Shown: piece by piece, positions 1 through 64,000 of the stretch
Layout of the letters: every line of letters begins with the position of its first letter
Position numbering within the stretch: position 1 is the stretch's first letter
Assembly: GCF_025244845.1 (NCBI RefSeq)
Contig: NZ_CP104264.1
Span: forward strand, 682,001 to 746,000
DNA from: Arthrobacter sp. zg-Y1171
Lineage (GTDB): Bacteria; Actinomycetota; Actinomycetes; Actinomycetales; Micrococcaceae
Length of the DNA: 64,000 bases
Direction of reading: 5' to 3'
Notes under the pieces: generated by a model
Databases searched by the model: none
What the model was told of the DNA's origin: nothing
What the model saw: only the letters and a program-made list of their open reading frames with translations
Made by a program: the position numbers and the translations under genes

Positions 1-111
1 CTACGGAACGCCGGTGTCGAGGTGATCCCGATTGTCGGGGCCGAGCTCGGCCGCGGCCGCGGCGGCGGGCACTGCATGACCTGCCCGATCATCCGGGACG
101 GCTTGGACTAG
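1..111 (+). CDS. arcA: Arginine deiminase, C-terminal end only (cut by window start)
   Basis: The first 36 codons read as the end of arginine deiminase, which hydrolyses arginine to citrulline and ammonia. The tail carries the family signature [14 protein letters not shown], whose first cysteine (about codon 25) is the catalytic nucleophile, and ends at TAG 109-111. The rest of the gene lies left of the window. The antiporter gene downstream on the same strand supports an arginine deiminase pathway locus. A damaged second copy of the same tail lies at 1887-2096. Identification is confident because the motif is highly characteristic; whether the whole gene is intact cannot be seen. Confidence 0.9.
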
Positions 112-140
112 CAACGACGGCGGTGGCCGGGCGGCGGCTG

Positions 141-290
141 GCATGTGACCGCGGCCCCGGCCACGGTTTCGATGTGGACTCCAGCGAACGCACCGCCGTT
201 GACGGGTACATGCCTTTCCACTGCAAGGGCCCCTTCGGCAACCGCCTGCGGGCACTGGCCGCCGATTCGGAACCCGTCGCCTCCTTCTGA
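141..290 (+). pseudogene. Remnant of a VOC-family (glyoxalase/bleomycin resistance) protein
   Basis: In the frame ending at TGA 288-290 the translation contains HGFDVDSSERTAVDGY followed by MPFHCKGPFGNRLRAL. This matches the C-terminal strand of small VOC proteins (typically RFHxxDPFGNRxE); the intact VOC gene at the right window edge ends in a closely similar segment with HGFEV and RFHCRDPFGNRVEIL. The key acidic residues are altered (DPFGNR to GPFGNR, VEI to RAL), no start codon or N-terminal half is visible, and the reading frame upstream is not protein-like. I read it as a decayed 3' fragment between arcA and the antiporter. Function is presumably lost. Confidence 0.6.
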
Positions 291-314
291 GAGAATAATG
301 GTAAGGCTGCTGAC
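286..314 (+). promoter_or_regulatory. Promoter-like element shared with 34096-34124
   Basis: The 29-nt stretch containing AGAATAATGG is identical at 25 of 29 positions to 34096-34124. Both lie upstream of a plus-strand gene, and a GATTsGG motif sits at the same distance (28 nt) upstream of the core in both. It lies about 90 nt before the antiporter start. It could be a conserved -10 region or a regulator site; no clear -35 hexamer at 16-18 nt is visible, so the role is unproven. Confidence 0.35.
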
Positions 315-403
315 GAAAAAGGAACCCCTGCAGGGAGCGGGCGGCCCATCCACTGTTGTCTAACCGGTGTGACCTCAGCCGCCACGCCCGATTGGAAAGA
401 ACC

Positions 404-1852
404 ATGTCTAATCCGCCTGCTCAGGGAGGGAAGGCTCCAGCAGCCAAACTCTCCCTGCTGACCCTCACCACCGTGGTGATCGGGTCCATGGTCGGGGCCG
501 GGGTGTTTTCCCTGCCCCAGCGCTTCGCCGAGGAAACCGGGGTGTGGGGTGCGCTGGTCGCCTGGCTGATTGCGGGTTCCGGCATGCTGATGCTGGCCTT
601 TGTGTTCCAGCGGCTGTCCATGCGCAAGCCGGCGCTTGATGCGGGGGTCTTCGCCTACGCCAAGGCCGGCTTCGGAAATTACGTGGGGTTCTTCTCCGCG
701 GCGGGTTACTGGGCCAGTGCCTGTGTTGGAAACGTCACCTACTGGGTGCTCACCATGTCCACGCTGGGAGCCCTGTTTCCGCAGCTGGGCGCAGGGGACA
801 CCTTCCTCGCCGTCGTGCTGTCCTCGGCCGGACTGTGGGGATTCTTCTTCCTGATCAGGCGCGGCATCAAAGAAGCCACAGCCATTAACCGGATAGTCAC
901 GATCGCCAAGGTTGTTCCCATTCTGGTCTTCGTGCTGTTTGCTGTCTTCCTGTTCGACCCCGCCGTCTTCGCGGGAAACCTTACCGGTGCGGACTATACG
1001 GGGCCGCTGTTCGAGCAGGTCAGCAACACGATGCTGGTGACGGTCTTCGTTTTCCTCGGTGTCGAAGGTGCCAGCGTGTATTCGCGCCATGCCCGACGGC
1101 GGGAGGACGTTGGCCGGGCCACCGTCCTCGGATTTCTGAGCGTCTTTGCCATCTTTGCCTCGGTCACGATCGTTTCCTACGGCGTCCTGCCGATGGAACA
1201 GCTCGCCGAGCTGCGCCAACCATCCATGGCGGGTGTCTTGGAAGCGGGAGTGGGGACCTGGGGTGTGGTGTTCGTCAGCGCAGGCCTGATCATTTCGGTG
1301 ATGGGGGCCTATCTGGCTTGGAGCCTGATGGCAGCGGAGGTCCTGTTCGTGGCGGCCACGGAGAAGGATATGCCGCGGTTCCTGTCCCGGGTCAGCGATG
1401 ACGATGTCCCGGTCAACGCCCTGCTGCTGAGCACCCTGCTCAGCCAGCTGGTAATGGTCATCACCTACTTCTCCGGGGACGCCTTCGACTTCGCACTGGA
1501 CATGACAGCGGTCCTGACGTTGTTTTCCCTCCTTTTCGCGGCCCTCTACGCCCTCAAGCTCGGTTGGAGCGGGGAAACGTATGAAGGAGCCCCGAGCCGC
1601 ACCCGGCGGGGCGACCTGGCCATTGCCGTCATTGCCACCATTTATTCAGTGTTCCTGGTCTATGCCGCCGGGCTGCCCCTGGTGCTGCTTTCGATGATCT
1701 TCTACGCCCCCGCCACCGTCCTGTTCGTGATTGCCCGCCGTGAACAAGGGCAGCGCGTTTTCCGGGGAGGGGAGCTGGTTCTTTTCCTCATTACTTTGGC
1801 AGGAGCCGTTGCAGGCGTGCTCGCCCTGACCCGGGGCTGGATAGCGCTCTGA
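404..1852 (+). CDS. arcD: Arginine/ornithine antiporter-type APC transporter
   Basis: This 482-aa membrane protein belongs to the basic amino acid/polyamine antiporter branch of the APC superfamily. The N-terminal segment has the family signature [15 protein letters not shown] in the first membrane helix, followed by about eleven further hydrophobic segments, the usual length for ArcD. ArcD exchanges extracellular arginine for ornithine and feeds the arginine deiminase pathway. The start at ATG 404 is chosen because GGAAAGA precedes it; a longer frame from 356 lacks a ribosome site. The arcA tail upstream fits this role. Specificity for arginine is inferred from context; lysine or another basic amino acid is possible. 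Confidence 0.82.
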
Positions 1853-1886
1853 TTTAGCGGACTCGCGGGCTGGCCACACCATAAGG

Positions 1887-2096
1887 GTGGAGAACACCCA
1901 GCGCTCCCGCGCCAGCGTTGACGTCGTCGAATTCCCTGTCTGCTTGCCAGACCACGGAGCGCCCCGAGGTCCAGACCTGGCTGCTGGACCGCAAGATCAT
2001 CGCCAACCGCGTGGGGCTGTCGGTGCCGAGCTGGGCAGTTGCCGCGGCGGCGGGCACTGCATGACCTGCCCGATCGTCCGGGACGGGCTCGACTAA
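1887..2096 (+). pseudogene. Internally deleted, frameshifted second copy of arginine deiminase
   Basis: Three arginine deiminase segments are joined with lesions. A first segment reads VDVVEF in the frame of 1887. A second, in another frame from about 1951, reads [16 protein letters not shown], which matches the N-terminal third of the enzyme. The third, back in the frame of 1887, reads [19 protein letters not shown] to TAA 2094-2096 and is the C-terminal catalytic end. Roughly 300 residues in between are missing. The tail is nearly identical to the arcA tail at 1-111, so the antiporter is bracketed by two copies of the arcA end, suggesting a duplication followed by deletion. Confidence 0.8.
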
Positions 2097-2167
2097 CGAC
2101 GACGACGGCCGGGGACGCCGCGACGACGGATCCCGCCGGGGCAGCGGGGGCGGGAGGACCAAACCGC

Positions 2168-2461
2168 CTACGACCCGTACATGGATACCGTGCGGTCCTG
2201 AAGCAACTGGATGATGCGGCCGCGGCCGATCTGCTGGAAATGGACGGACTCGCGGTGGGCGTCAAAATCAGCCGCCGTGCGGTAGGACTCCAGTATCACA
2301 ACTTTGCGCGGGTCCTCGACGCCGCGGAAGTACTCGTAGCGGAGGTTGCCTGCCTCGGTCCGGCTGGCTTCAGCCAGCAGCCTCAGTTCGGCAAGCACCT
2401 CGTCCTCGGAGCCCGGTGTGACGGTGTAGACGGCCACGACGTCGAAGGTCTTCTCTGGCAC
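2168..2461 (-). CDS. Putative quinol monooxygenase (ABM domain)
   Basis: This 97-aa protein has the length and pattern of antibiotic biosynthesis monooxygenase (ABM) proteins: a beta strand with VVAVYTVTPGSEDEVL at the start and a central ES(Y) segment followed by FDAHRESVHFQ, which resembles the typical F..H..S.HF motif. Such small ferredoxin-like-fold proteins oxidise quinols or act as cofactor-free monooxygenases; the substrate here is unknown. GTG 2461 is the likely start because AAGGAG precedes it by 6 nt. It is the last gene of the minus-strand catabolic cluster and follows a strong hairpin at 2515-2550, so it may be expressed at a lower level than the genes upstream. Confidence 0.75.
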   Translation of the reverse strand: MPEKTFDVVAVYTVTPGSEDEVLAELRLLAEASRTEAGNLRYEYFRGVEDPRKVVILESYRTAADFDAHRESVHFQQIGRGRIIQLLQDRTVSMYGS

Positions 2462-2514
2462 GGTTGTCTCCTTAATAGGGGGCGATGTTGGTTCTTCGCT
2501 TAGATAAGCAGGAA

Positions 2515-2550
2515 CCCCTCGGGCCGTGCCCGGAGACGCGGCCCGAGGGG
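2515..2550 (-). terminator. Strong hairpin between catabolic genes
   Basis: CCCCTCGGGCCG at 2515-2526 is perfectly complementary to CGGCCCGAGGGG at 2539-2550, a 12-bp stem with a 12-nt loop. It follows the carboxymuconolactone-decarboxylase-like gene and precedes the ABM gene on the minus strand. No U-run follows, so it could be a weak terminator, a processing site or a stabiliser. Confidence 0.65.
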
Positions 2551-2564
2551 TAGCGGCGTTGGAC

Positions 2565-2966
2565 CTATTCGGTGCCGGTATGAACAGAGACAGTGGGCTC
2601 CAGGCGTTCCGCGCCAACCACTTCTGCCCACGCCTCAACGCCGTACTGGAACGAGACGATGCCAGCCTCGGGCAGCGAGATTTCGATAGCCTCCAGGATT
2701 TCCTGCGGAGTGAGGCCCAGTCCCAGACCTACCTGGATGTGGCTCTTCAGCTGCGGCTTGGGGGCACGCATCACGGTCAGGCTGAGGATGAACAGAAGTT
2801 CTTTGGTCTTGCGGTCCAGCAGCCGTTCGCTGAGGTACGCGGCCTGAACCAGGTCATTGGCGGCCTGAAGGGCAGGGAAATCGGCCGCGGCCATCACCTT
2901 GTGGTAGTCGAGGACGTACCCCCGGCTGGTGGCCATCTGGTCAATGTATTCCTGTGCTTCGCTCAT
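2565..2966 (-). CDS. Carboxymuconolactone decarboxylase family (AhpD-like fold) protein
   Basis: The 133-aa protein is all-helical and has the CMD-family pattern: LDRKTKELLFILSLTVMRAP followed by KSHIQVGLGLGLTPQEILE, where the histidine sits where CMD and AhpD proteins place their active-site residues. A CxxC pair, needed for AhpD-type peroxidase activity, is absent, so decarboxylase-like or isomerase-like chemistry is more likely. Its start codon overlaps the stop of the upstream dehydrogenase by 4 nt (ATGA), implying translational coupling. True PcaC proteins act on 4-carboxymuconolactone; the neighbours do not support protocatechuate degradation directly. Confidence 0.8.
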   Translation of the reverse strand: MSEAQEYIDQMATSRGYVLDYHKVMAAADFPALQAANDLVQAAYLSERLLDRKTKELLFILSLTVMRAPKPQLKSHIQVGLGLGLTPQEILEAIEISLPEAGIVSFQYGVEAWAEVVGAERLEPTVSVHTGTE

Positions 2967-3877
2967 TCTTGGGTCCTTTCGTCGTCCCTGGTGTTACTGA
3001 TTTGGATGGAGGTATGGGTTTCGTAGTACCGGGCCAGTTCGGTGTGATCCGGATGCTCTCCGAGCAAGGGACGGTTCTCTTCGGCAACGGCCAGCGCCCG
3101 GTCGGTGACGGGTGTGGTGATCCCCCCGGTCAGGCCCTGGGCGATCCGCAGATCCTTGAGCATGAGGTCGTAGGCGAACCCCGAATCGAAGGTCCCGGTC
3201 AGGATATGGTTCAGGTACTTCACCTCGCTGGCCTGGCTGCGTCCGGTGGAAGCGTTCAGGACCGTCACCATGGTCTCGGGGGCGATGCCGAATTTCGCCG
3301 CGGCAGTAATGACTTCGGCGGCGGCGGCAATGTTGGTTGCGGACAGCAGATTGTTCAGGGCCTTGGCGGCGTCACCGCTGCCGGCGGGGCCGACATGGTG
3401 CACAGCGGTCCCCATGGACTGGAGCAGCGGCCTCGCCCGGTCAAATGCCTGTTCTGTACCGCCCGCCATGATGGACAGCTCACCGGTTACAGCCTTGCGC
3501 TGGCCGCCGGAGACGGGAGCGTCGAGATAATCGATACCTCGCTGTTTCGCGGCCGCGGCAAGCGCCTTGGAGCTTTCCGGTTCCGAAGAACTCATGTCAA
3601 TGACCAGTGCCCCCGGGGCCAGCGCCGCCAGGAGGCCGTCCCCGCCCTGCAAGATCGATTCCACGATGGCGGAATTCGGCAGCATCAGCACGAGAGTGTC
3701 CACGGATTTAGGGACGGACGCCAGCGAGGAAAGCCCTGCAATCGATAAGTCCCGGGCGAGCTTTTCCGTCACATCTGGGCGCGCATCAAAAATCGTGAGC
3801 GAATCTCCGGTATGACGGTGCAGGTTACGCACCATGGGCTCACCCATGGTGCCGAGTCCGATAAACAGGACTGTCAT
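2963..3877 (-). CDS. NAD-dependent beta-hydroxyacid dehydrogenase (3-hydroxyisobutyrate dehydrogenase family)
   Basis: This 304-aa enzyme starts with the dinucleotide-binding loop FIGLGTMGEPM (residues 4-14), carries the family substrate segment DAPVSGGQRKAVTG, and has the catalytic lysine in GDAAKALNNLL. Members reversibly oxidise 3-hydroxyisobutyrate, tartronate semialdehyde, glyoxylate or related compounds with NAD(P)+. ATG 3877 is chosen because AGGAGGAAC lies just upstream; the frame extends further but without a ribosome site. It sits 10 nt after the alpha/beta hydrolase gene and is translationally coupled to the next gene. Substrate cannot be assigned from sequence. Confidence 0.85.
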   Translation of the reverse strand: MTVLFIGLGTMGEPMVRNLHRHTGDSLTIFDARPDVTEKLARDLSIAGLSSLASVPKSVDTLVLMLPNSAIVESILQGGDGLLAALAPGALVIDMSSSEPESSKALAAAAKQRGIDYLDAPVSGGQRKAVTGELSIMAGGTEQAFDRARPLLQSMGTAVHHVGPAGSGDAAKALNNLLSATNIAAAAEVITAAAKFGIAPETMVTVLNASTGRSQASEVKYLNHILTGTFDSGFAYDLMLKDLRIAQGLTGGITTPVTDRALAVAEENRPLLGEHPDHTELARYYETHTSIQISNTRDDERTQE

Positions 3878-3887
3878 GTAGTTCCTC

Positions 3888-5087
3888 CTAAGAACCAAGT
3901 GTGGATAGTCGCAGTAATGCTTCCTGCAGGTACCGGGCAAAGCTGTGCGGTGCTTCCGCATGGGGAAAATGGCCAAGGTCGTCCATCAGGATGAACTCGG
4001 CGTTCGGGATCCTGTCCGCCAGGTCCTTTACTTTCTCCGGGGGGACCGTGGTGTCGTAGGCGCCGCCGAGGAGAATGACCGGCGGCGTTGAGCCGTCCAG
4101 GCTGCCGAGCTCAGTGCTCAGATCCCAGGTCACATAGCTTTTGATATCCGTGGGATAAGTGCCGTATCCGCCGTTGGTGTAACCCCACCAGACGCGGTCG
4201 CGCCAGGATTTCGGGGACGACGGCGACATGGCGCCGAATATCCATTCGGCCGCAGCAATGTTTTGGTTCACGTCCACGGCATCAAACCAGGGCGCTGTCC
4301 GGTTGCCGACCTGCACACAGGTTTGGGCCGCAATCGCACCCCGGAATACCTCGGGGTAGCGGATTACTGCCCGGACTGCGGCGGCGCCGGCCATGGATGC
4401 ACCCAAAATGACAGGGCGGTCCAGATTCAGCGCTTTGGCCACACGGACCACGGTTTCCAGATAATCGTTCTCACTGAGGGTGTAGTCGGTTCCTGTCCTG
4501 CCCCAGGCCGGCTGGGATTTCCCGTGCCACGGAAGGTCCAGGCAGATCAGTTCGATCCCCTCCGGCAGGCACCCGGCCAGTCCGTGGAACTGCGTGGTGT
4601 CGCTGCCGGCGGTGGGCACGCACAGCACAGGGATGCCGCCGCCGGCCCGCTCCACGAAGACATCACATGTGCCATAGGTGCTGTGTTCAATGCGGTGGTA
4701 ACTGCCCTGCAGGGGCGGTGGCGGGGGAACCGGTTCATCTGCTGACGATGTACGGCGAAGGACCTCGTGGGTGCGGCGGACTATCTGCAGGTGCTGTTCC
4801 AGAACCTTCCGGGATCCGGTCAGGTCCAGATCACCGCGCAGCAGGCAGGACAGCACGGACTGCCACTGCGGTTCCGGGGCCGGATCCAGCAGCCGCTGCC
4901 AGGTTCCATCCGTGCCGTGCAGGGAGAAATCGACCTGGCCGGGCTCGGCGTCCAGGAGCTTTCCGTCGGCGAGGTGAATGGTGAGGACGTCGCCGTCGGA
5001 GACCAGTTCAAAAGCCACCTCGGCGCCGCGGGAAAGTGCCCCGAACTCGGCGTCGTCCCGCAGGGCCTGGATGCCGTTATTCCACAT
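3888..5087 (-). CDS. Alpha/beta hydrolase with N-terminal extension
   Basis: The 399-aa protein has an unrelated N-terminal domain of about 120 residues ending in a proline run, then an alpha/beta hydrolase core. The nucleophile elbow is GASMAG with Ser at about 231, the acid is probably in the AYDTTVPP segment, and the catalytic His is in DLGHFPHAE near the C-terminus. The N-terminal domain resembles the SCP2-like/alkyl-sulfatase dimerisation fold in its pattern of short strands (LTIHLADGKLLDAEPG), but this is tentative. Its start overlaps the end of the lactonase gene by 11 nt. Role: probably hydrolysis of an ester, lactone or C-C bond in the pathway encoded by the cluster. Confidence 0.8.
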   Translation of the reverse strand: MWNNGIQALRDDAEFGALSRGAEVAFELVSDGDVLTIHLADGKLLDAEPGQVDFSLHGTDGTWQRLLDPAPEPQWQSVLSCLLRGDLDLTGSRKVLEQHLQIVRRTHEVLRRTSSADEPVPPPPPLQGSYHRIEHSTYGTCDVFVERAGGGIPVLCVPTAGSDTTQFHGLAGCLPEGIELICLDLPWHGKSQPAWGRTGTDYTLSENDYLETVVRVAKALNLDRPVILGASMAGAAAVRAVIRYPEVFRGAIAAQTCVQVGNRTAPWFDAVDVNQNIAAAEWIFGAMSPSSPKSWRDRVWWGYTNGGYGTYPTDIKSYVTWDLSTELGSLDGSTPPVILLGGAYDTTVPPEKVKDLADRIPNAEFILMDDLGHFPHAEAPHSFARYLQEALLRLSTLGS

Positions 5088-5877
5088 GATGAGCAGCTTT
5101 CACTGTGCTGGCGAATGTCCCCAGGGTGCCTTCCAGCCGATCGTGCCGGTCCAACTCGCTGATGTCATGGCCGCTGATGACGCCGGCGTAGGCACCGTCC
5201 CGGATGCGTTCCAGCACCCCGTAGGAGGTGGGCCAGTCCGCCATGGATTTGAAGAGCATGTCCTTCTCAATCTCCTCGTGGAAATGCCCGGCATCACTGG
5301 CCAGCAGCACGGTTCCCGCCGGGGTATCCACCTCGACGATGCTCTGGCCCGGGGTATGACCGCCGACCGGAATCATGCGGACCCCCTCCGCGACCTGGAC
5401 AACCCCGTCAACAAGCTCCAGCGTTCCCGCGGCAAGAAGCCTGACCAGTTCGGCGATTTCCCCGGGTTCGACGAAATTGGTGAACAGGGGTTTTCGGGCC
5501 AGTGGGCCGGTCCAGAACTCGTACTCACTCCTGGCCATGTAGGCACGCCGGGGAGAAATCCGGTCCACGTTGCCGATGTGGTCATAGTGCGCGTGCGTGA
5601 GGATCAGGGCGTCGGGACTGGTTGTGACACCCAAGTGCTGGAGTGCCGTCAGTGGATCCACCAGTACTTCGCGGTTCCGCGCCCGCGCCGGGGCGGCGGC
5701 GTAACCGGTATCCACGAGGATGGTGGTTTGTGCATTGCGGATCACCCAGAGGTAGTACCCCATTGCATGCTCGGCGTCGGGTTCGCTGTACCAGTCGTAG
5801 TTCAGATACGCGTCGCTCCTGGTGGTGGTCCGTTGTCCATGCCGGACAATCAGGATTTCCCAGTCCTGCCCTGTCAT
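5077..5877 (-). CDS. Metallo-beta-lactamase-fold hydrolase, N-acyl-homoserine-lactonase-like
   Basis: This 266-aa protein has the dinuclear zinc motif THAHYDHIG (His95, His97, Asp99, His100), a later metal His in PVGGHTPGQS, an Asp in LLASDAGHF and a final His in ISGHD. Length and motif spacing match the AHL-lactonase/AttM-like branch. It may open lactones in a catabolic pathway or quench acyl-homoserine-lactone signals; the operon context favours a metabolic lactone. ATG 5877 is chosen because GAGGGGGCA lies upstream and because it overlaps the regulator stop codon by 4 nt. It is expressed with the GntR regulator. Confidence 0.82.
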   Translation of the reverse strand: MTGQDWEILIVRHGQRTTTRSDAYLNYDWYSEPDAEHAMGYYLWVIRNAQTTILVDTGYAAAPARARNREVLVDPLTALQHLGVTTSPDALILTHAHYDHIGNVDRISPRRAYMARSEYEFWTGPLARKPLFTNFVEPGEIAELVRLLAAGTLELVDGVVQVAEGVRMIPVGGHTPGQSIVEVDTPAGTVLLASDAGHFHEEIEKDMLFKSMADWPTSYGVLERIRDGAYAGVISGHDISELDRHDRLEGTLGTFASTVKAAHHVE

Positions 5878-6581
5878 AAACGTGCCCCCTCGGGCTCTGG
5901 ATATTCGGTTCCGGAAAGGCTGTCGTGGGTTTCGCTCCTCAGGTGCGCCAGAGCTATGTCCCGGGCAATGTGGACGTGGGTCCGCGCGCATTCCAGCGCC
6001 CGGTCCTCATCGCCGGCGACCACTGCGTCCACCATGGCCTGGATCTCTTGAAGCATCCGCTCGCCCCTGCCGGGGGAGGAGAGCGTCAGACGCCGCAACT
6101 GGCTGATGCGTGTCTGCACGTTCTGCAGCATTTCCCCGATCGTGTGGTTGCGCGAGATGGACACCAGCAGTGCGTAAAAGCGGTCCTTGATGGCCGTGAT
6201 GTCCTCGACGTCGGCTTGGAGCGATGCCCGCAGTTCGAGCATCAGGATCGTCATGTCCTCAATGTCCGTGCTGTCGCGGCGCCGGGCCGCCAGCCGCATG
6301 ATGGCGCATTCCAAGGCTTCCCGCACTTCGTAGAGTTCAGCGGCCACCTCCACGGTGAGACGTTCCACGATCGGACCCACGTTCGGTTCGATACGTACCA
6401 GCCGCTCCGATTCCATCTGCCGCAGGGCCTCCCGGATCACGGTCCGGCTGACGCCGAACTTTTCGACGAGGTCCTTTTCCTTCAGACGCATTCCCGGGCG
6501 GAAGGATCCATTGATAATTTCCCGCCGGATGGCCTCGACGATTTGCTCTCGCAGAGGGGCTGCAGTCTTTTGGATGGTCAT
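5874..6581 (-). CDS. GntR-family transcriptional regulator (FadR/FCD subfamily)
   Basis: The 235-aa protein has an N-terminal winged helix (about residues 10-75; LREQIVEAIRREIINGSF and GVSRTVIREALRQMESE are typical) and a C-terminal FCD effector domain with the usual helical E/R/H pattern, including YEVREALECAIMRLAA and CARTHVHIARD. FCD regulators bind small organic acids and usually repress the operon that carries them. It is embedded in the catabolic operon, coupled to the lactonase gene by a 4-nt overlap. TAAGGA precedes ATG 6581. A GTATTAC motif in the promoter region of the first operon gene (8971-8977) is a plausible operator. Confidence 0.9.
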   Translation of the reverse strand: MTIQKTAAPLREQIVEAIRREIINGSFRPGMRLKEKDLVEKFGVSRTVIREALRQMESERLVRIEPNVGPIVERLTVEVAAELYEVREALECAIMRLAARRRDSTDIEDMTILMLELRASLQADVEDITAIKDRFYALLVSISRNHTIGEMLQNVQTRISQLRRLTLSSPGRGERMLQEIQAMVDAVVAGDEDRALECARTHVHIARDIALAHLRSETHDSLSGTEYPEPEGARL

Positions 6582-6637
6582 AGCGTTTTCCTTACCCGGT
6601 CTTTTCTTCGAAGTGCATCTGCGCGGAACAGACATAC

Positions 6638-7621
6638 TCAGTTTGGTGCCTTAGCAGTATGCACACCCCCTTGACCCGCGAGGGCCACCGGATTATCCAG
6701 CCAGGTGACGGGCTGCTTCGGCTGGCGGTCCACCTGCAGCTGGAAAATGTCCGGGCGTCCGTAATGCCCCACCACGTCCATATCGAGGTGGGCCCGTGTC
6801 TGGTCGGCCAGGTCGATCTCGGCGTAGAGGATGCCCTCTTCGTCAAAGAGCGGACCTGCGAGCAGCTCACCGAGCGGTGAAATAATCGCGCTGCCGCCGC
6901 GGAGGGCCAGTTGCTGGTCCTCGGGCAGTTCGGGCTCCAGCTCTGCGGGGATGTCCTCCTTTCGCAGGATCTGGCAGGCGCTGAGCACATGCACCCGTCC
7001 TTCGAGCGCAATGTGCGTCATGGTGGGCAGCCAGGTGGGGCGGTCGTCCACGGTGGGCGCGCAGTACAATTCGATTTGCTGGGCATACATGGCGTACCTC
7101 AGCAACGGCATGTAATTCTCCCAGCAGATGACCGCACCGACCCGGCCGACAGGAGTGTCTACGACGTCGATCGTGGATCCGTCGCCGAATCCCCAGATCA
7201 AACGTTCAGAACCCGTGGGCATAAGCTTCCTGTGGATATTCAGGATCTGGCCGGTGGGTCCAATCGTTACCGCAGTGCAGTACAGGGTGTACCCGAGGCG
7301 TTCGATAACACCAATGACGACGGTTAGCTCCCCATCACGGGCAGCTTCCCCGAGCTCCCGCAGCTCTGGACCGTCCAATTCCACCGCTGAGTCGAAGTAC
7401 CTGCGGAAGAGTTCACGGCCCTGCGGGGTCCGCCGGCCCACGTAGGAGTCCAGGCCCGCGCCTTTGGGATAACCTCCGATAAAGGCTTCCGGGAAGACCG
7501 CCAGCTCGGCACCGTGACGGGCACATTCCTGCATGAGGGAAACCGCCCGGCGGATGGCCTTCGGCGTATCAAACAGTGCTGATGCCGCCTGCACTACGGC
7601 AACTTTTGTCAGATCAGTCAT
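6638..7621 (-). CDS. Nitrilase (carbon-nitrogen hydrolase superfamily)
   Basis: The 327-aa enzyme has the full nitrilase triad: Glu45 in AVFPEAFIGGYPKG, Lys132 in HRKLMPTGSER and Cys166 in GAVICWENYMPL. The FIGGYPKG and CWENY contexts are those of true nitrilases (branch 1), which convert nitriles to carboxylic acids plus ammonia, rather than amidases. The 8-nt overlap with the upstream MFS gene couples it to uptake. This is the best clue to the pathway: an imported organic nitrile would be hydrolysed first and the acid processed by the downstream enzymes. The substrate is not predictable by eye. Confidence 0.9.
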   Translation of the reverse strand: MTDLTKVAVVQAASALFDTPKAIRRAVSLMQECARHGAELAVFPEAFIGGYPKGAGLDSYVGRRTPQGRELFRRYFDSAVELDGPELRELGEAARDGELTVVIGVIERLGYTLYCTAVTIGPTGQILNIHRKLMPTGSERLIWGFGDGSTIDVVDTPVGRVGAVICWENYMPLLRYAMYAQQIELYCAPTVDDRPTWLPTMTHIALEGRVHVLSACQILRKEDIPAELEPELPEDQQLALRGGSAIISPLGELLAGPLFDEEGILYAEIDLADQTRAHLDMDVVGHYGRPDIFQLQVDRQPKQPVTWLDNPVALAGQGGVHTAKAPN

Positions 7622-8942
7622 TGAGATTCCTGTACCTGGTTTCGGGCATCAGCGGGATGAGGATGGCGCCGCAGACAACGGCAACTGCAATGAGATAGAA
7701 GGAGGGTGCTGCAGGACCGTAGCTGGATACAAGCCAGGTAGCGATGAATGGCCCGGGACCCGCCAGGAGAGCGTAGGCCACGTTGTATCCCAATGATGAT
7801 CCGGTAGACCGGATCGAAGCGGGAAACAATTCGACCATCGCGACTACGCCCATCACCGCGATCATCGCCTGCAGCACCGCCCAGATGATGAGCGCGATGA
7901 GGACCAGCCAGAATTCCCCGGTGGAGATCATCAGGAACAACGGGTACCCCAGGACAGCGAAGCCCACCGTGGGCACAATGACCATCGGGCGCCGACCAAT
8001 CCGGTCGGAGACCATGCCGGCAATGGGGTTGAGGGCGGCGTAGATAACCAGGCCGATGATGGAGACAGTCAGGGCCGGCACGGTTTCCATGCCTGCAACC
8101 TGCTGCAGATAGTTGTTCATGTAAGTCACCAGGTAATACAGGGAAACCCCGAAAATACCTGCGATGGCGAAAGCCATCAGGAACCCGCGCCAGAAGGCAC
8201 CCCGCGGTGCACGGATTACCTCCCCTGCGTTACGGCGGGATTCGAGTTGCTGGAAGACCAGTGTTTCTTCCAAATTACGCCGTATGTAGAGCGCGACTGC
8301 ACCCAGCAGCAGGCTGATGACGAACGGAATACGCCAACCCCATGAAGCGACGTCTTCTGCGCTCAGCACCGAGTTGATGAGCAGTGCGACGCCGGTGCCG
8401 GCTATGAATGCCAACGCCGCAGAAGCGGAAACAACGCTGGCACGGGTGGCCCGCTGGGAGTTGGGTGCGCTCTCCACTAGGAACATCGCCGAACTTGTCC
8501 ACTCTCCGCCCACAGACAGTCCCTGAACAAAACGCAGCACGGTGACAATGATCGGAGCGGCAATTCCGATGGTGTCAAAGCCGGGGGCGAGGCCAATCAG
8601 GGCGGTACACACGCCCATGACAAGCACCGAAATCATCAAGACGAGACGGCGGCCGAAGCGGTCGCCCAAGGGACCTAGAACGGCAGCGCCCAGCGGGCGG
8701 GCAAAGAACCCGACGGCGAAAACGGCGAACGCCGCGAGAGTAGCTGACGTTTCGTTATTCGAGGGGAAGAACGTCGCGCTGATATAGGCCACGAAGTATC
8801 CGTAGATCGCGAAATCAAACCATTCCATGAAGTTGCCTATGCCTACGGCTATTTCACGCTTGCCGAAGGGATAGCGGGCCTCTTGGGCCACCGAGCTGGG
8901 GGACTCCGTCGCCGGTGACGAAGCTGTCGGTAGTTCGGACAT
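7614..8942 (-). CDS. MFS transporter, metabolite:H+ symporter type
   Basis: This 442-aa protein has about twelve membrane segments and the MFS signature GPLGDRFGRRLVLMISVL between helices 2 and 3, with a related SDRIGRRPM loop in the second half. The N-terminal GNFMEWFDFAIYGYFV motif is typical of the metabolite:H+ symporter (MHS) branch, which imports organic acids and similar compounds. It is the first gene of the minus-strand catabolic operon and probably takes up its substrate. ATG 8942 is preceded by GGAAGGCAGCC. Upstream lie candidate GntR operators. Confidence 0.88.
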   Translation of the reverse strand: MSELPTASSPATESPSSVAQEARYPFGKREIAVGIGNFMEWFDFAIYGYFVAYISATFFPSNNETSATLAAFAVFAVGFFARPLGAAVLGPLGDRFGRRLVLMISVLVMGVCTALIGLAPGFDTIGIAAPIIVTVLRFVQGLSVGGEWTSSAMFLVESAPNSQRATRASVVSASAALAFIAGTGVALLINSVLSAEDVASWGWRIPFVISLLLGAVALYIRRNLEETLVFQQLESRRNAGEVIRAPRGAFWRGFLMAFAIAGIFGVSLYYLVTYMNNYLQQVAGMETVPALTVSIIGLVIYAALNPIAGMVSDRIGRRPMVIVPTVGFAVLGYPLFLMISTGEFWLVLIALIIWAVLQAMIAVMGVVAMVELFPASIRSTGSSLGYNVAYALLAGPGPFIATWLVSSYGPAAPSFYLIAVAVVCGAILIPLMPETRYRNLND

Positions 8943-8961
8943 GGCTGCCTTCCATCGTTCT

Positions 8962-9068
8962 CATATGACGGTATTACGGTATGACGAGAGACACTATGTG
9001 CCCGGATTTGATTGTGTCAAGGGTCACATTTGGGCATTTTGAAAATAGGGACTCCGATATGGCCATAT
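8962..9068 (-). promoter_or_regulatory. Candidate promoter/operator region of the catabolic operon
   Basis: Upstream of the MFS gene, TATGACGGTATTACGGTATG (8964-8983) contains the short palindrome GTATTAC at 8971-8977, similar to the GTNxAC core bound by many FadR-type GntR proteins, within repeated ACGGTAT units. A second, perfect 12-bp palindrome ATATGGCCATAT lies at 9057-9068 and may also be regulatory or belong to the divergent gene at 9114. The assignment to the operon's own GntR protein is inference. Confidence 0.4.
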
Positions 9069-9113
9069 GGCCAGGAGCGAAACCGCTCAGCCCTGCCCCA
9101 GTAGAATCGACGG

Positions 9114-9734
9114 ATGCCCGAAACCCGCCAGCCCACCGCACCGCCCGCATCACGCGCCACCACCGTCTCCACCCGCCTGGCACGCATCGTCACCGAAGTC
9201 TCCGCACCGGCCGTCCTCGTGGGAATTCTTCTTCTGCTGCAGCCGCTGCTCAGCCCGGGCGTGACTTGGCTGCAGGGCATCACGGCGGCGCTGTTCACGG
9301 TGGGGCTGCCCTTCGCCGGAATCCTGGTGCTGAAGCGGCGCGGCAGGGTCACCGACCATCATGTGGGCGTACGGACGCAACGCGCACCGATCCTGGCGGC
9401 CTCCGCCGTGTCGCTGGGCATCGGCGCACTGCTCCTAGTCCTGCTGGATGCCCCGGCCGCGATGTTCGGCGAAATCGGCGGCGTGTTCATCGGCATGATG
9501 CTGTGCCTGGCAGCGAACCTGGTGTGGAAGCTGTCGGTGCATTCCGCCGTCGCCGCCTACGTCGGGCTGGCCCTGCTGGCACCGATCCCGGCGGTCGGCG
9601 CAGCGCTGGCCCTGCTGCTGGCCTCGGCCACGGGCTGGTCCCGGGTGAAGCTCGGCGACCACACGCCCACCCAGGTCCTGGCCGGACACATCGCCGGATG
9701 CCTGACCTTCGCCGCAGCCATGCTGCTGCCCTAG
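9114..9734 (+). CDS. PAP2-like membrane phosphatase family protein
   Basis: The 206-aa protein has about six membrane segments. Its C-terminal half carries degenerate PAP2 motifs: WKLSVHSAVAAY in place of the PSGH motif and GWSRVKLGDHTPTQVLAG in place of SRxxxxxHxxxD, with the last Asp replaced by Gln. PAP2 proteins dephosphorylate lipid phosphates; the altered residues leave activity uncertain. TAGAAT (9102-9107) ends 6 nt before the ATG with no ribosome site, so the mRNA is probably leaderless. The gene precedes the ImmA cassette, which contains a second protein of the same type (11279-11863). Confidence 0.7.
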   Translation: MPETRQPTAPPASRATTVSTRLARIVTEVSAPAVLVGILLLLQPLLSPGVTWLQGITAALFTVGLPFAGILVLKRRGRVTDHHVGVRTQRAPILAASAVSLGIGALLLVLLDAPAAMFGEIGGVFIGMMLCLAANLVWKLSVHSAVAAYVGLALLAPIPAVGAALALLLASATGWSRVKLGDHTPTQVLAGHIAGCLTFAAAMLLP

Positions 9735-9790
9735 GGCCCCGCGCTGAGGCCAATCAACAGATTGCGATAAAGTCGGGGGCAGTCTCTTTA

Positions 9791-9811
9791 CATATTTGCC
9801 TGGCAAAGATG
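9791..9811. promoter_or_regulatory. 21-bp palindrome upstream of the metalloprotease gene, candidate XRE operator
   Basis: TTTGCCTGGCAAA (9795-9807) is a perfect inverted repeat around one base and extends to CAT...ATG, giving a 21-bp palindrome with one mismatched pair. It sits 22 nt before the ATG of the ImmA/IrrE-type gene, where a repressor would block transcription. The XRE protein at the end of the cassette is the natural candidate; this is inference. Confidence 0.5.
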
Positions 9812-9832
9812 TGAAACAACGATGGGGGATTC

Positions 9833-10327
9833 ATGACAACGCGATTCGGGAAGTCCGCCGGTGAACGGGCCACCTCAAAAGCAGTGGTCGCCGCCCTGCA
9901 GCTGGGCGAGCACGTCACCTTCGATGAACTGCTGGCCGCCGTGACCAAGACGCACGGAAAACCCATTGAACTGCGCGACATCGACTCCGCCGTCATTCCT
10001 TCCGTCACCGGTCTCTGGATCGAGAAGGACACGAAGTCGATCATCCTGCTGCCCTCCGGCGACAACCGGCTGCACCGCACCCACGCCGCCTGCCACGAAT
10101 TCGGACACATCCTCCTGCGCCACCAAGGATGCGGCGGAGTGGAAACAGCCATGCCGTCCGTGTTCCAGCACATCGGCAGCCGCCAGGGAATCCGGCGGAT
10201 GCTGGCGCGGTCCCTGACCTGGAACGCAACCGAACGCGCCGCCGAGCAGGTGGCCTACCTCCTCTCGCTGGCCCTGCTGCCTCGTGAACGCGACACCGCC
10301 AGCACCTTTGAACGGACCTTCCAGTGA
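9833..10327 (+). CDS. ImmA/IrrE-type metallo-endopeptidase
   Basis: This 164-aa protein has the zinc protease motif HEFGH (about residues 88-92) preceded by LHRTHAAC, the layout of ImmA/IrrE peptidases. Family members cleave XRE-type repressors (ImmR, DdrO) in response to DNA damage or other signals. A strong ribosome site, GGGGGA, precedes ATG 9833. Its stop overlaps the next start by 4 nt (ATGA). The XRE-type protein at 11854-12300 is a plausible substrate. It could alternatively belong to the HTH-ImmA toxin-antitoxin-like pairs common in actinobacteria. Confidence 0.85.
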   Translation: MTTRFGKSAGERATSKAVVAALQLGEHVTFDELLAAVTKTHGKPIELRDIDSAVIPSVTGLWIEKDTKSIILLPSGDNRLHRTHAACHEFGHILLRHQGCGGVETAMPSVFQHIGSRQGIRRMLARSLTWNATERAAEQVAYLLSLALLPRERDTASTFERTFQ

Positions 10328-11328
10328 TCACCCTGCAGATGTTGCCGGCTGCCGCCCTCTGGACGCTGGTGATCATCCGGCTGGTGGGCCTGCGCTTCGG
10401 CTGGAAGCTGGGCATCCTGCCGGGCATGGCCGCGGTGGCCACCGGCGCCACCCTGAACATTGACCAGGTCTACCTCTTCGTCGATTCCCTGCTGGGGGAG
10501 CGGAACCTGCTCAACCTGATCGTCCACCTGCTCATGGGTGCCGGCATGACGGAGCTGAGCCGCCTGCTGCTCAAGGCCACCGGCAGAACGGACGACGACG
10601 GCGGGCGGCACGTGAAGGTACTGATCGGCATGGGTGTTGTCCTGGCCGTCATCCAGACGACCCTGCTGCTGGTGTCCGATACCCCAGGCTCCGCCACCAA
10701 CTTCACCGACACCTTCGCCTCGATCCCCACGATTGCCCCGTACCAGGCGAGCTTCTTTGCCTGGATCGGCTTGGTGCTCGGCTACACCGGTGTCGAATGC
10801 CTGCGCCGGGACAGGAGCGGAGAATCCCGGGAATTCGGCATCGGCGTGGGCATCCTCAGCGCCGGGTGCGGAGCCGGCGTCGGCGCCGTGTCCGTGAAAA
10901 TGCTGCTCATCGGCCTGGAATTTGCCGGCGAGCAGGCATCCTTCGGCCTCTACATCGGCTACCGCATCCTCATGGCGCTGACCATGTTGGGCTTCGCGGT
11001 CGGATTCGCGGTACCGTCCTACGCCCGCCTCAAAACCGCCGCTGCCGCCCGCCGTCGTCGTGCCGAGGACCTGGACGCCCTGCGGCCGATCGTGCGCCGC
11101 CTGATGAAGACCTGCGAAGGCACCCGGGCACTGGAAGCGGCCAACGTGTCCCTTGACGCCCGCACCTCCAAGACCCAGCTCTACCGCTGGTTCATCCTCA
11201 TCGGCGACATCCGGGTCCTGGAACCCGGGCTGCTGTCGCCGGAGGAGACCCGCATCATTGACGAGATAGGCAGAAGAATTGAAGACAACGGAACACCGGC
11301 CCGCCGCGCAGCTGTCCTCGGCGGCTAG
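10324..11328 (+). CDS. MAB_1171c-like multi-span membrane protein
   Basis: The 334-aa protein has about seven membrane segments in its first 235 residues, then a basic linker (AAAARRRRAEDL) and a cytoplasmic helical domain of about 85 residues including LYRWFILIGDIRVLEP. This arrangement matches the actinobacterial family annotated as MAB_1171c putative transporter, often found beside XRE regulators and ImmA-like proteins. No transport activity is shown in the sequence; a sensor or anchor that controls the protease through its cytoplasmic domain is equally possible. It is translationally coupled to the protease gene by a 4-nt overlap. Confidence 0.65.
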   Translation: MITLQMLPAAALWTLVIIRLVGLRFGWKLGILPGMAAVATGATLNIDQVYLFVDSLLGERNLLNLIVHLLMGAGMTELSRLLLKATGRTDDDGGRHVKVLIGMGVVLAVIQTTLLLVSDTPGSATNFTDTFASIPTIAPYQASFFAWIGLVLGYTGVECLRRDRSGESREFGIGVGILSAGCGAGVGAVSVKMLLIGLEFAGEQASFGLYIGYRILMALTMLGFAVGFAVPSYARLKTAAAARRRRAEDLDALRPIVRRLMKTCEGTRALEAANVSLDARTSKTQLYRWFILIGDIRVLEPGLLSPEETRIIDEIGRRIEDNGTPARRAAVLGG

Positions 11329-11863
11329 CTGGTACTCCAGAATCCTGCCGCCGGCCCTGGTGCTGGCCGTCCTCATCATTGCTGCGGGGATCCAGGCGGG
11401 GCTGGGACCGGTTGGCGTGCTCCTGCTCCTGGCCGGCGTCGTCGTGGTGCCCGGGACGATCTACAAGGGCACCAAGGGACTGTTCCGACGCCGCGGGATA
11501 CCGGACCGCTGGCGGGCCGCCCTGGTGGCTGCCCTGATGCTGGCCGGCGCCGTCGTCTGCTACCTCCTGCCCGTGGCCTCGCCGGTGCCCGAAACGGTGA
11601 CCGGGCTGCTGCTCGGCAACCTGGGCCTCGTCTTCTTCCGGCGCTGGCTCAACGTTTCGGCGCACGTATCCGTACTGACCTTCGGCGTGCTTTGGATTAT
11701 GGCGACATACGGGGCGGGCTGGGCGTGGCTGTTGATACTATCGCCGTTGATGATCTTCAGCCGGGTGTCCCTCGGCGAACATACGTTGCGGGAGGCGCTG
11801 TCCGGCGCGGCCCTGGGAGTGGCCACCTTCTGCTGTTTCCTCGCAGTGATGACATGGAGCTGA
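11279..11863 (+). CDS. Second PAP2-like membrane protein
   Basis: The 194-aa product has about six membrane segments and degenerate PAP2 motifs: WLNVSAHVSVL for the PSGH motif and SRVSLGEHTLREALSGA for SRxxxxxHxxxD, with Glu in the last position. It resembles the protein at 9114-9734 in topology and motifs. The start is uncertain: TTG 11279 would overlap the upstream gene by 50 nt with only a weak ribosome site; an internal GTG about 27 codons in is an alternative. The stop overlaps the next start by 10 nt. It probably remodels a lipid phosphate or acts as a membrane partner of the cassette. Confidence 0.65.
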   Translation: MKTTEHRPAAQLSSAASWYSRILPPALVLAVLIIAAGIQAGLGPVGVLLLLAGVVVVPGTIYKGTKGLFRRRGIPDRWRAALVAALMLAGAVVCYLLPVASPVPETVTGLLLGNLGLVFFRRWLNVSAHVSVLTFGVLWIMATYGAGWAWLLILSPLMIFSRVSLGEHTLREALSGAALGVATFCCFLAVMTWS

Positions 11864-12300
11864 ACTACGTGAATGATTTTGATCTTCCCCCGGAGCGCGC
11901 TGCGGGCATCCGACGAGCCGAAACGCTTGCCCGGAAGATCAACCTTCTGCTGGACGTCATCATGTCCGACTCCGGCAAGCCCTTTGACTACCCGACAATT
12001 AGGGACGCCGCGCAGAAAGCGGGCTACTACCTCTCGCGCACCCGGTGGTCGCTGCTGAAGTCCGGCAAGGAGCAAGTGGTTCCAGAGGAAGCCTTGCGCG
12101 CCATTGCCGCAGTCTTCGACGTCGATCCCGACTACCTGCTGCAGGAGGACGGAAACCTGCCCGAGCGGGTAGAGGCCGAACTGGAACTGCTCCGCAGCCT
12201 GCGCCGCGCCGAGGTGCGGAACTTCGCGGCCCGGGCTCTGGGCCCGGTGGATCCCGAGGCCTTGAAGGCCATCGCGAAGATCCTGGACGAGGATCACTAG
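11854..12300 (+). CDS. XRE-type helix-turn-helix regulator
   Basis: The protein is 148 aa from ATG 11854. Residues about 30-95 form a lambda-repressor-like domain of the variant form seen in actinobacteria (YPTIRDAAQKAGYYLSRTRW, then ALRAIAAVFDVDPDYLLQ), followed by a helical C-terminal tail with SLRRAEVRNFAARAL that is conserved in such HTH proteins. GTG 11869, preceded by GGAG, is an alternative start. It overlaps the upstream gene by 10 nt and closes the cassette. It is the likely DNA-binding output and protease target; candidate sites are the palindromes at 9791-9811 and 12427-12446. Confidence 0.78.
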   Translation: MELNYVNDFDLPPERAAGIRRAETLARKINLLLDVIMSDSGKPFDYPTIRDAAQKAGYYLSRTRWSLLKSGKEQVVPEEALRAIAAVFDVDPDYLLQEDGNLPERVEAELELLRSLRRAEVRNFAARALGPVDPEALKAIAKILDEDH

Positions 12301-12777
12301 GCCTCCGCCTCGCCGCCCCGCCGCCTCAACCTGCGTCAGTCACAGTCCCCGCGGCGTTCTTCGAAGCATCACGTCGCCGAGAAATACTTTGACCCGGACA
12401 CCGAGCGGTGGTAGCGTCTCACCCATGTCTCACACATGTGTGAGACGGACTGAAAAGTTCATGAACGGCGGACGGAGCGATCCTGGGCCGATGGGGAATC
12501 TTCGTGCATTTGTGGCTGGGGGGTCACTGCCGAAGTCTCCACCTCGAAGGCTCACCGGCCTCCGTTCCCGTTTTCCGGCGCGTCTCGGCGTGCTGTATCT
12601 GTAGCATCCGCTGCCTGTGGGGGGTCGGTGGATGGCTGCAACCGAAGCCAGCGGATATCCTCCGCTGGCTTCGCTGTTTCCGGAAGGCGTTGAGGCTGCG
12701 CGTAAAGATCGGTCAACTCCTGCTCCATGACGGCCCCGCCGTCCTAGACTGGCGCCAAGCCGAGCCAGAAAGCAGCC
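12301..12777. other. Intergenic region with a promoter, a 20-bp palindrome and a hairpin
   Basis: This 477-nt stretch holds no convincing gene. It contains TTGACC (12389-12394) and TAGCGT (12412-12417) at 17-nt spacing, the palindrome at 12427-12446, and a 12-bp perfect hairpin GAAGCCAGCGGA/TCCGCTGGCTTC at 12644-12672. The hairpin may terminate a short leader transcript before the lactate dehydrogenase gene. A short open frame from 12389 lacks a ribosome site and protein-like composition. Confidence 0.6.
12389..12446 (+). promoter_or_regulatory. Promoter overlapped by a perfect 20-bp palindrome
   Basis: A sigma-70-type pair TTGACC (12389-12394) and TAGCGT (12412-12417) with a 17-nt spacer is followed by GTCTCACACATGTGTGAGAC (12427-12446), a perfect palindrome that would cover the start of transcription. 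This is a classic repressor layout. The regulator could be the XRE protein just upstream or an unlinked LldR-type GntR factor controlling lactate use. Assignment is inference. Confidence 0.6.
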
Positions 12778-13986
12778 ATGAAACGCCGAATTCCCCAGTA
12801 CTCCGAACTCCGTGATCTCGTCCAGTTTCGATCCTTCGACCTGGACCGCCGTCGTGCCCGCCTGGCCAAGGCCACCAACATCTGGGAGCTGCGGGACATC
12901 GCGAAGCGGCGAATCCCGGCCGCAGCCTTCGACTACGTGGACGGCGGCTCGTTCGGGGAGCACGCCCTGCAGCGCAACCGCGAAGCCTTCAATGACATCG
13001 AATTCGTGCCGCATGTGCTGCGCGATGTGACCGACGTGGATCTGAGCACCAAGATCGCCGGCACGGAGTCGGCCATGCCGGTCGGCATCGGTCCCACCGG
13101 GCTGACGCGGCTGATGCACACCGAAGGGGAGGTGGGCGGCGCGCAGGCCGCGGCCGCCTTCGGGGTGCCCTTCTCGCTCTCCACCATGGGTACGGCATCC
13201 ATCGAGGAACTGGCCGCCACGGTGCCCGACGCCGCCAAATGGTTCCAGCTCTACCTCTGGAAGGACCGCGAACGTTCCCGCGAACTTGTGCAGCGGGCCG
13301 CCGCGGCGGGCTACGGCGCGCTGATCGTCACAGTGGACACCCCGGTGGCCGGCGCCAGGCTGCGCGACACCCGCAACGGCATGACGATGCCGCCCTCCCT
13401 GACCGCCAGAACCATTCTGGACGCCTCCTACCGGCCCGAGTGGTGGTTCAACTTCCTCACCACCAAACCGCTGGGCTTCGCCAACTTCGAGGGTGAACGG
13501 GTCTCCCTGGCCGAAACCGTGAACACCATGTTCGAACCCTCGCTGAACTTCACCGACCTCGACTGGCTGCGCGAGACGTGGCCGGGCAAGCTCATCGTCA
13601 AGGGCATCCAAACGCCCGACGACGCCATTGAGGTCCTGGCCCGCGGCGCGGACGCCCTGGTGGTCTCCAACCACGGCGGACGGCAGCTGGACCGTGCCCC
13701 GGTGCCGCTGCGGATCCTGCCGTCCATCCGGGCCGCCGTCGGACCCGAGGCGGAGATCATCCTGGACTCAGGCATCATGTCCGGCGGCGACATTGTGGCG
13801 GCGCTTGCTGCCGGCGCGGACTTCACGCTGATCGGCCGGGCCTACCTGTACGGACTGATGGCCGGCGGCCGGCAGGGCGCCGAACGCACGCTGGACCTGC
13901 TGCGGACGGAAATGACCCTGGTGATGCAGCTGCTCGGCGTCACGAGCGTGGCCGAGCTGCGTCCGGAGCATATCCGCAGCGTGTGA
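12778..13986 (+). CDS. lldD: L-lactate dehydrogenase / alpha-hydroxyacid oxidising flavoprotein
   Basis: The 402-aa protein is a full-length FMN-dependent alpha-hydroxyacid dehydrogenase. It shows IPAAAFDYVDGGSFGE near residue 42, PVGIGPTGLTRLMH, the FMN-site lysine in KLIVKGIQ, and the catalytic histidine at about 298 in VSNHGGRQLD, followed by ILDSGIMSGGDIV. These enzymes oxidise L-lactate to pyruvate at the membrane and pass electrons to quinone. The gene stands alone; the palindromic operator upstream (12427-12446) suggests induction. Lactate is the most likely substrate, but mandelate or glycolate cannot be excluded. Confidence 0.88.
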   Translation: MKRRIPQYSELRDLVQFRSFDLDRRRARLAKATNIWELRDIAKRRIPAAAFDYVDGGSFGEHALQRNREAFNDIEFVPHVLRDVTDVDLSTKIAGTESAMPVGIGPTGLTRLMHTEGEVGGAQAAAAFGVPFSLSTMGTASIEELAATVPDAAKWFQLYLWKDRERSRELVQRAAAAGYGALIVTVDTPVAGARLRDTRNGMTMPPSLTARTILDASYRPEWWFNFLTTKPLGFANFEGERVSLAETVNTMFEPSLNFTDLDWLRETWPGKLIVKGIQTPDDAIEVLARGADALVVSNHGGRQLDRAPVPLRILPSIRAAVGPEAEIILDSGIMSGGDIVAALAAGADFTLIGRAYLYGLMAGGRQGAERTLDLLRTEMTLVMQLLGVTSVAELRPEHIRSV

Positions 13987-13996
13987 CCCTGCGGGC

Positions 13997-14023
13997 TCCG
14001 GGGCTGCGGCAGCAACCCCCGGA
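13997..14023. terminator. Candidate terminator between converging genes
   Basis: TCCGGGG (13997-14003) pairs with CCCCGGA (14017-14023) in the short gap between lldD and the minus-strand MFS gene. The stem is 7 bp and GC-rich, without a U-run, so it could serve both directions. Confidence 0.4.
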
Positions 14024-14042
14024 CGACCGCCCCGGCTTTCGA

Positions 14043-15311
14043 TCAGGACGTGGCCTCGGAGCGGGCAGCTCGGAGGCCGTCTTCTGCTGACGTGCCATGG
14101 TTTGGGGTGTGGGCAATGACCCCGGCAGCGCTGACGCCGCACGCCGCTGCGGAAACGGCAAAGGCCAGCCCGAAGCCGGACCCTTCGATGAGGGCACCGG
14201 TCAGGGCCGCCCCGGCGGCCTGTCCCAGGATGAGGCTGATGAAGAGGGCCGAGGTGCCGGCGGCACTGCTGCTCGCCGTGGCGGTGGCCCAGATGATGAG
14301 GACCGACGTCGCGGCGGTGTAGGCCAGTCCGAACAGTGCGGCCGTGGCGAAGGAGATCCCGGTACTTCCCGGTGCGACGGCCATCCCCGCGGTGGCCGCC
14401 GCGGTGGCCAGCACCGTGACCGGCCAGGTGAGGCGGATCGAGTGCCGGGCCAGCCACGGGGCGGTCAGCACTGCGGCCGCACCGCCGACACCAAGGGCAA
14501 TCCAGGCTCCGGCAGACAAAGTGACGGGCATGCCGCCCTGGTCCTCGAGCAGGGTGCGTCCGTACACCCAGACCGCGGCGCAGCCGATGCCGTAGGTGAA
14601 GGCCGCAGCGAGCGGCCATTTCAACGCACCCAGGCCCAGGCCCCGCTGCCGGCTTCCGCCGCGCTGCCCGCGCCCGGCGTCGTCGTTCCCGCCCGCGCCT
14701 TCCGCGCCGCCTGCACCTTCTGCACCGCTCCCGCGGCCCCGCGAGACGTCACCCAGCAGCACCCCGACCATGCCCGCCACTGCGATCACCGCGATCAGTA
14801 CCCACGCCAGCCGCCACGACGATCCCAGCAGCAGTGCAAGCAGCCCGGCTGCAACTACCCCGAAGCCGGTGCCGGAGTTCACCACCGACTGCCGCTTCGC
14901 CACGGAGAACGGCTTCGTGTTCCGCTGCACCAGTTCCACCAGGGCGGGGGAGGCGAACCCTGCACCCATCCCGGCCAGCAGCACGGCCGCGGCAAAAAAG
15001 CCCGTGGACGGAGCCGCGGCGATACCCGCTGAGCCGAGTGCCGCCGTCGACCCCGCCAAAATGGTCGTCAGCCGCGGATGGCGCGGCGCGTAGACGAACC
15101 CCAGCGCGGCCGAGACGCAGTAGATCACCGAGGCGCCGGAGGAGAGCAGTCCGCCGACGGCCGGGGTCAGGTCGAAGGACGTGGAAAAGGCGGGCAGGAA
15201 CAGGCCGTAGCCCAGCCGCGCCAGGCCGTAGGTCGCGGCGATAAGGGTTACCGCGGCGACCGCGAAGAGCGGGCCGGCGGTTGGAACAGAAGGCTGTAAC
15301 GGTCGTTTCAT
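14043..15311 (-). CDS. MFS transporter (YbfB/YjiJ-like)
   Basis: The 422-aa protein has about twelve membrane segments with short loops and a Gly/Ala-rich cytoplasmic linker between the two halves (about residues 205-235). The N-terminal segment ATYGLARLGYGLFLPAF resembles the YbfB/YjiJ branch of the MFS. Substrate is unknown; drug or metabolite efflux is likely given the divergent TetR gene. ATG 15311 is chosen, although no ribosome site precedes it and the start lies inside the palindrome at 15297-15325. A frame extension to 15359 would run into the tetR start and is less likely. Confidence 0.8.
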   Translation of the reverse strand: MKRPLQPSVPTAGPLFAVAAVTLIAATYGLARLGYGLFLPAFSTSFDLTPAVGGLLSSGASVIYCVSAALGFVYAPRHPRLTTILAGSTAALGSAGIAAAPSTGFFAAAVLLAGMGAGFASPALVELVQRNTKPFSVAKRQSVVNSGTGFGVVAAGLLALLLGSSWRLAWVLIAVIAVAGMVGVLLGDVSRGRGSGAEGAGGAEGAGGNDDAGRGQRGGSRQRGLGLGALKWPLAAAFTYGIGCAAVWVYGRTLLEDQGGMPVTLSAGAWIALGVGGAAAVLTAPWLARHSIRLTWPVTVLATAAATAGMAVAPGSTGISFATAALFGLAYTAATSVLIIWATATASSSAAGTSALFISLILGQAAGAALTGALIEGSGFGLAFAVSAAACGVSAAGVIAHTPNHGTSAEDGLRAARSEATS

Positions 15312-15325
15312 TGAAACGTACGTTA
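15297..15325. promoter_or_regulatory. 29-bp TetR-type operator between divergent genes
   Basis: CGTTTCA-T-TGAAACG (15304-15318) is a perfect inverted repeat, and the flanks TAACG and CGTTA continue the symmetry after two unpaired bases, giving a 29-bp palindrome centred on 15311. It covers the start codon of the MFS gene and ends 12 nt before the tetR start, so one bound dimer could silence both genes. Confidence 0.75.
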
Positions 15326-15337
15326 TATGCTGGCGGC

Positions 15338-15928
15338 ATGGTTGGACAACCCAGTGCACGGAACCGTCTGCTCGACGCCGCCGAGGAGCTCGCCTTCACG
15401 CAGGGTGTCGCGGCGACACCCGTGGACCGGATCCTGCAGCGCGCCAACGTTGCTCCGGCGACGCTGTACGCGCACTTCGGCAACAAGGAGGGCCTGATTG
15501 CGGAGGCGCTGCGGCGCCGGCTGGAGAACTGGGATGCGGCGTGGCAGCTCGAAATCGCTGCCGCCGCCACGGACCGGGACCGGCTCCTGGCGGTCTTTCC
15601 CGCCCTGACCAGCTACCGGTCCGGCGCATCCGCTGCGCGCTGGTGTGCCGCGCTCGGCGTCGCTGCCGAAACCGTCGACCCGGGCCGGCAGCTCGCCGAA
15701 ACCCTGTCGCAGGATACGCAGCTGCTCACCGACCGCTTCCGCGAACTTGCGGTGCCCGTTGTCGGCGCGGACGACGCCGACGCGCTGGCGGCCCACCTGC
15801 TGTTGATCTTCACGGGTGTGCTGGGCATGCTGCTCCGCGGTGCCTCGCCGGAAGGCGCGGCGGCCACGGGCCGTGCCACCGCGGGTTTCGTCATCGACGG
15901 GTTCGGGCCCTCCCGCTCGGCCGCGTAG
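15338..15928 (+). CDS. TetR-family transcriptional regulator
   Basis: The 196-aa protein has an N-terminal TetR helix-turn-helix (ARNRLLDAAEELAFTQGV, then ATPVDRILQRANVAPATLYAHF and KEGLIAEALRRR) and an alpha-helical ligand domain. It is divergent from the MFS transporter and separated by 26 nt containing most of a 29-bp palindrome, the standard layout for a self-regulated efflux repressor. ATG 15338 gives the canonical N-terminus; a longer frame from 15281 runs into the MFS gene. The ligand is unknown. Confidence 0.88.
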   Translation: MVGQPSARNRLLDAAEELAFTQGVAATPVDRILQRANVAPATLYAHFGNKEGLIAEALRRRLENWDAAWQLEIAAAATDRDRLLAVFPALTSYRSGASAARWCAALGVAAETVDPGRQLAETLSQDTQLLTDRFRELAVPVVGADDADALAAHLLLIFTGVLGMLLRGASPEGAAATGRATAGFVIDGFGPSRSAA

Positions 15929-16424
15929 TCCCGCCCGGTCGCCTAATCCCGGACGACGACGGCGGCGTCCGTTTGCGAACCGGGGCCCCGCCGGGGCTGA
16001 GGTACCGGACGTCGCGGCGGCCGTCGGTGAGGATGCGCAGGTCCTCATCCAGGTTCCTCCGCAGCTCCATCAGCGCGAACTGGTAGCTCCCCGGATCTGC
16101 GGCAACATCGCGCAGGTAGCGGTTGCTGGCGGCTGACATCCGCATCATTACCTCGGTAGCACCGGATCCGGGCGTGAGGTGCGCGAGTGTCTCCATGACG
16201 TTTTCCCGCAGGTCCTGCACGGCGGACCGGTGCCGGGCTTCCATCGGTCCGCCCTGCGCCGGCTGCGGATCGATCGGCGCGAGCGTCCGCTTCAGGTGCA
16301 GGTAGGTGACCAGCTCGTTGAGCGCCCGTGACTCGTGCCGGCGATCCAGGCTCCGCTTGGCCAGCCAGCCTGCACCGAAGCCGACCAGCACTCCGAGGAC
16401 GGGCCAGAGAACGTTCCACTCCAT
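15891..16424 (-). CDS. Membrane-anchored protein of unknown function
   Basis: The 177-aa product has one N-terminal membrane segment (WPVLGVLVGFGAGWLAKR), a helical, charged soluble part of about 120 residues and a basic, Arg/Pro-rich tail. I do not recognise the family. ATG 16424 follows an excellent ribosome site, CCAGGAGGT. The 3' end overlaps the tail of the converging tetR gene by 38 nt, so the basic C-terminal tail may be an extension from loss of an earlier stop. Confidence 0.6.
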   Translation of the reverse strand: MEWNVLWPVLGVLVGFGAGWLAKRSLDRRHESRALNELVTYLHLKRTLAPIDPQPAQGGPMEARHRSAVQDLRENVMETLAHLTPGSGATEVMMRMSAASNRYLRDVAADPGSYQFALMELRRNLDEDLRILTDGRRDVRYLSPGGAPVRKRTPPSSSGIRRPGGTTRPSGRARTRR

Positions 16425-16604
16425 TGCAACCTCCTGGGGACGTGCAGAGAGGCTACGGTGCTGTCCGGGCATCGGCTAGAGGATCGACGTCGGACCGGAC
16501 TACTAGGTGCCAGTTCCAAATGGCAACTGATCCTCCACAAGTCCTGTAGTCTTCGGGTCGATGCATTTGCATCCACATTCGACTGTTTTGCCCATGGGGG
16601 ACCT

Positions 16605-17438
16605 ATGTCTGTTTTGCCCGCCCGCCGCACCGCGTCAACGATGACCCGCAGCACCGCATCTTCCGCCCGCTCCCGGGTGCTCACACTCGGCGCGCTGGCG
16701 CTCAGCACCGTCGTCGTCCTGTCCGGTTGCGGCGGCGGCGATGCCGAACCTGCTGCCGCCACTCCGTCGCCGTCGCCGACTAAGACCACTTCGTCCCCGA
16801 CGCCGACGCCGACTGCGACGCAGATCGCCAATAAGGCCTGCAAGACCGCCGGTGCCACCCAGACGCAGAAGCAGGCGGGAACAGCAACCCCCACCCCCAC
16901 GCCGTCCGCATCCACCAAATCCGCCAAGGCCACGCGTTCGCCATCCGCGTCTCCGTCGACGACAACGGCTTCGCCGTCAGCCACGCCGTCAGCCACGCCG
17001 TCAGCCACGCCGACGTCCCAGTCCGTGGTCTATGTCTGCACGGAGAATGACAACGGCTTGCTCGTCTGGATGGACGAGGACAGCTCGATCAAACTGATTG
17101 CCGAGCGCCAGGAAGCTGCGGACAAGCAGGCGGAAGAGGAAGCCGCCGCAGCCGAACAGCAGCGTCTTGCCGACGAGGCGGCAGCAGCGGAGACCCAGCG
17201 CGTGGCCGACGAGCAGGCGGCAGCCGCGGCGGAAGCGCAGCGGGTGGCGGATGAACAGGCCCGCCAGCAGGCTGTTCCCGCCCCCGTGGTTCCGGCTCCG
17301 GCACCGCCCGCGCCAGCCAACGTTTACTACCCCAACTGCACTGCGGCTCGTAACGCCGGAGGCGCTCCCGTCTACGCCGGCGGGCCCGGCTATGGCACCC
17401 ACCTGGACCGCGACGGCGACGGCGTCGGCTGCGAGTAA
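16605..17438 (+). CDS. Lipoprotein with coiled coil and excalibur calcium-binding domain
   Basis: The 277-aa protein begins with a signal peptide and lipobox (VVLSGCGG, Cys about residue 44). It continues with a Thr/Pro/Ser-rich linker that includes a 12-nt DNA repeat in three copies near 16978-17013, then a short segment YVCTENDNGLLVWMDEDSS, an Ala/Glu/Gln-rich coiled coil (about residues 165-225), and a C-terminal excalibur domain ending in DRDGDGVGCE. Excalibur domains bind calcium and are attached to surface proteins. GGGGGACCT precedes ATG 16605. The middle segment recurs in the next gene. The role is probably at the cell wall. Confidence 0.78.
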   Translation: MSVLPARRTASTMTRSTASSARSRVLTLGALALSTVVVLSGCGGGDAEPAAATPSPSPTKTTSSPTPTPTATQIANKACKTAGATQTQKQAGTATPTPTPSASTKSAKATRSPSASPSTTTASPSATPSATPSATPTSQSVVYVCTENDNGLLVWMDEDSSIKLIAERQEAADKQAEEEAAAAEQQRLADEAAAAETQRVADEQAAAAAEAQRVADEQARQQAVPAPVVPAPAPPAPANVYYPNCTAARNAGGAPVYAGGPGYGTHLDRDGDGVGCE

Positions 17439-17465
17439 TCCCACCAGTTTCCGGAAGCAGTAGAT

Positions 17466-17504
17466 GTTGCCCTTGGACCCGCCTAGCGTGGTTCCAAGGG
17501 CAAC
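17466..17504 (+). terminator. Terminator hairpin after the excalibur lipoprotein
   Basis: GTTGCCCTTGGA (17466-17477) is perfectly complementary to TCCAAGGGCAAC (17493-17504), a 12-bp stem with a 15-nt loop, followed by TTCC. It lies 28 nt after the stop codon and before the next gene. Confidence 0.7.
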
Positions 17505-17614
17505 TTCCGTTAACGGTTCCGGTATCCCGGAAACCGGCGTTGTTGCCGCATCAGAAGCTGGCCGTGGTTTGCGGAACGGGGGAGGCCGGCCCGGTTCCAC
17601 AGCGCTGAGGCATC

Positions 17615-18823
17615 ATGTCGCACGAATCAACACCGGCAGCAGGTCCCCTCGATGCGTCCATGCCGCAGCGAAGTCCCGGGCTAGGGAATCCACGCTCCGC
17701 CTGGCTGGTCCTCGGCCTGACGGCCGGGTTGCTCTGGGTTGCGGCGCTGCAGGGGAGCCTCGGCGTCATCGTGTGGCTGCTGGCCACCGGATCGCTGCTG
17801 GTGCTCACCGCGCTGTATGCGCTGGGCTTCCGACGCCGCAGCTGGGCCAATCTGGACACACTCGAACAGCGCAAATTCGCCTTGTCGCTCGGGGCCGTGG
17901 TGCTGGTGGTCGGTATGGTCGCAGGAGTCGTCTCGACGCCCGATCCCGTTCGAAGTTCTGTGTCCGCGGATGCCGAAGGCCTTCGGCCGCGGCCCGATCT
18001 TTTCGCCCTGCCGCCGACGACGCCGCCGCCCGGGGCTGTGCTGAACCTGCCGCTGCCGTCGGGTGTGGAGGACGCGATCGACGATTCGACGGACGAGCCG
18101 GGCGACGTTGCCGTACTTGCGGATGCTTTGGTGCAGGAGCCGGTTCAGCAGGTGTCCCTTCGAAACAGTCCGTGTGTCAGCGAAGGGGATACGCGCACGG
18201 AACGCCAGGTCGAGTACCGCTGCACGCGCAACCCGGCCGGGGATCTCGTATGGCTGGACCGTGCATCCGTATCCCAGCAGGTGCAGGCCGAGCAGGAGGA
18301 AAAGGCACGCCAGGCGGAAGGGGAAAGGGGGCGTCAGGCGGAAGCGAACCGACGGGAGCAGGAGGCGCAGCAGCGGGCAGCCGAAGAACGCGCACGTGCT
18401 GAAGAAGCCGCCCGGAACCCCCAACCCCTGCCTCAGCCCCCGGTGAATCCGCCGGCCGATTCGCCACTGCCCCCGCCGGTTGAGCCGCCGGTTGAACCGC
18501 CGACCGACCCGGGCGGGCCGCCTCCGCAGCCACCGACGGAGCCGCCGACGGAACCTCCCACCGAACCGCCGACCTCCCCGCCCACCTCCCCGCCGAGTCC
18601 CGATCCGACGGCACCGCCCCCGGCACCACCCACACCGCCGGGTCCGCCGGAACCGCCGTCGCCGGACCCGGATATTCCGGTCATTCCGCCGGAATTCCCG
18701 TTCCCGCCCGATCCGCCGTCGCCGCCGCGGCCAACCCCGCGGCCGTCGTCGTTCGCTCCACCGTCAGACGCACCGGATTCAACCGAGGCGGCCATCGAAG
18801 CCGTTCTGCCCGCCGCCCGGTAA
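17615..18823 (+). CDS. Membrane protein with coiled coil and long proline-rich tail
   Basis: The 402-aa protein has three hydrophobic segments in the first 110 residues (SAWLVLGLTAGLLWVAAL, then VIVWLLATGSLLVLTALYAL, then LSLGAVVLVVGMVAGVV), a soluble segment with a Cys/Trp module (YRCTRNPAGDLVWLD), a Glu/Arg/Ala-rich coiled coil and a tail of about 130 residues dominated by PPTEPP-type repeats. The tail is extracellular or wall-spanning by analogy with other actinobacterial proteins. The Cys/Trp module followed by a coiled coil matches the preceding lipoprotein, so the two may be related or partners. Family not recognised. Confidence 0.68.
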   Translation: MSHESTPAAGPLDASMPQRSPGLGNPRSAWLVLGLTAGLLWVAALQGSLGVIVWLLATGSLLVLTALYALGFRRRSWANLDTLEQRKFALSLGAVVLVVGMVAGVVSTPDPVRSSVSADAEGLRPRPDLFALPPTTPPPGAVLNLPLPSGVEDAIDDSTDEPGDVAVLADALVQEPVQQVSLRNSPCVSEGDTRTERQVEYRCTRNPAGDLVWLDRASVSQQVQAEQEEKARQAEGERGRQAEANRREQEAQQRAAEERARAEEAARNPQPLPQPPVNPPADSPLPPPVEPPVEPPTDPGGPPPQPPTEPPTEPPTEPPTSPPTSPPSPDPTAPPPAPPTPPGPPEPPSPDPDIPVIPPEFPFPPDPPSPPRPTPRPSSFAPPSDAPDSTEAAIEAVLPAAR

Positions 18824-18833
18824 CCTGGACCGC

Positions 18834-20060
18834 CTAACGGAACGCGGAAATCCCCGTGATGTGCTGGCCCAGGATCAGGGTGTGCACTTCGTCGGTGCCC
18901 TCGTAGGTCCGCACCGATTCGAGGTTGTTCGCATGCCGGAGCGGTGAATAGTCCAAGGTGATGCCGTTGCCGCCCAGGATGGCGCGGGCGTCCCGGCAGA
19001 TCGCGATCGCCTCGCGCACATTGTTCAGCTTGCCCACGGAAATCTGCACCGGCGCCAGCGTCCCCGCATCCTTGAGCCGGCCGGTGTGGATCGCCAGCAG
19101 CACGCCCTTCTGTATTTCCAGCAGCATGTTCACCAGCTTCTCCTGGGTGATCTGGTAGGCGGCCAGCGGCTTGTCGAACTGCAGCCGTTCCAGCGAATAC
19201 TTCAGCGCCTCCTCGTAGCTGTCCCGGGCCGCGCCCATCGACCCCCAGAGGATTCCGTAGCGGGCCTCGTTCAGGCAGGAGAACGGTCCGCGCAGGCCTT
19301 TCGCGCCGGGCAGCAGCGCCGAGCCCGGCAGCCGTACATCCTCCAGGAACACATCGCACTGGATGGAGGCACGCATGGACAGTTTCGGCTCGATCGGCAC
19401 GGCGGAGAAGCCCGGGGTGTCCGTGGGAACGAGGAAGCCGCGGACGCCGTCGTCGGTCTGCGCCCAGACCACTGCGACGTCGGCAATGGAGGCCAGCCCG
19501 ATCCACCGCTTGGCGCCGCTCAGGACCCAGCCGTCGCCGTCGTGCACTGCGAAGGTGCTCATGCTGGACGGGTCGGATCCGGCGGTGGGTTCGGTGAGGC
19601 CGAAGCAGCCGATCAGTTCGCCGCGGGCCATGCCCGGCAGGTACCGGTTCTTCTGTTCCTCCGAGCCCCATTTATGGATGGCGGTCATGGCCAGCGAGCC
19701 CTGCACGGAGACGAAGGTGCGCAGGCCCGAATCGCCGGCCTCCAGTTCCATCGCGGCGATCCCGTATTCGACGGCGGAGCGGCCGGGGCAGCCGTAGCCT
19801 TCCAGATGCATGCCGAGCACACCGAGGTCGCCCAGTTCCCGGACGATCTCCACCGGGAAGACGGCGTCTTCGTACCAGTCCTTGATGTTCGGCCGGATGC
19901 GTTCGTCCACAAAGGCGCGGACCTTCGCGCGCAGGGCCAGTTCGTCCTCGCTGAGGAGTCCGTCCAGGCCCAAGACGTCCGACGCCGTCCGGAGGGTCTC
20001 GAGGTCCGGTGCCGCGGGGTCCGGGGAGGCCGGGGTAGACGGCGTCGTGGGCGTGCTCAT
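18834..20060 (-). CDS. gcdH: Glutaryl-CoA dehydrogenase-type acyl-CoA dehydrogenase
   Basis: The 408-aa protein has the acyl-CoA dehydrogenase layout: FAD/substrate segment CFGLTEPTAGSDPSSM, GAKRWIGLAS, the helical C-terminal domain with RDARAILGGNGI, and the catalytic glutamate in YEGTDEVHTLILG near residue 390. The RASIQCDVFLEDVRLP and YGILWGSMGAA segments match the glutaryl-CoA dehydrogenase branch, which converts glutaryl-CoA to crotonyl-CoA and CO2 during lysine, tryptophan and aromatic degradation. It is divergent from a thiolase gene. Other decarboxylating or short-chain roles are less likely. Confidence 0.82.
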   Translation of the reverse strand: MSTPTTPSTPASPDPAAPDLETLRTASDVLGLDGLLSEDELALRAKVRAFVDERIRPNIKDWYEDAVFPVEIVRELGDLGVLGMHLEGYGCPGRSAVEYGIAAMELEAGDSGLRTFVSVQGSLAMTAIHKWGSEEQKNRYLPGMARGELIGCFGLTEPTAGSDPSSMSTFAVHDGDGWVLSGAKRWIGLASIADVAVVWAQTDDGVRGFLVPTDTPGFSAVPIEPKLSMRASIQCDVFLEDVRLPGSALLPGAKGLRGPFSCLNEARYGILWGSMGAARDSYEEALKYSLERLQFDKPLAAYQITQEKLVNMLLEIQKGVLLAIHTGRLKDAGTLAPVQISVGKLNNVREAIAICRDARAILGGNGITLDYSPLRHANNLESVRTYEGTDEVHTLILGQHITGISAFR

Positions 20061-20168
20061 GGTTCCTCCTGCGGCCGCAGCTTCGCGGCCCGAACGTGGT
20101 GTCTTGCCGGAATCGGCGGCGTGTTGTCCAAGTCACATTACTATTTCGGGCGCAGTACTATTTCCAGC

Positions 20169-21353
20169 ATGACTGAGGCTTATCTGGTGTCCGGCGTCCG
20201 CACTCCCGTCGGCCGTTACGGCGGTGCCCTCTCAAGTGTCCGCCCCGACGACCTTGCGGCCCTGGTCTTGCAGGAGGCGGTGGCCCGCGCAGGGGTGAAT
20301 CCGGCCGACGTCGACGAGGTACTGCTGGGCAACACGAACCAGGCCGGCGAGGACAACCGGAACGTGGCACGGATGGCGGCCCTGCTGGCCGGGTTCCCCG
20401 ATACCGTGCCGGCGATGACCGTAAACCGGCTCTGCGCCTCCGGGCTCAGCGCGATCATCACGGCCTCGCAGATGATTCGCTCGGGTGCTGCGGACATTGT
20501 GGTGGCCGGGGGAGTGGAGTCGATGTCGCGGGCGCCGTGGGTGCTGGCGAAACCGGAGAAGGCCTTCGCCAAGCCGGGGGAGCTGGCTGATTCCGCGATC
20601 GGCGCCCGGTTCACCAACCCTCGGTTCTACGACTTGCCCGGCACCACCTACTCCATGCCCGAAACCGCCGAGGAGCTGGCCGCCCGGGATGGGATCTCCC
20701 GTGAGGATTCCGACGCCTTCGCGCTGCGCTCGCATCATCGCGCGCTCGCGGCCATTGACGAGGGGCGCTTCACGGACGAGATCGTGCCGGTGGAAACGAA
20801 GAAGGGCGTGGTGAAGACCGACGAGGGTCCGCGCCGGGAAACCAGCATGGAGGCGCTGGCGAAGCTGCGGCCCATCGTCCGGTCCGACGGCGTGGTGACC
20901 GCCGGGAACTCGAGCTCACTGAACGACGGCGCGTCCGCCGTCGTCGTCGCCAGCGCCAGTGCCGTCCGTCGGCTGGGTCTGAATGCCCGCGCCCGGATTG
21001 TCGACGGCGCTTCCGCCGGTGTGGCGCCGGCCGTGATGGGCATCGGGCCGGTGCCGGCGACGCAGAAGGTGCTGGACCGGGCGGGCTGGTCGCTTGGCGA
21101 CATTGAGGCCGTGGAGCTGAACGAGGCCTTCGCCGCACAGTCGCTGGCGTGCATACGCGCCCTGAACCTGGACGAGTCCATCGTGAACCGCGACGGCGGG
21201 GCCATCGCTCTCGGGCATGCGCTGGGGTCGTCCGGGTCCCGGCTTACGGTGACGATGCTGAACCGGATGGAACGTGAGGGGGCGTCGAAGAGTTTGGTGA
21301 CCATGTGCGTGGGGCTGGGCCAGGGCGTCTCGATGCTGCTGGAGCGGGTTTAG
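20169..21353 (+). CDS. Acetyl-CoA C-acyltransferase (thiolase)
   Basis: The 394-aa protein is a full-length thiolase. The acyl-accepting cysteine is at about 89 in NRLCASGLSAI, the histidine in GGAIALGHALGSSGSR, and the second cysteine in VTMCVGLGQG. Length and motifs match acetoacetyl-CoA and beta-ketoadipyl-CoA thiolases. It cleaves 3-ketoacyl-CoA to acetyl-CoA and a shortened acyl-CoA. ATG 20169 gives the canonical MTEAYLVSGVRTPVG start. The divergent glutaryl-CoA dehydrogenase supplies crotonyl-CoA, whose breakdown ends with such a thiolase. ACTATTTC occurs twice (20140-20147 and 20157-20164) in the shared upstream region. Confidence 0.88.
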   Translation: MTEAYLVSGVRTPVGRYGGALSSVRPDDLAALVLQEAVARAGVNPADVDEVLLGNTNQAGEDNRNVARMAALLAGFPDTVPAMTVNRLCASGLSAIITASQMIRSGAADIVVAGGVESMSRAPWVLAKPEKAFAKPGELADSAIGARFTNPRFYDLPGTTYSMPETAEELAARDGISREDSDAFALRSHHRALAAIDEGRFTDEIVPVETKKGVVKTDEGPRRETSMEALAKLRPIVRSDGVVTAGNSSSLNDGASAVVVASASAVRRLGLNARARIVDGASAGVAPAVMGIGPVPATQKVLDRAGWSLGDIEAVELNEAFAAQSLACIRALNLDESIVNRDGGAIALGHALGSSGSRLTVTMLNRMEREGASKSLVTMCVGLGQGVSMLLERV

Positions 21354-21384
21354 GAAAACAAGCTATTCAAACACAGGGGGATTC

Positions 21385-21822
21385 ATGGGGTTGTTCAGCA
21401 CTAAACCGATAGTGGAAAAGAAGGAACAGTGGACCTCGGCCCAGCCGCCGCAGGCGGTCCTGGACGCGTTGGCCACGGCCTTCTCCACCCACGGAGAGGA
21501 GGTCCGGCGGGGAAAGTCCTCGCTGGAAGTGCACATCGGGTCCAACGCGCTGTACCGGACCTGGGGCAACATGACGGCTGAAGGCCGCGCCAATATGCCC
21601 GTCGCACTGACCTTCAACGCGTCCGAATCCGGGACCGGCACCTCCATCGAGGTCCATGCGTTCGACACCTTCGGTTTCCGGATCGGCAGCGGTAAGTCCT
21701 TTGGTGTTGCGGAGAGCTTCAACCGGCGGTTGGATGAATTCCTGAGCTACGCAGCAGGGGTGATCGGTAGGGACCGCCCCATCACCGAGCCCGCTCCTGC
21801 CCCGCCGCGGATCAACATCTAG
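21385..21822 (+). CDS. Hypothetical protein
   Basis: The 145-aa soluble protein has an alternating alpha/beta pattern (QAVLDALATAFSTHGEEV, then SSLEVHIGSNALYRTWGN, then PVALTFNASESGTGTSIEV) and no signal peptide. This may be a small SRPBCC- or steroid-domain-like fold, but I do not recognise the family. Its start lies 31 nt after the thiolase stop and follows GGGGGATTC, so co-transcription with the thiolase is possible, though no functional link is visible. Confidence 0.6.
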   Translation: MGLFSTKPIVEKKEQWTSAQPPQAVLDALATAFSTHGEEVRRGKSSLEVHIGSNALYRTWGNMTAEGRANMPVALTFNASESGTGTSIEVHAFDTFGFRIGSGKSFGVAESFNRRLDEFLSYAAGVIGRDRPITEPAPAPPRINI

Positions 21823-21869
21823 GCCGGTGTATCCGCAGCTCCGTCCATCAGCTTGCGAGTGGAAAGGGC

Positions 21870-22658
21870 TTACCAGCGGACCTTCGGGACTGCACTCTTG
21901 GGAATTCCTGTTTTCCAGTTAGGGGGCCCGGGAATTTCGTCGGGATTGGCGAGGAAGTCATTCAATGCCTTCTCCGCCGTGCTCAGGCCGTGTACGAACA
22001 CCACGGGTTCGCTATTCCCCTGCGGGGCGGTGACCTGGAAGCCGGAACCCGCTCCCGAAGATGACTGATCAACAATCAGTACGGCCCAGGTGTCCTGGTG
22101 GTCAACATCGGGATTGCGGTGGCACACCAGGCCCGTGGTGATACTTCCCGAGATTTGCAGGTGCGCAGATCCATGCTCAATCAGCAGCGAGTGCTTCGCC
22201 TTCCGGCCGCCGTCCATGGCGTGGAGTTCCGTGACTGCGGCCTGCCAGATTTCGCTGACCGAGTTAAATCCTCGATACCCCAAAAACCACTCTCCGGTGC
22301 GGGCATTCTTGCGCATCTCGATCCGCATCTCCTGCAGGCCAATTCCGGTCAGCATGCCGACAATGAGACCTAGATTCCATGCAAGCGCGGGCATGCCGAC
22401 AATGAAAAAGGATAGACATGAGCCAATCAGGGCGGCGAGGAAAATCCACGGCGACCGGAGTGGAAGCAGCACGACTATGGCACCAAAGAGCAGACCAGCC
22501 CCAAGCAAAGGGAAATCAGAGGGCAACTTATCCTGATTTCCATAGACGAACACGTACACAGCACCAGCCAGAGCCATGACGGGAAAGAGGAGCGGCAAAA
22601 AGGGAGGCTTACGGGGAGGGCGTACCCCGCCCTTCAAAGCGCCGGGCTGTTGAGACAT
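21870..22658 (-). CDS. Membrane protein of unknown function
   Basis: The 262-aa protein has four hydrophobic segments between residues 20 and 110 (PLLFPVMALAGAVYVFV, FPLLGAGLLFGAIVVLL, WIFLAALIGSCLSFFIV, AWNLGLIVGMLTGIGL), then a soluble C-terminal domain of about 150 residues with WAVLIVDQSSSGAGSGF. The region has lower GC than its neighbours, and the gene is single and flanked by intergenic DNA, which may indicate more recent acquisition. Family not recognised. Confidence 0.6.
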   Translation of the reverse strand: MSQQPGALKGGVRPPRKPPFLPLLFPVMALAGAVYVFVYGNQDKLPSDFPLLGAGLLFGAIVVLLPLRSPWIFLAALIGSCLSFFIVGMPALAWNLGLIVGMLTGIGLQEMRIEMRKNARTGEWFLGYRGFNSVSEIWQAAVTELHAMDGGRKAKHSLLIEHGSAHLQISGSITTGLVCHRNPDVDHQDTWAVLIVDQSSSGAGSGFQVTAPQGNSEPVVFVHGLSTAEKALNDFLANPDEIPGPPNWKTGIPKSAVPKVRW

Positions 22659-22809
22659 GAATGAGACCTTTCATAAATCCAGCAAAGAGCGAGGTTGCGG
22701 AGCCGATCCTATCCTTGAAAGGGAATAACAATCGAAGGCTTAACGGCATAAATGCCTGATTTTTCCAACGCCTTTCCGGCAGCCTAAAATGCCTCGCGAC
22801 CAGCCAGAC

Positions 22810-23616
22810 CTATCCCCGCACCAGCCCCAGCATCAGCCGGACAATTTCTTCCCCGGCCAGGATCCCGCGCGCCTCGGTGACCTGAAGGTGCGGATCGAAG
22901 TAGCCCGCGTCGTCCAGCTCGCCGTGCGCGGGACGGAACGCGACGTCGGCGCACTCCAGCATCGGCCGGTCCAGAAGGGAATCCCCGGCCGCGATGATGC
23001 GGTCCGCACCGATGCGGCGGGCAACCTCGGCAACGGCCTGCTGTTTGGTGACCGGCGTCGGCACGCAGTAGAGCTTGCGGCCCTGCAGCGACACGGTCCA
23101 GCCGCGCGCATCGCACCAGTCCTCCAGAGCCAGCAGGAACTCGCCGGGGAGGGCATCCCGGTCCACAATCGCGTACACGAACAGGTCCTCAGCGGAACGA
23201 AGCTTCAGAATCCATTCATGGAATTCAGGACGGCCCAGGTAGGCCTCGACCTCGGCCAGCGGCGCGCACCCGGAACCCACCAGGCCGCGCACGGAGGCCT
23301 GCCAGTCGGCGTCGGGCTCTCCATGGTGCAGGATGACGCCGCCATTGGTGGTGACGGCATACTCCGGCGTCGGGCCGGGCAGCTGGATGCGGCGGTACTG
23401 GGCCACGGTCCGCGTGGTCACGGGGACGAACACGGAGACTTCCGCGGCGGAGACCAGCAGCGCCTCGGCGGCACGGGTCATAAAGGACAGCGGCTTACCC
23501 TCATAGACTTCGGCCACCACCATGGCAGGAGCCAGGGCGTCCTCGGTGTTCAGGAACAGCGCGTTGGCGGAGTAGATCAGGGTGCGGTCCAGATCGGACG
23601 CGAGCATCGTCTTCAC
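22810..23616 (-). CDS. HAD-superfamily phosphatase of the Ter cluster
   Basis: The 268-aa protein has the HAD motif I LASDLDRTLIYS, a Cof-type cap region and motif IV in IIAAGDSLLDRPML. In Ter gene clusters described by comparative genomics, a HAD phosphatase accompanies a phosphoribosyltransferase and an aldolase in a module proposed to make a nucleoside-like metabolite. GTG 23616 overlaps the stop of the phosphoribosyltransferase gene by 4 nt (GTGA), with GGGAGCC upstream; ATG 23607 is an alternative start. It is the last gene of the cluster. Confidence 0.8.
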   Translation of the reverse strand: MKTMLASDLDRTLIYSANALFLNTEDALAPAMVVAEVYEGKPLSFMTRAAEALLVSAAEVSVFVPVTTRTVAQYRRIQLPGPTPEYAVTTNGGVILHHGEPDADWQASVRGLVGSGCAPLAEVEAYLGRPEFHEWILKLRSAEDLFVYAIVDRDALPGEFLLALEDWCDARGWTVSLQGRKLYCVPTPVTKQQAVAEVARRIGADRIIAAGDSLLDRPMLECADVAFRPAHGELDDAGYFDPHLQVTEARGILAGEEIVRLMLGLVRG

Positions 23617-26375
23617 GCGTCGGCTCCCGGAACGGCAGCAGCAACGGCCCGTCCGTCGGCGCCCACGGCGCCGGCAGTGAACCGGGGATGGATCAGGCCC
23701 ACGCAGCTGAACGGCAGGTCCGGCACTTCTTCCACGGGCACGCCGCGCTGTTCGGCCAGAAGCAGCACATGCGCCACGTCCTCCAGCGCCCCGGGATGCA
23801 CCAGCACCTTCCACGGCACCCGGCGCAGCAGCACACGGGTGGTCTCGCCGACGCCGGGCTTCACCAGGTTCACGTTGTGGATGCCGTATTCCTCGCTTAG
23901 GCGCTCCACTGCCTGCCAGCCCACCCACGTGGGGGTCCGGTCCGCAGCAGCGAGTGACGCCGCAGCAGCCTCCGCTTCGGGGCGTACGTCGTCGAAGTGC
24001 CGTTCGATCGCCGTCAGGAAGTCCCGCGACACATCGGCGCCGGCCAGATGCGCGTAGAACTTCGCGCCGTGGAAATCGTCCGGCGCAATCAGGTCCTTGT
24101 TGAAGACCGTGCGGGACACCAGCCCGGAGACGGTCGAGTTCAGGCAGGCCGACGGAATCAGGTAATCCTCCCGCGTGCCGAACAGCCCCACGGAGTGGCC
24201 GGGATCGGCCAGCACCGCGAGCTCCGGGGAGAACCGCACGCCGTCGGTGGCTTCGAACTTATCCAGCGCCGCGGTCAGCTCGCGTGTGATGGCACCCTTG
24301 CCGGTCCAGCCGTCCACGAACAGGATCCGCTCGGGGGAGTACGTCCGCGCCAGATAACGCAGCGCCGTTTCATCCATCCCCACGCCGCGCACAATGCTCA
24401 TGGTGTAGTGCGGCAGGTCCAGCCCATGCATCCGCTGCGCCCAACGGCGCATGAGGATCCCGATCGGTGTGCCGGCCCGGGCGAGCGACACCAGCACCGG
24501 TTCGCGGTTTCGGGCGGCCAGCGCCAGTTCGGTCACGGTGCCGACGGCGGACGCGACCCGGGGCGCGGAACGGCGCAGCGCCTCCTCGTACAGGTCCTGG
24601 TACTGGGCCGAGGGCAGGTACTCCATCGGCAGCGACTCCGCGTAGTTCGCCCCGCCGGACTGGATGGCCGCCTCCCGCTCGGCGGTGGGGGCCTCCAGCT
24701 TGGCGTCGCGCAGGTCCTTCAGCAGCCAGGTCACGTCCTCGGGCGCGTAGGACCCGAACTCCGGGCCGGTCAGCGGCACGGCCGCGGCAACGGAACCGGT
24801 CCAGTCCTCGGGCGCGGGGACATCGGCCGGCAACAGGACAACGACGACGGCGCCGGTCACCGCGCGCAGCGCCTCGGTCACGCTGCCGGGGCCGCTGATG
24901 GATGCAGGGTCGGTGCCGGGTTCGGGAAGGAGCACAATGCTGTCGAAGCCGGTGTCCGAGGCGCTGTCGTCGGCAGCTCGGCGGGGTCCGACGTTGTACG
25001 CGTGCCGCGGGCCGGGACCGTCCTCGGTGACATCGTGGCTGGCGAAGTCCACGGCATTGGCAATGGCGTAATCCGACCGGTCGATCGGGACGATGGGGGA
25101 ACGGGTGGTGGTGGAGAACCGGACCGTGGCACCCGGCAGCGCTTCGGCCACGGCGTTGGCGATGGTCAGCGGCACATGGATGAATTCCTCGCAGCCCAGG
25201 ACCAGCACCGATTCCGCCGAAGCGGGCAGTGCGGCGGAGATGCGGGAGGCAACGAGTGCCAGGCTCTCTGCCGAGACTGCTCCGGGCAGGGCGTCCGGCA
25301 GGGTGCCGAGGTATTCGGAGGAGATGCCGGCACGGTTGCCGAAGCGGTCGCTGCGCAGGCTGCGTGCGGCACTGGAGTAATCCAGCACGGTCACCCTACC
25401 GGGGTCGGAAACGGCAGCGGACAACGCGGCCGGCTCAGTACCGGCCGGCTCAGCGCCGGCGGGCTCTGCGCAGGCCGGCTCCGGAGGAGCCAATCCGCTA
25501 ATCAGTTCCTCGGCCCGGGCCAGGATGTCCTCGCCCAGTTCGATGCTGCCCGTCCCCAGCGCGACCACGCGGATGCTGCAGCCCAGCGCGTCCGCGAGCT
25601 CGTCGAAACGGGCACGGTCGGCGTCCGAGCGCAGGTCGATCAGCGAGGCCACCACGTAGAGCGGATGCGGTGCGGCGGCATGCAGTTCGGTGATGGTGTT
25701 GATGACGGTGGCGCCGGTGCTGAGCTCATCGTCGACCAGCACCACGGGGGTAGGGCTGTTCAGCAGGGCAGGATCCACGGGCAGCAGCCGGTGCGAGGTA
25801 GCGTGCGAATGGGCTTCCTCGAAGGCGCCGTACGCCACCGCACCCGCGGGTGCGTGCCGGGTGGAATGGATGTAGTAGGAGCCCAGCATGTCGGCGACGA
25901 GCCGGCCCAGACCGGTGGCGGTCTCGGCGTAGCCGATGGTCACCACCTCGGGGTGGGCGACGGGCAGGTCCCAGAGCCGTTCACGGGCATACTGCAGCCG
26001 GGCGCGCGGTGTGCGGGCCGCGGCGTGCCGGCCGCCGTCGTCGTTTGCCCGCCTGGATCCGGCTGTACTCTCGCAGTCCTCGAGCACCGCCGCAAGGTCG
26101 GCTGCGACGCCGCGCAGCACGGCGTCGTCCACCGTGCTGCCGAGTGCCGCTCCGGCCAGTGCGCCGAGAAGCTCTCCGGCAGCCAGGACGAGCGCCGGTT
26201 CGGTAGGTACATGTTTGGCCAGCACGCGGGACACGAGCAGGTGCGCGCGGCGGGGGTTGCGGCGCAATGCCAGTCCCACCAGGTCCTCTACCGGCAACAG
26301 CGCTGCAGGATCAGAGGTGATCCGCACTCCCAGGGCCTCGTTCACAAATCCGCCGGTCCAGGGGTGGTGCTTCAA
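23613..26375 (-). CDS. Large phosphoribosyltransferase fusion protein of the Ter cluster
   Basis: The product is about 920 aa from TTG 26375, whose codon overlaps the aldolase stop by 4 nt (TTGA). The N-terminal part is a phosphoribosyltransferase with the PRPP loop VVLVDDELSTGATVI. The middle holds an Ala/Asp/Gly-rich segment of TRSP type. The C-terminal half is a second PRTase-like domain of the StiP type with RILFVDGWTGKGAITREL and VNLVKPGVGETTRVLLRR. In many genomes these are separate genes; here they are one protein. The role is probably synthesis of a ribosyl or nucleoside-like compound for the Ter stress response. The exact start is uncertain. Confidence 0.78.
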   Translation of the reverse strand: MKHHPWTGGFVNEALGVRITSDPAALLPVEDLVGLALRRNPRRAHLLVSRVLAKHVPTEPALVLAAGELLGALAGAALGSTVDDAVLRGVAADLAAVLEDCESTAGSRRANDDGGRHAAARTPRARLQYARERLWDLPVAHPEVVTIGYAETATGLGRLVADMLGSYYIHSTRHAPAGAVAYGAFEEAHSHATSHRLLPVDPALLNSPTPVVLVDDELSTGATVINTITELHAAAPHPLYVVASLIDLRSDADRARFDELADALGCSIRVVALGTGSIELGEDILARAEELISGLAPPEPACAEPAGAEPAGTEPAALSAAVSDPGRVTVLDYSSAARSLRSDRFGNRAGISSEYLGTLPDALPGAVSAESLALVASRISAALPASAESVLVLGCEEFIHVPLTIANAVAEALPGATVRFSTTTRSPIVPIDRSDYAIANAVDFASHDVTEDGPGPRHAYNVGPRRAADDSASDTGFDSIVLLPEPGTDPASISGPGSVTEALRAVTGAVVVVLLPADVPAPEDWTGSVAAAVPLTGPEFGSYAPEDVTWLLKDLRDAKLEAPTAEREAAIQSGGANYAESLPMEYLPSAQYQDLYEEALRRSAPRVASAVGTVTELALAARNREPVLVSLARAGTPIGILMRRWAQRMHGLDLPHYTMSIVRGVGMDETALRYLARTYSPERILFVDGWTGKGAITRELTAALDKFEATDGVRFSPELAVLADPGHSVGLFGTREDYLIPSACLNSTVSGLVSRTVFNKDLIAPDDFHGAKFYAHLAGADVSRDFLTAIERHFDDVRPEAEAAAASLAAADRTPTWVGWQAVERLSEEYGIHNVNLVKPGVGETTRVLLRRVPWKVLVHPGALEDVAHVLLLAEQRGVPVEEVPDLPFSCVGLIHPRFTAGAVGADGRAVAAAVPGADA

Positions 26376-27562
26376 TTCATGCTCGCTTCCAGAAGATCTA
26401 CATAGGTGATGTCGGGGGCTGCCACGCCGAAGGCAGCGGCCCGGACGAGGGTGGAAGCTGCCCACGCCTGATGCGGTTTCATTTCGTTCATCTTGTTGCG
26501 GTACGGCGACGCCGCGGCGCCGCCCCCGGCCTCGCCGGAAATGTGGAGGGCATCCAGGTATGCCTCGTGGCTGATCACGGACATGGCGTGGACCAGGGGA
26601 ACATGCGAGGGGTGGATGACGGTCTTGCCGAGCAGTCCGTTGGCCTGGTCCAGTTCGATTTCGCGGATGAGCCCGTCCAGGTTCGCCGTCAGCAGCCGCT
26701 GGCGCAGGCCCAGCTCGTCGGCGTCCGCGAAGGGGGAGGAACGAAGCATCGGGCGCAGCAGGCGCTCGCCGGAGCTGTAGTGTTCCCAGACCGGGCCGCT
26801 GATGACAAAGCCGCCCGGCCTGCCGAGCATGTTGACGATGTCCCCGATCACCGCGGAGACCACCTTGACGTCGTAAATGGTGAGGTCCCGGGAACGGCGC
26901 AGCCCGTAGGCGCTGGACATGTCCGTGGCGCCGATCCGCACGGCCAGGATGTCCGGCCGGTTCGCTTCCAGTACGTCGAAGATGCCGCCGAGGGTATGCG
27001 TGCGGGTCTCGGCGTGGATCATCAGCGGAGACTCGAGGATCGGCATGATCCGCAGCGGCCTGGCACCGGGATCGGCGGCCCAGCGGGCGTCGTTCACGGT
27101 GTGCAGGGCGTCGAGGAAGCGCTGGGCGGCACCGGACGTGTTCTCGAACTTCGGAATCACGAACCCGGTGAGGACGTCCAGGGTCTGCCCGCCGCGTTCT
27201 GCGAGGCCCAGCAGCTGTTCGGGCGTGCGGACGCGGACGAAGAGCATCAGGTCTTCGGGGTCGCCGGCTTTCCGGATGCCGGCAGCGTGCAGCTCGGCGA
27301 GGGCTTCCACCACGTTGGTCTCCGCTGCCGGAACCTCGGCGTCGGCAATGGAATCCTCCAGGCAGATGACCATGCTGACGGCTCCGCGGGCAGCCTGTTT
27401 GCGGACGTCCTTGACCAGGTCCGGGCGGGTTGCGGGGCAGTAAAGCGTGGCCCCGAGCGCGGTCGCCAGCAGTCCGGCGTCGGAATCGAGGGTCAGTTCC
27501 TGCGGTGCGAGGTGGAACAGACGGGCGGTTTCCGGCTCGCTGAGGTAGGAGAAATGGCGCAC
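26372..27562 (-). CDS. HpcH/HpaI-type aldolase (citrate lyase beta-like) of the Ter cluster
   Basis: The 396-aa TIM-barrel protein has the CitE-like pattern: VSMVICLEDSIADAEV with acidic metal ligands, LMLFVRVRTPEQL, RIMPILESPLMIHAETR and GKTVIHPSHVPLVHAMSV. CitE-like enzymes cleave or form C-C bonds of (acyl-CoA) organic acids; the Ter-associated branch has an unknown substrate. GTG 27562 is the apparent start, 4 nt after the previous gene. It overlaps the phosphoribosyltransferase gene and acts with it in the same predicted biosynthetic module. Confidence 0.82.
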   Translation of the reverse strand: MRHFSYLSEPETARLFHLAPQELTLDSDAGLLATALGATLYCPATRPDLVKDVRKQAARGAVSMVICLEDSIADAEVPAAETNVVEALAELHAAGIRKAGDPEDLMLFVRVRTPEQLLGLAERGGQTLDVLTGFVIPKFENTSGAAQRFLDALHTVNDARWAADPGARPLRIMPILESPLMIHAETRTHTLGGIFDVLEANRPDILAVRIGATDMSSAYGLRRSRDLTIYDVKVVSAVIGDIVNMLGRPGGFVISGPVWEHYSSGERLLRPMLRSSPFADADELGLRQRLLTANLDGLIREIELDQANGLLGKTVIHPSHVPLVHAMSVISHEAYLDALHISGEAGGGAAASPYRNKMNEMKPHQAWAASTLVRAAAFGVAAPDITYVDLLEASMN

Positions 27563-27566
27563 CGGG

Positions 27567-28505
27567 CTACCGCCCCTGGTAGGGGAGGCGGGTGGTCATG
27601 GTGAAGCCGAAGGCCTCCCAGATGGCTTTGAACTCCATGCCGTACGGCAGTTCCTCGGCCCGGAGCTCGAGTACGTCGTCAATGCGGATCACGGAGAGCG
27701 CGTAGTAGCTGCGGTGGCCGGCCTGCGCCGGGATGGTCACCGACTTGCCGTTGTAGACCCCCACGCTCATGGGCTGCTTCGGCTTCGGGAAGAACAGTGC
27801 CCGGCGCAGCATTCGAACATGGCGCAGCGGAACCAGCGCGAGGTCATCTTCATAGCCGACCAGCGGCCGGTTGCCCGGAGCCTGGACCTGGACGCCGTCC
27901 AGGTCTTCGGGCCGGAACTCGCCGGCGGAAATGGAGCCGGTGCTGTATCCCGGGCCCTCCCACACCGCACGCACGGTACCGGCAACCACGAGGCTGCCCA
28001 CGGCGGATTCCATGGGGGTCAGGCGCAGTACCGGGTTCTGCCGGTCCAGGCTGCGCAGCTCGCCCATGCCCGGTGCCGGGAAGAGCCTGTTGTGCAGGGG
28101 CTCCACCCGTACCGGTTCGGAAGTGCGGGAGGACGACGTTGGCCGTGGTGCTGCGGGGGCAGCGGCCCGGCTGCTGGCCGCCTCGGCATTCGGGGACAAG
28201 CCCAGCGAAAGCGACGGGGAGACCGACGGCGCGGGCTGCTGCCGCGGCGGCGGGGACAGTGAAAGGGACCCCGGAGCCGGAGCCGGAGCCGGAGTAGCAG
28301 GGGTGGCCGGCCGGGCGGCGGGGGTGGACGCGTGGGGTGTGGAAGTGCGCGGCGCTGCGGCAGGGGCCGGCGGCGTCCGCGGCGGGGGGGCAGCCTGCGG
28401 CGCCGGGGCAGCTTGGGGCGCAGCCGGAGCGGCAGCGCGCGGTTTAACCCGGCGGCTCAGGAAGGGAAGGTCGGTGCGGACGGCCGACGAGCGGTTGACG
28501 GCCAT
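27567..28505 (-). CDS. Proline/alanine-rich protein of the Ter cluster, function unknown
   Basis: The 312-aa protein begins with a basic segment (LPFLSRRVKPR), continues with about 110 residues of Ala/Pro/Thr/Ser low complexity and ends in a conserved-looking beta-rich domain of about 180 residues (MESAVGSLVVAGTVRAVWEG, then SVGVYNGKSVTIPAQAG). The end domain may be a variant of the TerD/TerA fold, but I cannot confirm this. It lies between a terD gene and the aldolase gene with gaps of only 3-4 nt, so it is part of the operon. The low-complexity part is probably a flexible linker. Confidence 0.65.
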   Translation of the reverse strand: MAVNRSSAVRTDLPFLSRRVKPRAAAPAAPQAAPAPQAAPPPRTPPAPAAAPRTSTPHASTPAARPATPATPAPAPAPGSLSLSPPPRQQPAPSVSPSLSLGLSPNAEAASSRAAAPAAPRPTSSSRTSEPVRVEPLHNRLFPAPGMGELRSLDRQNPVLRLTPMESAVGSLVVAGTVRAVWEGPGYSTGSISAGEFRPEDLDGVQVQAPGNRPLVGYEDDLALVPLRHVRMLRRALFFPKPKQPMSVGVYNGKSVTIPAQAGHRSYYALSVIRIDDVLELRAEELPYGMEFKAIWEAFGFTMTTRLPYQGR

Positions 28506-28508
28506 CGC

Positions 28509-29060
28509 CTAGAGATCGAATCCGAAGTCGGCAGCCAGTCCGCGCAGGCCGGTGGTGTACCCCTGGCCCAGGGCGCGGAACTTCCAGTCGGTGCGGTGCC
28601 GGTACAGCTCGCCGAACATCATGGCGGTGATGCTGTCCCGGTTCGCCGAGGGCAGGTCGAACCGGACCAGCTCCCCGCCGTTGGGCCGTGCCACCCGGAT
28701 GTAGGCGCTGCGCACGGCGGCGAAGGTGCCCGGTCCGCGCATCTCCGGGTCGGCGTAGACGGCGAAGACGATCTTGGAGACGGCGTCCGGCACCCGGGAC
28801 AGGTCGACGTCGATCTGCTCGGTGTCGTCGTCGCCCTCGAACACCACGGAACCCTCCGGGCTGGCGATCTGGTTGAAGAAGACCAGGTGCTCGTCGGAGA
28901 GGACCCGGCCGTCGGAGCCGCACAGCAGGGTCAGCGGAACGAGTTCGGCGGCGGGCCCGCGGCTGGGGATCACGTCCCAGCCCAGTCCCACCAGGACGGA
29001 GCTGAGGCCGGGGTTTTCGGCGGTGAGGGCGGCATTGGCGCCGGCTACCAGGGTTCCCAT
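28509..29060 (-). CDS. TerD-family protein (divergent copy)
   Basis: The 183-aa protein has the TerD pattern: LVGLGWDVIPS near the N-terminus, an acidic calcium-binding stretch GDDDTEQIDVDLSRVP, FAVYADPE and the C-terminal WKFRALGQGYTTGLRGLAADFG. It is the most divergent of the four copies, with an N-terminus lacking the usual LxKGxxxSLTK motif (it has AALTAENPG). Its ATG overlaps the previous stop by one base (TGATG). TerD proteins are cytoplasmic, bind calcium and are associated with membrane complexes in tellurite, phage and colicin tolerance. Confidence 0.85.
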   Translation of the reverse strand: MGTLVAGANAALTAENPGLSSVLVGLGWDVIPSRGPAAELVPLTLLCGSDGRVLSDEHLVFFNQIASPEGSVVFEGDDDTEQIDVDLSRVPDAVSKIVFAVYADPEMRGPGTFAAVRSAYIRVARPNGGELVRFDLPSANRDSITAMMFGELYRHRTDWKFRALGQGYTTGLRGLAADFGFDL

Positions 29061-29578
29061 CAGCGGTCCCCGAGGGTCAGGGAGGAGGGGGAGAACTTGT
29101 CATCGAGGAACCGTCCGTGGGTGGACAGCTCGGCAATGGCGCCGGTGCGGACCTGGTTCTCCAGGTCCCGGGCAATGCCTTCCAGGATGGTGAGTTGGTC
29201 AACGAGCAATGTGGTGGCCTCTGAACTCTCGGTCCGCTCCCGGTCGCTGAGGGCCACGTAGGCACGCAGGGGCGTAGGGAGGTAATTGGTAATGATGGCG
29301 TTGAGCAGCACGCGCTGCTCGGTGGAGGCGCCGTGGCTGCCCACGTATTCGACCAACGGCGCCAGGATGTCATCGATCTGCCGGACCATGGAGGACACCA
29401 GGGTCGGCAGGGCGGCGCCCGCCCGGCGCACGGCCCTGCGCAGGTTCTCCAGGGACTTCACGGTCTCCTGGTGTTCGGCGTCAGGGCCCGACGGCGGCGT
29501 GGCCGCGGACAGCGCCGGTGGCGGTTCCGGCTCCGGCGAGTTGCCGAAGAGGGAACCGAAGAACCTGCCTACTGCCAT
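29060..29578 (-). CDS. XpaC-like helical protein, partner of TelA
   Basis: The 172-aa protein is mostly helical after a Pro-rich N-terminus, with VKSLENLRRAVRRAGAALP and LPTPLRAYVALSDRERTES. Position directly after telA and the helical pattern suggest the XpaC-type partner often found with TelA, but direct sequence recognition is weak. GTAGGAGCAGGCC precedes ATG 29578. Its stop overlaps the next start by one base. It has no membrane segment, so it probably acts in the cytoplasm or at the membrane surface with TelA. Confidence 0.55.
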   Translation of the reverse strand: MAVGRFFGSLFGNSPEPEPPPALSAATPPSGPDAEHQETVKSLENLRRAVRRAGAALPTLVSSMVRQIDDILAPLVEYVGSHGASTEQRVLLNAIITNYLPTPLRAYVALSDRERTESSEATTLLVDQLTILEGIARDLENQVRTGAIAELSTHGRFLDDKFSPSSLTLGDR

Positions 29579-29616
29579 GGCCTGCTCCTACCCACCGGTG
29601 CTGTCCTGCCCGGCAT

Positions 29617-30810
29617 TTAGCGGGACTCGCTCTGGCGGGAGCGCTCGAGGTACGGCTTGGCCTGCGTGATGGTGGATTCCAGGGACTTCACGGTCCCTTC
29701 CATATTGCGGGCCGCTTCCGAGCGGAACGTGTCGATCGCGTCCATGGTCTGGTACACGTTGTCGAACGCCTTCTGCAGGGTTTCCACGCTCACGCCGGAG
29801 CTGGAGGCCTGCTGGTGGATCCGGGCGGTCTGGTCCTTGAGCATTTCGCTGGTGCTCAGGATCATGTTGTTCGTGGTGGTGTTCACCGCGTCGATCTGGT
29901 CCAGCACCATCTTCTGGTTGGCCAGGGCCTGGGCCACGATGACGGCGGTGCGCAGCGCGGAAATGGTGGTGGTGCGCGCCCGCTCCACACCCTTGATCAG
30001 TTCCACGTTGTTCTTGCGGATCAGGTCCATGGCGAGGTAGCCCTGCACGGACACGGCCAGCTGGGTGAGGATGTCCTGGCGGCGCTGGCGGATGGGGAAG
30101 AGGACATCCGCTTCCAGGGCGTTGGCCTGCTCGATCTGCCCGGAGTTCTTGAGCTTGTCCACCTTTTCCACGCAGGCCGCATCCAGGGACTCGGCGAGCA
30201 CGGAGTATTCGCTCAGGGTCTGCATGGTCTTCCACAGCTCCACCTTTTCCCCGGCGAGGGAGGCGTTGTCCTTGAGCAGTTCATCCTGGCCGGCCATCAG
30301 GGCCTTGATGATCTTGTCCAGCTGGACCTGCGCGGACTCGTACTTCTGGAAGTACTTCGCCAGCTTGTTGCCGCCGGGGATGATGCCGAGGATCTTGCGT
30401 CCGGTGCCCAGGTTCGCCTGGTTCGGGGTGAGGTCCTCGACGGTGCTGCGCAGGTCGCCCAGGGTGACGGCGACCTTCTTCTGCGCATCGTTGCCGGACT
30501 TCTTCGCCCCGGCCACGGAGGTGGAGGAACGGTCCAGCAGACGGGTGGAGTATCCGGCGGACTGCACCATTTCCGCACCGGCCAGCTTGTTGATGGAATC
30601 CACCTGGGCGGTGAACTCGGGGCTGCGGGCGTCCAGCTTGGAGACTTCCTCCATGAACGACTTGGCCTGGGCGGCGATTTCGACGCGGCGTTCCTCCGGC
30701 ACCGGAACCATGCCCGGGGCGCTCTCGGGAGCGACCGGAGCGGGCGGTTCCGGGGCTTTCAGCACCAGGGCGGCTTCGGTGGCGTCCGGGGGAGTCAACG
30801 GTGTGGTCAT
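29617..30810 (-). CDS. telA: Toxic anion resistance protein TelA
   Basis: The 397-aa, almost entirely helical protein carries the TelA family core: LDRSSTSVAGAKKSG, the LGDLRSTVEDLTPNQANL segment, IPGGNKLAKYFQKYESAQ and the long coiled-coil C-terminal half (RRQDILTQLAVSVQGYLAMD, VERARTTTISALRTAVIVAQ). TelA/KlaA proteins contribute to tellurite tolerance and occur with TerD proteins. ATG 30810 has AAGG 9 nt upstream. A strong hairpin (30845-30881) separates it from the terD genes upstream, so its transcription may be lowered or regulated independently. Confidence 0.88.
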   Translation of the reverse strand: MTTPLTPPDATEAALVLKAPEPPAPVAPESAPGMVPVPEERRVEIAAQAKSFMEEVSKLDARSPEFTAQVDSINKLAGAEMVQSAGYSTRLLDRSSTSVAGAKKSGNDAQKKVAVTLGDLRSTVEDLTPNQANLGTGRKILGIIPGGNKLAKYFQKYESAQVQLDKIIKALMAGQDELLKDNASLAGEKVELWKTMQTLSEYSVLAESLDAACVEKVDKLKNSGQIEQANALEADVLFPIRQRRQDILTQLAVSVQGYLAMDLIRKNNVELIKGVERARTTTISALRTAVIVAQALANQKMVLDQIDAVNTTTNNMILSTSEMLKDQTARIHQQASSSGVSVETLQKAFDNVYQTMDAIDTFRSEAARNMEGTVKSLESTITQAKPYLERSRQSESR

Positions 30811-30844
30811 GGTCCAGCCTTTTCTTGTGAGCTGCGTATACGGA

Positions 30845-30881
30845 TGCGGGGAGTGTCCCGGCCTGCGGAACACTCCCCGCA
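30845..30881 (-). terminator. Internal hairpin between terD and telA
   Basis: TGCGGGGAGTGT (30845-30856) is perfectly complementary to ACACTCCCCGCA (30870-30881), a 12-bp stem with a 13-nt loop in the 93-nt gap between terD and telA. It lacks a long U-run and could attenuate transcription or protect the terD message from decay. Confidence 0.65.
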
Positions 30882-30903
30882 GGGTGTAACTGGAAAAGCG
30901 AGT

Positions 30904-31485
30904 CTAGCTGAGCTGCACGCCGAAATCGGTGGCGATGCCGGCCAGGCCGGTGGCGTAGCCCTGGCCTACGGCCTTGAACTTCCACTCGCCGTTGTTGCGG
31001 TACACCTCGGCGAAGATCATGGAGGTCTCCGGCGCGGCGTCCTCGCTGAGGTCGAAGCGGACAATCTCGCTGTCGTTTTCCTGGTTGATGACACGGCAGT
31101 ACGCTCCGCGGACCTGGCCGAAGTTCTGGTTACGAGCCTCGGCCTGGTCGATGGAAACCACAATGACCACGCGGTCGACGTCGGCGGCCATCTGCGTCAG
31201 GTCGATCTGGATCTGCTCGTCGTCACCTTCGCCGGCGCCGGAACGGTTGTCGCCCAGGTGGGTGACGGAGCCGTCCTTGGCAGCGGGCTGGTTGTAGAAG
31301 ATGAAGTCGTCGGAGGAGCGCACCTTGCCGTTGGCTGCGATCATCAGCGCCGAGGCATCCAGGTCGAAGGGTTCGCCCGTGGTGGTGCGCGGGTCCCAGC
31401 CCAGGCCGACTACGGCCTTCTGGAGTCCGGGATCGGTTTTGGTGAGGGAAAGGTTGTTGCCCTTGGTGAGGGTCAGTCCTGCCAT
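30904..31485 (-). CDS. terD: TerD-family protein
   Basis: The 193-aa protein is a canonical TerD: LTLTKGNNLSLTKTDPGL at the N-terminus, VGLGWDPRTT, the calcium-binding segment GEGDDEQIQIDLTQM, and the C-terminal WKFKAVGQGYATGLAGIATDFG. ATG 31485 follows AAGGAGCTGAACACC, an excellent ribosome site. It is about the same length as the next copy (31514-32095) and very similar along its length, so the pair looks like a tandem duplication. It acts in the cytoplasm as a calcium-dependent stress protein. Confidence 0.92.
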   Translation of the reverse strand: MAGLTLTKGNNLSLTKTDPGLQKAVVGLGWDPRTTTGEPFDLDASALMIAANGKVRSSDDFIFYNQPAAKDGSVTHLGDNRSGAGEGDDEQIQIDLTQMAADVDRVVIVVSIDQAEARNQNFGQVRGAYCRVINQENDSEIVRFDLSEDAAPETSMIFAEVYRNNGEWKFKAVGQGYATGLAGIATDFGVQLS

Positions 31486-31513
31486 GGTGTTCAGCTCCTT
31501 GTAGACGTGGGGA

Positions 31514-32095
31514 TTAGTCGAGGGCGATGCCGAAGTCGGTGGCAACCCCGTACAGCCCGGACGCGTAGCCCTGGCCGATGGCGCGGAACTTCCACTCTCC
31601 GCGGTTGCGGTAGATCTCGGCGAAAATCATGCAGGTTTCCGCTGCGGCGTCTTCACTGAGGTCGTAGCGGACCACCTCAGCGTCGGTGTCCTGGTTGACC
31701 ACGCGGCAGTACGCATCGCGCACCTGCCCGAAGTTCTGGTGCCGCGCTTCGGCCTGGTCGATGGAGACCACAATGACCACGCGGTCGACGTCGTCGGTCA
31801 GGATGCTGAGGTCAATCAGGATCTGCTCGTCGTCGCCGTCGCCCTGGCCGGTGCGGTTATCGCCCTGGTGGACCACCGAGCCGTCCTTGGCGGACAGCTG
31901 GTTGTAGAAAATGAAGTCATCCTGGGAGCGCACCTTGCCGTCGGCTCCGAGCAGCAGAGCGGAGGCGTCCAGGTCGAACGGATCTCCGCTGGTGGTGCGC
32001 GGATCCCAGCCCAGGCCGATCAGGGCCCGTTCCAGGCCCGGGTCAGCCTTGGTGAGGGAAAGGTTGCTTCCTTTTGAAAGTGTCAGGCCGGACAA
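31514..32095 (-). CDS. terD: TerD-family protein (tandem copy)
   Basis: The 193-aa protein matches the adjacent copy almost residue for residue in its motifs: LTLSKGSNLSLTKADPGL, IGLGWDPRTTSGDPFDLD, DGDDEQILIDLSIL and WKFRAIGQGYASGLYGVATDFG. The gap to the next gene is 28 nt. The conserved aspartates in the GDGDDEQ segment are the expected calcium ligands. It was presumably produced by duplication and then diverged, which may allow mixed assemblies of TerD subunits. Confidence 0.92.
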   Translation of the reverse strand: MSGLTLSKGSNLSLTKADPGLERALIGLGWDPRTTSGDPFDLDASALLLGADGKVRSQDDFIFYNQLSAKDGSVVHQGDNRTGQGDGDDEQILIDLSILTDDVDRVVIVVSIDQAEARHQNFGQVRDAYCRVVNQDTDAEVVRYDLSEDAAAETCMIFAEIYRNRGEWKFRAIGQGYASGLYGVATDFGIALD

Positions 32096-32123
32096 GGTGC
32101 TCTCCTTACGGATGGGCGGGTGG

Positions 32124-32714
32124 TTAGAGCGAGCGGGCTGCGGTGGGGATCAGGTCCATCACGGTGCGCCCCTGGGCGCGTTCGCCGATGGCCTTGAAGC
32201 TCCAGCCGGACCCCTCGCGGCCGACCTTGGCCATCACCATGGCGGTGTGGTTGCCGGCGTCGGTCAGCTGGTAGCGGGCGATTTCCGGGCTGCCGGGCGT
32301 GGAATCGTCGACCAGGCGGCAGAACGCGTTCTCGACCTGGTCGAAGGTCTGCCGGCTGTAGCTGGAGATCACGAACACGATGTTCTGCACTGCGGGGGAG
32401 ACGGCTGCCAGGTTCACCAGGATGACCTCGTCGTCGCCCTCGCCGGCGCCGGTGAGGTTGTCGCCGGTGTGCTTGGCGGAGCCGTCCTTGCTCGCGAGCT
32501 GGCCGTACCAGACCTGGTCAACAGCGTTGCCGTTGGCGTCGAAGAAGATGGCCGAGGCATCGAGGTCCACTTCCGCGGTCTTCTTGCCGCCGAACAGTCC
32601 CCGCTTGACCGGGGCAGCGGAATCCCAGCCCAGTCCCAGGCGGGTCTTGCTCAGTGCTCCGCCGTCCTTCTTCGTCAGTGACAGCGACTGACCTTTCTGC
32701 AGGCTCAGGCCCAT
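32124..32714 (-). CDS. TerD-family protein (TerZ-like copy)
   Basis: The 196-aa protein has LSLQKGQSLSLTKKDGGAL, a divergent LGLGWDSAAPVKRGLFGGKK insertion, the acidic segment GEGDDEVILVNLAAV and the C-terminal WSFKAIGERAQGRTVMDLIP. The replaced C-terminal end and the loop with FGGKK distinguish it from the two canonical copies and resemble the TerZ/TerX-type members. It is the second gene of the operon, 12 nt after the DUF475 gene. It probably binds calcium but may have a different partner. Confidence 0.85.
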   Translation of the reverse strand: MGLSLQKGQSLSLTKKDGGALSKTRLGLGWDSAAPVKRGLFGGKKTAEVDLDASAIFFDANGNAVDQVWYGQLASKDGSAKHTGDNLTGAGEGDDEVILVNLAAVSPAVQNIVFVISSYSRQTFDQVENAFCRLVDDSTPGSPEIARYQLTDAGNHTAMVMAKVGREGSGWSFKAIGERAQGRTVMDLIPTAARSL

Positions 32715-32726
32715 GATTCTCCCTCG

Positions 32727-33839
32727 TTAGTTTGTGTAAACAGGATCTTTGGATGCACCGGCGGACTTCGCTGCGCGCTTGTTACGCACAATCGAGGAGG
32801 TCAGCGACGCGAGGATGAAGACCACGCCGATCAAGCCGGTGATGACCTCGTTGATCTCGATTTCGATGGTGAGCAGCAGGATGGCCGCCAGGGCGCCGAT
32901 GGCCCAGTGGGCACCGTGGTCCAGGTAAACGAACTCGTCCAGGGTGCCCTGCTTCACGAGGAACACGGTCAGGGACCGGACGAAGATCGCACCGATGAGG
33001 CCAAGGCCCAGGGCAATGATGATCGGGTCCGAGGTGATGGCGAAGGCGCCGATGACACCGTCGAAGGAGAAGGACGCGTCAATGACTTCCAGGTAGAGGA
33101 AGAGCATGAAGGCGGCCTTGCCGGTGGCCTTCACCAGGGCGCCGTTGCCGGACTTCGGGGCGCGTGCCTCGACGTCGTCGGCATCGAAGTCGTCGTCGCC
33201 GTCGACGTCGAACATGTCACCCAGGCCGGTGACCAGCAGGTAGGTGATCAGGCCGGCGGCGCCGGCGATGAAGACGTCAGTGGTGTGCGAGGGATCCGAG
33301 AGGGCACCGGCGGCCAGCAGGGCACCGAGGCCGACGATCAGGGAGGCGCCGTTGACCTTGCCGACCTTAGCGAACGGGGTTTCCAGCCAGCGCAGCCAGC
33401 GGATGTCCCGGTCTTCGAACATGAAGTCAAGGAAGATCATCAGCAGGAACAGGCCGCCGAAGGCGGCGATCTGCGGGTGGGCTTCATGCAGGAGGTAGCC
33501 GTAGCTGCCCGGCTCGTCCGGATCGCCCTTCTCGAGGGCCAGCTGCAGCGCTTCGATCGGGTTGATGCTGGCGGTGACGCCCACAATGACCAGCGGGAAG
33601 ACGATGCGCATGCCGACGACGGCGATGAGGATGCCCACGGTGAGGAACATCTTCTGCCAGAAGGGGCTCATTTTTTCGAGAATGCGCGCGTTGACCACGG
33701 CATTGTCGAAGCTAAGGCTGATTTCGAGAACGCCCAGGATGGCGCAGAGGATGAGTGCCTCTACCCCGCCGTAGAAGAACGCCGTTACCAGCGCGGCGGC
33801 CGTGATAACAAACGACCAACCGAAAGTTTTGAAAAACAC
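32727..33839 (-). CDS. DUF475/TerC-like integral membrane protein
   Basis: The 370-aa protein has about nine membrane segments. The ILGVLEISLSFDNAVVNA segment near residue 40 and the internal repeat FLYLEVIDASFSFDGVIGAF, each with an acidic residue in a membrane helix, are the TerC-superfamily ion-binding motifs. A cytoplasmic Asp-rich loop (DVDGDDDFDADDVEA) may bind divalent cations. TerC-like proteins export manganese or calcium. GTG 33839 is the start, with GGAG 11 nt upstream. As the first gene of the Ter operon, it links ion export to the TerD proteins. Confidence 0.85.
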   Translation of the reverse strand: MFFKTFGWSFVITAAALVTAFFYGGVEALILCAILGVLEISLSFDNAVVNARILEKMSPFWQKMFLTVGILIAVVGMRIVFPLVIVGVTASINPIEALQLALEKGDPDEPGSYGYLLHEAHPQIAAFGGLFLLMIFLDFMFEDRDIRWLRWLETPFAKVGKVNGASLIVGLGALLAAGALSDPSHTTDVFIAGAAGLITYLLVTGLGDMFDVDGDDDFDADDVEARAPKSGNGALVKATGKAAFMLFLYLEVIDASFSFDGVIGAFAITSDPIIIALGLGLIGAIFVRSLTVFLVKQGTLDEFVYLDHGAHWAIGALAAILLLTIEIEINEVITGLIGVVFILASLTSSIVRNKRAAKSAGASKDPVYTN

Positions 33840-34151
33840 TCTGCTTGCAGCTCCTTCAGTTCCTGCGCGCAGCCGGTGGGGGCGGAAAGGGCAAAAACTA
33901 GGTAGAGGATGGCTTCATCCGAATCGAATTAGGCTTCAGTATGTCGCACCCCGGACACCGCGGGCAACTACCGGCGGTGACGTTCGCGGAGAGGGTAGAG
34001 CCAGGGGAGTGCAGGGCGCCAGAGCAGCGGCCGACTGCGGCAGTCCGTTGAGTCCTTTTGACGAGGCGGCGGCGATTGGGCGGCGGCCCTCGCGGTCTGA
34101 AAGAATAATGGAAAGCCTGCTTACTCAGGCACCCATTTGAAGGAGGACTGC
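33840..34151. other. Intergenic region between divergent Ter operon and LRV-like gene
   Basis: This 312-nt stretch has no gene I can support. It must hold the Ter operon promoter on the minus strand; I see no clear -35/-10 pair and no manganese-sensing riboswitch pattern. On the plus strand it ends with the promoter-like element at 34096-34124, shared with 286-314, and the ribosome site AAGGAGGA before ATG 34152. Confidence 0.5.
34096..34124 (+). promoter_or_regulatory. Promoter-like element shared with 286-314
   Basis: This copy, with core AGAATAATGG at 34102-34111, matches 25 of 29 bases at 286-314, and a GATTGGG motif lies 28 nt upstream of the core in the same relative place. It is 28 nt before the start of the LRV-like gene, a suitable position for a core promoter. 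Confidence 0.4.
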
Positions 34152-34460
34152 ATGCAGGACGAAAAGTTTGGGAACGGAAATCCGGAACCGGTTATGAACA
34201 TTCCGGCAGCAGACGTCGTCAGCGGCGGCGCATCCGCCGCCCCGCCCGCGCAGGTGGACCCCGCCGAGGTTGCCGTCCTGGCCGAGGCCGAAGATCCGGG
34301 TACCGACCCGCTCCGGCTGCAGGAACTGGCCACCGACCACCCGCTGGCGCGCCCTGCGGTGGCAGCCAACCCCGCTGCCGGCCCGGAGCTGCTGGCCTGG
34401 CTCGGTGCGCTTGGCGACGCCGGCGTGAACGAAGCACTGGCGCGCCGCGGCGACCGCTAG
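34152..34460 (+). CDS. Small LRV-like (variant leucine-rich repeat) protein
   Basis: The 102-aa protein consists of a short disordered N-terminus and a domain that reads PLRLQELATDHPLARPAVAA and then LLAWLGALGDAGVNEALARR. The pattern of short Leu-rich helices with AxNP turns matches LRV-type repeats. The same domain ends the zinc-ribbon membrane protein at 40345-42537. AAGGAGGA lies 5 nt before ATG 34152. No membrane segment or signal peptide is present. Function is unknown; protein-protein interaction is likely. Confidence 0.68.
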   Translation: MQDEKFGNGNPEPVMNIPAADVVSGGASAAPPAQVDPAEVAVLAEAEDPGTDPLRLQELATDHPLARPAVAANPAAGPELLAWLGALGDAGVNEALARRGDR

Positions 34461-34474
34461 CCTCCACTCCACTG

Positions 34475-34519
34475 GGAACGTCCCGTTGCACGAAGTCGAT
34501 GCGGCGGGACGTTCCTTTT
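34475..34519 (+). terminator. Rho-independent terminator
   Basis: GGAACGTCCCG (34475-34485) pairs perfectly with CGGGACGTTCC (34505-34515) and is followed by TTTT, 14 nt after the stop codon of the LRV-like gene. It also sits just after the end of the converging anti-sigma factor gene. Confidence 0.82.
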
Positions 34520-34529
34520 AAAGCGAAGC

Positions 34530-35288
34530 CTAGATCTCGGCGACGGCCACCAGCGGGAAGGTAGGCGTGGCGGACCCGCCCGCAGGCTCAACCGTCAGGG
34601 CCACGGCTCCGGCCTTGGCGACGTCGCCGCTGAGCCAGACGCTGACGTCCCCTCCGGAAAAGTGCGTATCCGGAATGGGAGTCTCGCCCTCGAGCAGCCA
34701 CAGCTGGTACTCCCGTCCCTCGCCGGGATCCGGCAGGGTGTCCGCGACGAACAAGGCGGCATCCTCCTCCCGGGAAACAACCAGGGTGGCCGGTTGGCCG
34801 TTGACGTCGACGCGCTGCGTGGCGACATCCGGTGCGGCCAGCAGCCGGGTTTCCCGGTCCTGTTCCTGAGCTGCCTGCTGTTCCTGCTCGCGCTGCTCCG
34901 ACTGGACCCCCAGGTTCCAGCCGGCCAGGCCGATTCCGGGGAGCAGGACCGCAGCCGCTGCGGCGGCAAGGAGACGACGCCCGCGGCGTCGTCGTCGTTC
35001 CTCCAGGGAGACGACGACGGCGGCCGGCCCGGTCCAGGGGCCGGGCAGCGGCTGGGTGCCGTGGATGGAAGACAATACGGAGCTGCGCAGGGCAGGCGGG
35101 GGAGTCTGGGCCGTCTCCGCAGCAAGGCCGGCGGTGACTTCGGCATATTCGGCGACCTCCGCCTGGCAGCGGGGGCAGTCCGCCAGATGTTGTTCGAATT
35201 CTTCGCGCTCGGCAGGCTCCAGGGCGTCCACGGCATACAGCGGGGCGAGCTCATGGAGGTCCCCGGCGTTCTGGCTGTGCTGGTTCAT
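34530..35288 (-). CDS. Anti-sigma factor, RskA type
   Basis: The 252-aa protein has an N-terminal cytoplasmic anti-sigma domain with a zinc-binding-type HLADCPRCQAEV motif (His-x3-Cys-x2-Cys), a basic stretch RRRRRGRR, a single membrane helix at about 106-125, and an extracellular C-terminal domain of RskA type (VATQRVDVNGQPATLVVS, LWLLEGETPIPDTHFSGGDV). It holds the sigma factor inactive at the membrane until regulated proteolysis releases it. Its ATG overlaps the sigma factor stop by 4 nt (ATGA). Confidence 0.88.
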   Translation of the reverse strand: MNQHSQNAGDLHELAPLYAVDALEPAEREEFEQHLADCPRCQAEVAEYAEVTAGLAAETAQTPPPALRSSVLSSIHGTQPLPGPWTGPAAVVVSLEERRRRRGRRLLAAAAAAVLLPGIGLAGWNLGVQSEQREQEQQAAQEQDRETRLLAAPDVATQRVDVNGQPATLVVSREEDAALFVADTLPDPGEGREYQLWLLEGETPIPDTHFSGGDVSVWLSGDVAKAGAVALTVEPAGGSATPTFPLVAVAEI

Positions 35289-35908
35289 GACTGTCCCCCC
35301 AAAGCCGAGCGAAGCTTCTTCAACCCGTCACGGATCCGTGCCTTGGCCGTGCCCAACGGGATATCCAGGCGCAGGGCAACCTCCTGATAGGTGAATCCCT
35401 GGTAGTAGGCCAAGGCAACGGCTTCGCGCTGGAGCGGGGTGAGGGTGCTCAACCCGTTCTGCACCTCGTGGGTTTTCATCCCCTGCTCCACTTCCTGCCA
35501 TGTCTGGTCCACTGGCGTTCCCGTCCGTTGGTCCTCGTAGGTCTGTTCCCGCTCGCGTTCACGGGCCACCTGGCGTACCCGGTCCACTGCCCTGCGGTGG
35601 GCAAGGGTGCATAACCATCCCAGCACTGTCCCGCGCGCCGGGTCGAAACGTGCGGATTGCTGCCAGGCCATCAAATAGACCTCCTGGACAACTTCGGCCG
35701 CGATTTCCGGAGACCTGGTCACCCGCACCGCCAGCCCGTACACCTTGGCGGAGGTGGCGTCATACAGGGCCGCGAAACTGGTTTCGTCACCTTCGCCGCA
35801 GCGTCGCACCAGATCGGCGAGCCCGGGCCCTCGGTCCTCGTGCCCGTCGTCCGGTGCGGAGGCAGGCCGAGCGGTGAAGTCCGTCGGGCCGGTTCCCGAG
35901 TCAGTCAT
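35285..35908 (-). CDS. sigK: ECF RNA polymerase sigma factor, SigK type
   Basis: The 207-aa protein has sigma region 2 (FAALYDATSAKVYGLAVRV, VVQEVYLMAWQQSARFDP) and region 4 (LSTLTPLQREAVALAYYQGF, then LDIPLGTAKARIRDGLKKLR). Length and the downstream RskA-type anti-sigma gene point to the SigK group. ATG 35908 has GGGAG upstream. It is co-transcribed and coupled with its anti-sigma factor. A SigK-like promoter (36029-36055) lies upstream, so the operon is probably autoregulated, and the divergent CHRD gene has a matching promoter. Confidence 0.86.
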   Translation of the reverse strand: MTDSGTGPTDFTARPASAPDDGHEDRGPGLADLVRRCGEGDETSFAALYDATSAKVYGLAVRVTRSPEIAAEVVQEVYLMAWQQSARFDPARGTVLGWLCTLAHRRAVDRVRQVAREREREQTYEDQRTGTPVDQTWQEVEQGMKTHEVQNGLSTLTPLQREAVALAYYQGFTYQEVALRLDIPLGTAKARIRDGLKKLRSALGGQS

Positions 35909-36028
35909 GGGCTCCCACAGGTCATCCCTTCGACGACGGCCCCCGGCCGAGGCAACGGACGGGGAGATGTTCGCTGAGAACACTGTCATACTTTTGCACC
36001 GCGCAGATACCGAGTCTCCATACCCAGT

Positions 36029-36055
36029 GTTCGCAGCCGGGCCGCCGATGGATGG
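36029..36055 (-). promoter_or_regulatory. SigK-type promoter of the sigma/anti-sigma operon
   Basis: On the minus strand CCATCC (36050-36055) and GCGAAC (36029-36034) are separated by 15 nt, directed toward sigK. The hexamers resemble those reported for mycobacterial SigK (CCATCC and CCGAAT). The ATG is about 120 nt downstream. Confidence 0.62.
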
Positions 36056-36118
36056 GTGCCCCTCTTATCTCCCCGGACAGGTAGCCCGCACAGATTTCAA
36101 AGTAATTTCCCTCACGAC

Positions 36119-36145
36119 CCATCCGGGAACGGATCGGCTCCGAAC
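36119..36145 (+). promoter_or_regulatory. SigK-type promoter of the CHRD gene
   Basis: CCATCC (36119-36124) and CCGAAC (36140-36145) are separated by 15 nt, the same spacing as the facing sigK promoter. The CHRD gene starts 66 nt downstream. It implies that the surface protein is a SigK target. Confidence 0.68.
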
Positions 36146-36210
36146 CTTCCATGTCTAACGACCGATGCACGCACCTCGATGTGCACACCGACACGACGAA
36201 GGAACCGATC

Positions 36211-36984
36211 ATGAACAAGAAGATGCGCCTGCTTGCCGTTCCCACCCTGGCCCTGGGTGCGCTGGCCCTTTCGACGGGTCCCGCCATGGCCCACGGCGAA
36301 GACTCTTGGTCGAGCCAGGCCACGCTGAACACCATGAACAATTCGGGCACCACCGGACAGGCCATGGTGGAGGTGCACGGCATGGAAGCAAAGGTCACGG
36401 TCAACGTCTCCGGTGCGGCCGAGACCTTCATGGACGGCCCCTTCCCGCACGCCCAGCACATCCACATCGCTGCCCAGGGTGTCTGCCCCGGTCCCGATGC
36501 GGACACCGACGGCGACGGCGTCGTCAACACCACCGAGGGACACCCGTTCTACGGCCACATCGGCAACTCGCTTACCACCGAGGGCGACACCAGTGCAGAC
36601 TCCGCGCTGGCCATCGATCGTTTCCCGGGCGGATCCGCCTACACCTACGAGCGCACCTTCGAACTGACTCCGGAGACCGCAGCATCACTGAAGGATGGGT
36701 CCGCGGTAGTGGTAGTCCACGGCGTGGATCCCGCGCTGATGCCCGCCGCCGCAGCGGAGAAGATGTCCGACCTCGATGAGACGCTGCCTGCCGCAGCGAC
36801 CCTCCCCGCGGCCTGTGGCACGCTCGCCGGTTCGCAGATGGATGCGATGCCCGAAGGCGGAGCGGACACCGGGGTCGAGGCAGCAGCCGGCAACGGCAAC
36901 ACCGCCGGAATTGCCGTAGCCGGCGCCGGTGTCCTGGCCCTGGCCGGTGGGGCGATGGCTATCCGCCGTCGTGCCAACGCCTAA
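36211..36984 (+). CDS. CHRD-domain surface protein with C-terminal anchor
   Basis: The 257-aa protein has a signal peptide (MNKKMRLLAVPTLALGALAL, cleavage near AMAHG), a CHRD domain with HAQHIHIAAQGVCPGPDAD and a DTDGDGVV calcium-like loop, and a C-terminal hydrophobic helix followed by RRRANA, which is the shape of a sortase substrate. No LPxTG is present; the nearest pattern is GGADTG before the helix. CHRD domains occur in secreted proteins and may bind metals. AAGGAAC precedes ATG 36211. The class F sortase gene follows directly, supporting attachment to the wall. Confidence 0.82.
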   Translation: MNKKMRLLAVPTLALGALALSTGPAMAHGEDSWSSQATLNTMNNSGTTGQAMVEVHGMEAKVTVNVSGAAETFMDGPFPHAQHIHIAAQGVCPGPDADTDGDGVVNTTEGHPFYGHIGNSLTTEGDTSADSALAIDRFPGGSAYTYERTFELTPETAASLKDGSAVVVVHGVDPALMPAAAAEKMSDLDETLPAAATLPAACGTLAGSQMDAMPEGGADTGVEAAAGNGNTAGIAVAGAGVLALAGGAMAIRRRANA

Positions 36985-37016
36985 GACTGACCCCCGTAGC
37001 TGAAGCGTCGATTCCC

Positions 37017-37673
37017 ATGACGGCATCCCGCCCCGGCCGCCGCGCAGGACTGATGTCCTGCGCGGCGGCCGCGCTTCTCCTGCTCTCCGGGTGCAGCGGC
37101 ACAGCCGCCCCGGAGACCGGACCACTTACAACAACCACGACGACGGCGGCCTCCCCGGATTCCACGGCCCCCGCGCCAAGCCAGCCTGCAGCCCCGCAGG
37201 CTGACTCTCCTCCGGTGCTGGCACCCTCCGCGCCGGTGTCCTTAACTATCCCTGCCACCGGCACCGAATCCCGGCTCCTGCGTCTAGGACTGCGGGAGGA
37301 CGGTTCCTTGGAAGTTCCGCCGGAGCCTCCCGGATCGCCGGCGAGCTGGTACACGGGATCGCCCACCCCGGGGGAGCGCGGGCCCGCCGTGCTGCTGGGA
37401 CATGTCAACGCCACCGGCGGGGGCGAGGGAGTCTTTGCCGGCCTGCGGAACCTGGTGCCCGGCGACCGGCTTGAAATTGCCCGGGAAGACGGGACCACCG
37501 CGGTCTTCTCGGTGGACCGGGGAGAGCAATACGGCAAGGACGAGTTCCCTACGCTCGCGGTCTACGGCAATACCGCCGGTGCGGAGCTGCGCCTGATCAC
37601 CTGCGACGGTTTTGACCCTTCCACCGGAACCTTTGACGACAACTACGTTGTTTACGCCAGTCTCACCCGCTGA
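37017..37673 (+). CDS. Class F sortase, lipoprotein-like N-terminus
   Basis: The 218-aa protein has a signal segment with a lipobox-like LLLLSGCSG, a Thr/Ser/Pro-rich linker, and a sortase beta-barrel with the catalytic His in AVLLGHVNATGG and Cys in LRLITCDGFDPSTG. The C-terminal strand reads DDNYVVYASL, so the usual catalytic Arg is not evident at that place. Class F sortases attach surface proteins in actinobacteria. It follows the CHRD gene by 32 nt and is the likely enzyme for it. The lipobox suggests anchoring on the outer face of the membrane by lipid. Confidence 0.82.
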   Translation: MTASRPGRRAGLMSCAAAALLLLSGCSGTAAPETGPLTTTTTTAASPDSTAPAPSQPAAPQADSPPVLAPSAPVSLTIPATGTESRLLRLGLREDGSLEVPPEPPGSPASWYTGSPTPGERGPAVLLGHVNATGGGEGVFAGLRNLVPGDRLEIAREDGTTAVFSVDRGEQYGKDEFPTLAVYGNTAGAELRLITCDGFDPSTGTFDDNYVVYASLTR

Positions 37674-37789
37674 ACCTGCCCCCCAACCGAACCAAGGCCC
37701 GTGCTAGGGTCTAGTGCCGTACGTATCTGTTGGCTCGGGGGGACCATCACTTACTCCTTCCGGGTCCTTGCTGACATCCTGGGGGAGTC

Positions 37790-40258
37790 TTGAAACACTG
37801 CACGTCCTGCGGCGCTGAACTGCAGCCGCATTGGAAATTCTGTACCAACTGCCAGGCGCCTCAGCCGGCACAGTCGGGCGGCGAAACCACCGCACCTCAG
37901 GGCACGGAAGCCAATGCGGCCCCGAATTCCGGAACGCACCGCACCGACTCCCCGCAGGACGCAGCCCCGCAGGCAGCCTCCCCGCAGGCAGCCTTCCCTC
38001 AGACCGAGCCGCAGGCCGTCGACTCCCAGAGTCCGGCCGAGCAGCCGACGCAGCGCTTCGACCAGGCTCCGGCCGAGCAGCAGACGCAGCGCTTCGACCA
38101 GGCTCCGGCCCAGCAGCATCCGGCCCAGCAGCACAGCGAACAGCAGACCGCAGCCATGCGCGCTCCGGGAGCACCGACTTCAGTTTTCGACCCGCCCTTT
38201 GTCTCGCACGCCGCATCCCAGCCCGGCACCGGCTACGCCGGCTCAGGTCACGCCTCCGGAGGCCCGGAGGCAGGCGGTCCTAACTCAGGCGGTCCGACTT
38301 ACGGCGCTCCCAACGACGGCGGCCCCGCCGGCCCGCAGGGACCCACCGGACCCGGCGCGCCGTCGTCGGGCGGCAAGAAGCCTTCCCGCAAGCTGACGAT
38401 CATCCTGGTCTCCGTACTGGCACTCCTGGTCATCCTGGGGCTGGCGGCGTTCTTCATCGTGCAGAACATGGTCCGCGGAGGTGCCGGGTCCGCCGAAAGC
38501 GCAGCCGACAAGGTGGTGGAGGCCATCGAGTCCAAGGACATCATTGGACTGGCCACCATGGTGCCGCCGGAGGAACGCGAACCGCTCCAGCGCATCCAGG
38601 AACAAGTGATGGACAAGGTCGAGGAATTCGGCCTGGAGGAAGCGATTAACAAGGTCGCCGACGAAGACGCCGACGTCGACGACGAACTGACTTTTGACGG
38701 CATCAGCATCACCTTCGAGGGTGTCGATCCCGAGGTCACCGAGATCGACGACTCCACTGCGCTGATCACGTACACCACCGGTGAGGCACGGATCCAGCTG
38801 GATCCGGCGGAAACCACCGGAGCCATCCGCTCCGGTCTCGAGGCAGGCGGCTACGAAGACGAAGAAAAGATCGATGAAACCGTCCAGCTCAACGAACTTG
38901 GAGCGGACGGCTCTCCGCTGACCCTGGTGGCCACGGAACGTGGCGGCCGTTGGTACGTGAGCCCGATGTACAGCATCGCCGAAATCATCAACGAGGGTGA
39001 AGGGAATGACCGCGGCAGCGTTCCCGAAACAGCGGGCGGCAGCGACAGCCCGGCTGCAGCAGCGCAGGCCGCAGTGGAGGCGGTGCCGGAGGTGGTTTCC
39101 GAGGGAAGCCTGGAGCCGCTGGCCGGGACGCTGTCCATCCACGAAGGCAGCCTGCTGTACCTGTACCAGGACCTGTTTGACGACATGATGGCCGGGGCGG
39201 GCGGCGAAGAGCTGAACATCAGCGACGTGCGCTTCACGGACGGTGACAAGGACGGCGACCGTGCCGTCGCCGTCGTCGAGAACATCACCGTTGAAAGCGA
39301 ATACGGCGACAAGATCACCCTGACCAGCGATTGCATCGAAGGCGAGCGGGAGTCCGACAGCATCTGCTTCGGCGATTCCGGTTACTCCATTGAGCCCTCC
39401 GTGGAGATGCTGGGCGGGGCGAAGATCATGAGCCTGACCACCATCGAGGAGGACGGCAAGTGGCGGGTGAGCCTGGGACACACCGTCGCGGACTGGATCA
39501 TCAACTGGACCGATTCCCTGACCCGTGAGCAGGCCCTGGCCCTGATGCAGCTCGCGAACACCGAGGACGCCACCGGAGATATCAGCGTGGACGAATCCAC
39601 CGAGGTGGAGTTCAACTCGGCCGGCTTCGCGGTCCTCAACCTGACGGTGGACGAGGACATGGCACTGCAGGCAGAAGACGGCGACTTCGGCGACATGCTG
39701 GTGTACTCCGAGGACGGCAAGGAGCAGATCGCGGACCTCGGATGGGGCGATGAGGTCGAGGCAGGCAACTACAAGCTCGTGGTCTTTGCCGGCCCGGAAT
39801 GGCAGGAAGAGTTCGCTGAAAAGGGCACGGACTTCGAGTACTCCGCCGACCTGACCCTGGTTGAGGGGAAGGGATACGACTTCTCGAAGGGGTCTTACTC
39901 TGACTCGGATTACTCTGCGGGCTCAGTGCCTTCCGGTTCGTACATCAGCAGCGATTACGGTGTGCTCTCCACCGGTGCCTCGTCAGAGTCCGTGAAGAGC
40001 CACACCCTCTCGAGCACCGACGTCGAAGCCGATCTGGAGATCAGCGCACTCGGGTCAACGACTTCAACGATCGTGATTGGGGTCACGCTGGACGGTAAGG
40101 AAGAGAAAGTTGAAATCCCGGCAGGGGAGCGGACTGAATACTCCATCGCTTACCCCGCTGACGGGAAGGACCACGAGCTGAAAGTCCAGATACTGTCCTC
40201 GACTCCCGAGAGCGACTTCGCTCTTGTGAGCTATACGGTCGCGGTCAAGACGAAGTAG
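37790..40258 (+). CDS. Large zinc-ribbon membrane protein with extracellular domain
   Basis: The 822-aa protein starts with a zinc ribbon (CTSCGAELQPHWKFCTNC; two CxxC pairs), then about 170 residues of Gln/Pro/Ala low complexity with repeats such as QRFDQAPAEQQT, one membrane helix at about 200-223 (IILVSVLALLVILGLAAFFI), and about 590 residues outside rich in acidic residues (VADEDADVDDELTF) and Ser/Tyr near the end. The design is that of TcaA-like zinc-ribbon envelope proteins. TTG 37790 has GGGGGAG upstream. The function is unknown. It precedes a second zinc-ribbon protein on the same strand. Confidence 0.7.
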   Translation: MKHCTSCGAELQPHWKFCTNCQAPQPAQSGGETTAPQGTEANAAPNSGTHRTDSPQDAAPQAASPQAAFPQTEPQAVDSQSPAEQPTQRFDQAPAEQQTQRFDQAPAQQHPAQQHSEQQTAAMRAPGAPTSVFDPPFVSHAASQPGTGYAGSGHASGGPEAGGPNSGGPTYGAPNDGGPAGPQGPTGPGAPSSGGKKPSRKLTIILVSVLALLVILGLAAFFIVQNMVRGGAGSAESAADKVVEAIESKDIIGLATMVPPEEREPLQRIQEQVMDKVEEFGLEEAINKVADEDADVDDELTFDGISITFEGVDPEVTEIDDSTALITYTTGEARIQLDPAETTGAIRSGLEAGGYEDEEKIDETVQLNELGADGSPLTLVATERGGRWYVSPMYSIAEIINEGEGNDRGSVPETAGGSDSPAAAAQAAVEAVPEVVSEGSLEPLAGTLSIHEGSLLYLYQDLFDDMMAGAGGEELNISDVRFTDGDKDGDRAVAVVENITVESEYGDKITLTSDCIEGERESDSICFGDSGYSIEPSVEMLGGAKIMSLTTIEEDGKWRVSLGHTVADWIINWTDSLTREQALALMQLANTEDATGDISVDESTEVEFNSAGFAVLNLTVDEDMALQAEDGDFGDMLVYSEDGKEQIADLGWGDEVEAGNYKLVVFAGPEWQEEFAEKGTDFEYSADLTLVEGKGYDFSKGSYSDSDYSAGSVPSGSYISSDYGVLSTGASSESVKSHTLSSTDVEADLEISALGSTTSTIVIGVTLDGKEEKVEIPAGERTEYSIAYPADGKDHELKVQILSSTPESDFALVSYTVAVKTK

Positions 40259-40266
40259 CACCGCTT

Positions 40267-40294
40267 CCCGGCGGCGGTTCAGCCCGCCGCCGGG
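40267..40294 (+). terminator. Terminator after the first zinc-ribbon gene
   Basis: CCCGGCGGCGG (40267-40277) pairs with CCGCCGCCGGG (40284-40294) around a 6-nt loop, 9 nt after the stop codon. No U-run follows, so termination may be partial. Confidence 0.65.
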
Positions 40295-40344
40295 TCTGCC
40301 GGACCACCGGCGTAAATGATTCTTGAAGATCCAAGGAAGGCGTT

Positions 40345-42537
40345 ATGAAATTCTGTCCCGAATGTGGGAAACAACAAGAACCGGGGGGCCGGTTCTGTGC
40401 GGAGTGCGGGTATGCCATAGGTGCCGCGCCCGCTTCTGCAGCCTCCGCGCCGGGTACGGAACCTGCCGCCCATCCCGCAGCACCAACCGCCGGATCGGTG
40501 GAAGACCGGCAGCTCGCCGCAGTCGGGGCAGGTCAGCACGGTTACGGCCAGCCCGGCCAGCCCGGCCAGGCCTACGGCCAGGGTGGGTACGGTCAGCCGA
40601 CCCAGCAGCGTCAAGAGCAGCAGTATCCGGGTAACCCCGGCTACGGCCAGGCCCAGGCGCAGGCTTCCTCCGGCACCAAGCGTCCGTCCCCCTTTGCCGG
40701 GGTTCCGGTCAGCGACTACGTCCGGGACGGCATCGCGTTCCTGGCCCTCTTCGCCTCGCTGTTCATGACGTGGACCATCAGTACGAGCAGCTACGACGAC
40801 GGCACCAAAGCCGGTGCCCGCGTCGACGTACTGCTGATTACCCTCCTGAGCATCCTGTCCCTGGGCATCAGCTACCTGTGGCGCGGCGGCGTCTTCGGCC
40901 CGACGGTCGGCTACCGGAAAATCCAGGACATTCGTCTACTGGCCAACCTCCCGTACATCATCCTGGTGCTGGTGTACTTCGTCATGAGCCTGGTATCGGG
41001 CTTCGGGGATGACAGCTACCGCTACCTGGGCGGCGCCGTCGCCGTCGGACTGGCCGGTGCCCTCCTCGCTGCACAGCCCCGGAAGGGTGAAATAGCCCCG
41101 GGCGACGTCGATCATGCCCGCCACCGGCGCTGGCTGTTCGTCATGCTGGGCATTGCGGGCTTTGCCGCAGTCGTCACCATCGTGCAGATCATCCTGTTTG
41201 TTATGGACGCGCATGACTACTACACAGGCGCCGGAGCGTGGCTGTTCCTGATTGCGCAGATTGTTGCTGCGCTCCTTGCAGTAGGGGTCCTGGGGCTTGT
41301 TGCCCTGAAGGTCTTCCGCGGCTCCGACGCCTGGCGCTTCGCCGGTGCGGCACTCGGTGTGGGCGCGGCTTTCCTCACCATGCTGGCACTCATGGGTGTG
41401 GATTCACTTGGGGAGGGCTTCTTCCCGGGGGTTGCCGGGTTCTCCACCTTCTTCTGGATGGCCTTCGGCGCTGCGGTTTCCGCTCCGTCCGTCGCCCGCA
41501 CCACGCACCGGACCGCAGTTGCCCCTGCGGACCGGCTCACTGCCCTCCGACCCCTGCTGCTCCTGACCCTGATCCTGGCGTCGGCCCTGGCCGTCTTCAT
41601 GGTGGTCGGGCTGGTGCAGACCCTGTTGGAGGACCTCGACGGCGTCGCCACGTGGTCCGTGGGCCTGGTCCTTGCGCTCCTGCTGGTGGCTGCCACCGTA
41701 GTGGTCCGGAAGCTTGCCGCCCGTGACGAGCGGTCCGCCTTCGTGATGGGCAGCGTGTATGCGGGTGCCCTGTTTGTCCTGTCGCTGATCCTCATGATCC
41801 TTTTCGAAGTCCAGGACCTGGATTATTCGACGACGCGCACCGCGCCGTTGCCGATCGGAACGGTCATGTCCCTGATCATGGTGCTGACCTGGGTTATGCC
41901 CTTCGCGGTTCTGGCCGTGCTTTGGCTGGACAAGGCTGCGCGGGCACACTTCAAGTCGCTGCCCGCTTCCGGAAACTCGGGCACCGGTTTCGCCTTTGAA
42001 GGGGCTCCGGCCCGGGCACAGGTTCCCGCCATTCCGACGCCGGCCACTTTCGTCGGGGCTCAGCAGCCGCAGTTCCCGCAGCAGGGCCAGCCCGCTGGAC
42101 AGCCCGTTCAGCAGCAGGCACCGGTTCAGCCCCAGCAGCAGGCGCCGGTTCAGCCCCAGCGGGCTCCCGTGCAGGAACCGGTGGTGGAACAGGCTCCCGT
42201 CCAGGCGCCCCAGCACGCAGCTCCCGTCCAGGAACCCGTGCAGACTGCGGTAACCGAGTCGCCGGACCAGGACCAGGACCCGGACCAGGGCCAGGACCAG
42301 GACGAGGAAGTGTCCGAGGACACCGTTCGGCGTACGCCGGCCGCTGACCCGGATGCCGCCCTCCTGGCCGAAGCTGCCGATCCGGCCACACCCCTGGTCC
42401 GGCTCCAGGAGCTGGCTACCCACCCGCGGGCCCGGGTAGTCGTGGCAGCCAACCCGTCCACCTACCCGGCACTGCTGACCTGGCTGAGCCAGCTCGGCGA
42501 TCCGGCCGTGAACGAGGCGCTGGGCCGCCGTCGGTAA
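40345..42537 (+). CDS. Multi-span zinc-ribbon protein with C-terminal LRV-like domain
   Basis: The 730-aa protein begins with a zinc ribbon (CPECGKQQEPGGRFCAECG), then a Gly/Gln/Tyr-rich linker (QPGQPGQAYGQGGYGQ), about eleven membrane segments between residues 130 and 550, a cytoplasmic low-complexity region with QQAPVQPQQQAPVQPQ and DQDQDPDQGQDQDEE repeats, and a final domain of about 60 residues with LVRLQELATHPRARVVVAAN and LTWLSQLGDPAVNEALGRRR. That domain is the same as in the small protein at 34152-34460. The function is unknown; the zinc ribbon and repeat domain suggest a scaffold at the membrane. Confidence 0.7.
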   Translation: MKFCPECGKQQEPGGRFCAECGYAIGAAPASAASAPGTEPAAHPAAPTAGSVEDRQLAAVGAGQHGYGQPGQPGQAYGQGGYGQPTQQRQEQQYPGNPGYGQAQAQASSGTKRPSPFAGVPVSDYVRDGIAFLALFASLFMTWTISTSSYDDGTKAGARVDVLLITLLSILSLGISYLWRGGVFGPTVGYRKIQDIRLLANLPYIILVLVYFVMSLVSGFGDDSYRYLGGAVAVGLAGALLAAQPRKGEIAPGDVDHARHRRWLFVMLGIAGFAAVVTIVQIILFVMDAHDYYTGAGAWLFLIAQIVAALLAVGVLGLVALKVFRGSDAWRFAGAALGVGAAFLTMLALMGVDSLGEGFFPGVAGFSTFFWMAFGAAVSAPSVARTTHRTAVAPADRLTALRPLLLLTLILASALAVFMVVGLVQTLLEDLDGVATWSVGLVLALLLVAATVVVRKLAARDERSAFVMGSVYAGALFVLSLILMILFEVQDLDYSTTRTAPLPIGTVMSLIMVLTWVMPFAVLAVLWLDKAARAHFKSLPASGNSGTGFAFEGAPARAQVPAIPTPATFVGAQQPQFPQQGQPAGQPVQQQAPVQPQQQAPVQPQRAPVQEPVVEQAPVQAPQHAAPVQEPVQTAVTESPDQDQDPDQGQDQDEEVSEDTVRRTPAADPDAALLAEAADPATPLVRLQELATHPRARVVVAANPSTYPALLTWLSQLGDPAVNEALGRRR

Positions 42538-42563
42538 CCGGCCCTTAGTAATAGGTATGAAGC

Positions 42564-42614
42564 GGCGGCCGACGTCGTTGGTACGGGTTATCACTGCCAA
42601 CGACGCCGGCCGCC
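42564..42614 (+). terminator. Long terminator hairpin
   Basis: GGCGGCCGACGTCGTTGG (42564-42581) pairs with CCAACGACGCCGGCCGCC (42597-42614), 17 of 18 positions, followed by GGCCTTTAA. It lies 26 nt after the zinc-ribbon gene and ends its transcript. Confidence 0.78.
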
Positions 42615-42654
42615 GGCCTTTAACTTCCACCCGCTCAAGGATTCAGGGGCGCTC

Positions 42655-43710
42655 ATGAAAAACTCCGCAGGCCCTGGCGCGAAGCGGCGTGCAGCAGCCG
42701 GCATCGTGGGGGCCGCAATACTGCTCTCCGGGTGCTCGACCGCCCCTGCCGCGGGACCGCCGTCGGGCAGTACGACGACGGCGTCGGCGGCCAGCCCCGA
42801 TCCCACCCCGAGCCCAACCCCCACGCCGTTACCGCCCCGGCCCTCGGGCTGGCTCGCGGAGGTAACCGGCGACGCCGGACGCCTGGCTATCCTCGGTGAC
42901 TCCTTCGCCGCGGGAGAGGGGGCCGGCGATTACCAGCCTGCGGTACCCGGCGTCCGGGATTCCTGCCACCGCAGCCTCCACCCGCCCGCTGCGGAACTGT
43001 TTGCCCCGCAGAACATCGCGAACCTCGCATGTTCCCGGGCCACCACCGGGCACCTGACCGCTCCGCAACGACTGGCCGCCCTGGATCCCGGAGCCGGACC
43101 GACTACCGACCCCGGCACGGTCCCGGCGCAGCTGGAGCAGCTGCAGGGCTTCGAACCGACCTTGGTGGTGCTCTCGGTGGGCGGCAACAACCTCGACTTC
43201 GCCGGAATCCTGCAGGCCTGCCTGCTGGAAACCACTCCCTGCAGCGATGACCCGCAGCTGGCCGCCCACGCGGCGGAGCAGCTGTCCGGCCTCGAGGCCG
43301 ACCTAATGGACGCCTATGCCAGCGTCGCGACGGCCGTCCCTGCTCCCGTGCTGGTGCTTCCGTACCCCCAGCTTTTCGATGAGCCAGACGGCGACTGCGG
43401 CCGGCTCAGCACGGAGGAGCAACGCTTCGGCCGGGACCTCATCAATGACTTGAACGCCGTCATCCGGTCCGCCGTGGACAGCTCCTCCGCGCCGAACGTC
43501 TACTACGTGGACGCCGTCGAACAGGCCCTGGCCGGACACGGCGCCTGCAGCCCGGAACCGTTTGTCCATGCCGCGGATGTCTCCGGGCTGCTGCAGGCCG
43601 CCGATTCGGTTACCGCCAGCCAGGAGCTGCTGCACCCCACCTCTGCGGGCTACCGTGCCATGACGGCGGAGCTGGTCCGCTGGGCCGCAGGGCACCCCGT
43701 GCCGCAGTGA
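42655..43710 (+). CDS. SGNH/GDSL-family hydrolase lipoprotein
   Basis: The 351-aa protein has a signal peptide with lipobox (AAILLSGCST), a Thr/Pro/Ser-rich spacer, and an SGNH hydrolase core: block I LAILGDSFAAGEGAGDY (catalytic Ser), block III LSVGGNNLDFAG, and block V LHPTSAGYRAM (catalytic His). Six cysteines in the mature part (for example DSCHRS, LACSR, QACLLETTPC) suggest disulfides outside the cell. It probably hydrolyses an ester in lipids, wall polymers or extracellular substrates. It is transcribed alone after a strong terminator. Confidence 0.85.
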   Translation: MKNSAGPGAKRRAAAGIVGAAILLSGCSTAPAAGPPSGSTTTASAASPDPTPSPTPTPLPPRPSGWLAEVTGDAGRLAILGDSFAAGEGAGDYQPAVPGVRDSCHRSLHPPAAELFAPQNIANLACSRATTGHLTAPQRLAALDPGAGPTTDPGTVPAQLEQLQGFEPTLVVLSVGGNNLDFAGILQACLLETTPCSDDPQLAAHAAEQLSGLEADLMDAYASVATAVPAPVLVLPYPQLFDEPDGDCGRLSTEEQRFGRDLINDLNAVIRSAVDSSSAPNVYYVDAVEQALAGHGACSPEPFVHAADVSGLLQAADSVTASQELLHPTSAGYRAMTAELVRWAAGHPVPQ

Positions 43711-43795
43711 GCCGCATCACGGCAAAGCCCGGCGGCTGCGTAATACTAGGACTGCCGGCAAGGACGCCGGCCAGCAACGAGAGGACGGTCGCACC

Positions 43796-44602
43796 GTGAC
43801 GGAACCCCCGCAGCAGACCCAGGCATTCGCAGGATTCGCCACGCTCCGGGTGAGCGAGGGAGCGGACCGGGTCCACGTCCAGCTGCACCGGCCCGAGGTC
43901 CGCAACGCCATTGACGCGGCCATGGTGAAGGAACTGCATGCGGTCTGCGCCGAACTGGAGCGGCAGCCGCGGGTCCTGATCCTCTCCGGTACCGAGGCCG
44001 GCGGAAAGGGGTTCTTTGCCTCCGGGGCGGACATCACCGAGCTGCGCGAACGCCGCCGCGATGACGCCCTGGCCGGCATCAACTCCGGCCTCTTCACCCG
44101 GATAGCCGCCCTGCCGCTGCCGGTCATCGCCGCACTGGACGGATTTGCCCTGGGCGGCGGAGCGGAACTGGCCTACGCCGCGGACTTCCGGCTGGGCACA
44201 CCACGGCTGAAGATCGGCCAGCCCGAAGCAGGGCTGGGAATCATGGCGGCTGCCGGAGCCACCTGGCGGCTGAAGGAGCTGGTGGGGGAGCCGCTCGCCA
44301 AAGACATGCTGCTGGCCGGACGGATCCTGTCCGGGGAGGAAGCACTGGCCGTCCGGCTGATCACCGAACTCCACCACCCCGCCGGCCTGCTGGCCGCCGC
44401 CCACGCGCTCGCGGACCGCATCACCGCCTCCGATCCGCTGGCCCTCCGCCTGACCAAAGCGGCCTTCGCCGCCCCGCGGGAAGCGCATCCGCTGATCGAC
44501 AACCTCGCCCAGGGAATCCTCTTTGAATCCGAGGCCAAGTTCGACCGCATGCAGGACTTCCTCGACCGCAAGGAGAATTCCCGTGGCCCTCGAGAGCGCT
44601 GA
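43796..44602 (+). CDS. Enoyl-CoA hydratase/isomerase family protein
   Basis: The 268-aa protein has the crotonase oxyanion-hole segments FFASGADITEL and LDGFALGGGAELAYAAD, and the catalytic Glu in KIGQPEAGLGI. The second catalytic Glu of classical hydratases (in the LAMEM segment of rat crotonase) is Asp here, in EPLAKDMLLAG. It hydrates enoyl-CoA to 3-hydroxyacyl-CoA, or may act as an isomerase. GTG 43796 is the start; TAATACTAG lies upstream as a likely -10 region. Its end overlaps the next gene by 20 nt, an evident two-gene operon for beta-oxidation or aromatic-CoA breakdown. Confidence 0.86.
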   Translation: MTEPPQQTQAFAGFATLRVSEGADRVHVQLHRPEVRNAIDAAMVKELHAVCAELERQPRVLILSGTEAGGKGFFASGADITELRERRRDDALAGINSGLFTRIAALPLPVIAALDGFALGGGAELAYAADFRLGTPRLKIGQPEAGLGIMAAAGATWRLKELVGEPLAKDMLLAGRILSGEEALAVRLITELHHPAGLLAAAHALADRITASDPLALRLTKAAFAAPREAHPLIDNLAQGILFESEAKFDRMQDFLDRKENSRGPRER

Positions 44603-45455
44603 CACCGGCACCGTTCCGGCACGGGTAGGGGTGCTGGGCGGCGGACGCATGGGAGCAGGTATTGCCCACGCCTTCCTCCTGGCCGGAGCGGAGGTGGTGG
44701 TGGTCGAACGGGACCGGGAAGCCGCCGACGCCGCCCGCACCCGGATCGCCGGGTCCCTCGCCAAAAGCGTGGAACGCGGGGATACGGACGCAAGTGCCCA
44801 AGAGCTCGCCGACCGTGCAGCCTTCGCCGTGGATTACGGACAGTTTGCGGTCTGCGGCCTGGTGGTGGAGGCGGTACCGGAGGACTTCGCGCTGAAGTCC
44901 GCGGCCCTGCGCGCTGTGGAGGAACAGCTTGACGACGGCGCCTGGCTGGCGACCAACACGTCCTCGTTGTCCGTGGACCGGCTGGCTGCGGGTTTGAAGC
45001 GGCCGGAGAACTTCTGCGGCCTGCACTTCTTCAATCCCGTGCCGTCTTCCCGTTTGGTGGAACTGGTCCTCGGCGCCCGGACGTCGGAGCAGCTGGCCGC
45101 CAGCGCACAGGAATGGATCGAAGCCCTGGGCAAGGCCGCCGTCGTCGTCCGCGATGCGCCCGGCTTCGCGTCCTCCCGGCTCGGCGTCGCCATTGCCCTG
45201 GAGGCCATGCGGATGGTCGAGGAGGGGGTGGCGTCCGCCGAGGATATCGACGCCGCCATGACGCTGGGCTACCGCCATCCCACCGGCCCGCTGCGCACCA
45301 CGGACCTGGTGGGACTGGACGTCCGGCTGGGGATTGCCGAGTACCTGCACTCGACACTGGGGGACCGCTTCGCGCCGCCGCAGATCCTCCGGGAGAAGGT
45401 GGCCCGCGGCGAACTCGGACGGAAGACCGGGCAGGGTTTCTTCAGCTACGAATAG
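44583..45455 (+). CDS. 3-hydroxyacyl-CoA dehydrogenase (3-hydroxybutyryl-CoA type)
   Basis: The 290-aa protein has the NAD loop VLGGGRMGAGIAHAFLLAG, the VVEAVPEDFALK segment, the catalytic region NTSSLSVDRLAAGLKRPENF and GLHFFNPVP with the active His, and the C-terminal GYRHPTGPLRTTDLVGLDV domain. GTG 44583 is the start, with AAGGAG 6 nt upstream. It oxidises the product of the upstream hydratase to 3-ketoacyl-CoA, which a thiolase such as that at 20169-21353 could cleave. It meets the nucleoside hydrolase gene tail to tail with a 14-nt overlap. Confidence 0.9.
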   Translation: MALESADTGTVPARVGVLGGGRMGAGIAHAFLLAGAEVVVVERDREAADAARTRIAGSLAKSVERGDTDASAQELADRAAFAVDYGQFAVCGLVVEAVPEDFALKSAALRAVEEQLDDGAWLATNTSSLSVDRLAAGLKRPENFCGLHFFNPVPSSRLVELVLGARTSEQLAASAQEWIEALGKAAVVVRDAPGFASSRLGVAIALEAMRMVEEGVASAEDIDAAMTLGYRHPTGPLRTTDLVGLDVRLGIAEYLHSTLGDRFAPPQILREKVARGELGRKTGQGFFSYE

Positions 45456-46485
45456 CTTCGCCCGGAGCCACCGTGTCCAGGAAGGTCCGGACCATGGCGG
45501 GGTGGTCCAGCGCCATGGCCACCGAAATCACCGGTGCCGGGGCGAGCAGGCCGTGCACCGTGTCCTCGCCGGCGATTCTCCGCCGGTCCACCAGGGTCTG
45601 GCCGCGGCTGTGCCCGGCAAGCTCCACCCGCACCGGGTAATCCTCCAGCACCACGGTTTCCGGTGCGGCAATCAGGCAGGCGGCACCGGCGTCGCCGATG
45701 GTCATGGGGTCCAGGGTGCCGTCATTGGCGCTCACCGTGGGAAGCGGCTCCGCGCCCAGGACACCTCCGGCCGCCCGGGTCCGGGCACCCAAGGCCAGCA
45801 GCGAACCCACGAGCCGGGCACCGGGATCCGCGGAGGCTTCCAGCTTTAGGTACTGCGGCGCATCGAGGGTCGCGAGCATAAAGACGTCCAGCCCGTACAT
45901 GGTCACGGGAACACCGCTCTCCAGCACCACTGCCAGCGCCTCGGGATCATGCCAGGCATTGAACTCGGCATGCGAGGTGGCATTACCCATCCCGGCGGAT
46001 CCGCCCATAAACACGATCCGTTCCAGCTTCCGGGCCGTGAGCGGGTAGGCCCGCAGGAACACCGCCAGGTTGGTCAGCGGGCCGATGCCCAGCAGGGTCA
46101 CCGGTTCCGGAGACTCTTCGATGGTGCGGTGCAGCAGTTCGACGGCGGCCAGGGGTGAAGCCGATGCGCTGGCGGCGGGCAGCTGCAGCCCGCCGATCCC
46201 GTTGGCGCCGTGGAAGGCGTGTGCATTGCGGGGCTCGTTGATCAGCGGCCGCTCCGCCCCGCGGGCCACCGGAACGTCCGGCCGTCCGGCGAGGTCCAGC
46301 ACGTCCAGGGTGTTGCGGAGCACCTGGTCGACGTCGGTGTTCCCGGCTACGCAGGTCACGGCGCGCAGGTCGATGCGCGGGCTGCGGGCCAGGAAGGTCA
46401 GGGCCAGGGCATCGTCCACGCCGGTGTCGACGTCGGCAATCACCGGGATGCGGCGCGGTTGATCGGGGGAGGAAGAAGAATGCAC
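45442..46485 (-). CDS. Inosine/uridine-preferring nucleoside hydrolase
   Basis: The 347-aa protein has the family calcium-binding signature PVIADVDTGVDDALALTFLA near the N-terminus, VTCVAGNTDVDQVLRNTLDV, and HGANGIGGLQLP; the later VTLLGIGPLTNLAVFL and IVFMGGSAGMGNATSHAEFN segments with the metal and ribose ligands are present. It hydrolyses purine or pyrimidine nucleosides to base and ribose. The divergent FAD oxidoreductase shares its upstream region, which contains an inverted repeat at 46516-46531. Confidence 0.9.
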   Translation of the reverse strand: MHSSSSPDQPRRIPVIADVDTGVDDALALTFLARSPRIDLRAVTCVAGNTDVDQVLRNTLDVLDLAGRPDVPVARGAERPLINEPRNAHAFHGANGIGGLQLPAASASASPLAAVELLHRTIEESPEPVTLLGIGPLTNLAVFLRAYPLTARKLERIVFMGGSAGMGNATSHAEFNAWHDPEALAVVLESGVPVTMYGLDVFMLATLDAPQYLKLEASADPGARLVGSLLALGARTRAAGGVLGAEPLPTVSANDGTLDPMTIGDAGAACLIAAPETVVLEDYPVRVELAGHSRGQTLVDRRRIAGEDTVHGLLAPAPVISVAMALDHPAMVRTFLDTVAPGEAIRS

Positions 46486-46515
46486 GGCGCCGTCTTTCGC
46501 TTAACCTGCTGGAAA

Positions 46516-46531
46516 TTACCTGACAAGGTAA
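46516..46531. promoter_or_regulatory. Inverted repeat in divergent promoter region
   Basis: TTACCT (46516-46521) and AGGTAA (46526-46531) are complementary around four bases, between the nucleoside hydrolase and FAD oxidoreductase genes. It lies 30 nt upstream of one start and 42 nt before the other, suitable for shared control. The regulator is not identified. Confidence 0.45.
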
Positions 46532-46573
46532 CCAGAGAATTAAACCCTGCGGTACTTCATGAAGGGGGAAGGC

Positions 46574-47731
46574 ATGCCGACCACGCTTCCGCGGGATACC
46601 GTCGCCGTCCTGGGCGGCGGTGTGCTGGGACTTTCCACTGCGGTGCAGCTGCTGCGCGGCGGTGCGGACGTGCTGCTGGTGACGGAAGCGGAGGTGGGCA
46701 GCGGAGCCTCCGGGCGCTCGCTGTCCTGGCTGAACGCCGGCGGCGGTTACGGCGAGGATTACTACCGGCTGCGGATGGCCGGTATCGACCGGTACCGGAC
46801 CCTGCTGGCGCAGAACCCCGGCATCGAATGGCTTGCCTTCGACGGCGGCCTGTACTGGGATGACGACCCGTTCGTTGTCGTCGAGCGGCACAACGGTCAG
46901 ACCCGGCAGGGCTACGACGCCCGGATGCTGGAACGCGAAGACGTTCCGGCAATGGTGCCCGGCGTGGACCCGGGGGTGTTGCCGCACCGGGTGCTGGTCA
47001 ACCCGGGCGAAGGCTGGGTGTCGCTCCCGCACCTGGTCCGGTACCTGGCCGAGGAATTCACGATGCGCGGCGGCACCCTGATTGAATACGCCGGCAGGTG
47101 CACGGTTACCCGCGCGGTTCCGGGCGGCGCCGGGCCCGACGGCGGCATCAGGGCGCGCGGGATCCGCACCGCCGGCGGGGAAGAATACGGGGCCGACGCC
47201 GTCGTCGTCGCCTGCGGAGCCGGCACCCCCGCAGTACTCGCCGAGGCCGGCGTCCACCTGCCCGATGCCTCCGACCCGGCCATGCTGGTGATCAGCGAAC
47301 CGGTGGACCACGGACTGCGGGCCGTGCTGAACACGCCCCGGATTTCGCTGCGCCCGCACCCCGGCGGACGGCTCGCCATGGATTCCACCTGGTACTTGGA
47401 CCGGGTGCAGCGCCTGGAGGACGGCAGCTGGAGTGTGGATCCCGAGGTGTCGGCCGAGCTGGCGGCGGAGGCGAGCCGGGTGCTGGCCGGGCATCCGGAG
47501 GTGGTGCCGCAGAGCCGGCAGCCGGGGTTGAAACCGGTGCCGGGGGACGGCGAACCGGTGCTCGGTGAGCTTGCCGCGCTGCCCGGCTGCTGGACCGCCT
47601 TCACGCACTCCGGGGCCACGCTCGGCCTGATCGCCGGGGAGCTGGTGGCCGCGGAAATCCTCACCGGCCGCCGGCACCCGCTGCTGGAACCGTTCCGGCC
47701 CGAGCGTTTCAATTTCGGTTGGGACTCCTAA
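46574..47731 (+). CDS. FAD-dependent oxidoreductase, D-amino acid oxidase family
   Basis: The 385-aa protein has the FAD-binding loop VAVLGGGVLGLSTAVQLL followed by SGASGRSLSWLNAGGG, and a C-terminal FAD segment GDGEPVLGELAALPG with TAFTHSGATLGLIAGELVA. The architecture is that of DAO enzymes such as glycine oxidase, sarcosine oxidase and D-amino acid dehydrogenase. ATG 46574 is preferred because GGGGGAAGG precedes it; an in-frame ATG at 46559 lies within that site. The substrate is an amine or amino acid, unspecified. Confidence 0.85.
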   Translation: MPTTLPRDTVAVLGGGVLGLSTAVQLLRGGADVLLVTEAEVGSGASGRSLSWLNAGGGYGEDYYRLRMAGIDRYRTLLAQNPGIEWLAFDGGLYWDDDPFVVVERHNGQTRQGYDARMLEREDVPAMVPGVDPGVLPHRVLVNPGEGWVSLPHLVRYLAEEFTMRGGTLIEYAGRCTVTRAVPGGAGPDGGIRARGIRTAGGEEYGADAVVVACGAGTPAVLAEAGVHLPDASDPAMLVISEPVDHGLRAVLNTPRISLRPHPGGRLAMDSTWYLDRVQRLEDGSWSVDPEVSAELAAEASRVLAGHPEVVPQSRQPGLKPVPGDGEPVLGELAALPGCWTAFTHSGATLGLIAGELVAAEILTGRRHPLLEPFRPERFNFGWDS

Positions 47732-47771
47732 GCCGGCGGGTTTCTAGGCTTGCCGGTTCCTAGGCCGGTTC

Positions 47772-48989
47772 CTAGGCCGGGCGCGGCGCGGCCAGCACCG
47801 GAGCGAAGGCCAGCTCCGCGGCGCCGACCAGCAGCAGTTCCGAACGCAGCGCCGCCCGGCGCAGCTGTACCCGCCGGCCCAGGCCTGCCACCGCCTCGGC
47901 GGCAACGGCGTCGGTCAGCCGCTGGGGATTGGAAGCAAACAGGGTGCCGAGGAAACCGCCCAGGACAATCGTGTCCGGATTGAAGATGTTCACGAAGTTC
48001 GTCAGCGCCACTGCCAGCTGATCCAGCTGCCGGTCCGCCTCGGCGCGGACTGCAGCGGTCTGCTGTTCGGCCATCGCCGCGTCCAGCGTGTCCTGGTCCG
48101 CACGGTCCAGGCCCAGCACCTCCAGTAGTCCGGCCAGGTTCACTTCCGTTTCCAGGCAGCCGCGCCGGCCGCAGTGGCACCGTTCACCGTCGCTGCGGAC
48201 CAGCGTGTGTCCGAGCTCGCCCGCGTAGCCGTCCGCCCCGCGCAGCGGCCTGCCGGCGACGATGATCCCGCCGCCGATCCCGCTCGCACTGCCGTTGAGG
48301 TAGACGGCATTGTCGGTGTCGACGGCGGCACCGAAGAGACTCTCGGCCACCGAACCCAGGGTGGCATCGTTGCCGGCGAAGACCGGCAGGGCCAGTGCCT
48401 CGGCCAGGGGATCGGCCAGCGGCTCGTTCCGCCAACCCAGGTGCGGTGCCAGCAGCACCTGGCCGTCGGAGGTGCGGGTGAGCCCGGGAACGGCCACGCC
48501 GACCCCGGCAATCCGGTCCATTCCGGCCAGGTCCGGAGCCATCCCGGCCAGCACGGCGCGGGTGATGCTTACCGTCTCGGCCACGCTCGGCCGGGAAACC
48601 GTGTCGTGGCGGACCCGGCGGTGTACCCGGCCGCCCAGTCCCACCAGGCCGACGGTCACGGCGTCGACGTCGGGATGGACCACTACGGCGGCCACCCGCT
48701 CGTTGGGGTGGACCAGCGGGCTGGGCCGGCCGACCCGTCCGGCGGGCGGATCCGTCTCGTAAGCCAGCCCCATGCCGGCCAGTTCGCCGACGAGGGCACC
48801 GATGGTGGAGCGGTTGAAGCCGGTAAGCCGGGTCAGGTCCGCGCGGGAGAGCTGCCCGTTCCGGTGCAGCAGGGTCAGGATGCGGGAGAGGTTGGCGGAC
48901 CGCAGGTTATCGGTACCGCGGCCTGCCGGTGCAGGGGCGCTGATAATGCCGCGTTCCACGTCTTTGTTTCCTCCCCGGTTACTGGTCAT
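47772..48989 (-). CDS. xylR: ROK-family transcriptional repressor of xylose genes
   Basis: The 405-aa protein has an N-terminal winged helix (ILTLLHRNGQLSRADLTRLT, then GFNRSTIGALVGELAGMGL) and a ROK sugar-kinase-like domain with GVGVAVPGLTR, NDATLGSVAESLFGAA, the zinc motif CHCGRRGCLE and GGGIIVAGRPLRGADGYAGE. This is the XylR layout. It is divergent from xylA, with a 169-nt region containing two CAAC/GTTG-type inverted repeats. It probably represses the xylose genes in the absence of xylose. Confidence 0.88.
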   Translation of the reverse strand: MTSNRGGNKDVERGIISAPAPAGRGTDNLRSANLSRILTLLHRNGQLSRADLTRLTGFNRSTIGALVGELAGMGLAYETDPPAGRVGRPSPLVHPNERVAAVVVHPDVDAVTVGLVGLGGRVHRRVRHDTVSRPSVAETVSITRAVLAGMAPDLAGMDRIAGVGVAVPGLTRTSDGQVLLAPHLGWRNEPLADPLAEALALPVFAGNDATLGSVAESLFGAAVDTDNAVYLNGSASGIGGGIIVAGRPLRGADGYAGELGHTLVRSDGERCHCGRRGCLETEVNLAGLLEVLGLDRADQDTLDAAMAEQQTAAVRAEADRQLDQLAVALTNFVNIFNPDTIVLGGFLGTLFASNPQRLTDAVAAEAVAGLGRRVQLRRAALRSELLLVGAAELAFAPVLAAPRPA

Positions 48990-49015
48990 CCTCCAGCCTA
49001 CCTGTCGACGTCACG

Positions 49016-49040
49016 ATTTGGTTGGGGGCGGCAACAAAAT
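49016..49040. promoter_or_regulatory. Candidate XylR operator 1
   Basis: ATTTGGTTG (49016-49024) and CAACAAAAT (49032-49040) are complementary at 8 of 9 positions around seven bases. The CAACAAA core resembles the operators of Bacillus XylR, another ROK protein. It lies 26 nt upstream of the xylR start, consistent with autorepression. Confidence 0.55.
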
Positions 49041-49095
49041 ATCCTCCGGCAGCCCGCACTGCGTGCGGGGCGGAAGCTTTTTCGTCCGGGAACCA

Positions 49096-49140
49096 TTGAC
49101 ACCGGACCGCTGCCCGAATATGTTGTTGCTTCCAACTAAT
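49096..49140 (+). promoter_or_regulatory. xylA promoter with overlapping candidate operator 2
   Basis: TTGACA (49096-49101) and TATGTT (49119-49124) have a 17-nt spacer, a near-ideal promoter for xylA. GTTG (49125-49128) and CAAC (49133-49136) with TTNGTTG-type flanks directly follow the -10, so a bound repressor would block initiation. Half-sites match those of operator 1, though the spacing differs (4 versus 7 nt). Confidence 0.68.
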
Positions 49141-49158
49141 ACTTGATCTGGAGCTATC

Positions 49159-50346
49159 GTGACAATGACGCCATCGCCTTCCGACCGCTTTACCTTCGGC
49201 CTCTGGACCATCGGCTGGACCGGAACCGACCCCTTCGGCACACCGACGCGGGCCGCACTGGATCCCATCAAGGGCATGCACAAGCTCGCTGAACTGGGCG
49301 CCTACGGGGTGACCTTCCACGACAATGACCTGGTTCCCTTCGACGCCACGGCGCAGGAGCGGGACATCATCATCAAGAACTTCACCAACGCCCTGGCCGA
49401 AACCGGCCTCAAGGCACCCATGGTGACCACCAACCTGTTCACGCACCCGGTGTTCAAGGACGGCGGCTTCACCTCCAATGACCGCTCCGTCCGCCGCTTC
49501 GCGCTGCGCAAGGTGCTGCGAAACATCGACCTCGCCGCGGAGCTCGGCGCGGAAACCTTCGTGATGTGGGGCGGCCGCGAAGGCAGCGAATACGACGGTT
49601 CCAAGGACTTCTCCGCAGCCTTTGACCGCATGCGTGAGGGCATCGACACCGCTGCCGGCTACATCAAGGAGAAGGGCTACGGGCTGCGCATCGCCATCGA
49701 GCCCAAGCCCAACGAACCGCGCGGCGACATCTTCCTGCCGACCATCGGCCACGGCCTGGCATTCATCGCCCAGCTCGAGCACGGTGACATTGTCGGCCTG
49801 AACCCGGAGACCGGGCACGAGCAGATGGCCGGGCTGAACTTCACCCACGGCATCGCCCAGGCCCTGTGGTCCGGCAAGCTGTTCCACATCGACCTCAACG
49901 GCCAGAAGTCCATCAAGTTCGACCAGGACCTCGTCTTCGGGCACGGCGACCTTACCAGCGCCTTCTTCACCGTGGACCTGCTGGAGAACGGTTTCCCCAA
50001 CGGCGGACCGCGCTACGAAGGCCCGCGGCACTTCGACTACAAGCCCTCCCGCACCGAGGGCTACGAAGGCGTCTGGGAATCCGCCAAGGCCAACATGGAC
50101 ATGTACCTGCTGCTCAAGGAACGTGCCCTGGCCTTCCGCGCCGATCCCGAGGTACAGGAAGCCATGCAGTACGCCGGCATTACCGAGCTGGCACAGCCCA
50201 CGCTGGCTGCCGGTGAATCCGTCACGGACCTGCTTTCCGATTCCGCGTCCTTCGAGGACTTCAACGCCGACGCCGCCGCGGACCGCGACTTCGGTTTCGT
50301 GAAGCTGAACCAGCTTGCGCTGGAACACCTGATGGGTGCCCGCTAG
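49159..50346 (+). CDS. xylA: Xylose isomerase
   Basis: The 395-aa enzyme is of the actinobacterial class I type: [17 protein letters not shown] near the N-terminus, the catalytic His in [29 protein letters not shown] with the metal Glu, [11 protein letters not shown] and [10 protein letters not shown]. It converts D-xylose to D-xylulose and also glucose to fructose. GTG 49159 has TGGAG upstream; ATG 49165 is an alternative. It is followed by a hairpin and xylB, and is controlled by the overlapping operator in its promoter. Confidence 0.96.
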
Positions 50347-50382
50347 GCTACCTGCGCACGACGCGCAAAACATCACCGAATC

Positions 50383-50419
50383 GTGCTGCCGCCGGGCCCT
50401 GGGGGACCGGCGGCAGCAC
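50383..50419 (+). terminator. Hairpin between xylA and xylB
   Basis: GTGCTGCCGCCGG (50383-50395) is perfectly complementary to CCGGCGGCAGCAC (50407-50419), a 13-bp stem with an 11-nt loop in the 90-nt gap. It ends 17 nt before xylB and may stabilise the xylA message or reduce read-through to the kinase. Confidence 0.7.
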
Positions 50420-50436
50420 CCGTTGAAAGGCTCGAC

Positions 50437-51858
50437 ATGCCACTCGTTGCCGGAGTCGACAGCTCCACCCAGTCCTGCAAGGTAGTCATCCGCGATGCCC
50501 AGACCGGCGCGCTGCTGCGCGAAGGCACGGCCCGCCACCCGGCTGGTACCGAGGTGGACCCGGAAGCATGGTGGGCAGCCTTCCTGGAAGCTGCGGCGGC
50601 TGCCGGGGGACTGGACGACGTCGACGCCGTCTCGGTAGGCGGGCAGCAGCACGGCATGGTCTGCCTGGATGAAACCGGTGCCGTGGTCCGCCCGGCCCTG
50701 CTCTGGAACGATGTCCGCTCCGCCGCTGCCGCGGACAAGCTCGTTGCCGATGCCGGGCCCGACGGTGCCCGGTACTGGGCCGACACCACGGGCTCGGTGC
50801 CGGTGGCCTCGTTCACTGCGACGAAGCTGCGCTGGCTGGCCGAAAACGAACCGGAAAACGCCGCCCGCACCGCCGCCGTCTGCCTGCCGCACGACTGGCT
50901 GAGCTGGCGCCTGGCCGGTTACGGGCCGGGCAGCGGTGCGGAAGGGCTGGCCGCTCTGACCACCGACCGGTCCGACGCCTCCGGCACCGGCTACTGGTCC
51001 CCGTCCACCGGCGAGTACCTCCCTGAAATCCTGGAGCAGACCCTCGGCCACGTGCCGCAGCTGCCCCGCGTCCTGGGCCCGCTCGAAGCGGGTGCCCGCA
51101 CTCCCGCCGGTGCGCTGATCGGGCCCGGCGCCGGTGACAACGCCGCTGCCGGACTGGGTGTCGCTGCCGGGGTGGGGGATGTGGTGGTCTCCATCGGCAC
51201 CTCAGGCACCGTGTTCGCCGTCGTCGACAATCCGACGTCGGACGCCACCGGCCTGGTGGCCGGCTTTGCCGACGCCACCGGTCACTTCCTCCCGCTGACC
51301 GCCACCCTGAACGCGTCCCGCATCCTGGACGCCACCGCCGCCCTGCTCGGGGTGGAACTGAACGAACTGACACGGCTGGCCCTCTCCGCTCCGGCCGGTG
51401 CCGACGGCCTGGTGATGGTGCCCTACTTCGAAGGGGAACGCACCCCTAACCTGCCGGACGCCACCGGGTCCCTGCACGGCATGACGCTGCGGAACTTCAC
51501 TCCCGCCAACCTGGCCCGGGCCGCCGTCGAGGCCGTGGCCTGCTCGCTCGCGGACGGTTTCGCGGCGCTGAAGAACACGGGGGTCTCCGCGCAGCGGGTG
51601 ATCCTGGTGGGCGGAGCTGCCCGGTCCGAGGCGATCCAGCAGGTCATCGCCGCTGTCTTCGAGCTTCCCGTCACCGTCCCGCGGCCGGGGGAGTACGTGG
51701 CCGACGGCGCCGCCCGGCAGGCCGCAGCCATCCTCACCGGTGAGTGGCCTGCGTGGAACGACGGCGCGTCCGTGGTGGTCACGGCGGATCCCACGCCCGG
51801 GGTGCTGCAGCGTTACCGGCAGGCTGCGGGAAGCCCTGCGCTGCCGGCTGCCGGATAG
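50437..51858 (+). CDS. xylB: Xylulokinase
   Basis: The 473-aa protein is a FGGY-family kinase: [18 protein letters not shown] at the N-terminus with the phosphate-binding loop, [31 protein letters not shown] and the C-terminal [17 protein letters not shown], plus the [16 protein letters not shown] signature. It phosphorylates D-xylulose to xylulose 5-phosphate for the pentose phosphate pathway. ATG 50437 follows GAAAGG. It is the second gene after xylA and ends 10 nt before the epimerase gene. Confidence 0.95.
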
Positions 51859-51868
51859 GATCGGGCCC

Positions 51869-52804
51869 ATGACTTCCACTTTCGGGCCCAACGGCCATCC
51901 GGTTTCCCTGGCCGCCGGGGATTACCGGGCCACCATCCTGCCGGTGGGTGCCACGCTCGCCGGGCTGACCTTCGGCGGCCGGGACGTGGTGCTGCCGCTC
52001 GCGGAGGACGAAATTCCGGAGGCCTTCACCGGCAAGGTACTGATGCCCTGGCCCAACCGGATTGCCGGCGGCCGCTACACCTTTGGCGGCACCGAGTACC
52101 AGGTGCCGGTCAACGAGCCCGAGACCGGCATGGCCCTGCACGGGCTGGTGGCCTGGGATGCCTGGGACGTTGTCGAAACCTCGCCGGAGCGCGCGGTCCT
52201 GCGGCACCGGCTGATGGGACAGCCCGGCTATCCGTTCCAGCTGGAACTGCAGGCGGTCTATGCCCTGGATGCCGACACCGGACTAAGCGTGGAGTTGTCC
52301 GCCGCCAATGCGGGCACTGCGCCCGCACCCTACGGAGCCTCTGCCCACCCCTACCTCACTGCAGACCGGGTGCCGGTGGACCGGTGCGTGCTGGACGTTC
52401 CTGCCGCGCAGGTCCTCGGTGGTCCGGAGCAGTCCGGCAGGCCCCTGGATTTGAGCGAACTGCGGGACACCAAGGGGACCGTGCTCTCCTTCTCCGCTCC
52501 GGAACCGATCGGCGCACGCACTGTGGACCATGCCTTCACCGGCCTGCCCGACGGCGACTGGCAGGCCACGCTCACCGACCCGGAGACCGGCTTCGGCGCC
52601 GTCCTGTCCGCCAGCGGCAAGGAGGCACCGTGGCTGCAGGTCTATTCCGGCGAGAAGATGGACCGCCTGGGCGTGGGCGTGGAGCCGATGACCTGCCCCC
52701 CGGATGCCTTCAACTCCGGGGAGGGCCTCATTGTGCTGGCACCCGGCGAGGATCACCGGCTGTCCTACCGGATCGCGGCCGTTTCTGAGAGGTCGCGGCA
52801 GTAG
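51869..52804 (+). CDS. Aldose 1-epimerase family protein
   Basis: The 311-aa protein has galactose mutarotase-type motifs: LMPWPNRIAGGRYTFGG with the Asn-Arg pair, the ALHGLVAWDAWDVVE segment with the catalytic His, and PYGASAHPYLT with the second His; the catalytic Glu is in GVGVEPMTCPPDAF. Epimerases interconvert anomers of aldoses such as xylose or glucose and fit the xylose genes. TAGGAT lies 7 nt before ATG 51869 and overlaps the end of xylB, so a leaderless message may be made besides read-through. Confidence 0.87.
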   Translation: MTSTFGPNGHPVSLAAGDYRATILPVGATLAGLTFGGRDVVLPLAEDEIPEAFTGKVLMPWPNRIAGGRYTFGGTEYQVPVNEPETGMALHGLVAWDAWDVVETSPERAVLRHRLMGQPGYPFQLELQAVYALDADTGLSVELSAANAGTAPAPYGASAHPYLTADRVPVDRCVLDVPAAQVLGGPEQSGRPLDLSELRDTKGTVLSFSAPEPIGARTVDHAFTGLPDGDWQATLTDPETGFGAVLSASGKEAPWLQVYSGEKMDRLGVGVEPMTCPPDAFNSGEGLIVLAPGEDHRLSYRIAAVSERSRQ

Positions 52805-52813
52805 ACTTCCCGG

Positions 52814-53344
52814 ATGCGGACTCTGGAGACCGATCGACTGACCCTGCGCCCGTTCACGTCCGAGGACGCGGCGTTCGTCCTGGACCTGTACTCCCGCATG
52901 GAGGTGCAGCGTTTTCTGGGCACCAACCCCAAGCTGATGCAGGACCGGGCCGAGGCGCTTGCACTCATTGAGGCGTGGGCCGGCAGGGACGACGGAACCT
53001 GCGGCGTTTGGGCGGTGCAGGACAAGGACACCGGTCAGCTGGCCGGGACGCTGCTGCTCAAGCCCATCCCGGCGTCGGGCCCGGAACGGAAGCCCTCGGA
53101 CGATATTGAAATCGGCTGGCACTTCCATCCAGACAGCTGGGGCAAGGGCTATGCGTCGGAGGCGGGGGCAGCCGTGCTGGCACACGCGTTCGCGGCGGGC
53201 CTGCCGCAGGTCGTGGCCGTCACCAACCCCGCCAACACGGCGTCGATGCGGGTCTGCGGGAAAATCGGGTTGCAGCACCAGGGCAGCACGGACCGGTATT
53301 ACAACACCGTCTGCGAGCTCTTCACCGCCGAAAACCCGGGCTAG
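52814..53344 (+). CDS. GNAT-family N-acetyltransferase
   Basis: The 176-aa protein has the RimJ/RimL-type GNAT pattern: LETDRLTLRPFTSEDAAFVL at the N-terminus, EIGWHFHPDSWGKGYASEAG containing the acetyl-CoA pyrophosphate loop, and TNPANTASMRVCGKIGL. It transfers acetyl from acetyl-CoA to an amine; the substrate is unknown. TAGACT (52802-52807) ends 6 nt before the ATG, with no ribosome site, so the message is probably leaderless. It meets the esterase gene with 2 nt between stop codons. Confidence 0.87.
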   Translation: MRTLETDRLTLRPFTSEDAAFVLDLYSRMEVQRFLGTNPKLMQDRAEALALIEAWAGRDDGTCGVWAVQDKDTGQLAGTLLLKPIPASGPERKPSDDIEIGWHFHPDSWGKGYASEAGAAVLAHAFAAGLPQVVAVTNPANTASMRVCGKIGLQHQGSTDRYYNTVCELFTAENPG

Positions 53345-53346
53345 GG

Positions 53347-54336
53347 TTACGCGAACTGCTTCTGCAGGAACGCCAGGGCCAGGACCTCGTCCTCGATGCC
53401 GCCGGCCTCATGCTGGTTGAACGGCCACACGGACAATTCCTTCGGACCGGCGTAGTTGTTGTACGCGGCGTAGACCGTGGACGGGGGAGTGGTGGTGTCC
53501 ATCAGCCCCACCGAGAACAGGGCGGGGGCCGTGGCGCGCGGCACCAGGTTCACGGCGTCGAAATAGCGCAGCGTTTCCATGACCCGGTTGGCGGCACCTC
53601 GCTGCATGGACAGGAAATCAACGATTTCACGGTACGGGTAGCCGTCGGTGACGGTCAGCGCCCGCGGAAAGTCGGAAAGGAACGGCACCAGGGCGACGAC
53701 GGCGGCCACCTCCGGGCACAGCGAAGCGGCAGCCAGGGCCAGCCCTCCACCCTGGCTCTGTCCCAGCACGGCCACCCGCGCCGGATCGACCGGTGCGGCT
53801 CCGCTGCCGGCCAGCGAACGCATAGCCTCCACCGCCCGGACGGCATCGGTGATTAGGCGGCGGTAGTAATAGGTCTGCGGGGCGAGCACCCCTCGCGTCA
53901 TCACCCCCGGAACCTGCGGACCTGCACTGCCGGCGGCGTCCGGCGTCGCACCCGTGCTCCACCCCGCGCCCTGCCCGCGGGTGTCCATCTGCAGGTGGGC
54001 GAAACCGGTGGAGGCCCAGAACAGGCTCTCGCGGGCGTCCCCGCGCCCGCCGCCGTAACCGACAAACTGCACGATGCCGGGCAGTTGCCCATCACCTCGC
54101 ACGCTCCGGGCGGGCAGCCGCAGCCAGGCCTGGATGGGTTCACCGCCGAAACCCGGGAACACCACGTCGTAAACTTCCACCGTCTGCAGCCCGCCGGGGT
54201 AGGGGGTGACCCCTACCGCCAGCGGGTGCTGCCGTGCCTCGTCCAGGGTGTCCGCCCAGAACCGGTCCAGGTCCTCCGGAGCGCTGGTGCTGCCTCGATA
54301 GGCGGCAAGCTGGTCAGCGGGCAGGTCGTAGTACAT
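53347..54336 (-). CDS. Acetylxylan esterase (AXE1/CE7-type) hydrolase
   Basis: The 329-aa protein has the CE7 architecture: YYDLPADQLAAYRGSTSAP, FWADTLDEARQHPL and QTVEVYDVVFPGFGGEPIQA at the N-terminus, the Ser nucleophile in VAVLGQSQGGGLALAAA, the Asp in SVGLMDTTTPP, and the His in FNQHEAGG. The LQMDTRGQGAGWS segment is typical. CE7 enzymes remove acetyl groups from xylo-oligosaccharides and cephalosporin C. It lacks a signal peptide, so it probably acts inside the cell on imported oligosaccharides. It lies in the minus-strand group with the GH3 and ABC genes. Confidence 0.9.
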   Translation of the reverse strand: MYYDLPADQLAAYRGSTSAPEDLDRFWADTLDEARQHPLAVGVTPYPGGLQTVEVYDVVFPGFGGEPIQAWLRLPARSVRGDGQLPGIVQFVGYGGGRGDARESLFWASTGFAHLQMDTRGQGAGWSTGATPDAAGSAGPQVPGVMTRGVLAPQTYYYRRLITDAVRAVEAMRSLAGSGAAPVDPARVAVLGQSQGGGLALAAASLCPEVAAVVALVPFLSDFPRALTVTDGYPYREIVDFLSMQRGAANRVMETLRYFDAVNLVPRATAPALFSVGLMDTTTPPSTVYAAYNNYAGPKELSVWPFNQHEAGGIEDEVLALAFLQKQFA

Positions 54337-54387
54337 GCGTTTCCGGCTCCCGGGTTGAAGGTGCGCGTTGCGTGCGGTTGCGGGTGT

Positions 54388-56751
54388 TCAGCCCAGCGGC
54401 ACCACGTCCGCCGGACAGTGCAGCCGCCGGGTGTGGTCCACTACCCGGACGGTTCCCGTCAGGGTAACACCGGCGGTTGCCCGGATATCAGTGCTGGAAG
54501 CCCCGAGCCGCAGCTCCAGCTCACCGGGCTCCACAATGCGCTGCCCTTCCCGCCCGGTGAAGGACGCGGCGTCGGCCGGAACCGTAAACCGCACCTTCGC
54601 CGCTTCCCCCGAGCGCAGCGGGACCCGGGCGAACCCGGCCAGCCGCTGCACCGGTCGCACCACCGAGGCCACCGGATCGTGCAGGTAGAGCTGGACGATC
54701 TCGACACCGTCGCGCCCGCCGGTGTTGGCTACCGTGACGGAGACGAACGTTTCGCCGTCGACGCCGAACTCGGCCGGTCCGTCGAGGGAGGCGTCCGACC
54801 AGTCGAAGCTGCTGTAACCCAGCCCGTGGCCGAACCCGAAGGCCGGCGTTGGATCGATGCTGGACACGTCGCTCAACTGCGCCAGCGGAGCGGCCAGATA
54901 GGTGGACGGCTGCGCACCGGGGGATGCCGGAACGCTGACCGGCAGCCGGCCGCTGGGATTCACCCTGCCGCTCAGCACACCGGCGATCGCCGGTCCGCCC
55001 TCTTCTCCGGGGAAGAACGCGTGCACAATGGCGGCGGCTTCCGTGACTGCGCGGCCCAGGGCATAGGGGCGCCCGGTCAGCAGCACCAGGACTACGGGTT
55101 TGCCGGTGTCCAGCAGTTCATCCAGCAGCTGCTGCTGCACTCCGGGCAGGACCAGCGATTCGGTGTCGCAGCCTTCGCCGCTGGTGCCGCGTCCGAAGAG
55201 TCCGGACCGGTCGCCCAGCACGGCCACGACGACGTCGGCCTCCCGGGCGGCTGACAGCGCATCGGCGAATCCGTCCGTCTCAGGTCCGTCCACGCTGCAG
55301 CCGGCGGTCACGGTCATTGCGCTGTCCGGGAACTCGCCGCGCAGCGCTGCCGCGACAGTGGGCAGCTCGATTCCCGCTGCCACCTCCGGGTGCTGCACAC
55401 CCACGTGGGCGGGGAAGGAGTAGCAGCCGAGGAACGCCATCGGGTTGTCGGCATTGGGTCCGACGACGGCGATCCGGCCCGGCGCTGCCAGCGGCAGGAT
55501 TCCATTGTTGGCGGTGAGGATCAGTGCCTGCTCGGCGACCTCGGCCGCCAGGGACCGGTTCTCCGGACGGTCCAGGTTCACCGAACCCAGCACGCCGGAC
55601 GAGTCCGTGAGGTCCATACCGGCCAGGGCCGAGGGCACCGCGGACCAGTCCGGGTCCAGCAGCCCGAGTTCGACCTTCTGGGTCAGCACCCGCAGCAGCG
55701 CAGTGTCGATGACGGCTTCATCCAGCCGCCCGGACTCCAGTTCTTCGATGAGCTGCTCGCCGAAGGCATCCACGGTGGGAAGTTCCACGTCCACGCCGGC
55801 GGTCAGCGCCGCCGCAGCCGCCTCGCCGAGCGAACCGGCCACCCGGTGCAGTTCCTTGAGGAAGCTGATTCCGAAGTAGTCGGCCACCACGGTGCCGTCG
55901 AAACCCCACGTCTCGCGGAGCAGGCCGGTGAGCAGTGAGCGGTCCGCAGCGGAGGGGACGCCGTCGACGTCGGTATAGGCGTGCATCACCGAGCGCACCC
56001 CGGATTCCTGCACGGCCATTTCGAAAGGCACCAGCAGGACGTCCGCGCGTTCGCGCATGCCGACGGAGACCGGGGCCAGGTTGCGGCCGGCCTTGGATGC
56101 CGAGTAGCCGACAAAGTGCTTCAACGTGGCCACCACGCCCGCGCCTTCAAGTCCGCGGATGTAGGCCGAAGCGATGCTGCCCACCAGATACGGGTCTTCG
56201 CCGATGGTCTCCTCCACCCGGCCCCAGCGGGCGTCGCGGACGACGTCGAGCACGGGAGCGAGGCCCTGGTGCACGCCGACCGAGCGCATGTCGGTGCCGA
56301 TAGCCGCACCGATCCGGCCGATCAGTTCCGGGTTGAACGTGGCACCCCAGGACAACGGCACGGGATACGCCGTGGCACCCCAGGCTGCGAACCCGGCCAG
56401 GCATTCCTCATGTGCCATGGCCGGGATGCCGAACCGGTTGGACTCGGCGATCCGCTGCTGGGTGCGCATCAGGGACAGGGCGCCCATGCCGGCGTCGACG
56501 GGCAGGGTGCCGAACGGTCGGGTGAGCTGACCCAGCCCGTTCGGCAGGAGATCCTCCAGCGGCACCGGTTCCTTCATATCGTGCTGGTGGGGTGCCACCT
56601 GGCCGCCTTCGCTGGAGGCGCCGACCCAGACGCCGAAGAGCTGGGCCACCTTTTCCCGCAGCGTCATCTGCTCTGCCAGCCGGGCGGCGCGCTCGCGGGC
56701 GGTCAGGGAGGTGTCCCGCCAGGGGAGGTGCTGGACTGTTGTTTCTGTCAT
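54388..56751 (-). CDS. Glycoside hydrolase family 3 beta-glycosidase (likely beta-xylosidase)
   Basis: The 787-aa protein has the GH3 N-terminal TIM barrel with VVATLKHFVGYSASKAGRNL and the nucleophile Asp in GFDGTVVADYFG, the second alpha/beta domain with VVAVLGDRSGLFGRGTSG, and a C-terminal fibronectin-like domain (VTVANTGGRDGVEIVQLYLH). Cleavage of non-reducing sugars from oligosaccharides is expected; xylose is inferred from the neighbouring acetylxylan esterase, transporter and xylose genes. It has no signal peptide, so it works in the cytoplasm. It starts 2 nt after the upstream permease gene. Confidence 0.9.
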   Translation of the reverse strand: MTETTVQHLPWRDTSLTARERAARLAEQMTLREKVAQLFGVWVGASSEGGQVAPHQHDMKEPVPLEDLLPNGLGQLTRPFGTLPVDAGMGALSLMRTQQRIAESNRFGIPAMAHEECLAGFAAWGATAYPVPLSWGATFNPELIGRIGAAIGTDMRSVGVHQGLAPVLDVVRDARWGRVEETIGEDPYLVGSIASAYIRGLEGAGVVATLKHFVGYSASKAGRNLAPVSVGMRERADVLLVPFEMAVQESGVRSVMHAYTDVDGVPSAADRSLLTGLLRETWGFDGTVVADYFGISFLKELHRVAGSLGEAAAAALTAGVDVELPTVDAFGEQLIEELESGRLDEAVIDTALLRVLTQKVELGLLDPDWSAVPSALAGMDLTDSSGVLGSVNLDRPENRSLAAEVAEQALILTANNGILPLAAPGRIAVVGPNADNPMAFLGCYSFPAHVGVQHPEVAAGIELPTVAAALRGEFPDSAMTVTAGCSVDGPETDGFADALSAAREADVVVAVLGDRSGLFGRGTSGEGCDTESLVLPGVQQQLLDELLDTGKPVVLVLLTGRPYALGRAVTEAAAIVHAFFPGEEGGPAIAGVLSGRVNPSGRLPVSVPASPGAQPSTYLAAPLAQLSDVSSIDPTPAFGFGHGLGYSSFDWSDASLDGPAEFGVDGETFVSVTVANTGGRDGVEIVQLYLHDPVASVVRPVQRLAGFARVPLRSGEAAKVRFTVPADAASFTGREGQRIVEPGELELRLGASSTDIRATAGVTLTGTVRVVDHTRRLHCPADVVPLG

Positions 56752-56753
56752 GT

Positions 56754-57572
56754 CTACTTTCCGCCAACGCCCATAAGGCCCTGGACCAGTGCGCGGCGCG
56801 CAAAGAGGTACACCAGCAGGACGGGAACCATGGAGAGCATCACAGCGGCGAGGATGCCCGGCACGTTGATCCCGTACTGGGTTTGGAAGTTGAAGAGGCC
56901 AAGCGTGATCACCTTGGTGGATTCCGACTGGGTCAGGATCAGCGGCAGCAGGAACCCGTTCCAGCCCTGCAGTGCGGCGAACACCGCAATCGTGGACAGC
57001 CCGCCTTTGGACAGCGGCAGCACCAGGCGCAGGAAGGTGCGTGTGGTGGACGCTCCGTCCACGGACATGGCTTCGTAGAGTTCGGGGGTGATGTCCCGCA
57101 TGGTCCCGGAGAGGATCAGCGTGCAGATCGGCAGTGCGAACGCGGCCGTGGGCAGGATGATGCCCAGCAGGGTGTCATACAGGCCCACCGAGTTGATCAG
57201 GTAGAACATGGGCACAATCACTGCTTGGACCGGAATGGCCAGCCCGAGCAGGAAGAACCGGAAGATCAGCGTTGTGGAGCGGGACTGGCTGCGCACAATT
57301 GCGTAGGACAGCGGCGGCACCACCAGCAGGACAATGCCCACCACACCGGCCGTAACCAGGAAGGTGTTCAGGAAGTACTTGCCGAAACCGCTGTCGAAGA
57401 CCAGCAGGAAGTTCTCGAAGGTCAGGCTGGTGGGCACGGACAGCGGGCCGTTGGCGCTGAACTCGGCACGGCTCTGCACGCTGGCGGCAACCATGACGTA
57501 CAGCGGCAGGGCCACGATCAGGAGCCAGACGGTGACCGCGGCTCCGGCAATGTAATTGGGGCGGGTACGCAT
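56754..57572 (-). CDS. Sugar ABC transporter permease (MalG-like)
   Basis: The 272-aa protein has six membrane segments and the EAA loop in LYEAMSVDGASTTRTFLRLV that docks to the ATPase. It is the second permease of a CUT1-type importer. ATG 57572 overlaps the stop of the first permease by one base. The ATPase is not encoded here; a shared MsiK-type ATPase elsewhere is the usual arrangement in actinobacteria. Uptake of xylo-oligosaccharides is inferred from the operon. Confidence 0.9.
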   Translation of the reverse strand: MRTRPNYIAGAAVTVWLLIVALPLYVMVAASVQSRAEFSANGPLSVPTSLTFENFLLVFDSGFGKYFLNTFLVTAGVVGIVLLVVPPLSYAIVRSQSRSTTLIFRFFLLGLAIPVQAVIVPMFYLINSVGLYDTLLGIILPTAAFALPICTLILSGTMRDITPELYEAMSVDGASTTRTFLRLVLPLSKGGLSTIAVFAALQGWNGFLLPLILTQSESTKVITLGLFNFQTQYGINVPGILAAVMLSMVPVLLVYLFARRALVQGLMGVGGK

Positions 57573-58522
57573 CAGACTCCCTCCATGGTGCTGCGCATTT
57601 TGTCGTAGCCGGAGGCCTTCACCATGATCAGTGAGATGGCGGTGGCCACCACCACGAGGACCAGTGCGATGGCGGAGCCCATGCCGAAGTTGTAGCGGCG
57701 GAAGGCTTCCTCGTACATGTAGAACGCGGTGATGGTGGTGTCCGTCCCGGGTCCGCCGTTGGTCAGGATCAGCACCGTCTCGAAGGTGGTCAGCCCGCCC
57801 ACCACCATCAGGATCACCGAGGTAATGATGCTGTTGCGCAGCTGCGGCAGGGTGATGGAAAAGAACTGGCGTGCCCGTCCGGCGCCGTCGATTTCCGCGG
57901 CCTGGTATAGCACCGGCGGAACGGACTTGGCGGCGCCCTGGTAGATCAGCGTGTGGAAGGGGGTGAACTGCCACATACCCACGAAGATGATCACGCCGAT
58001 GGCGGTGGACTGGTTGCCGAACAGGTTGCCGTCCCCGAACAGCCACTTGAGCTGCGCCGGAACCCCGAAGTTCGGATCCAGCAATGCGCGCCACAGCACC
58101 GAGATGGCGGCGGAGGAGAGCAGCAGGGGGAGGAAGAAGATGGCGCTGAGCACGGCGCGGTTCCGCTGCGGTCCTGCTGCCCAGACACCGAGCAGGATGC
58201 TCACGGGAGTCTGGGTGGCAACACCCAGCACAATGAACAGCACGCTGAGCCACAGGCTCTTGAGCATTACCGAATCGCCGGCGAGCGTTTCCCAGTTCTC
58301 CGTGCCGACAAACTTCGGTTCGCCCAAGCCCGTCCAGGTCATAAAGGACAGGACGACGACGGCGATCAACGGGACCACGGCGAAAAGCAGGAAAAAGACG
58401 GTGGCGGGCAGGGTCCAGGCGACGCCCGGACGGTTCAGCCGGGCCCGGCCGGCACGCACCGGACGTCCCTTGGAGGGGTTGTCCGGTGCGGCCGGCGGCC
58501 GGGGTGGAAGCAGAGTGGTCAT
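57572..58522 (-). CDS. Sugar ABC transporter permease (MalF-like)
   Basis: The 316-aa protein has six membrane segments after a basic N-terminal tail (RPVRAGRARLNRPG) and an EAA loop LYQAAEIDGAGRARQFFSIT. It pairs with the permease encoded just downstream and follows the binding protein gene by 20 nt. The order binding protein, permease, permease, glycosidase matches xylo-oligosaccharide uptake operons of other actinobacteria. Confidence 0.9.
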   Translation of the reverse strand: MTTLLPPRPPAAPDNPSKGRPVRAGRARLNRPGVAWTLPATVFFLLFAVVPLIAVVVLSFMTWTGLGEPKFVGTENWETLAGDSVMLKSLWLSVLFIVLGVATQTPVSILLGVWAAGPQRNRAVLSAIFFLPLLLSSAAISVLWRALLDPNFGVPAQLKWLFGDGNLFGNQSTAIGVIIFVGMWQFTPFHTLIYQGAAKSVPPVLYQAAEIDGAGRARQFFSITLPQLRNSIITSVILMVVGGLTTFETVLILTNGGPGTDTTITAFYMYEEAFRRYNFGMGSAIALVLVVVATAISLIMVKASGYDKMRSTMEGV

Positions 58523-58542
58523 GGTCTCGGCAATCGGTCCGG

Positions 58543-59850
58543 CTATTTCTTCAACGACTGCATGGCTTCAATGAAACCGTCTTCGTCGATGCTTCCGGCG
58601 AAGAAGTCGGCAACAGCACTGTGGATGGTGGGTGTTGCGGCCGGCGGGTAGGCCTGGTCCCAGGACAGCTGGAAGTTAGGCGCATCCTCTACCAGTCCGA
58701 ACTGGAACCGGGCGTAGTCCGGGTTGGTCGCCTGGTCCAGGAATCCCTCGGTGCTGGTGGTGGTGGGCAGGTTGCCGATGGCCATCTGCTCCTGGACAAA
58801 CTCGTCCGAGTACATCAGCTTCAGGAAGTCCCGTGCGGCTTCCGGGTAGCGGGTGTCCGCCAGCACGGAGTAGTAGTTGTTGGTGTTGCCGACCAGGTTG
58901 GCAGGATCTCCCTTGCCGCCCTCGATCTCGGGGAATTCGCTCCAGCCCAGGCCGCTGGCTGCGAACTCGGGGTTGACGTCCTGGATGGTGGAGTACTCCC
59001 AGGAGCCCATCAGTTCGAAGCCTGCCTGGCCGCTGGAGAGCAGGGTGTGGGAGCCGCCGTCGGTGAACTTCACGGACTGGAAGTTGGTGCCGAAGGCCCC
59101 GGTGTCCACCAGTTCACGCAGCATGCCCAGCGATTCCCGGCTTTCTTCGGAATCCCAGACGTCGGTGTCGCCGTCGATAGCGGACTGGAAGAGTTCCGGT
59201 CCGGCTACGCGGTCATAGACGTAGGAGAACCACATCTGGGTGGGCCATTCGTCGCCGCCGCCGAGGGCGATCGGGGTCTTGCCTGCAGCCTTGAGCTTCT
59301 CGACGGCGTCGAGCAGTTCGTCCCAGGTCTGCGGTGCTTCCTCGATGCCTGCCGAGGCGAGCACTTCCTTGTTGTGGAAGAGCATCACGGGCTGGGTGCC
59401 GCGCATCGGCACTCCGTACGGGGTGTCATCCACCGTGGCGACGTCGAACACCGAGGGAAGGAAGGCGTCCTTCAGCTGCGGATCCTCCTCGATGAAGTCA
59501 TCCAGCGGCATCAGCAGATCTGCATCGACGAAGTCGGAGATGCTGCCTCCGCCCCAGTTGAAGAAGATGTCCGGTGCAGCGTCGGTGCTCATGACCGTCT
59601 GCAGCTTCTGCTGGTATTCGGCGCCGGGGATGGTATCCAGCACCACCTTGACGTCGGAGGTCTCATTGAAGCGTTCGACCATGGCGGATTCGACGTCGTT
59701 GCTCGCGTCTCCGTAAACGAGGACATGGATCTCGTTTTCGGGACGGTCCGAGGCAGCGGAGTCGCCGCCTCCACAGCCGGCCAGGGTGAGGCTGAGCGCC
59801 AGTATGCCGGCGGCAGCCAGGACCGGGGTCCGGGACGAGGGTTTGTTCAT
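58543..59850 (-). CDS. Sugar-binding lipoprotein of ABC transporter
   Basis: The 435-aa protein has a signal peptide with lipobox (ILALSLTLAGCGGG) and a periplasmic-binding-protein fold of the CUT1 type: EIHVLVYGDASNDVESAMVE, AAPDIFFNWGGGSISDFVDA and PQMWFSYVYDRVAGPELFQS. It captures the oligosaccharide and passes it to the two permeases. ATG 59850 has GGAAGG upstream. The region just upstream holds the operator CGAAAGTTTCG, so the operon is likely controlled by the divergent LacI protein. Confidence 0.9.
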   Translation of the reverse strand: MNKPSSRTPVLAAAGILALSLTLAGCGGGDSAASDRPENEIHVLVYGDASNDVESAMVERFNETSDVKVVLDTIPGAEYQQKLQTVMSTDAAPDIFFNWGGGSISDFVDADLLMPLDDFIEEDPQLKDAFLPSVFDVATVDDTPYGVPMRGTQPVMLFHNKEVLASAGIEEAPQTWDELLDAVEKLKAAGKTPIALGGGDEWPTQMWFSYVYDRVAGPELFQSAIDGDTDVWDSEESRESLGMLRELVDTGAFGTNFQSVKFTDGGSHTLLSSGQAGFELMGSWEYSTIQDVNPEFAASGLGWSEFPEIEGGKGDPANLVGNTNNYYSVLADTRYPEAARDFLKLMYSDEFVQEQMAIGNLPTTTSTEGFLDQATNPDYARFQFGLVEDAPNFQLSWDQAYPPAATPTIHSAVADFFAGSIDEDGFIEAMQSLKK

Positions 59851-59863
59851 CGTTGAACACCTT

Positions 59864-59876
59864 CCGAAAGTTTCGG
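59864..59876. promoter_or_regulatory. LacI-type operator (CGAAA-N-TTTCG) before the oligosaccharide operon
   Basis: CCGAAAGTTTCGG is a perfect inverted repeat around one base, 14 nt before the binding-protein gene. The core CGAAA-N-TTTCG is the motif described for xylanase and beta-xylosidase promoters in streptomycetes. The divergent LacI-family gene is the expected regulator. Confidence 0.72.
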
Positions 59877-59989
59877 TATATTGGTCGAAAGTTACTAGAC
59901 GCCGTCAGCATAAGATGCGCGTAATGTGATGCGCAACACTTTTCGATAAACTGTTGTCCGCGCTGGCTCGAACACCCGAAGGACTACCT

Positions 59990-61015
59990 ATGCAGTCATC
60001 ACTGCCGCAGAACCCGGTCACGCTGGCGGACCTGGCCTCCGAGGCTGAGGTTTCACTCTCGACAGTTTCGAAAGTTCTCAACGGCAGAACGGACGTTTCG
60101 CGGAAAACGCGCGCGAAAGTCGAGGCGTTGCTGGAGGAGCACGGCTATCGCCGTAAGGGCGGGGCCAAGTCGCGGCTGCTGGAACTGGTGTTCCACGAAC
60201 TCGAAAGCGCCTGGGCACTGGAGATCATCCGCGGCGTGGAGAACATTGCCCGGGAGAAGGGCCTGAGCGTGGTCCTGACGGAGAGCGGCACCCGGCACGC
60301 GCCGTCGCCCGAGTGGGTGGAAGGGGTCATCGCCCGCCGGCCAGTCGGCGTCGTACTGGTCTTTTCCGACCTGGCGCAGGACTCACGTCGGCAGCTCGAA
60401 GCGCGGTCCATTCCGTTTGTGATCATCGATCCGGCGGGGGATCCTGCTCCGGATGTGCCGTCCGTGGGGTCGGCAAACTGGTCCGGCGGCATGATGGCCA
60501 CCCGCCATTTGATCGATCTGGGGCACACGCGGATTGCTGCGATCACGGGGCCGGAGGACATGATGTGTTCGCTGGCGCGGATTGACGGCTACCGATCTGC
60601 GCTGAACAACGCCGCACTGCCGCTCGACCGGGATTTGATTCGGTACGGAAACTTCCACGTTGACGGCGGCCGCGACCATGCGCTGGAACTGCTGTCGCTT
60701 CCGGACCGGCCTACTGCCATTTTTGCCGGCAGCGACCTGCAGGCGCTGGGGGTGCTCGACGCCGCCCGGCAGCTGGGTATCAGCGTCCCGGATGAGCTGT
60801 CGATTGTCGGGTATGACGATCTGCAGGTGGCGCAGTGGTCCAGTCCTGCGCTGACCACCGTGCACCAGCCGCTGATCGAGATGGCCGAAGAAGCTGCCCG
60901 GATGGCGGTCCGGTTGTTCGAGGGGGAGCGGCCGAACAACCTGCGCCTGGACCTGGCCACCTCGTTGGTGGTGCGGCAGAGTACTGCTCGGGTACCAGCG
61001 GCCGTCAGCTCATAG
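59990..61015 (+). CDS. LacI-family regulator of the xylo-oligosaccharide operon
   Basis: The 341-aa protein has the LacI helix-turn-helix (VTLADLASEAEVSLSTVSKV, LNGRTDVSRKTRAKVEALLE) and a periplasmic-binding-like ligand domain with the usual TRHLIDLGHTRIAAITGP and DLQALGVLDAARQLGISVPD segments. It is divergent from the ABC/GH3 operon, with an operator in between. It probably releases DNA when xylose or an oligosaccharide binds. ATG 59990 follows AAGGA. Codon 1 lies about 140 nt from the operon start, a normal shared promoter distance. Confidence 0.9.
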   Translation: MQSSLPQNPVTLADLASEAEVSLSTVSKVLNGRTDVSRKTRAKVEALLEEHGYRRKGGAKSRLLELVFHELESAWALEIIRGVENIAREKGLSVVLTESGTRHAPSPEWVEGVIARRPVGVVLVFSDLAQDSRRQLEARSIPFVIIDPAGDPAPDVPSVGSANWSGGMMATRHLIDLGHTRIAAITGPEDMMCSLARIDGYRSALNNAALPLDRDLIRYGNFHVDGGRDHALELLSLPDRPTAIFAGSDLQALGVLDAARQLGISVPDELSIVGYDDLQVAQWSSPALTTVHQPLIEMAEEAARMAVRLFEGERPNNLRLDLATSLVVRQSTARVPAAVSS

Positions 61016-61078
61016 GCTTGGGTGGGTCCCGGCTGGGTCCCGAGGCGCCCGGGTGCCCACTGCTGCCAGCGTCTTTCC

Positions 61079-61158
61079 GTGAGCCCGTGAGCCCGTGAGC
61101 CCGTGAGCCCGTGAGCCCGTGAGCCCGTGAGCCCGTGAGCCCGTGAGCCCGTGAGCCC
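61079..61158. repeat. Octanucleotide tandem repeat, ten perfect copies
   Basis: GTGAGCCC repeats ten times in register from 61079 to 61158, then degenerates into related GTGA/GTGC-rich units up to about 61250. It lies between the LacI gene and the 3' end of the DUF222-HNH gene. No start codon or ribosome site suggests it is translated; because 8 is not a multiple of 3, translation through it would use all frames on either strand without stop codons. Copy number is likely to vary. Confidence 0.95.
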
Positions 61159-61303
61159 CGTGACGCGATGACGCGGTGAGGCCGTGAGGCCGTGAGCCGG
61201 TGCGCCCACGACCCGAGGCGCCCGTGCGCCCGTGACGCCGTGATCCTGTAAGCCGTCCCGACACAAGGACGCCAGGATCTCATGCCGCCGTTTTGCACTC
61301 CGC

Positions 61304-63094
61304 TCAAAACGGCGGTGGGGCTTCAGGAATGTTTTTCTCATGGTCTGTCGTCGCGTGCGCCGTCCCTAGGTCCGGGAGCCGCTGCTTATGATCCGTCCGC
61401 GGGTCCGTCGGCTGCTGAGAAACCAAATCGAGAAACGGCTCTGCGCGATAGACTCGGCCGGTCGGCGAAGTCCACTCAATCACCCCGGGGATGGGCTGGC
61501 ACGCTTTCCAATAGCCCAGAGTCTTGAACCGGTGGTGCCGGCGGCAGAGGTGTTCAAGGTTCCCGTGGTCCGTGGGACCGCCGCGCGCCCAGTCGATGGT
61601 GTGGTCGATGTCCGCATTTGCGGTGCTGACCCGGCAGCCGGGAAACCTGCAGGTTCCGTCCCTTGCGCGGAGCCAGCGGCGAAGCCCGGCAGGGACCTTT
61701 CTGCGCCGTCCCACGCCCAGGATCTCTCCGGTGTGCGGGTTTTGGGCCAGTCCGGTCCATCCGACGGCGTTGCGGGCCAGTCGGCGGGCTTCTTCGGCGC
61801 TGATGGGGCCGTAGCCGTGCAGTTCTGCCGGCTGGTCGTCGGCTCCGAAGAGGGTCTCTGCGCTGATCAGGACCATGATTTCCGCCCTCGGGACGATTCC
61901 ATCGTCCGGTCCTGTTGGGCGATCGGGTGCGCCCTCCGGGCCGTTGCCAAAGCCGGTTCCGTCCTCGTCCCGGGTGGCTGCGCCAGTGTCATTGCTGGTG
62001 TGGCCGGTGCCGGGTCGGGTTCCGGACGCGTCTCGGGAACCGGCCTTGTCTCGGGCTCCGGCAGTCGCGAAAAGTCCCCGGCTGCCGCCCATCAGCAGCT
62101 GCGCCAAAATATCGGCACGCAGCTGGTCCGTGGTCCGAGGATCCCCTCCCGCCTGCTCACCCCGCGCGCAAGTGCTGAGAGCGGTATAGATCTGCTGCGC
62201 TTCCGCCGCACGCAGGTGAGCCGACAGGCAGGACATACCGTCTTCTTCGCGGTCCAGGGTGACCTTGCGCTGTTCGAAAGCGGTCAGGTGCCTTTTGCTG
62301 ACCGTCTCCGGGAACGTCTTTTCGCGCAGCCGCCGGGCCTTGGCGGAGAACTGCGCCCGCGTCTGACCCTCCGCAGCCTTCAGCAGGTCGGCCTCGAACC
62401 CGGGGAGTTTCTCCGCAGGAACGTTCTGGCACTGCTCCAGGACCACCTGGGCATGCTGGTACGAGAACCGCCCCTCCTCCAGCCCTGCCAGGGTCGCCGT
62501 ATGGGTGCCGCACAGCTGCCCGGCCTCGCTCAGCAGCCGCTGACCGGTCACCTGCGGAACATTCAGGATGGCGGCACATTCGGCAGCCGCGAGGCTGAAA
62601 GCGATCCCGGGTTTATCCCGCTCCGACGGGTCGAAGAACTTGTCCCGGAAGATTTCCTCCATGCGGTTCAACAGGTGGGCCCGCTGCGCCTGCCCCCAGG
62701 AAATCAGATGCTCCACCCGGACCAAGGCCTCACCAACCGCGGCTTCGTCGAAGGCTTCAAGGTTCTGCAACGCAAGGGTCCCGGTGAAACCGTCCGGGTA
62801 AGCATCAGCAGTGTCCCCGGCGGCGCGGGTTTCCGCGGCTCCATTCGGAAAAACCGTTTCCACCGGGTCGGTTTCGGCGGGGAAACCAGAAGGGGTAGCC
62901 GTGGAAGTGGAGGCAGGTCCGGTCGTGCCGGCGTCGGGCTTCCCGCCGTCACCGACAGTCACTGCCAGCGCCGCGCGAAACACCGCCAGAGTTACGGGAG
63001 AGCAGGGCGCCTCCGCGTTACCAGCCGGCCTTGTCGGCGGCTGGTCCATGCCTGGCTCTTCAGTTGTCGGTTCGGTATTTCCGAGCTGATCCAT
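61304..63094 (-). CDS. DUF222 and HNH endonuclease domain protein
   Basis: The 596-aa protein has a disordered N-terminal 100 residues, a DUF222 helical domain (LISWGQAQRAHLLNRMEEIF, VTGQRLLSEAGQLCG), a Gly/Thr-rich variable linker and a C-terminal HNH nuclease domain with CRFPGCRVSTANADIDHTID and NLEHLCRRHHRFKT (two CxxC-like zinc ligands and the HNH histidines). This family (13E12-like) is abundant in actinobacteria, often in many copies, and is suspected of mobile or DNA-modifying activity. The start is uncertain; ATG 63094 has GAGG very close upstream, ATG 63049 is an alternative. Confidence 0.85.
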   Translation of the reverse strand: MDQLGNTEPTTEEPGMDQPPTRPAGNAEAPCSPVTLAVFRAALAVTVGDGGKPDAGTTGPASTSTATPSGFPAETDPVETVFPNGAAETRAAGDTADAYPDGFTGTLALQNLEAFDEAAVGEALVRVEHLISWGQAQRAHLLNRMEEIFRDKFFDPSERDKPGIAFSLAAAECAAILNVPQVTGQRLLSEAGQLCGTHTATLAGLEEGRFSYQHAQVVLEQCQNVPAEKLPGFEADLLKAAEGQTRAQFSAKARRLREKTFPETVSKRHLTAFEQRKVTLDREEDGMSCLSAHLRAAEAQQIYTALSTCARGEQAGGDPRTTDQLRADILAQLLMGGSRGLFATAGARDKAGSRDASGTRPGTGHTSNDTGAATRDEDGTGFGNGPEGAPDRPTGPDDGIVPRAEIMVLISAETLFGADDQPAELHGYGPISAEEARRLARNAVGWTGLAQNPHTGEILGVGRRRKVPAGLRRWLRARDGTCRFPGCRVSTANADIDHTIDWARGGPTDHGNLEHLCRRHHRFKTLGYWKACQPIPGVIEWTSPTGRVYRAEPFLDLVSQQPTDPRTDHKQRLPDLGTAHATTDHEKNIPEAPPPF

Positions 63095-63351
63095 ACCTCA
63101 GGATTTCATCCGGCACTGACATTTCCGGGCCCAAACCAGCCCCTAACTGGCCTCCCCGGAAATCGAAAATACCTGTCTTTTCTGCAGCACTACCTACCCC
63201 GGGAACCTGGCTCCGGAAGGGTCCGCCGGGGGAGCCCCGAACGCCCCCCAACGCCTCTCAGCACCGACATCCCAGCACCCAGGTTCGACGGCCCCCCTGA
63301 TCATGGCTAAGGTCAGCGGGACCGATACACCGGAGAGAGAGCCGCCCAGCT

Positions 63352-63642
63352 ATGCCGCAAAGTGTTGAAGACGTCCGCGATGAAATCCTTTCGGCCGCTT
63401 CTGCCGTCCGAGCCGCAGCGAGGGTGGACGACGACGAGTGGCGGAGCGGGGTGGCAAACCGGATTGAGCACATGTTTGCCGGCATTACCGAAGTCTCCGA
63501 CCTGCGGGAGAGGGCCGCTGACTGCCTGCGCCTGTACGGAGGGATGGGCTCCTTTGCGGACGTCGGCACCGAGGCCATGGCTGGCGCGGTCACCAAGCTG
63601 CGCGTGCCTTTGGTCCGTGCGCGCACTTTCGCGTTTGACTAG
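63352..63642 (+). CDS. Small hypothetical helical protein
   Basis: The 96-aa protein is predicted mostly helical: VEDVRDEILSAASAVRAAAR, then RIEHMFAGITEVSDLRERAA, and ends in VPLVRARTFAFD. It has no signal peptide or membrane segment. GGAGAGAGA precedes ATG 63352. I do not recognise the family; the charged pattern suggests a small soluble partner protein. Confidence 0.55.
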   Translation: MPQSVEDVRDEILSAASAVRAAARVDDDEWRSGVANRIEHMFAGITEVSDLRERAADCLRLYGGMGSFADVGTEAMAGAVTKLRVPLVRARTFAFD

Positions 63643-63694
63643 ACAGGCCCGCCCCGAACCGTCGGACCACCCTGCACCCGGTACCCCGGCAGGA

Positions 63695-64000
63695 TCAGCC
63701 CGCAGGCGGGGAAAGGATTTCCACCCGGTTCCCGAACGGGTCCCTGCAATGGAAACGCTCGTAACCCTCGAACGTGTGCCGGTCAGCCCAGGAGACTTCG
63801 AAGCCGTGCCGCGAGAGCCTGGCTCCCAGTTCCTCGAGTGCATTAGCAGAATCCAGCAGCAGGGCAGGGTGCGCCTTCCTGGCAGGAACAAAGGGGGAGT
63901 CCACTCCCAGATGAATCTCCGCGACGACGTCCTCGCCGTCGAACGCCCGGAACCAGCAGCCTCCCCGGCCGGCGAGCGACGGCGGCTTGTCCACCTCAGT
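63695..64000 (-). CDS. VOC-family (glyoxalase/bleomycin resistance) protein, cut by the window edge
   Basis: The 101 codons present are the C-terminal part of a VOC protein: GGCWFRAFDGEDVVAEIHLG with a metal-ligand His, FVPARKAHPALLLDSANALE, and YERFHCRDPFGNRVEIL with the terminal Glu ligand. The frame is open through the window end (TEVDKPPSLAGRGG is a mid-protein segment), so the N-terminal third lies beyond 64000. A GTG in this stretch is not the true start. VOC proteins serve as glyoxalases, dioxygenases or drug-binding proteins; this branch is unassigned. Confidence 0.85.
   Translation of the reverse strand, partial: TEVDKPPSLAGRGGCWFRAFDGEDVVAEIHLGVDSPFVPARKAHPALLLDSANALEELGARLSRHGFEVSWADRHTFEGYERFHCRDPFGNRVEILSPPAG

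What the first reader, a model, noticed from the sequence alone, without database searches (positions are those of the whole stretch)
9114..12300. Protease-XRE-membrane cassette framed by two PAP2-like proteins
Seen: ImmA/IrrE-type HEFGH protease, MAB_1171c-like membrane protein, PAP2-like protein and XRE regulator overlap by 4, 50 and 10 nt, and a second PAP2-like protein lies just upstream. Known: ImmA/IrrE proteases cleave XRE repressors. Inferred: the membrane protein senses a lipid or envelope signal through the PAP2 partners, activates the protease and releases the XRE regulator. Both PAP2 proteins lack the canonical final Asp (Gln and Glu instead), which hints at lipid binding rather than catalysis. 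The arrangement may be a poorly described signalling or abortive-infection-like system.
Basis: partly seen in the sequence, partly recalled or inferred. Interest (0 to 1): 0.72.

Follow-up and report, generated by a model that had tools for sequence, protein, structure and literature searches.

The report
Membrane-sensor switch controlling a small RNA
A soil bacterium carries a compact switch, made of a membrane sensor, a protease, a DNA-binding repressor and a lipid-type enzyme, that appears to control a previously undescribed small RNA, and close relatives of the same switch sit beside the DNA-transfer genes of conjugative plasmids.

Summary
The five genes are real. ImmA-MAB-PAP2b-XRE occurs in that order in 12 of 13 related Arthrobacter loci; the thirteenth contig ends early. 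The upstream PAP2a also persists where the regulatory core is missing. The XRE belongs to the EspR family (profile E 6e-14). There it overlaps the start of a predicted small RNA with a G-rich loop and compensatory changes. All 24 sampled genus genomes carry a second copy of this RNA, beside an XRE'-MAB' pair in all 15 examined. Plasmid-type copies have the operator on both sides of the cassette and conjugation genes downstream. The ImmA-MAB pair recurs in 17 of 20 distant loci, while the fourth gene varies: PAP2, alpha/beta hydrolase, MpaB oxygenase, amidase, amidohydrolase. I read it as an ImmA/ImmR-type derepression switch fed by a 7-helix membrane sensor. Signal, repressor cleavage and RNA function are inferred. 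Abortive infection is not supported.

The parts
9114..9734 (+). PAP2a, PAP2-family membrane protein; neighbour, not part of the regulatory core
   Evidence: Pfam PAP2 E 4e-7; upstream in 7 of 13 homologous loci; present in 24 of 29 genus genomes, including 5 of the 10 known to lack this cassette; directly followed by PAP2b in 3 of those 5
9833..10327 (+). ImmA/IrrE-type (M78) metalloprotease, HEFGH, proposed anti-repressor
   Evidence: HExxH, E134, E138 invariant in 47 of 47 aligned sequences; weak capP E 1.2e-4; matched beside MAB in 13 of 13 near loci, split over two frames in L007, and in 17 of 20 distant loci
10324..11328 (+). MAB_1171c-like 7-helix membrane protein with cytosolic helical tail, proposed sensor
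11279..11863 (+). PAP2b, PAP2-like membrane protein, the interchangeable fourth gene
   Evidence: SxH and SR..H retained, E172 in place of Asp in 16 of 17; other enzymes in this role elsewhere
11854..12300 (+). EspR-family XRE regulator, proposed repressor
   Evidence: phmmer EspR E 9e-4; profile E 6e-14; in four comparisons 84-89% aa identity while its partners are 49-77%, with four-fold sites about equally diverged
12389..12417 (+). putative promoter of the small RNA, TTGACC-17-TAGCGT
   Evidence: a -35/-10-like pair at this place in 10 of 10 chromosomal-type copies, TTGACC itself in 8 of 10 (alignment); not called by the generic promoter scan
12430..12443 (.). proposed XRE operator TCACACATGTGTGA
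   Evidence: only exact match of TCACRCATGYGTGA in 3.42 Mb (0.03 expected); just after XRE in 14 of 14 genus genomes with the window-type XRE and absent from the other 10
12424..12679 (+). proposed small RNA 1; start inferred, ends at the terminator-like hairpin
   Evidence: alignment of 10 copies, folds, covariation, no conserved ORF, no Rfam match at E<=1; no expression data
12512..12527 (+). hairpin HP0 with UGGGGGG loop inside small RNA 1
   Evidence: found by script in 5 of 9 other chromosomal-type loci; in the window it needs a G-U pair (by eye); coordinates
12601..12639 (+). hairpin HP1 with invariant UGGGGG loop, conserved core of the RNA
   Evidence: coordinates
12644..12672 (+). terminator-like hairpin GAAGCCAGCGGA..TCCGCTGGCTTC
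   Evidence: not called by the generic terminator scan, which needs a T run

Best explanation
The cassette is a membrane-coupled repressor-protease switch. The EspR-like XRE dimer binds the palindrome TCACACATGTGTGA across the start site of the next transcription unit and keeps it off. The 7-helix MAB protein senses a small hydrophobic molecule or an envelope state and activates or releases the co-encoded ImmA protease, which inactivates the XRE and derepresses the promoter. The interchangeable fourth enzyme (here PAP2b) makes, changes or removes the molecule that is sensed. In the window's chromosomal form the output is a small RNA of about 255 nt with exposed UGGGGG loops. In plasmid-type forms the operator lies before ImmA and again between XRE and the conjugation operon, so the output there is probably DNA transfer. 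Shown by sequence: gene order, EspR family, operator conservation and uniqueness, structured RNA, enzyme swapping, plasmid position. Inferred: promoter activity, binding, cleavage, ligand, direction of regulation and RNA function.
For: Core order conserved. EspR family by profile E 6e-14. A CATG-centred 14-bp palindrome with at most 1 mismatch lies within 300 nt before the first gene or after XRE in 35 of 38 cassettes, against 66 of 563 other ORFs, some of which adjoin the cassette. Perfect palindromes only: upstream of 12 of 39 ImmA genes, 11 of 543 other ORFs. The palindrome differs between XRE subfamilies but keeps the centre. The operator is unique in the genome. The window-type XRE, operator and RNA1 occur together in 14 of 14 genus genomes; the other 10 have neither operator nor RNA1. 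The XRE protein is constrained while its silent sites are about as diverged as its partners'. ImmA catalytic residues are invariant. 7TM-like model. Conjugation-type genes follow the XRE in 7 of 10 plasmid regions read and T4SS homologues lie beside further copies. Precedent: in ICEBs1 ImmA cleaves ImmR and so switches on conjugation (PMC6540685, passages).
Against: No binding, cleavage or expression data. In the window the operator is not upstream of ImmA, so autoregulation, if any, differs from plasmid-type copies. The generic promoter and terminator scans call nothing at 12300-12780. M. tuberculosis EspR is reported to recognise TTTGC[TC][GA] at hundreds of sites as a nucleoid protein (PMC3315491, passages), unlike a single-site repressor. 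MAB may be a transporter, as NCBI names the family; the 7TM match is in the range that helical bundles can reach by arrangement alone and Foldseek gives nothing significant. Three of 38 cassettes lack a palindrome. The operator pattern also occurs in 13 family genomes outside the genus, of which only G381 and G410 are known cassette carriers; the other 11 were not examined. Three of 10 plasmid regions have no co-oriented transfer genes downstream, and L114's transfer genes do not match those of FB24. Many EspR-like homologues have no ImmA or MAB beside them. Two of the five shuffle measures of the RNA helix are not better than chance.
Confidence: 0.6

Rival explanations
1. A stranded remnant of a conjugative plasmid or element: the chromosomal cassette is a captured plasmid immunity region whose very similar XRE and operator now repress transfer genes of incoming relatives, and the RNA is incidental.
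For: XRE 90% identical to a Paenarthrobacter plasmid XRE and the operator is the same. The promoter-like stretch after XRE is alike in chromosomal-type and plasmid-type copies (by eye). ImmA, MAB and XRE are missing in three relatives that keep PAP2a-PAP2b.
Against: The RNA core is conserved with covariation and has a second copy at an unrelated, genus-wide locus, which incidental sequence would not explain. No homologue of the FB24 T4SS proteins in the window.
Confidence: 0.2
2. An envelope-stress system: PAP2a and PAP2b turn over a polyprenyl or phospholipid phosphate, MAB is a transporter or sensor for it, and ImmA/XRE adjust the RNA to cell-wall state, with no intercellular signal.
For: PAP2a and PAP2b stay adjacent in three genomes without the regulators. 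PAP2 catalytic histidines and arginine kept. A MAB_1171c mutant of M. abscessus made about half the biofilm (PMC8707978, passages).
Against: Fourth genes elsewhere include an amidase and an amidohydrolase with no plain tie to wall lipids. Plasmid copies sit at transfer genes.
Confidence: 0.15
3. An anti-phage or abortive-infection system, comparable to CapH-CapP-controlled operons.
For: Weak PADLOC matches: CapP E 1.2e-4, CapH 3e-3, RmrA 3e-3, '2TM effector' for MAB 0.047.
Against: No recognised toxin or nuclease in the conserved set, no phage record matches the XRE, and the conserved neighbours are transfer genes or a small RNA.
Confidence: 0.05

Closest known systems
ImmR-ImmA switch of ICEBs1 (with RapI-PhrI)
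   Same: XRE repressor and anti-repressor metalloprotease on a conjugative element, with a sensing branch upstream of the protease (PMC6540685, passages)
   Different: EspR-family repressor in place of ImmR, an integral 7-helix protein and a changeable enzyme in place of RapI-PhrI, and a small RNA as proposed output in the chromosomal form
EspR of Mycobacterium tuberculosis
   Same: Same protein family along nearly the whole length
   Different: EspR is reported to bind hundreds of sites with a TTTGC[TC][GA] motif (PMC3315491, passages); here one exact CATG palindrome in the genome
CapH-CapP regulators of CBASS operons
   Same: HTH repressor plus M78-type protease beside the operon they control (recalled; weak profile matches)
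   Different: No recognised defence effector, and an added membrane protein
Xre-COG2856 pairs of Makarova et al. 2009
   Same: Zn-protease gene next to an Xre gene (PMC2701414, passages)
   Different: That survey excluded three Xre-membrane-protein pairs and treats Xre-COG2856 as toxin-antitoxin-like
Brt-Trp RNA/HTH tandems of Bartonella
   Same: Genus-limited family of 194-203-nt RNAs next to HTH regulator genes (PMC5387305, abstract)
   Different: The RNA lies upstream of the HTH gene there; the abstract mentions no protease or sensor

Membership tests
ImmA/IrrE (M78) metalloprotease | HExxH plus a distal acidic residue | tested here: met
   H88, E89, H92, E134, E138 invariant in 47 of 47 aligned sequences; the Pfam score itself is below cut-off; that the glutamates bind metal is recalled, not tested
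EspR family | near full-length profile match to EspR (HTH and C-terminal region) | tested here: met
   profile E 6e-14 to 4ndw over profile positions 14-139 of 151
EspR family | TTTGC[TC][GA] recognition and genome-wide nucleoid binding | tested here: inconclusive
   footprinting gives CATG palindromes instead and one exact site; binding not measured
MAB_1171c family (NF042915) | score over the curated 100-bit cut-off | tested here: not met
   61.3 bits, E 8e-17; a divergent relative. Distant loci that pass the cut-off also have ImmA beside MAB (for example L209, L210, L212)
PAP2 phosphatase | motif residues SxH, SR and H...D | tested here: inconclusive
   all but the last Asp, which is Glu or Gln; activity untested; structure job not finished
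ImmR-ImmA switch | protease cleaves the co-encoded XRE repressor | not testable with these tools
   needs protein work
ImmR-ImmA switch | repressor site at the promoter of the controlled unit | tested here: inconclusive
   palindrome just after a -35/-10-like pair in 10 of 10 chromosomal-type copies, by conservation only; generic scan calls no promoter
Known Rfam RNA | match to an Rfam 15 model | tested here: not met
   none at E<=1 in window 9000-13000; only ylbH at E 0.33, below its gathering score, for the second copy; 6C not found in the genome at E<=0.001
Abortive infection / CBASS | a recognised defence effector or nucleotidyltransferase among the five proteins at E<=0.001 | tested here: not met
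   PADLOC and Pfam on the five proteins; the best effector-type match is MAB to '2TM' at E 0.047

The most novel reading that the evidence does not exclude
A widespread, modular class of chemical signalling circuits in Actinomycetota: a GPCR-like 7-helix receptor coupled to an ImmA protease and a locally acting EspR-type repressor, each paired with its own changeable enzyme that makes or destroys its signal. On plasmids it would be a mate- or self-sensing switch for conjugation; on the Arthrobacter chromosome it drives a new small RNA family whose exposed UGGGGG loops act in trans and which is shared with a second, genus-wide sensor locus.
Probability: 0.35. Interest if true: 0.9.

Novelty: new variant of a known kind. 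Interest (0 to 1): 0.74.

Why it matters
It would give conjugation in Actinomycetota a concrete, testable regulator (core genes, operator, candidate signal enzyme). It would also assign a role to MAB_1171c proteins, now only 'putative transporters', show an EspR relative working as a single-site switch, and add a small RNA family controlled by a membrane sensor. The enzyme swapping suggests that one receptor-protease core reads many different signals.

Tried and rejected
6C-sponge idea: the G-rich loop suggested pairing with the C-rich 6C RNA, but no 6C match in the genome at E<=0.001; dropped. Small-ORF idea for 12430-12680: no reading frame is conserved among 10 copies. Leader/attenuator idea: at the second locus the next large ORF is convergent and the genes downstream of copy 1 differ between species, so a stand-alone RNA is preferred; an alternative pairing between HP1 and the terminator arm was seen by eye and not tested. 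Wider regulon: with up to 2 mismatches the operator pattern gives 9 sites and the reversed control also 9, so only the exact site counts. RNA model on 44 plasmid-type and paralogous loci: 24 matches up to E 5, best L114 2513-2605 at 8e-6, not beside the XRE; none was taken as a copy. GGGGG-loop hairpins after XRE in L012, L014 and L115 came from a hairpin script, not from the model, and were absent from L011, L013, L096 and L114. T4SS in the own genome: none found with one query protein, but that call had no positive control in it.

Literature: MAB_1171c (1 paper), DUF6545 (0), ImmA/ImmR/conjugative (12 of 34 listed), EspR with conjugative plasmid (10 of 59 listed), Arthrobacter/sRNA (10 of 41), ImmA/Streptomyces/XRE and others (8 of 53), CapH/CapP/CBASS/ImmA (6 of 16), EspR motif (8 of 23), Arthrobacter/conjugative transfer (8 of 28), DUF2236/ImmA/XRE (8 of 8). 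In the listings and passages seen there was no account of this cassette or RNA; the library holds open-licence papers only and most listings were capped. A 2016 paper on conserved DNA repeats beside the T4SS of Arthrobacter plasmids (Mihasan and Brandsch, cited in PMC6305408, passages) is not held and could already describe some of the palindromes.
Full report
WHAT IS THERE. The window lies in a single-contig 3.42-Mb chromosome, Arthrobacter by its named near-identical homologues. Among 13 named Arthrobacter loci found with the MAB protein, 12 carry ImmA-MAB-PAP2b-XRE in that order; in the thirteenth (L009) the contig ends after MAB, and in L007 ImmA is split over two frames. PAP2a lies upstream in 7 of 13, in two of them with another gene between. 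PAP2a is found in 24 of 29 genus genomes, including 5 of the 10 known to lack this cassette. In three of those five, PAP2a is followed directly by PAP2b with no match to ImmA, MAB or XRE; one has PAP2a with a lone ImmA match, one PAP2a alone. So the regulatory core behaves as one unit and the PAP2 pair as another.

A SWAPPED FOURTH GENE. I annotated 39 further Micrococcaceae loci with profiles built here. ImmA-MAB recurs there with PAP2a-type proteins by profile (L080-L083, L098), with TM-anchored alpha/beta hydrolases (Pfam on L086, L110, L111; by size and sequence L091, L095, L099-L101, L107) or with an MpaB-type oxygenase (Pfam on L093; L113 by size; plasmid L118 as annotated); in L105 and L106 nothing lies between MAB and XRE. 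L078 has MAB, a hydrolase and XRE but no labelled ImmA. Several loci have the XRE without ImmA or MAB (for example L075-L077, L085, L092). Over the phylum, NF042915 matches 20 of 246 genomes, own included. In 20 distant loci fetched from this and the order search, ImmA is next to MAB in 17; it is not in L214, L218 and L222 (in L223 and L224 the MAB gene was known from the family search). Same-strand neighbours include an amidohydrolase (L209), an amidase (L210), an alpha/beta hydrolase (L226), weak flavoenzyme matches (L213, L221, and L218 without ImmA) and PAP2-like proteins (L212, L216, L228); in L211, L215 and L217 the neighbouring enzyme is on the other strand.

THE OPERATOR. Regions upstream of ImmA showed palindromes by eye. 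Counted, 35 of 38 cassettes have a CATG-centred 14-bp palindrome (at most one mismatch) within 300 nt before the first gene or after XRE, against 66 of 563 other ORFs, some of them cassette neighbours (Fisher 2e-26, not corrected for relatedness; one locus is counted twice and near-identical loci are included). Perfect palindromes alone lie upstream of 12 of 39 ImmA, 4 of 55 XRE, 0 of 42 MAB and 11 of 543 other genes; of the 11 non-cassette ORFs with perfect palindromes listed, 10 carry a cassette-type palindrome. The sequence goes with the XRE subfamily: TCACACATGTGTGA, TTGAACATGTTCAA, TGAAACATGTTTCA, CGGAACATGTTCCG, CTGGACATGTCCAG, TTGAGCATGCTCAA, TTAGACATGTCTAA. For the window's XRE it is TCACACATGTGTGA, found once in the whole genome (0.03 expected), at 12430-12443. 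Six copies (L011-L014, L114, L115) have it, or a one-letter variant, both before ImmA and after XRE. Outside the genus the pattern occurs in 13 further family genomes, two of them known carriers; the reversed control occurs in 3 of 295. The XRE is 89% identical to that of a Paenarthrobacter plasmid while ImmA, MAB and PAP2b are 61-65%; four-fold sites are 36-40% identical in all four genes, so the protein is held by selection (90% over the part matched by tblastn).

THE SMALL RNA. In ten chromosomal-type copies the operator (exact in 9, one mismatch in L006) follows a -35/-10-like pair and precedes a stretch ending in two hairpins. In the 3' domain 6 of 20 predicted pairs have at least one sequence with both sides changed, among 14 sequences. 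HP1 with its outer helix was counted on 27 sequences of both copies: 90% of cells paired against 24-50% when slid by 1-3 columns. Column shuffles reach the observed value in 3 of 500 for cells paired, 2 of 500 for cells changed on both sides and 9 of 500 for covariation, but in 108 of 500 for pairs changed on both sides and 353 of 500 for further pair types. The loop UGGGGG is invariant in the 27. No frame is conserved and no Rfam family matches. The length is 128-318 nt over the ten copies. A covariance model finds the RNA at E<1e-15 in all 24 sampled genus genomes, own included. Fourteen of the 24 carry the window-type XRE; exactly those have the operator and the cassette copy of the RNA. 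All 24 have the other copy. Where I looked at its flanks (14 genomes and the own L003) it lies beside an XRE'-MAB' pair (own genome: L003 2529-3254, 3251-3988, RNA 4045-4118) with a conserved promoter-like block. Family-wide, 61 of 295 genomes have a match at E<=0.01, most outside the genus weak. Of six non-genus loci examined, five, all of one genus, have XRE'-MAB' beside the RNA and keep HP1 with a different terminator.

PLASMIDS. The XRE matches 58 of 72,556 plasmid records (20 typed conjugative, 12 mobilizable, 26 non-mobilizable), MAB 13 (10 conjugative); the XRE matches no phage record. I read ten plasmid regions. In seven (L114-L118, L230, L231) conjugation-type genes follow the XRE on the same strand: in six after a small convergent gene (annotated HTH in three), in L231, which lacks ImmA and MAB, after IS genes. 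L114 is typed non-mobilizable and its transfer genes do not match those of FB24. In L229 and L232 none is near, and in L233 the transglycosylase is on the other strand. T4SS proteins of FB24 plasmid 1 (CHAP and the next large ORF, or more) match beside the XRE in L011-L014, L078, L084, L088, L096, L112, L115, L117, L230 and L231, and partly in L116; several loci give only weak CHAP matches or a single ORF, and the window, L004-L010, L015, L016 and L102 give none (only about 6 kb of flank is held for most loci). Copies with the RNA and copies with transfer genes thus share operator and repressor but differ in the unit that follows.

MECHANISM. By analogy with ICEBs1, where ImmA cleaves ImmR and RapI-PhrI controls ImmA (PMC6540685, passages), MAB would be the sensing branch, the fourth enzyme would set the level of what it senses, and loss of XRE would open the operator-blocked promoter. 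Every step after operator placement is inference.

ORDINARY OR NEW. Each protein has known relatives. I found no description of the combination, the operator set or the RNA in the searches listed under Tried and rejected, which cover open-licence papers only and mostly capped listings.

Noticed in passing
L003 2529-4118 (own genome 124528-126117): A second locus: XRE' (241 aa), MAB' (245 aa, 4-nt overlap) and a second copy of the small RNA just downstream; this RNA copy was found in all 24 sampled genus genomes.
   Followed up: yes
upstream of ImmA in L086, L099, L100; L176-L180: A hairpin with loop AGTCCCCCAACTT stands before alpha/beta-hydrolase-type cassettes; the core motif occurs once each in 5 of 29 genus genomes, in four of them near such a cassette (the fifth, G570, not checked). 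Its CCCCCA could pair with the small RNA's UGGGGG loop (by eye).
   Followed up: partly
window 12512-12527: A second hairpin with a UGGGGGG loop inside the small RNA, so the loop is repeated within one transcript.
   Followed up: partly
window 9770-9832: By eye, the ImmA leader has a small hairpin whose arms change together between species (e.g. TTTACAT/ATGTGAA, TTCACAC/GTGTGAA) before ACGATGGGG; not counted.
   Followed up: no
L011 5651-5995 and the like on other plasmid-type copies: A small HTH-type gene lies convergent between XRE and the transfer genes; the operator-bearing promoter-like stretch after XRE would read antisense to it.
   Followed up: partly
L231 (pTC1), L075-L077, L085, L092: EspR-like genes without ImmA or MAB beside them, in pTC1 upstream of transfer-type genes: the repressor also exists alone.
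   Followed up: no
L007 5502-5998: The ImmA copy is split over two frames and looks frame-shifted.
   Followed up: no
L012, L014, L115, about 180-230 nt after XRE: Three of seven plasmid-type copies carry a CCGCCTG..TTGGGGG..CAGGCGG-like hairpin behind the second operator, resembling HP1.
   Followed up: partly
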